In this document: one piece after another, positions 1 through 12,796 of the stretch
Layout of the letters: each line of letters opens with the position of its first letter
How positions within the stretch are numbered: position 1 is the first letter of the stretch
From: Candidatus Zhuqueibacterota bacterium
GTDB lineage: Bacteria > BS750m-G25
Direction: 5' to 3'
Assembly: GCA_016783505.1 (NCBI GenBank)
Contig: JADHWK010000064.1
Location: 1 to 12,796, forward strand
Length of the DNA stretch: 12,796 nucleotides
Position numbers and translations under genes: made by a program
Notes under the pieces: model-generated
What the model saw: only the letters and a program-made list of their open reading frames with translations
Told to the model about the DNA's origin: nothing
Databases searched by the model: none

Positions 1-1
1 T

Positions 2-112
2 TTCCATCTCTATCTGAAAGAAATCGAGTGGAGATTCAATCACAGAGATGAAAACTTGCTAAAAATCTTAAGAAAATACTTGAATCAGCCAGTTATCAAA
101 GAACAATTTTAG
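2..112 (+). pseudogene. IS1595-family transposase, C-terminal end (cut by window edge)
   Basis: Frame 2 of the plus strand is open from the first base to a TAG at 110-112 and encodes about 36 residues beginning FHLYLKEIEWRFNHR. This matches the conserved tail of ISXO2-like (IS1595-family) DDE transposases, which typically end with FHLYLKE-x-E-x-RFN. Only the tail is visible, so the rest of the element should lie to the left. It is the only gene on the plus strand and is unrelated to cinA, toward which it points. Whether the full transposase is intact cannot be judged from this window. Recognition is from the motif alone. Confidence 0.7.
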
Positions 113-113
113 T

Positions 114-135
114 GCAACTTTAGTGGTCAATTACC
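114..135. repeat. Probable terminal inverted repeat of the IS1595-type element
   Basis: Right after the transposase stop the sequence reads TGCAACTTTAGTGGTCAATTACC. IS1595-family ends commonly show a TGGTCAA-type core close to the outer edge, so this is probably the right end of the element. The partner repeat and the target duplication lie outside the window, so the exact boundary is inferred. Confidence 0.45.
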
Positions 136-277
136 AAATTTATTACTCATATTCAACTACCCCTTTATCCATTTATCCATCTATCCATGTCTTTTTTTAT
201 TCCCCCTGTCTCCCTTGTCCCCCTTTTTCCCCCTGTTCCACTTGTGACAAGTTTAGTTACTACTTGACATCTTTCTG
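136..277. repeat. Pyrimidine-rich spacer with an 8-bp tandem repeat
   Basis: There is no gene here. Positions 166-188 hold three copies of TATCCAT with a period of 8 bases. They are followed by C/T blocks at about 191-240, which read as runs of G and A on the minus strand. A short inverted repeat, ACTTGTGACAAGT (240-252), lies just past the cinA stop but has no T-run after it on the cinA strand. The tract separates the insertion sequence from cinA. No promoter was recognised. Confidence 0.6.
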
Positions 278-1516
278 TCAACACTGTTTCAATTTTTCCC
301 ACAGAAGGTAAAACACCGCTTGGGCTGTCTGTGCCTTATGGGTAAGGCGATCGTTCCGGAAGATGAACTTTCTATAATCCGACCCATCTTTATCCGCATA
401 TCCGATATAAACCAACCCTACGGGTTTTTCCGGGGTCCCTCCCGAAGGACCGGCGATGCCGGTGGCAGAGACCCCGACGTCCGCTCCGGCTTTGTCCCGA
501 ACTCCAGCGGCCATGGCCCGGGCCACTTCCGCTGACACGGCCCCATGATCCTGAATCATTCTCTCCGGGACATCCAGAAGTTCCGTCTTAGCCCGGTTAG
601 AATAGGCCACCACCCCCCGCTCGAAATAATCCGAAGAGCCGGGAACGTCGGTGAACCGGTTAGCGATCAGCCCCCCGGTGCAGGATTCCGCCACAGCGAT
701 TTTCAACCCCTTCTCTCGCAGGGCTCGACCAACGACTGCCTCGATGGTTTCCCCATCGGTGCCCCAGATGTATTTTCCTATGCGGGAACGAAGCCAGTCC
801 TCCGCCTTCCCGACCCTTAGTCGGCATTCACCCTCGTCTATCCCCTGGGCGGTGATGCGGATGTCCACCCCAGCGGGATCGGGCAGAAAGGCAATCCCCA
901 CCGTCTCTTCAATTTCTTTTAAGGGGCCCAGCCGCTCGAACAGGGCTGATTCGGAAATCCCCGATGTCCTCAGGGTCCGAAAGGCCATTTGAACACGGAC
1001 CCCTTTTCCCTTAAGCTGGGGAATAACCCCCTGTTGCAACATCGCCTTCATCTCCAAGGGAACCCCGGGGAGGGCGAAAAAGAGCTTACCGTTCCTCTCA
1101 AACCGGATACCCGGGGCGGTTCCGTAGTGGTTATCAATGGGCTGAGCCCCATCAGGGAAGAGCGCCTGCTCCCGGTTAATAGCGGGCATCCCCAACCTCC
1201 GGTGTTTAAAACGACCCCTGATCTGGTCAAATAGATCTTCTCTGAAAGTAAGCCTGGTCTGAAAAAACCGGGTCAGGACCGGTTTAGTACGGTCGTCGTG
1301 GGTGGGACCCAACCCCCCGGTGGCGATGACCACATCAGCCCGATCCCAGGCTGTTTTAAAAGCCGTTTCTATAGAAGTCTCCTCATCCCCAACGGTGGTA
1401 AGCCATCGGGGCAAAACCCCGATCCGCACCAACCTGTCGGCAATATAGGCAGCGTTGGAATCCAACAACTGCCCCATCAAGATCTCATCTCCGATGGTGA
1501 TGATCTCGGCAATCAT
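278..1516 (-). CDS. cinA: CinA-family protein (MoCF-like domain plus NMN deamidase domain)
   Basis: Cytosolic two-domain protein of the competence/damage-inducible CinA family. Members cleave ADP-ribose-type pyrophosphates with the N-terminal COG1058 domain and deamidate nicotinamide mononucleotide in pyridine salvage with the C-terminal PncC domain. Visible motifs, numbered from the longer TTG frame, are TGGLGPTHDD (69-78), GTAPG (135-139) and LPGVPLEM (152-159) in the first domain, then ESCTGG (280-285), VAYSN (306-310), GAVS and GIAGPSGGTPEKPVG in the second. The length of about 412 residues is normal for the family. I prefer the ATG at 1516, which gives MIAEIITIGDEIL, the usual family start. 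A TTG three codons upstream (1525) is the alternative. It lies last in the run recR-pgsA-pgpA-cinA, 45 bases from pgpA. Confidence 0.95.
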   Translation of the reverse strand: MIAEIITIGDEILMGQLLDSNAAYIADRLVRIGVLPRWLTTVGDEETSIETAFKTAWDRADVVIATGGLGPTHDDRTKPVLTRFFQTRLTFREDLFDQIRGRFKHRRLGMPAINREQALFPDGAQPIDNHYGTAPGIRFERNGKLFFALPGVPLEMKAMLQQGVIPQLKGKGVRVQMAFRTLRTSGISESALFERLGPLKEIEETVGIAFLPDPAGVDIRITAQGIDEGECRLRVGKAEDWLRSRIGKYIWGTDGETIEAVVGRALREKGLKIAVAESCTGGLIANRFTDVPGSSDYFERGVVAYSNRAKTELLDVPERMIQDHGAVSAEVARAMAAGVRDKAGADVGVSATGIAGPSGGTPEKPVGLVYIGYADKDGSDYRKFIFRNDRLTHKAQTAQAVFYLLWEKLKQC

Positions 1517-1561
1517 CAAGTTCAATCATTTATTTTAGGAACGCACTTAGCCCTAATGCTA

Positions 1562-2002
1562 CTAACCCAAGATCAGCAAAATCAACCATAAAATTAGATT
1601 GGTATAAATTCCCGCCCCCACGTCATCCAGCATCACCCCCCAGCCCCGGGGCAGGCGCTCAAGCCTTTTTAAGGGAAAGGGCTTGACGATGTCCAGCACC
1701 CGAAAGAGCAAAAATCCCGCACCGAACAACCAAACCTTAGGCGGGATCAGGAAAAGGGCTATCCCCATACCGGTGAACTCGTCAATAACAATCCGGCGAT
1801 CGTCCGTACAGGACCATTTTTCGAATTCAGTAGCGGAAAAAACCCCGATAAAAAACAGGAGCAGTAATACTAGAAAAAATGTCCTTACACTGGCGAAGGG
1901 AAAGAGCCACAGCATTACCGCCGCCACCAGGCTCCCCGCCGTGCCCGGCGCTACGGGAAAGTAGCCTACACCAAAGAGGGTAGCAATCCATTTACTGAAC
2001 AT
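1562..2002 (-). CDS. pgpA: Phosphatidylglycerophosphatase A
   Basis: Membrane enzyme that removes the phosphate from phosphatidylglycerol phosphate, the step after PgsA in making phosphatidylglycerol. The 146-residue length is close to other PgpA proteins. Family motifs are all present: GYFPVAPGTAGSL (13-25), IVIDEFTGM (71-79), FRVLDIVKPFP (100-110) and GVMLDDVGAG (122-131), with the acidic residues that bind metal. Hydrophobic stretches at about 27-56, 80-101 and 131-145 fit several membrane helices. It lies between pgsA, which makes its substrate, and cinA. The ATG at 2002 gives MFSKWIATLFGVG; no strong ribosome binding site is visible upstream. Confidence 0.94.
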   Translation of the reverse strand: MFSKWIATLFGVGYFPVAPGTAGSLVAAVMLWLFPFASVRTFFLVLLLLFFIGVFSATEFEKWSCTDDRRIVIDEFTGMGIALFLIPPKVWLFGAGFLLFRVLDIVKPFPLKRLERLPRGWGVMLDDVGAGIYTNLILWLILLILG

Positions 2003-2057
2003 AACCCAAAGGGCAATTTCTTAGCTCTTCCTTAGAAATTCCGAAATGTTCAAATAT

Positions 2058-2651
2058 TTATAGTGCCTTGGCCCCCAATTTTACATGGGCTTTCAAGTAC
2101 TGGGCGGCCGAAATCACTGCCAAAGTCATAGCCAAAAAGACAAAAATTTCTATGAGGTAATCAAAATTTGACAGGGTCAAAAAAGAGAAGTTGACCTTAA
2201 GATCTTTTACCACATTCAGATAAACCAAAGCGAAGATAATGGAAAACAGCTGGATGACCGTTTTCCACTTGGCCAACAGCGAAGTAGCAATGGACCGCTC
2301 CCGATGGATTGCATATAACCGTAAACCTGTGATAAGGATTTCCCGGACGGCAATAACGATGACCAGCCATAACAGTATTGGGCTTTTTATACGAATAACC
2401 AAAAGGAAGAAGGCTGACAGGGCAAGGCATTTATCGGCTAACGGGTCGGCAAAGCGGCCGAACTTGGATACCTCTTTCCTCTTCCGAGCGTAGTAACCGT
2501 CGAATAGGTCGGTGAACGCCGCCACGATAAAAACAAAGGTGGCCAGCACCCTCAAATAGGGATTCCCCGAAAAAAAGAGGAAAATGAACAGGGGAACCAG
2601 GGCAAAGCGAAGAAGGGTCAGCACATTGGGTATGTTTAATATCACCATCAT
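2058..2651 (-). CDS. pgsA: CDP-diacylglycerol--glycerol-3-phosphate 3-phosphatidyltransferase
   Basis: Integral membrane enzyme that joins glycerol 3-phosphate to CDP-diacylglycerol to form phosphatidylglycerol phosphate. The complete CDP-alcohol phosphatidyltransferase signature is present, D-x2-DG-x2-AR-x8-G-x3-D-x3-D, with D48, D51, G52, A55, R56, G65, D69 and D73. The N-terminal segment NIPNVLTLLRFALVP is typical of PgsA rather than of phosphatidylserine synthase. The 197 residues contain about five or six hydrophobic segments. It starts with ATG-ATG, so the start could be one codon later. It lies 13 bases after recR and 55 bases before pgpA, the next enzyme of the same pathway, so the two are probably co-transcribed. 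Confidence 0.95.
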   Translation of the reverse strand: MMVILNIPNVLTLLRFALVPLFIFLFFSGNPYLRVLATFVFIVAAFTDLFDGYYARKRKEVSKFGRFADPLADKCLALSAFFLLVIRIKSPILLWLVIVIAVREILITGLRLYAIHRERSIATSLLAKWKTVIQLFSIIFALVYLNVVKDLKVNFSFLTLSNFDYLIEIFVFLAMTLAVISAAQYLKAHVKLGAKAL

Positions 2652-2664
2652 TATAGTATTTTAT

Positions 2665-3252
2665 TCACATTTCAACGCGATCTTCCAGGGCCCGGGCCAG
2701 GGTGACCGTATCGGTAAACTCCAGATCACCCCCTACTGAAATCCCCCTGGCGAGCCGGGTGATCTTAACCCCCTTTGCCGTCGCCAGCTTGGAAAGGTAA
2801 AGGGAGGTGGTATCCCCATCGGCGGTGGGATTTAAGGCCAGGATAACCTCCTGGACGACGCCGTCCAGGCGGGATAGTAATTCTTTGACCTTTAGATCAT
2901 CAGGACCGACCCCATCCAAGGGGGAAAGGACCCCCCCGAGCACATGATAAACCCCCTCATAACCCCCGGTTCTCTCCACCGCCTCCAGGTCTTCTGAATC
3001 CTCCACCACACAGACGGTGGTTTGGTCCCGTTTTGGGTTGCGACAGATGGAACAGGGGTCACTATCACTGATGGCAAAGCAGACGTTGCAATACCGCACC
3101 TTATCCTTGATGTTAAGCAACGCCTGGGCCAGGGCGGCCACCTCCTCCCGGGGCTTCTTCAACAGGTGGAAGGTAAGCCGCTGGGCGGTACGCCGCCCTA
3201 TTCCGGGAAGCTTGGAAAACTCAAACACCAACTGTTCTAAGGATTCGGTCAC
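2665..3252 (-). CDS. recR: Recombination mediator protein RecR
   Basis: Cytosolic ring-forming DNA clamp that works with RecO and RecF to load RecA at single-strand gaps. Domains in order: helix-hairpin-helix KLPGIGRRTAQRL (14-26); a four-cysteine zinc site (C55, C58, C67, C70); a Toprim domain starting VCVVEDSEDLEAVE (80-93) with NPTADGDTT (141-149); and the C-terminal ARGISVGGDLEFTD motif. The length of 195 residues is usual. The start is GTG at 3252: an in-frame TAG lies three codons upstream, and AGAGG about six bases upstream can act as ribosome binding site. It follows dnaX and ybaB, the widespread dnaX-ybaB-recR order, although a 203-base spacer here separates it from ybaB. Confidence 0.96.
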   Translation of the reverse strand: MTESLEQLVFEFSKLPGIGRRTAQRLTFHLLKKPREEVAALAQALLNIKDKVRYCNVCFAISDSDPCSICRNPKRDQTTVCVVEDSEDLEAVERTGGYEGVYHVLGGVLSPLDGVGPDDLKVKELLSRLDGVVQEVILALNPTADGDTTSLYLSKLATAKGVKITRLARGISVGGDLEFTDTVTLARALEDRVEM

Positions 3253-3455
3253 CCGCAGCCTCTAGCCGTCTATATAAGCAGAGATTTTGAAATTTAGGCC
3301 AAGTTTTTGTAGTAAAATAAAAATCTGATGCTTTAAAATCCGAAATACGATCCCGAACCTTCGGGACGAAACAGCCCAAAGCTGAGTTGCTTTGGTCATC
3401 GGTCAGGGGGGCGAAGCTTCGCTAGATCAAAACGAAACTACTGGGTTAGGGATCT
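3253..3455. other. ybaB-recR spacer with palindromic repeats
   Basis: This spacer is unusually long for the ybaB-recR pair, which are commonly adjacent. No gene is visible. It carries the perfect inverted repeat TCCCGAACCTTCGGGA (3351-3366) and the 12-base palindrome GCGAAGCTTCGC (3411-3422). A TTGGTCATCGGTCAGG segment near 3392 resembles text in the SRP-dnaX spacer. It looks like a landing ground for small repeats rather than a regulatory region. Confidence 0.6.
3351..3366. repeat. Palindromic micro-repeat, copy 1
   Basis: TCCCGAACCTTCGGGA, seven-base arms around CC, followed by CGAA. Related copies lie at 6065, 6579 and 12020, with a weaker one at 5881. Confidence 0.7.
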
Positions 3456-3797
3456 TTAAGTTAACCCGGGAAATTTGATACCCCCGGTCAATCCTCCCAG
3501 CAGACCGCCGGTGGCGGAACTGATCTGCTCATTGGCCGCCTCCTGGGCCTTTTCCAGCCCCTGGTTGACGGCGGCCATGACAAGGTCTTCCAGCATCTCC
3601 GTATCCTGGGGGTCTACCACTTCCGGGGCAATGACAAGGCCCACCAGTTCCTGTTTACCATTTACACGCACCGTTACCATCCCCCCGCCAGCGGACCCTT
3701 CTACCACAATGTTCTCCAGTTCTTCCTGGGCCTTAAGAATTTTTTCCTGTATCTTCTGGGCCTGTTTTAAAAGGCCGGTTAAATTACCCTTGGTCAT
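3456..3797 (-). CDS. ybaB: YbaB/EbfC-family nucleoid-associated protein
   Basis: Small homodimeric DNA-binding protein of the YbaB/EbfC family, thought to coat the nucleoid and linked to recovery from damage through its neighbours. The sequence has the family's N-terminal helix rich in K, Q and E ([19 protein letters not shown]), then [21 protein letters not shown], then the long C-terminal helix with [16 protein letters not shown]. Start choice: AGGAG lies five bases before the ATG at 3797, giving MTKGNL. A GTG two codons upstream (3803) overlaps that AGGAG and is less likely. Length is 113 residues. The usual tight spacing to dnaX has been opened by about 345 bases holding a decayed toxin-antitoxin pair. 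Confidence 0.93.
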
Positions 3798-3812
3798 TTT
3801 CACTCCTGCTTT

Positions 3813-3905
3813 TCATAATTTTACATCCTCGGTATACTGTTCTATTTCAGAAATGGCATCAAGTATATGTTGAAGTCTTGCTTTATCCCCGATATTACTT
3901 CTCAT
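3813..3905 (-). pseudogene. HepT-like (DUF86, HEPN) toxin remnant
   Basis: The minus strand opens with ATG at 3905 and reads MRSNIG then DKARLQHILDAISEIEQYT, the typical N-terminus of HepT/DUF86 HEPN ribonucleases. It stops at a TGA after 30 residues, against about 110-140 in intact proteins. The catalytic R-x4-6-H region is missing, so no active toxin can be made. It overlaps the end of the upstream nucleotidyltransferase remnant by 11 bases, as in intact MNT-HEPN operons, and lies just before ybaB. The short length limits certainty, but the order and overlap with the partner remnant support the call. Confidence 0.72.
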
Positions 3906-4125
3906 AAATCAATTCTTTTTCTTTGTCAATAATTGACGAATAAACTTTGAAACCGCTTTTTCTTAAAGTAGGTCCACTTTTCTGTTGAGTAAATCTTGTG
4001 ATTCTAATTTCATTTTGACGAATTCTAAACTAATCGGTTTAGGCTCTTAAAACAGGTTTGTCCTTGAAGTATCTTTTAATTTTTGAAATGTAACTTGTGT
4101 TCAAATTCATTTTAGTTAAATCCAT
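3895..4125 (-). pseudogene. MNT-type nucleotidyltransferase antitoxin remnant
   Basis: Starting at ATG 4125 one frame reads MDLTKMNL, then IKRYFKDKPVLRA, the start of minimal nucleotidyltransferases, which would normally continue YLFGS-x-ARGE. A stop follows instead, and the catalytic GS-x10-D-x-D core has been deleted. A second frame resumes with PISLEFVKMKLESQDLL then NRKVDLL, a TAA, then EKAVSKFIR. A third frame closes with DKEKELIYEK and TAA at 3895-3897. These three pieces align in order with the C-terminal half of MNT proteins. The gene thus has an internal deletion, an in-frame stop and a frameshift. It is the expected partner of the HepT remnant that follows. Confidence 0.7.
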
Positions 4126-4142
4126 TCTAGGTCATTTAGAAA

Positions 4143-5807
4143 TTACTCAACCAGTTCCCCTTTAAAAATCTCCATAATGTCCCCGATGATGGGCTCTTTC
4201 TGTTTTAAGCCTTCCAGCCATTTCTTTTTATCATCCCCCATCCTCGATTTGGCGGCGGGGCTTTTTACCATCTCCCCTACCACAAACTCAACTGACCATC
4301 TCTCGCCTAAGACCTTTTCCACCGCCCCAGCAATGAGGTCCCGTTCCTTCCTCAGTCGACCGATCTGAAATCCATTCCCCTGGGAAAGGGTAACCGTTAG
4401 TTTGCCTTCCTTTAAGGCAGTGGGCTCCCCCAGGACAAGAAAGACACCCAGGCTTTTTTTCCTTTCCCCCACTTCTGCAACCACCTTATTCCAAGAATCC
4501 TTAACTTTCTCTAATTTTTCCTGATCGTTCGCCCCGATAGAAGGGACCACAACAGCGACCGCCTGTTCCTCCCCCCTTTTAAGCAAACCTTCGGGAGAAG
4601 AAGCTTTTTCTCTTATCTTTTTTTTCGGGGATAAATCCTCTTTCACGCCCATGGAACAGGGCTGATCCTCCCCTGTTTTGAGCCCGACCAAACGCTCGAT
4701 CACCCCTTCAATCTGGACGCTTTCTTCTAGCTTGATCATCTTCAGAAAGGCCAGTTCGAAGGCCAGCCTCCAGTGGGGGTTTCGCCGCAGCCCCACTTCG
4801 GCGTCGGCGACGATCTTAATCAGCCGTAGCAGATCGTTCTCCTGATAAGAGGAACCTTCCTTCAGGTATCTATCTTTGTTCTCCGGGGTTGCTTCCACCA
4901 ACTCGGCGTTTCCCAGGGCTCGGGTCAAAAGCAGGTTGCGGAAATGCTCGCCCAGGCCGATCAAAAATTCCTGGGGGTCGTATCCCTGCCGGACGACCCC
5001 ATCAATCAGGGAGAGACACCCCCCCATATCCCTGGCCCTTATCCGATCGGAAACCTGAAAGAAAAGGTCCTGGGGAATAATCCCCAGCGTGTTGACTACG
5101 TCCTCTAAGCTCACCTTGTTTCCCCCGAAGGATACCATTTGATCCAGCAGTGACTGGGCGTCACGCAGGCTACCGTCGGCCTTGCGGGCCATGATCCGCA
5201 AACATTCATCGTCAACCTCTATCTGCTCCTGGGCGGCGATCTGTCGCAAGTTCTCGATCATGTCATCAATGGAAATGCGGTGAAAGTCAAACCTCTGGCA
5301 GCGGGAGAGGATGGTGGCCGGCACCCGATGGGGCTCGGTGGTAGCGAAGATGAAAACGGTGTGCCCCGGGGGTTCCTCCAGGGTCTTGAGCAGGGCGTTG
5401 AAGGCCTCCTTGGTGAGCATATGCACTTCGTCAATGATGTAAATTTTATACCGCCCCCCTACCGGCGCATACTTGATGTTCTCCCTCAGGTTGCGCACCT
5501 CATCGATCCCTCGGTTGGAAGCCCCATCAATCTCCAACACATCCAGGCTCCGGCCCTCGGTTATCTCTTTGCATCGGGTGCACTGGTTGCACGGTTCCGG
5601 AGTCACCCCCTGGGCACAGTTCAAGGCCTTGGCCAGGATGCGAGCGGTGGTGGTCTTCCCTATCCCCCGGGGCCCGGTGAAGATGTAAGCATGGGAGATG
5701 CGACTGGACTTAATGGCATTTTTAAGGGTCAGGGAGATATGTCCCTGCCCCACGATCTTTTCAAACACCTGAGGCCGCCACTTCCGGGCCATCACTAAAT
5801 AAGACAT
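4143..5807 (-). CDS. dnaX: DNA polymerase III subunits gamma and tau
   Basis: AAA+ ATPase of the clamp-loader complex that opens the sliding clamp and ties polymerase to helicase. Motifs: Walker A GPRGIGKT (45-52), zinc-binding C64, C73, C76 and C79, Walker B IIDEVHM (D126, E127), SRC with the arginine finger at R169, and sensor 2 GSLRDAQSLLDQ (212-223). The oligomerisation domain follows to about 365, then a low-complexity linker and a C-terminal tau-like region. The 554 residues are typical of shorter bacterial DnaX. ATG at 5807 gives the usual MSYLVMARKWRPQ start, with AGG a few bases upstream. A run of eight A residues at codons 395-397 lies where a gamma/tau frameshift would be expected (see separate entry). 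Confidence 0.97.
   Translation of the reverse strand: MSYLVMARKWRPQVFEKIVGQGHISLTLKNAIKSSRISHAYIFTGPRGIGKTTTARILAKALNCAQGVTPEPCNQCTRCKEITEGRSLDVLEIDGASNRGIDEVRNLRENIKYAPVGGRYKIYIIDEVHMLTKEAFNALLKTLEEPPGHTVFIFATTEPHRVPATILSRCQRFDFHRISIDDMIENLRQIAAQEQIEVDDECLRIMARKADGSLRDAQSLLDQMVSFGGNKVSLEDVVNTLGIIPQDLFFQVSDRIRARDMGGCLSLIDGVVRQGYDPQEFLIGLGEHFRNLLLTRALGNAELVEATPENKDRYLKEGSSYQENDLLRLIKIVADAEVGLRRNPHWRLAFELAFLKMIKLEESVQIEGVIERLVGLKTGEDQPCSMGVKEDLSPKKKIREKASSPEGLLKRGEEQAVAVVVPSIGANDQEKLEKVKDSWNKVVAEVGERKKSLGVFLVLGEPTALKEGKLTVTLSQGNGFQIGRLRKERDLIAGAVEKVLGERWSVEFVVGEMVKSPAAKSRMGDDKKKWLEGLKQKEPIIGDIMEIFKGELVE
4618..4625 (-). promoter_or_regulatory. Candidate dnaX frameshift or slippage site (A8G)
   Basis: The coding strand reads CCG then eight A residues then G at codons 395-397, after the ATPase and oligomerisation domains. 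A -1 shift ends at TAA after about a dozen codons. A +1 shift hits TAA at once. An AGAGGA lies about ten bases upstream, like the Shine-Dalgarno-type stimulator of the Escherichia coli dnaX site, and CTCCC/GGGAG downstream could pair. A shorter gamma-like product of about 400 residues would result. This is inferred from position and sequence only. Confidence 0.5.
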
Positions 5808-6102
5808 GTTACGACCTATGTAAAATGATCAAAATTTATAAATCACAAGCTCCAATTCCCAAATTACAAACAAATCCTATCCCGAAGATTGGGGAACCAA
5901 ATGTTCAAAACCAACATCGTTTTGATCATCCATACGGATGATCCGTAGGAGGCTACGCTCCCAGGGGAATTTGGTGCTTCGGTCAGGTTAGTCAGGTCCG
6001 TCAGGCGCCGGACTGATGCCTAACTGACGCCCGACTGATGTAATTTGGAATTTACTAACTTTAGTCCCGAACCTTCGGAAAAACAGGATGATGGTCAAAG
6101 GA
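5808..6102. other. SRP RNA-dnaX spacer with hairpins and repeats
   Basis: No gene is seen in these 295 bases. An imperfect hairpin pairs 5982-6000 with 6009-6028 and is built of GTCAG and CTGAC words. ACGGATGATCCGT (5935-5947) and a TCCCGAACCTTCGG motif (6065-6078) are also present, plus scattered AATTTGGAATTT-type text. No clear terminator with a T-run follows the SRP RNA on its strand, so read-through into dnaX is possible. Confidence 0.55.
6065..6080. repeat. Palindromic micro-repeat, copy 2
   Basis: TCCCGAACCTTCGGAA is identical to the copy at 3351 except for one base in the second arm. Confidence 0.6.
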
Positions 6103-6376
6103 CGGCTGTGCCCTACCTTCGTTCCTGTCTTACCCGACCTCCCCCACGATAGCCAGCTCCCGCCAAGCGTCCCCGGGGCAGCGGCCCAAAACGCCTACCG
6201 CTGCTACCTCCCGGTCCTGACGGGGTTTGGCGCTCCAGTCCGTCCCCGGGACTCGACGATCAACACCGCTTACCGGGAGGAACATCGGGGGACCCGGACC
6301 TCAGAGTAGGCCTTCGACCCTGCTATAGCGGATTGCAGGCTACAGGGCACCGCTAACTCCCCGTCTAGCACAGCCG
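6103..6376 (-). ncRNA. ffs: Signal recognition particle RNA, long form with Alu domain
   Basis: RNA scaffold of the signal recognition particle, which binds Ffh and targets membrane proteins. The ends pair: CGGCTGTGC at the 5' end (6376-6368) with GCACAGCCG at the 3' end (6111-6103). The 5' part holds the Alu-domain text GGTGCCCTGTAGCC and CAATCCGCTATAGCAGGG. The Ffh-binding helix 8 is visible as GTCAGGACCGGGAGGTAGCA (complement of about 6203-6222), with a GGGA tetraloop (6209-6212) and the GCAGC internal loop. A length of about 274 bases marks the large Gram-positive type rather than the short 4.5S form. It begins directly after the CCA of tRNA-Ala and precedes dnaX, a common location. Confidence 0.93.
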
Positions 6377-6452
6377 TGGTGGAGCTGAGGGGATTTGAAC
6401 CCCTGACCTCTAGAGTGCGATTCTAGCGCTCTCCCATCTGAGCTACAGCCCC
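6377..6452 (-). tRNA. tRNA-Ala(CGC)
   Basis: The minus strand folds into a full cloverleaf of 76 bases with encoded CCA. The acceptor arms GGGGCTG and CAGCTCC include the G3-U70 wobble pair, the classic alanine identity element. The D-arm reads GCTCAGATGGGAGAGC. The anticodon stem CTAGA/TCTAG encloses ATCGCAC, giving anticodon CGC for the codon GCG. The T-arm reads AGGGGTTCAAATCCCCT. The SRP RNA begins at the next base, so one transcript and a shared cleavage point are likely. Confidence 0.96.
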
Positions 6453-6479
6453 CGCGCGGTGTCTTTAAAACAAAGTTCG

Positions 6480-6634
6480 AACCTACCTGGTATAAAACAA
6501 TCTTTTAATAAATTCCTATTCTCGTATAATGTTCCCATCATAAAAGAAGTCCTGAGGGTAGCGAAGGATTTGGGTAAGTCCCGAAAAATCGGGGCGAACC
6601 TTTTATGCTGTGTTAGGCGACAGTTTTGCGAGAC
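6480..6634 (-). repeat. attC-like recombination site 3 (end of cassette 3)
   Basis: In minus-strand direction the arm GTCTCGCAAAACTGTCGCCTAAC (6634-6612) is the inverted copy of the start of cassette 3 (10378-10357). CAGCATAAAA (6610-6601) then pairs with TTTTATACCA (6497-6488) through a ten-base stem with three G-T pairs, and the site closes with GTT at 6482-6480. The five-base gap between stem and GTT matches the other two sites. The loop has been enlarged and contains a palindromic micro-repeat (6579-6597). Confidence 0.65.
6579..6597. repeat. Palindromic micro-repeat, copy 3, inside attC-like site 3
   Basis: TCCCGAAAAATCGGGGCGAA is a variant of TCCCGAACCTTCGGGACGAA at 3351, including the trailing CGAA. 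It sits in the loop of site 3. Confidence 0.55.
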
Positions 6635-6653
6635 GAATAACATCTTTTCAATT

Positions 6654-7670
6654 CTATTTTCTTTGACTCTCACTTTCTACACTTTTTACTTTCTCATTAT
6701 TTTTATGGGGTAGGTAGAATTCTCTTATTTCTTTGTCAAACTCAAGTGTATATTTCTCTTTATTGTAAAATAACGGAAAAGCATAAACTATCTGAGCCCT
6801 TGATGCATTGTTATTTTCCTCAAAAAATAAATATATCCCAACTGTCTGCATTTTTGTTCCGAGTGGTGCGATTGAGACCATAGAATCTTTGTATTTCTCA
6901 TCACGATACCATCTATTGAGCAAATCCTTTGTGCAAGCAGGATCCAGTGCTGAAACTTCTTCTACAACAGTATTAGGATGTTCCAAGATAGAACGGTTTG
7001 CTGAGCGTGATGGTAAATCAGCGCCGTGATAAGTAGGGGGATTGCCAATAACAGCTACTGTCAAATCGGGTTCAACATATTTCCAAATAGCATACGCCCG
7101 CTCACCCTCGTAACCAAGCAAAAGAATCAAGATATTTCTGTGAAGTTCTACACAGTCGAGATTGCCAAAATAAGGTAAATAAGTTATGTCTTTTATTCCC
7201 CAGGTTAAATTTTGTCTGACCATGTAGTATCCAGGAGTGTATAAAAGCCTTATCTTCGCATTCGGATAATTGGAACGCAGAAATCGAAGTAATAATAATA
7301 AATATTGTTTTGTAAAAGTTGAAATATCAACAGTAATTCGTTCTAATGAAGGATTTTTATGAGCAAGATCATGTAAGAATCGGGTAAATTTGGAAGAATC
7401 ATATTTATTGAAATACACAGGTTCTATTTCATGTGAAGGACTTTCTAAATAGGGTTTGAGTATTTCTTTTAATCTTAGTTGATGCTTATTTTTTAAGTTA
7501 TCTTCACCATAATACCTTACTAAAAGCATGTTGCGTGCCTTATATTCACTCTTTTTCAACCTAGCACTTACATTCAAACATCTTGGCTCAAAACTAACAC
7601 TCGCAATAAACAAATCGTCAGACTTTGAACTTTCGATGGGTCTAACTGTGCTTATCGGTATAACGCTCAT
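6654..7670 (-). CDS. Companion protein of the ATPase/effector system, two Rossmann-like lobes
   Basis: Cytosolic-looking protein of 338 residues that I do not recognise by name. The first half starts with a beta strand DLFIASVSFEPR and has ITVDISTFTKQYLLLLLRF, a layout that recalls Rossmannoid nucleotide sensors such as CARF domains, which carry a D-x-T/S-x-x-TK motif. The second half repeats the theme: ILLLGYEGERA, then TVAVIGNPP, then MVSIAPLGTKMQTVGIYLFF. A role in sensing or target binding is inference. It starts with ATG at 7670, has GGGAG about seven bases upstream, and overlaps the stop of the preceding frame by four bases (ATGA), so the two are translationally coupled. It is the last gene of cassette 3. 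Confidence 0.85.
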   Translation of the reverse strand: MSVIPISTVRPIESSKSDDLFIASVSFEPRCLNVSARLKKSEYKARNMLLVRYYGEDNLKNKHQLRLKEILKPYLESPSHEIEPVYFNKYDSSKFTRFLHDLAHKNPSLERITVDISTFTKQYLLLLLRFLRSNYPNAKIRLLYTPGYYMVRQNLTWGIKDITYLPYFGNLDCVELHRNILILLLGYEGERAYAIWKYVEPDLTVAVIGNPPTYHGADLPSRSANRSILEHPNTVVEEVSALDPACTKDLLNRWYRDEKYKDSMVSIAPLGTKMQTVGIYLFFEENNNASRAQIVYAFPLFYNKEKYTLEFDKEIREFYLPHKNNEKVKSVESESQRK

Positions 7671-8230
7671 TTTCTACTCCCTGATCTAAATTTAACCATA
7701 AAGTCTTCTAACGTATCCTCAATATTTTGTTCGTAAGTGTTTCTACGCCAAGCACAAGGGGAGGCGCTGTTCATTAATACAGGATTATCCCATAAATCAC
7801 CGTCATATGCATATATAACTGAAGACACATCTACAGCTTCAGATAATCCTAATTCTACCACATAATCTACCACTGCCTCTGTGCAATCAATAATCTTGAT
7901 AATGCAACTTTGTAGAGCAAAACACACTTGGCATGTCAAATCGTCCATTGGATAGTCCGACGAGGATATTTCAATTATATCATATTTATCTGATAGTAAA
8001 TTAATTAAAAAATCACATTGTTTCTTGTTTCTTGGTTGAAAAGCTATATATGCTTTCTCTATCCTTTGAGATATTTCGTTTTCATAATCGCAAGAAGATT
8101 TTTCTTTATCGAAAGGACATGACCAATGTTTTTTAAAAAAACTATAACCATGTTGGTGAATCGCATCCCTATACCATTCGTTAAAGGACATATTCTCAAA
8201 TTCAGGAGACGAAGGCTCCCACCTTTTCAC
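7667..8230 (-). CDS. Effector part: deoxyribosyltransferase/TIR-like lobe (frame separated from ATPase)
   Basis: The open frame from GTG 8230 encodes 187 residues, but the coding sequence clearly extends upstream without a stop to about 8390. That extension reads STGVLFEIGLSLGYKSPFF and then LYND, the second half of a nucleoside 2-deoxyribosyltransferase/TIR-like fold, with the presumed catalytic Glu (codon 8338-8336) in FEIG. A second lobe of the same kind lies within the listed frame: AYIAFQPR, then CIIKIIDCTEAVVDYVVELGLSEA, again with E-L-G. Such folds in defence systems often cleave NAD or related nucleotides; that is inference. There is no credible start codon for the extension. The natural product is probably a fusion with the ATPase (see 8369-8378). 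Confidence 0.75.
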   Translation of the reverse strand: MKRWEPSSPEFENMSFNEWYRDAIHQHGYSFFKKHWSCPFDKEKSSCDYENEISQRIEKAYIAFQPRNKKQCDFLINLLSDKYDIIEISSSDYPMDDLTCQVCFALQSCIIKIIDCTEAVVDYVVELGLSEAVDVSSVIYAYDGDLWDNPVLMNSASPCAWRRNTYEQNIEDTLEDFMVKFRSGSRK

Positions 8231-8312
8231 ATCCCAATCTTTGAGGAGCTTAGGTAAACTTTTCTTTTCAAATTCTTCATAGCGGCAATCATTATAGAGA
8301 AAAAATGGACTT

Positions 8313-10304
8313 TTATAACCTAATGAAAGACCTATTTCGAAAAGAACGCCTGTAGAGATGCGTTTCTCTTTTTTTTTTCTGTTTACCTCTGCCTATTTCA
8401 TACTCAATAGGAGTTATATCATGTGTAGTGTAGATAGCTTTCTGGATAATCTTTGGTATATCAATAACAAAACGATGAAGGTCTCGTTTCCATAAATCTC
8501 GTGCTGTTATACATATGTCTTGTTCAACCAATCCAAGCAACCGGGGTCGATCTTTCATATCTTCTTTATGTATATCATTAACTGTACCTTTTAACAAATT
8601 ATTTCTTTCAATAACTTTTTGATCCTTCTTTATTGAAATCGAAATAAAAACAGGATGCTCTGGAAAGATTTTTTTCTGTCCATACTGTGAATCTGCATCT
8701 GGTTGATCGTTTATAGGAGAAAGCATATATTTAATAATTTTATCATTCATCAAAGGAAACTCTCCTTTATTTATCCAGCTAATGCCAAATCGTGGAGCAA
8801 ACAAAGGATTCAGCATACCATGTTCTGGAATATAATCCTTATTAGTATTTATGCTTATTAATTCCTCAGGACTGCATAAAAGAAACCGATTCAAAAAGCC
8901 TTTTCTTAATATTTTTTTAGCTGCCTCACTAATATTAAGAGGTATAGAAAATCTTGAACCTTCAAACGAATATGCTTCTATTCCTTTTTTTTCACAATCT
9001 TTGCCAAAGGAGAGAATAAATGATCTCACCTCACGGAATTCCTCCTCTGTCTCCACATTGACATCTTTATTAAAAGTTAGTGTTGCCAGAGACACAAAAG
9101 CATCAGCTTGTGATTTAGCCGAAATAAAACTAACCTCTTTCGCCTGCTTTTTACTCCGATTGATTTCATTGTCAATCGCTTTTTCACATAGGTTCAAAAA
9201 GGTCAGGATATTTCCTCCAGAAAGTTTAACTAACCTATCGAATCCATAATACAATTTTTGTCTCATATTTCGACTTGTGCCTTTTTCAAAAGTATGAAGT
9301 CGTCTAAGATTTTCACCAGGACTATTACCCTTGTCTATAATATGCTCTATTTTTTGTGGAAATTTTTCAGAAAACACTTCAGCCATATCTATTTCATCTT
9401 TTCCCTGAGGTGATAGTATCTTAATTGTAATTTTTCGAAGAAGTCTTTCATATTGAATATCATAAGGGTCATGGTCTAAAGATAAAATTCCTAAGTCTCT
9501 TGTAAGGTCAATTTTTCTACCCGAAACATCTGAACCAAAAGACTCTGGGAGATATCTTGCGGCGAATTTAACACATAGAGTCTCTTTTAAACTGTGATCT
9601 AAAAAAATATTTAAAACCTTACCTAATCCTTTCCAGTAGTCATATTTATCTACTAAGAGGCATAATCTCTGCTTTCCAATTTTGGTTAATAACTCATCAT
9701 TCATCCGTTCTATCGTAGAAATAAACATGTCCGAGTTAAGGACTCTCATATTTAATTGCTCAGAAAAATCTCTGATTAATCTATTATTTATGATGTTATT
9801 TCTAATTATACTTATTACTTTCTTAAGCCTTTCAATTAGACTATTTACATTAATATTTTCTATATTTAACATATATTCCTCATTGATAATATGAGGGAGA
9901 ATTTCTAACATTTTATAGTCATCATTTAAGAGATTATCCTTTAATTGTATAAGAAGTTCTAAAGCCGTTTTTACACTGAAAAAATGTTCAAAAGTGGCAA
10001 AGTCACTGTAGTCTTGGTATAATCGCACAAGATGTTTCAATTCGGGATTTTTAAAGCCTATATAAACTCCATAGAAAGACAAGTTTTCTAATCTATTTCT
10101 CTTTAATTGAACAGATAAAGAAAGTGCTTTTAAAACAGCAGACTTTCCGCTCCCTGTAGAGCCAATCAAAATACAGTGCCCTGGCTGTAAATATTTTTCA
10201 TAGTCTGGAGGCTCTGCAAATAATGAGTAAATTTCATTAAAATCAATATGTTCAGCGTTTTTCTCTCTCCTAAAAGGATTATCAATCAACTTAAATTTGA
10301 CCAT
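8313..10304 (-). CDS. ORC1/CDC6-like AAA ATPase with start of a TIR/deoxyribosyltransferase-like domain
   Basis: This 663-residue protein has the plan of the ORC-CDC6-type ATPases found in bacterial defence loci. It starts with NPFRREKNAEHIDFNEIYSL, then LFAEPPDYEKYLQPGHCILI, then Walker A GSTGSGKS (48-55). The Walker B region is LCLLVDKYDYW (214-224), where Lys220 stands in the place of the usual catalytic Glu. A likely sensor follows in VKFAARYL. From about residue 550 a new domain begins: PVFISISIKKDQ and LWKRDLHRFVIDIP fit the first half of a deoxyribosyltransferase/TIR-like fold. The frame then meets a run of ten A residues and ends 18 codons later in RSFRNRSFIRL, which looks out of frame. 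The start is ATG 10304, 73 bases into the cassette. Confidence 0.85.
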   Translation of the reverse strand: MVKFKLIDNPFRREKNAEHIDFNEIYSLFAEPPDYEKYLQPGHCILIGSTGSGKSAVLKALSLSVQLKRNRLENLSFYGVYIGFKNPELKHLVRLYQDYSDFATFEHFFSVKTALELLIQLKDNLLNDDYKMLEILPHIINEEYMLNIENINVNSLIERLKKVISIIRNNIINNRLIRDFSEQLNMRVLNSDMFISTIERMNDELLTKIGKQRLCLLVDKYDYWKGLGKVLNIFLDHSLKETLCVKFAARYLPESFGSDVSGRKIDLTRDLGILSLDHDPYDIQYERLLRKITIKILSPQGKDEIDMAEVFSEKFPQKIEHIIDKGNSPGENLRRLHTFEKGTSRNMRQKLYYGFDRLVKLSGGNILTFLNLCEKAIDNEINRSKKQAKEVSFISAKSQADAFVSLATLTFNKDVNVETEEEFREVRSFILSFGKDCEKKGIEAYSFEGSRFSIPLNISEAAKKILRKGFLNRFLLCSPEELISINTNKDYIPEHGMLNPLFAPRFGISWINKGEFPLMNDKIIKYMLSPINDQPDADSQYGQKKIFPEHPVFISISIKKDQKVIERNNLLKGTVNDIHKEDMKDRPRLLGLVEQDICITARDLWKRDLHRFVIDIPKIIQKAIYTTHDITPIEYEIGRGKQKKKRETHLYRRSFRNRSFIRL
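8369..8378 (-). other. A10 homopolymer that breaks the ATPase-effector reading frame
   Basis: Ten A residues (coding strand) encode KKK in the ATPase frame. Leaving out one A joins residue 645 directly to EKRISTGVLFEIG and continues to the stop at 7667, giving one protein of about 878 residues with an ATPase and two TIR/deoxyribosyltransferase-like lobes. The downstream motif completes the fold begun upstream. A slippage site, a phase-variable tract, a fixed mutation or an assembly error would all look the same here. Confidence 0.7.
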
Positions 10305-10377
10305 TTCCTATCACCTATTGTTTTTGACTCTTTAATCAATTTTTGCTGGTGCAAAAGTCTCGCAAAATGTCGCCTAA

Positions 10378-10449
10378 CGGTACCAGCATATACGACGTTT
10401 TGTGATAGCAAAATGTCCCGAAGCGTATATGCTGTGTTATCTGCCGTTA
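10378..10449 (-). repeat. attC-like recombination site 2 (end of cassette 2)
   Basis: In minus-strand direction: TAACGGCAGATAAC (10449-10436), CAGCATATACG (10434-10424), an internal loop, ACATTTTG (10416-10409), a six-base apex, CAAAACGT (10402-10395), CGTATATGCTG (10394-10384), five bases, and GTTAGGC (10378-10372). The 11-base stem is perfect and the next eight bases pair with one G-T. GTTAGGC fits the integron core consensus GTTRRRY, with unpaired bases between the R and L type boxes. The first 14 bases are the inverted copy of the start of cassette 2 (one mismatch). Confidence 0.75.
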
Positions 10450-10458
10450 TAATAAATA

Positions 10459-11118
10459 TCAGTTGAATAAAGACCAAATAACACTTGCTAACAAAGAGGA
10501 TAGAATACCAGCTATAAAACCTATTACTATTTTCTTATTTTTATACCACCAAGTAGAAATTATAATTGCTTCCTTAATTTCACCTGCAATATTCTTCGCA
10601 TTCTCTTTGAACGCTTTATCATATGCTTCATTAATGGGCAAACTTTCGTCTTTTTCTTCAGGATCAGGTTTCTTCATTATTTTGGTTGCTTTGGTTTTAA
10701 GAATGTGAATTGCATCATCAAGTGTTCCTTTACGTGTGAAAAATAAATATGGAATAGATTTAAAATTTTGACCAATGACATATGCTAGCGTAATTCCGCC
10801 ATTAGATGATTGATTAAGCTTGGCAAGAACTGTTCGAAATTTTGTTTGCGCTTTTAGATATAATTTTCTTTCAACGTGTAATTTTTGTAATTGCTCCTCA
10901 GTTGGCCGAGAATCCATCGGATAGTATAAATCTAATACAAAAATGTCAGGCCTTTTTCTTCCCTGCTTTTTTAAATCATCTAATGCCTCAGGATAAGTTG
11001 TTCCAGCGCCAATGATAAAACCATTCTCAAGTTTATCCTTGTCAAGGTTATTCTTGAAGCGCTTAATTTCATCTTGGTCGTCATCAATAAAGCAAATTGC
11101 ATATTCTTTTTGATACAT
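10459..11118 (-). CDS. Response-regulator receiver domain with C-terminal membrane anchor
   Basis: This 219-residue protein starts with a CheY-like receiver fold: FIDDDQDE with acidic D12-D14, the phosphorylation site Asp63 in IFVLDLYYP, Thr128 in PYLFFTRKG, and the Lys-Pro pair K150-P151 in IMKKPDP. About 40 polar residues follow, then one hydrophobic helix (about 196-217, IVIGFIAGILSSLLASVIW) at the very end. There is no DNA-binding or enzyme output domain, so it probably acts at the inner face of the membrane through a partner. An insertion of about 30 residues after D63 is longer than usual. No histidine kinase lies in the window. The start is ATG 11118 with GGTGAT just upstream. It is the only gene of cassette 2. 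Confidence 0.85.
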   Translation of the reverse strand: MYQKEYAICFIDDDQDEIKRFKNNLDKDKLENGFIIGAGTTYPEALDDLKKQGRKRPDIFVLDLYYPMDSRPTEEQLQKLHVERKLYLKAQTKFRTVLAKLNQSSNGGITLAYVIGQNFKSIPYLFFTRKGTLDDAIHILKTKATKIMKKPDPEEKDESLPINEAYDKAFKENAKNIAGEIKEAIIISTWWYKNKKIVIGFIAGILSSLLASVIWSLFN

Positions 11119-11154
11119 TTAATCACCCATTCGTAGAGTTCGTATTAGGTAATG

Positions 11155-11302
11155 GCAGATAACGGTTGGCCGGTATACGAAGTGCGTACCTTAACGAAAT
11201 CTAAGTTAATAAATATGGTTGGGTTTTCAGTGTCTGTCAAGTATGTTTGAGAAGTAGTGGAGAAGCAAGCATTTTGTATACCGGCTTGTTGTGTGCCGTT
11301 AA
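11155..11302 (-). repeat. attC-like recombination site 1 (end of cassette 1)
   Basis: In minus-strand direction: TTAACGGCACACAAC (11302-11288), a stem of 16 pairs between 11284-11269 and 11185-11170 built on GTATACCGG/CCGGTATAC with G-T pairs beyond it, an 83-base loop, six bases, and GTT at 11163-11161. The first 15 bases are the inverted copy of the start of cassette 1 (14 of 15). The stop of the upstream gene lies inside the first arm. Confidence 0.7.
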
Positions 11303-11847
11303 TTACCTCTAAAACCAAATTTATGTAATTTTTCAAATTCTCCATTCTTATTTTTCTCTATAGATCTGGCTAAAAATTCTTTTGAACGTTGAAACTGTTT
11401 ATTGAATATTACCATGAATTCGCTACTATCAAGATCTTTTTCTTCAATACTATTTTTTTCAAGGTAAACCCTAATTGTAGTGTGTAATTGTAAATAGAAT
11501 TGGTCAATTAGCGATTCTTGATTAGGTTTCCATGAGATTTTCCACTTTTTGTGATGAGTTTGGTAGAATAGTAACTCTTCTGCAGTAATAATTGATGAAA
11601 GAAGACCTGATACTTTGTCATTCCTCCGCGGTGGCTTGCTCAGGTTAACCGGGTCTAAGTTATTATTACATTCTTTTGCTTTATCTGCTAGCTGACTATT
11701 AAGAAGACTTACTCTTTGATATCTTAATGCTCTAACTGCAACAAATAAAGAGATCATAGCAACAATAAGCGCGAAAATTGATGTTATTAAGCTGTAATTC
11801 ATATTAAAAAATTATGCAATTCCTTTAAATTTATTAATGGCACACAA
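11163..11847 (-). mobile_element. Cassette 1: small membrane protein
   Basis: A 685-base unit from the GTT next to the attI-like hairpin to the G of site 1. Its 5' end GTTGTGTGCCATTAA (11848-11834) recurs inverted as TTAACGGCACACAAC at 11302-11288. Being next to the recombinase, it would be the most recently inserted unit under the integron model. Confidence 0.62.
11299..11802 (-). CDS. Single-pass membrane protein of unknown function
   Basis: A 167-residue protein with no family I can name. Residues 4-23 (SLITSIFALIVAMISLFVAV) form one N-terminal membrane helix, followed by RALRYQR; the positive charges suggest the rest lies in the cytosol. The remainder is mostly polar and helical, with AEELLFYQTHHKKWKISW in the middle and a basic tail ending KLHKFGFRGN. 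The signature-anchor plan resembles small membrane effectors or sensors, but nothing in the sequence decides. It starts with ATG at 11802, 46 bases into cassette 1. Its TAA stop is part of the attC-like site that follows. Confidence 0.78.
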   Translation of the reverse strand: MNYSLITSIFALIVAMISLFVAVRALRYQRVSLLNSQLADKAKECNNNLDPVNLSKPPRRNDKVSGLLSSIITAEELLFYQTHHKKWKISWKPNQESLIDQFYLQLHTTIRVYLEKNSIEEKDLDSSEFMVIFNKQFQRSKEFLARSIEKNKNGEFEKLHKFGFRGN

Positions 11848-11877
11848 CTTGTTCATATCCGAACTAGGTTCGGATAT
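11846..11877 (-). other. attI-like site between recombinase and first cassette
   Basis: ATATCCGAAC and GTTCGGATAT (11855-11877, three-base loop) form a perfect ten-base hairpin, followed after six bases by GTT at 11848-11846. Hairpin-to-GTT spacing equals that of site 1. The matching outer arm found at the other three sites is missing, as expected for a primary site rather than a cassette end. It lies 23 bases after the recombinase stop. Confidence 0.5.
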
Positions 11878-11900
11878 ACCTTCCTCTAGCCGAATCGTTT

Positions 11901-12320
11901 TTAAGATTTTCCTCCTCTCTTACGAATGCTCAAACTATCCAGCGGGCTCCTAATTCTTCCAATGCTCTGTTTGCTAACATGGGTATATATTTCGGTTGTC
12001 TTACTACTCTTATGCCCCATCCCGAAATTTCGGGACTGAATATACCGGAGGTCAGTCCCGCTTTCTAATAGGTGTGTCGCAAAACTATGTCTAAGACTGT
12101 GTACCGAAACCTGTTTTTGAGTTCCTGCTATCCGGCATGCTTTTGTGAAAATCTTCTCAACCGTTCGCGATGTTATATGTTTGTCCTTGTTCTGTCCTGG
12201 AAACAACCACTTCTTTGGTCTGTATTCCTTCCAGTATCCCCTTAGAATACCCAATGATCTCTCGGAAAGAATGGTATATCTATCCTTCCTCCCTTTAGTA
12301 TCCCTAATGTGAATAAACAT
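11901..12320 (-). CDS. Tyrosine recombinase, N-terminal half missing
   Basis: The 139-residue frame covers the C-terminal catalytic domain of a phage-integrase-type recombinase. Visible: [13 protein letters not shown] with catalytic Lys9, HSLRHSF with His74 and Arg77, GHKSS with His103, and IYTHVS with the nucleophile Tyr112. The tail reads RIRSPLDSL, a sequence also common at the end of integron integrases. The segment between the Lys strand and HSLRH is short, so the extra IntI-specific helix is absent. Homology extends a few codons upstream (EHIDSKR, to 12341), then stops at a junction. The core-binding domain and the first catalytic Arg are lost, so it should be inactive. A palindrome adds three residues at SRNFGM (96-101). 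It points toward the array. Confidence 0.88.
12020..12035. repeat. Palindromic micro-repeat, copy 4, inside the recombinase gene
   Basis: TCCCGAAATTTCGGGA is a perfect 16-base palindrome. It encodes most of SRNFGM between RYIQ and GHKSS, where this family normally has three residues, so at least nine bases appear to be inserted in frame. Confidence 0.65.
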
Positions 12321-12562
12321 CCTTTTGCTGTCAATATGTTCTTTTCGGTTCTGGATTGTACATTACGCTCTCTTCCCTTCCATACCGAAAACGGCACCAC
12401 CTTTTCAAAGTACGAATCCCCGCCGTGGACATAGTCGCCCTCCTCTTCAACGAAGCGGTGATCAGCGGTAACAACAACCTTAAATTCCGACCCGACTCGC
12501 CGAACCCAGCATTCATGAGTATTAGAGAAATCCTTTCTACTCTGCCGTCCGCCGTCATCCAT
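12242..12562 (-). CDS. Hypothetical protein, probably truncated and run into recombinase DNA
   Basis: An ATG at 12562 overlaps the stop of the zinc-finger gene by eight bases, and the frame reads [12 protein letters not shown], then [20 protein letters not shown], then [20 protein letters not shown]. This looks like a real compact protein of about 75 residues, of no family I can name. From about position 12341 onward the frame reads the recombinase gene out of register ([12 protein letters not shown] to HWVF), so the last 33 or so residues are an artefact of the junction. The overlap suggests an operon with the upstream YgiT-type gene, possibly a toxin-antitoxin pair. Confidence is limited by the missing true C-terminus. 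Confidence 0.5.
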
Positions 12563-12791
12563 GAGAATTAATTTCGTACAACTCAGCAGTAAACTTGCCT
12601 GATGGCTTGACTCTTCCATTTAAGATATTCTCTACAATTTTTGCTGATGACAAAGGCATTGATTCTTGCCCACACTCTGGACATACATACATAACCAAGT
12701 CCGAAATAACAATAGGCTCGCCGTTACGAAGGAATATCTTTTCTTCTTTTCTTTCCTCCATTGGGAATGGACAGCCATTTGGACACTGCAT
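12555..12791 (-). CDS. YgiT-type zinc-finger protein (MqsA-like N-terminal domain)
   Basis: This small 78-residue protein has two cysteine pairs, CPNGC (C3, C7) and CPEC (C37, C40), around MEERKEEKIFLRNGEPIVI and VMYVCPECGQES. This is the YgiT-type zinc finger, which forms the toxin-binding N-terminal domain of MqsA-like antitoxins. The helix-turn-helix domain of full MqsA is absent; many short relatives occur beside a small toxin gene. The tail SSAKIVENILNGRVKPSGKF is typical of the short form. ATG at 12791 is five bases from the window edge, so upstream signals cannot be judged. The next gene starts inside its last codons. Confidence 0.82.
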   Translation of the reverse strand: MQCPNGCPFPMEERKEEKIFLRNGEPIVISDLVMYVCPECGQESMPLSSAKIVENILNGRVKPSGKFTAELYEINSHG

Positions 12792-12796
12792 AATAA

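Follow-up and report, generated by a model that had tools for sequence, protein, structure and literature searches.

The DNA analysed here, a stretch of 12,796 nucleotides (the window) that makes up the entire contig C82 of a 2.5 Mb assembly which is 60% complete, very probably carries a decayed copy of a widespread integron-like platform for cassette capture, distinct from the IntI integrons and equipped with its own recombinase devoid of the I2 helix. In the full platform a recombinase with a HARP-like N-terminal domain and without the IntI insert is followed by an attI-like repeat, 6 nt, G/TT and then the cassettes, whose genes point away from the recombinase and each of which is closed by an attC-like hairpin. 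Most likely the recombinase joins the attI-like and attC-like sites at G/TT, and cassettes would be inserted beside the recombinase as circles and later be excised. The integron-like mode of working is well supported; with regard to the recombinase and to the site model the system falls outside the integrons proper. Whether the sites are used as folded single strands is the question which weighs most, because the I2 helix of the IntI insert has been reported to give single-strand recombination (PMC7790495) and its origin has been described as a chicken-and-egg paradox (PMC4792948).

On the minus strand of the window a YgiT/MqsA-like zinc-finger ORF is followed by a recombinase remnant, an attI-like hairpin and three GTT-bounded units, all genes of which run in the same direction and each of which is closed by a long attC-like hairpin. 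The remnant (11913..12377) comprises the C-terminal half only of a non-IntI tyrosine recombinase (family model A6; Phage_integrase, 3.9e-25). As the preliminary description had stated, its tail reads RSPLD, the extra IntI segment is missing and the gene (12377-11913) is transcribed toward the array. The attI-like site (11846..11879) is a perfect 9/9 inverted repeat, ATATCCGAA..TTCGGATAT, separated by the 6-nt spacer GAACAA from the G/TT of the first cassette. This cassette C (11164..11848) holds a single ORF without assigned function (11802-11299), and its GTT start at 11848 recurs inverted at 11302-11288 within its attC-like site (11150..11302), which has a long loop and the inner arms GCCGGTATAC/GTATACCGGC. 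Cassette B (10379..11163) likewise has one gene (11118-10459, weak similarity to response regulators); its attC-like site (10357..10449) belongs to the sub-type TAACACAGCATATACGC..CGTATATGCTG and scores 64.7 bits with R1, our model of the new sites (fold z -5.7). Cassette A (6530..10378) contains three genes, coding for an Sll1717/ORC-CDC6-like ATPase (10304-8313), an ORF product (8230-7667) and a CARF6-like protein (7670-6654), and these (6654-10304, minus strand) probably form a defence module. The attC-like site of cassette A (6523..6634; R1, 75.3 bits), the last in the array, is of the sub-type TAACACAGCATAAAAGG..CTTTTATGATG and ends in A/TT and not in G/TT. Possibly this end (6530), which is also seen in a site on contig C53 of the same genome, reflects insertion at a secondary target or decay. 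Homologous sites are present on contigs C29, C36 and C53 of this genome, about 15 in all by the covariance model, and Rfam gave no family at the hairpin sites of the window. The end of the array lies ~70 nt from genes for a large bacterial SRP RNA and a tRNA-like RNA (6106-6452, minus strand); the tmRNA model matched the ends of the tRNA-like gene.

According to the preliminary description each unit starts at a GTT and ends in a long hairpin site whose first arm is the inverted copy of the start of the same unit. This is borne out: the three arm pairs (11848/11302, 11163/10449 and 10378/6634) are exact at these coordinates and all three sites fold to a hairpin. On the minus strand the start and the reverse complement of the end read GTTGTGTGCCATTAA and GTTGTGTGCCGTTAA in unit C, GTTATCTGCCATTA and GTTATCTGCCGTTA in unit B, and GTTAGGCGACATTTTGCGAGAC and GTTAGGCGACAGTTTTGCGAGAC in unit A. 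When both strands were folded, it was the strand opposite the genes that gave the more stable hairpin at each window site, as is also true of integrons (for the site of cassette C, -15.7 kcal/mol versus -8.7 on the other strand). The pairing with the own start is real, but extended arms alone do not serve as a hallmark of the system. The notion that arms of 14-22 bases are unique to it was dropped, as two of the class 1 cassettes checked, aac(6')-Il and blaGES-24, also pair over ~12-13 bases. Peculiar to the new system is the combination of a fixed mismatch, a perfectly paired inner stem and the recombinase.

The window recombinase covers positions 206-357 of the 360-position family model A6, has one TAA stop inside the match and carries an in-frame insertion near the second catalytic His; we therefore regard it as a remnant. 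It is 60-62% identical to the intact relatives L105 from Nitrospirae (MNVK01000014), L111 from Methanocellales (JASEEY010000013) and L144. Being truncated, it cannot serve the array itself, and the three cassettes could be moved only by an enzyme acting in trans; a search of the window's own genome, at 60% completeness, returned no intact family recombinase. The YgiT/MqsA-like zinc-finger ORF (12555-12791, minus strand) lies directly upstream of the remnant, at the place where the missing N-terminal half would be expected.

Using the intact relatives we sought family members in 50 site-bearing genomes, many of the matches being fragments. Seventeen of 42 family recombinases lie within 10 kb of a listed site, 15 of these upstream and on the same strand, compared with none of 53 other Xer-type or tyrosine recombinases and none of 13 true IntIs (Fisher p 1e-7). 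The remaining 25 of the 42 have no site within 10 kb among the matches listed, and many of them are on short contigs or are fragments. Later model matches placed sites downstream of three more family members, among them G011, which had been one of two apparent exceptions. An IntI above the family cut-off occurs in only five of the 50 genomes, and the surroundings of these IntI genes contained neither a new-type site nor the attI motif. The earlier suggestion of a cassette system served by a non-IntI recombinase family is thus strengthened by a specific and directional association, by the attI-like site and by the insert-less clade described below, and it needs qualification in the window itself owing to the truncation of the enzyme.

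In all 15 family members the spacing from KDR to HxLRH is 59 residues, as compared with 100 residues in eight of eight IntIs and 59-68 in Xer proteins, and the IntI insert of ~40 residues including the I2 helix is absent from the family. The catalytic residues R, K, H, R, H and Y are invariant. We computed a tree of 46 sequences, 20 of them of Xer type, with few intermediates and with no reference archaeal XerA; herein the family forms one clade (97/74) and IntI another (100/99), and both are split with 100/100 from the Xer sequences, which include Xer proteins of the same genomes and E. coli XerC/XerD. The family accordingly does not group with XerC/XerD rather than IntI in this tree. Seven family members score 165-239 bits with TIGR02249 and none passes the cut-off of 265; six of seven long members pass that of NCBIfam NF040815, a XerA-type model which is named 'site-specific tyrosine recombinase/integron integrase'. 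At the N-terminus there is a similarity to the HARP domain which stays below threshold. The best structural matches of a predicted model are archaeal XerA (PDB 5hxy and 4a8e) and then IntI (2a3v); this AlphaFold model, built from a three-sequence alignment, is of moderate confidence (pLDDT 69, pTM 0.45) and was used for fold naming only. The family hence shares NF040815 and the nearest structures with the XerA/Xer type, from which it differs in its place in the tree, its HARP-like N-terminal domain and its linkage to cassette arrays. Several true IntI matches (L145, L146, L147 and L150) have N-terminal extensions, the fragment L150 having the HARP-like N-terminus of the family.

Between the recombinase and the first cassette there is an attI-like inverted repeat, situated 50-180 nt past the recombinase stop, whose right arm usually ends 6 nt before the GTT. 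A repeat scoring at least 8 of 9 pairs was found in 16 of 22 readable loci as compared with 4% in shuffled controls; a 23rd locus is masked sequence and stands outside the count, and for one of the 16 (G038:C135) the automatic search gave a different form, probably a chance match, a related motif being visible there by eye. The arms change together from locus to locus and stay mostly complementary, as the pairs ATATCCGAA/TTCGGATAT, ATATACGAC/GTCGTATAT and ATTTACGAA/TTCGTAAAT illustrate.

From the window sites and their homologues we derived the site pattern TAACACARCATAWAMG N30-60 KTWTATGYTG, for which ~0.2 random matches are expected. At least 115 stretches contain it, and these come from more than 20 phyla of bacteria and archaea. 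Among the matches listed the archaeal titles name ANME-1, Altiarchaeales, Methanosarcinales, Nanoarchaeota, Hydrothermarchaeota and Micrarchaeota, and the bacterial ones Chloroflexota, Nitrospirota, Desulfobacterota, Spirochaetota, Bacteroidota, Patescibacteria, Aminicenantes, Atribacteria and others. Most of these hosts are metagenome bins with uncertain host names. A complete Ignavibacteria chromosome and contigs of 100-400 kb carry the sites as well, and misbinning alone is therefore unlikely to explain the spread over phyla. Searches of IMG/VR with the recombinase relatives and the site pattern, and a BLAST search of the consensus site against plasmids and phages, returned nothing, so that the system looks chromosomal in the collections searched.

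The sites have the layout R''...TAAC-A-L''...L'-NRAAC-GTTA...R' and fall into two main core types, to which array neighbours add further types with other inner arms. In 42 of ~115 testable sites at least 13 of 16 positions of the R'' arm agree with the upstream GTT start of the same cassette, whereas control arms from other loci reach this agreement in 3%; the R'' arm of related sites showed no match to the start of the next unit. The arm pairing is thus beyond chance. Arm position 11 is a fixed mismatch in 95% of the 42 cassettes, with A in the start and C in the end, and positions 1-9 and 12-15 mostly pair in spite of their varied composition. In the window this mismatch recurs in units B and C; in unit A a bulge of one base is found at the next position. 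The outer stem consists of the first and last 15-17 bases of the cassette itself and the inner stem of 10-11 perfectly paired bases; even inner arms of unrelated sequence (CAGCATATACG, CGGTGTATGCG, GCGGATAAAAG and GAGCGTATCTG) keep perfect complementarity. Most sites accordingly have no extrahelical base in the inner stem, the seed pattern having favoured perfectly complementary sites. Further short hairpins occur within the stem. When 120 related sites were folded by strand, the strand opposite to the genes was the more stable one in 105 and the less stable one in 8.

Family and phylum searches for relatives of the window's genome gave only the genome itself, and we therefore compared the presence and absence of cassettes in other hosts. 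The comparison suggested in the preliminary description showed that other genomes have family recombinases near GTT-bounded units and that individual units vary between them. A 1.7-kb cassette with a ThaI-like restriction enzyme and a methylase is common to three genomes at 78-80% identity, namely Psychracetigena (L048, Bacteroidota), an archaeal Altarchaeum bin (L058) and an Acetothermia bin (L188). The homology extends from GTTA, within few bases, to ...CTGGAAACGTTA and the flanks are unrelated; the cassette adjoins an attI-like site in two of the genomes and an attC-like site in the third. Three ANME-1 genomes share an upstream gene region (75-93% identical) and recombinase remnants, which are then followed by different cassettes. 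The units are therefore not carried as one fixed block in the genomes where this could be compared, and individual cassettes do move between arrays and genomes. This movement was seen for cassettes other than the three of the window: the ATPase of cassette A was not found in 50 other site-bearing genomes and the other cassette proteins of the window were not found in the related loci compared.

With integrons in the established sense (IntI/attI/attC, chromosomal integrons and CALINs) the new arrays share ordered cassettes of the same direction, G/TT boundaries, a hairpin site to which each end of the cassette contributes one part, the more stable fold on the bottom strand, and an attI-like site next to a tyrosine recombinase with an SPLD motif at its end. 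They differ in that the recombinase has no IntI insert and is transcribed toward the array, that the sites have a perfectly paired inner stem, unequal spacers (1 and ~5 nt) and the outer mismatch at position 11, and that the attI-like site, conserved across phyla, has the form of a palindrome at a distance of 6 nt from the crossover. Moreover, the canonical and the new site models do not detect each other's sites. R2, a small model built from eight class 1 attCs, recovers the attCs of class 1 and those adjacent to IntI; neither in the window nor in 15 related loci does it match any of the new sites, which hence do not conform to the canonical R''-L''-L'-R' form. R1 in turn has no matches in integron arrays. 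In an Actinomycetota bin (G049; contigs C41, C11 and C3; L140 and L133) a true IntI with canonical attCs, two of which R2 finds beside the IntI, occurs together with new-type sites on other contigs. Both systems coexist without mixing in the sampled genomes. The new system resembles the archaeal integrons (PMC9668308) and the reverse-oriented integrons of spirochaetes in having attI just downstream of the recombinase gene, in occurring in archaea and in consisting mostly of arrays without a recognised IntI. The archaeal IntIs, however, are reported to have the IntI-specific domain, whereas the new arrays adjoin a family below the cut-off of the IntI model. Some of the archaeal CALINs of Ghaly et al. 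2022 (PMC9668308) may belong to the new system. Our literature search, with preprints and most subscription journals outside its scope, found no description of such a system, and an earlier account may exist.

It could be argued that the units are ordinary integron cassettes, i.e., CALINs (attC clusters without IntI), which a true IntI mobilizes in trans and beside which the recombinase lies by coincidence. Most archaeal integrons are indeed CALINs, and IntI1 used eight of nine tested attCs from archaea at control-like frequencies (PMC9668308); the overall layout is that of an integron, and the IntIs in five of the 50 site-bearing genomes could act in trans. However, the other 45 genomes have no IntI above the cut-off and none of the IntIs lies within 10 kb of a listed site. 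Where both occur, in G049, the IntI-adjacent attCs match the canonical model and the new-type sites are elsewhere, and it is specifically the family recombinase that precedes the sites on their own strand, a conserved attI-like site lying between enzyme and array. We consider mobilization by IntI improbable. Still far less credible is that we are dealing with transposon-like elements bounded by terminal inverted repeats, or with hairpins of the repetitive extragenic or terminator kind that have nothing to do with recombination. It is true that inverted ends are present in each unit and that a genome can contain the hairpin many times (~15 in that of the window). However, the units adjoin one another in ordered arrays, with a single site per unit and with most genes running in one direction, no transposase is found among the sampled cassette proteins, and shared units end exactly at the GTT beside an attI-like or attC-like site. 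In repetitive extragenic or terminator hairpins, moreover, no pairing with the beginning of the respective unit would be expected.

The competing reading that deserves more attention is a variant of our own, in which the strands are exchanged pairwise in duplex or cruciform DNA and the hairpins are pairs of binding sites, the system being a shuffler of duplex cassettes. It agrees with a recombinase that lacks the very insert whose I2 helix reportedly confers single-strand recombination, and with inner arms without an extrahelical base. On the other hand, the outer and the inner arms vary in sequence and yet remain paired, the two halves of the outer stem lie at opposite ends of the cassette, and folding consistently favours the strand opposite to the genes (105 versus 8). 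Covariation of the arms, the split stem and the strand bias point to selection on the folded strand. We therefore hold duplex exchange to be possible but the less likely course, and infer that the platform uses folded single-stranded sites, with the family recombinase presumably catalysing attI x attC recombination and circular cassettes as the likely intermediates.

We lean towards viewing the system as a cross-domain sister of the integrons, with structured attC-like sites and a recombinase whose lineage never gained the IntI insert with the I2 helix. If this is true, cassette capture by means of folded sites predates the I2 helix and the extrahelical bases or arose without them, and part of the bacterial and archaeal arrays now filed as CALINs belongs to the sister system; IntI-based searches would report its arrays as orphan. 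An insert-less clade which stands next to IntI and yet is found on attC-like arrays makes the I2 question directly testable.

Restriction-modification genes and other genes for defence appear to travel with the system between archaea and bacteria. The cargo often consists of whole multi-gene modules, among them restriction-modification pairs, a GmrSD/HNH enzyme, SIR2-like and HEPN proteins and various enzymes. In some cases the same cassette body has attC-like sites of a different core type depending on the genome (L035/L045, and L015, on contig C29 of the window's own genome, compared with L025). In L035/L045 and L015/L025 the homology stops inside the site at TAACACARCATA, and this difference in core type may be a trace of site exchange or of the gain of sites by cassettes.

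Follow-up and report, generated by a model that had tools for sequence, protein, structure and literature searches.

TCCCGA-N4-TCGGGA, a candidate mobile mini-hairpin dispersed in genes, tRNA copies and spacers of unrelated bacterial phyla

Background

The small dispersed repeats (SDRs) of Nostoc punctiforme, reportedly described by Elhai et al. in 2008, are very short dispersed hairpins of 21-27 nt that show compensatory changes, nested insertions and insertion into other repeats. They are confined to a group of cyanobacteria, and we know of no transposase that moves them. The Rickettsia palindromic elements (RPEs) are longer and confined to Rickettsiales. Two of them, RPE-4 and RPE-6, have been placed among the CGTC REPs, which are characterized by a CGTC/TGTC tag, an 8-9 bp stem starting with AT and a CCA tail (PMC3733652). 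REP and REPIN sequences in general are short palindromic repeats, mostly intergenic, with some copies in genes or other palindromes and with families common to distant species; the GTAG REPs carry a GTAG tetranucleotide at the stem foot and are linked to RAYTs (PMC3733652, PMC3116915). Mitochondrial repetitive hairpin-forming elements, double hairpin elements and yeast GC clusters are mobile hairpins without a gene of their own, in which stems vary less than loops and which hit spacers and tolerant parts of genes; yeast GC42 is 42 nt long, and a putative AG target duplication accompanies the yeast GC clusters (PMC2800124, PMC4478555).

The hairpin studied here, TCCCGA-N4-TCGGGA, resembles each of these systems in part. 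As with the RPEs, palindromic insertions are held in frame inside genes. It shares with the Nostoc SDRs the form of a short dispersed hairpin, compensatory changes (27 versus 8 double changes without compensation) and nested insertion, whereas it is 16 nt long, replaces hairpins such as tRNA arms and occurs in several phyla, namely Bacteroidota, Neomarinimicrobiota, Nitrospirae and Acidobacteria in addition to the orphan lineage of the source genome. Like REP and REPIN sequences, it is a short palindrome, mostly intergenic, with some copies in genes and other palindromes and a presence in distant species; in contrast to them, it has a shorter stem, lacks both a tail and a consistently linked RAYT gene, and removes bases from its target. 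The GTAG tag at the stem foot was not found in the flanks of 64 independent copies, and the stem of 6-7 bp, with neither tag nor tail, does not correspond to the CGTC family. The mitochondrial elements are similar in having no gene of their own, a loop more variable than the stem and insertions in spacers and tolerant gene parts, but they are organellar and typically longer, and no AG-type target duplication was seen here. The Nostoc SDRs and the mitochondrial hairpin elements work most like it, but they are longer and taxonomically confined, and we file the hairpin as a new variant of dispersed hairpin elements rather than as a member of the REP, SDR or mitochondrial families. In the literature covered, which mostly excludes subscription papers, no paper printing any of six 14-base forms of the hairpin was found.

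Results

A hairpin copy in a recombinase remnant

The window, i.e., the whole 12,796-nt stretch of DNA that was analysed, encodes the C-terminal part of a XerC/XerD-type tyrosine recombinase on the minus strand at positions 11901-12320 (Phage_integrase PF00589, E 3.9e-25, profile positions 56-171). Homology starts only at residue 231 of 370, the first 230 residues being absent; the N-terminal domain and the region of the first catalytic arginine are therefore missing, and the gene is a 5'-truncated remnant, so that its preserved reading frame is no evidence of function. Within the remnant, the perfect palindrome TCCCGAAATTTCGGGA occupies positions 12020-12035 (no strand), inside the interval 12015-12040 that had been singled out by the sequence-only reading, and is read in frame on the minus strand as TCC CGA AAT TTC GGG A(TG). 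The closest homologue (67% identity) has TAT ATT CAG GAG ATC CTG GGG CAT where the window has TAT ATT CAG TCC CGA AAT TTC GGG ATG GGG CAT, and the Q-EIL-G or Q-ELL-G of relatives corresponds to Q-SRNFGM-G. Thus, CAG GAGATCC TGGGGCAT in the nearest homologue stands against CAG TCCCGAAATTTCGGGA TGGGGCAT in the window: 16 nt take the place of 7, a net gain of 9. The sequence-only reading had reported extra residues between RYIQ and GHKSS, where the family has three; there are indeed six codons here versus three in relatives, homologous recombinase structures likewise lack the three extra residues, and none of the homologues found encodes the same six residues. Its picture of an in-frame insert in a recombinase domain holds for the frame and has to be corrected in two respects, since the gene is truncated and 7 nt were replaced.

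Four further copies, none with an assigned strand, were found in the window. The motif scan identified an exact intergenic copy, TCCCGAACCTTCGGGA, at 3351-3366. At 6065-6080, directly 3' of the SRP RNA gene, there is a one-mismatch copy, TCCCGAACCTTCGGAA, with an exact homologous counterpart at L028:10232, and the one-mismatch copy TCCCGAAGATTGGGGA at 5880-5895 corresponds to a perfect copy, TCCCGAATATTCGGGA, at the homologous site of L028. The fourth, TCCCGAAAAATCGGGG at 6579-6594, has two mismatches, forms a 7-bp hairpin and lies in the loop region of an attC-like site. Of the two spacer copies announced beforehand, the one at 3351 is therefore exact and the one at 6065 is recognizable with one mismatch, and the copy assigned to the loop of the third attC-like site (6579) is located there in a degenerate state. 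Five matches with at most three mismatches compare with 0.86 expected, and none of 200 shuffled windows reached five.

Abundance and anatomy

The source genome comprises 2.51 Mb in 89 contigs and is 59.9% complete. Across these 2.51 Mb, TCCCGA-N4-TCGGGA (TCCCGANNNNTCGGGA) occurs 226 times, and exact TCCCGAANNTTCGGGA, in which the loop is closed by A..T, 126 times; the reversed-pattern control gave 0 in both cases. Composition and anatomy were assessed in sampled stretches of 611 kb and 1.23 Mb. The larger sample contained 141 copies versus 0.17 expected under a first-order Markov model, an excess over base composition, and palindromes with permuted arms of the same letters had a mean count of 0 (611 kb). 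Neither of the two outcomes that the sequence-only reading named as refuting, a count explained by base composition or homologues with the same six residues, was therefore obtained. Chance and an assembly artefact were ruled out, because of this Markov expectation and because the hairpin is present in isolate genomes (Flavobacterium soli, F. pectinovorum).

The spacing of the arms is strictly 4 nt (91 copies with this spacing versus no more than 5 with any other), and the four loop bases are free; TCCCGAAGCTTCGGGA is one written form. CCCCGA, which with 11 copies ranks second among the 6-bp hairpins of the sample, is a one-pair variant of the TCCCGA stem. In 1.23 Mb, 141 perfect copies face 37 copies with one change, all one-sided; a further 27 carry changes compensated on both sides, the outer pair having gone from T-A to C-G in 22 of these, and 8 carry double changes without compensation. 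Read outward from the hairpin, 117 of 128 flanks begin with a pyrimidine, i.e., R-hairpin-Y, and the flanks of 64 independent copies showed nothing beyond a pyrimidine at +1 and a purine at +3. The 16-mer alone is predicted to fold with -5 kcal/mol as DNA and -8.2 kcal/mol as RNA. Most copies are intergenic (81 of 91 in 611 kb), distributed over 76 unidirectional, 3 divergent and 2 convergent spaces, close to the prediction from the lengths of the spaces.

Distribution among genomes and within other genes

Of 386 further genomes from the same domain, 12 carry at least 7 copies (highest 77) and the rest 0-4, such that the hairpin is absent or sporadic in about 97% of them and the source genome, with 226, stands at the top. 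A scan of named genomes for close pairs revealed carriers in Flavobacterium, Pedobacter, Chitinophagales, Prolixibacteraceae, Lentimicrobium, Neomarinimicrobiota, Nitrospirae and an Acidobacterium. Single genomes contain from 1 to 157 copies, for example 103 in F. pectinovorum, 119 and 136 in two Neomarinimicrobiota and 157 in the Acidobacterium, and the hairpin counts as abundant in Flavobacterium, Neomarinimicrobiota, Nitrospirae and this Acidobacterium. A phage vehicle was considered and rejected, as 2.9 million viral contigs contained no close copy pairs.

Apart from the recombinase remnant, in-frame copies in the source genome lie in a PpiD/SurA-like isomerase (...STIPKLRDGVRD...) and an NTP_transf_5 protein. 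In a Neomarinimicrobiota NuoF that also has the hairpin in frame, 12 residues are absent from the best-matching solved NuoF chains. The DegT aminotransferase of F. pectinovorum carries two in-frame copies in one loop, the first of which is common to this species and Flavobacterium sp. ov086 and the second of which is not, while neither is present in four other Flavobacterium species. The codons of this DegT loop that precede SFYPGKNLG (L163-L168) consist of different noncoding-looking repeats from species to species (CCCAACACCCAACACC, AATCAAGAATCAA, mini-hairpins).

Empty and filled sites

Comparison with empty homologues revealed either clean insertion of 16 nt or replacement of 3-17 nt. Clean insertions were found at two non-palindromic sites, L030_5076 (AATCAG|CAATTAG, versus six empty copies) and L214_9001 (CCCA|CTGATA). 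Replacements were read at L189_10288, L207_18273, L197_3190, L023_17996 and L021_19235. The lost segments include CCAGGTCTTGG and CAAAATCTTGG, the tips of one CCTGCCCG..CAGGCGGG hairpin in two separate contexts, as well as TCTTTAGA, TCCATTTTAATGGA, GCCTCGC, GAATTTC and TAATT and, in a nested case, the loop AAAT of another TCCCGA hairpin; copies nested in the hairpin itself or in other repeats occur at L199_11917, L021_19106 and L030_5076. The empty/filled pairs displayed no target-site duplication, and in most of them target bases were lost; the flanking duplications envisaged by the sequence-only reading are thus not seen, and its notion of a motif added to a site applies to the clean cases, replacement of a few bases being the usual outcome. 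Its broader proposal, that the motif spreads even into genes, is borne out by the genome-wide excess, the empty/filled paralogue pairs, the in-frame genes and the presence/absence pattern in Flavobacterium.

The replacements were examined as a set of 24 with readable boundaries, compiled by hand from alignments after the pattern had been seen. A lost segment was counted as a flush-ended hairpin if at least 3 complementary end pairs were flush with its boundaries, and the null consisted of same-length windows at other offsets in the same sequences. Nine of the 24 lost segments were flush-ended hairpins versus 0.43 expected, and none of 200,000 null draws reached 9 (maximum 5); without the tRNAs, the figure was 4 of 12 (P about 4e-5). 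These nine include REP-like tips, other palindromes and whole tRNA arms (anticodon, T and D). The other 15 were not flush-ended by the 3-pair criterion, including the recombinase site (GAGATCC in the nearest homologue). In 21 of the 24 cases a purine stood at the left junction, and in 20 a pyrimidine stood at the right one. At three sites, the loop equals the target sequence (AGGT in L189, AGCT in L021_19235 and ATCC in L233). We first supposed that a GAANNTTC already in place had acquired the arms TCCC and GGGA on its two sides; this agreed with the recombinase and two further sites and was abandoned after failing at the clean insertions and tRNA arms.

A repeat of ~200 nt at L023 17880-18140, with homologues in L025, L026, L027, L029, L031 and L036, consists of four successive hairpins between inverted ends GGGCCTGT.., and single hairpins are present, absent or exchanged between its copies.

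Exchanged arms in tRNA copies

In a tRNA-Glu copy next to the intact gene, the anticodon arm CCGGCCTCTCACGCCGG is exactly replaced by TCCCGATACTTCGGGA, and the remaining cloverleaf is intact and folds. The T arm CTGGTTCGAATCCAG is exactly replaced in tRNA-Pro copies, as is the D arm in tRNA-Asn copies, where part of the anticodon arm is replaced too; a tRNA-Asp copy has the hairpin in place of the 3' anticodon side and the variable loop. Other phyla show the same phenomenon: several tRNA-Asn copies in two Bacteroidetes MAGs are affected, the D loop CAGTTG of tRNA-Gly is replaced in a Bacteroidia and in a Neomarinimicrobiota genome, and a tRNA-Leu of G054 has the hairpin at the position of the variable arm.

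Discussion

Comparison of empty and filled sequences thus demonstrates both the spread of the hairpin and its replacement of other hairpins. The reading that we favour, at a probability of about one half, is that TCCCGA-N4-TCGGGA is a dispersed mobile mini-hairpin that spreads without a linked transposase or target duplication, inserting at nicks and at the bases of hairpins. It lands wherever tolerated: in intergenic repeats, tRNA copies, protein loops and a decayed recombinase gene. As for how it inserts, we infer that what moves is a short hairpin, paired with itself and flush at its ends, either single-stranded DNA or RNA copied back. A nick or the foot of an extruded hairpin, probably in the lagging strand, would take it up, and its sealing into place would eliminate the old hairpin. 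The arms would be preserved by selection for a stable stem, leaving the loop to drift. Such passive sealing-in would explain the constant arms, the free loop, the lost target hairpins, the lack of duplications and the spread over phyla. The three loops that match their targets count against this reading, because a pre-formed hairpin would not predict such a match, and so do the 15 lost segments that are not flush-ended and the one Y1 gene of the source genome that has copies on its flanks. RNA intermediates of the SDR type are a close alternative. More tentatively, and with considerable doubt, the data may reflect a structure-directed "hairpin exchange" in bacteria, in which a free flush-ended mini-hairpin, sealed in at the foot of an existing one, takes its place in a single piece, even where that piece is an entire arm of a tRNA gene, and of which TCCCGA-N4-TCGGGA would be the most successful example, crossing phyla without a dedicated gene.

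Could a known enzyme be responsible? It is unlikely that a Y1 (HUH, TnpA_REP/RAYT) transposase moves the copies in trans as REP-type elements. REPs are likewise small hairpins that enter genes (PMC3733652), three of the five Y1 matches in the source genome are clear Y1_Tnp genes, and direct repeats GAACCG-A-TCCCGAAACTTCGGGA-TA-CGGTTC lie on either side of one Y1 gene (L042 1190-2030, contig C80). However, the search for an associated transposase, which the sequence-only reading had proposed, gave no consistent one: copies stand on both sides of one of the five matches here, but of none of the roughly 30 Y1_Tnp loci in 12 further genomes with the hairpin, a result on which we discarded a Y1/RAYT mover. 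G073 has 43 copies and no detectable Y1_Tnp, the hairpin flanks contain neither a GTAG/CGTC tag nor a conserved foot, and replacement of hairpins with loss of target bases is at odds with Y1 insertion. Travel with stand-alone GIY-YIG nuclease genes among tRNA copies seems quite unlikely. Such genes have hairpin-bearing tRNA-derived repeats on both sides in the source genome (L220, 1350-1950, C81), G054 (L219) and Sphingobacteriales 46-32 (L233), and one lies beside tRNA-Asn copies in L070, but most copies are distant from them, and G063, G072 and G073, with 36-43 copies, have one or two GIY-YIG matches, those of G063 and one of G073's being of UvrC size. As a mover, the nuclease was set aside, since some loci are associated and the counts do not require it.

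That selection maintains the palindrome as a binding site or architectural element, the dyad of a DNA-binding protein, with insertion incidental, is distinctly improbable: the perfect dyad, the strict 4-nt spacing, the symmetric R...Y flanks and the excess of perfect over one-change copies (141 versus 37) would suit it, whereas copies in tRNA copies, protein loops and decayed genes, the lack of enrichment in divergent spaces and the same sequence in unrelated phyla at very different numbers would not. An intrinsic transcription terminator or mRNA-stabilising hairpin is extremely improbable despite the stability of the RNA form and a few copies followed by T runs (L070, after tRNA-Asn), given that most copies lack a T run, convergent spaces show no excess (611 kb) and copies reside inside open reading frames and tRNA copies; terminators and regulatory sites alike were rejected on the placement of the copies. 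Local mutation, in which template switching at quasi-palindromes turns imperfect palindromes into perfect ones, could account for replaced segments that resemble the hairpin centre (GAATTTC, GAGATCC, GCTTCGC) and for the loops equal to their targets. We regard it as very unlikely, since the arms are always TCCCGA/TCGGGA regardless of the surrounding sequence, where local templating would give arms of local sequence, and since clean insertions occur at non-palindromic sites.

If the reading of a mobile mini-hairpin holds, it would be among the smallest mobile DNA known, with 12 fixed bases, common to unrelated phyla and swapping structural elements as units. Repair or replication could then exchange RNA-like modules, such as tRNA arms, in a single step. 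The long-standing question of how hairpin repeats with no gene of their own multiply (REP singlets, SDRs and mitochondrial hairpin elements) would also become directly testable, and cultured Flavobacterium strains contain many copies.

Additional observations

The Y1 locus of L042 resembles a REPtron whose REP contains the mini-hairpin, and the tRNA-derived repeats flanking GIY-YIG genes (L220, L219, L233 and L070) often have arms exchanged for the hairpin.

In the window, a bacterial large SRP RNA adjoins tRNA-Ala(CGC) at 6106-6452, the degenerate 6065 copy following the 3' end of the SRP RNA. Upstream of the truncated recombinase, at 12242-12791, a reading frame of 125 aa overlaps that of a small zinc-finger-like protein; the two, neither with a Pfam match, may be a decayed toxin-antitoxin pair. 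The region 6541-11300 has attC-like hairpin sites between several minus-strand genes (10368-10447, z -5.4; 11155-11300, z -3.4; 6541-6625, weak), which suggests an integron-like cassette array without a complete integrase of its own. Positions 6654-7670 and 8313-10304 encode two neighbours, a CARF-domain protein (PADLOC CARF6, E 1.5e-35) and an ORC-CDC6-like P-loop ATPase (PF24389, E 1.7e-43), which are separated by a small protein; this is possibly a defence module.
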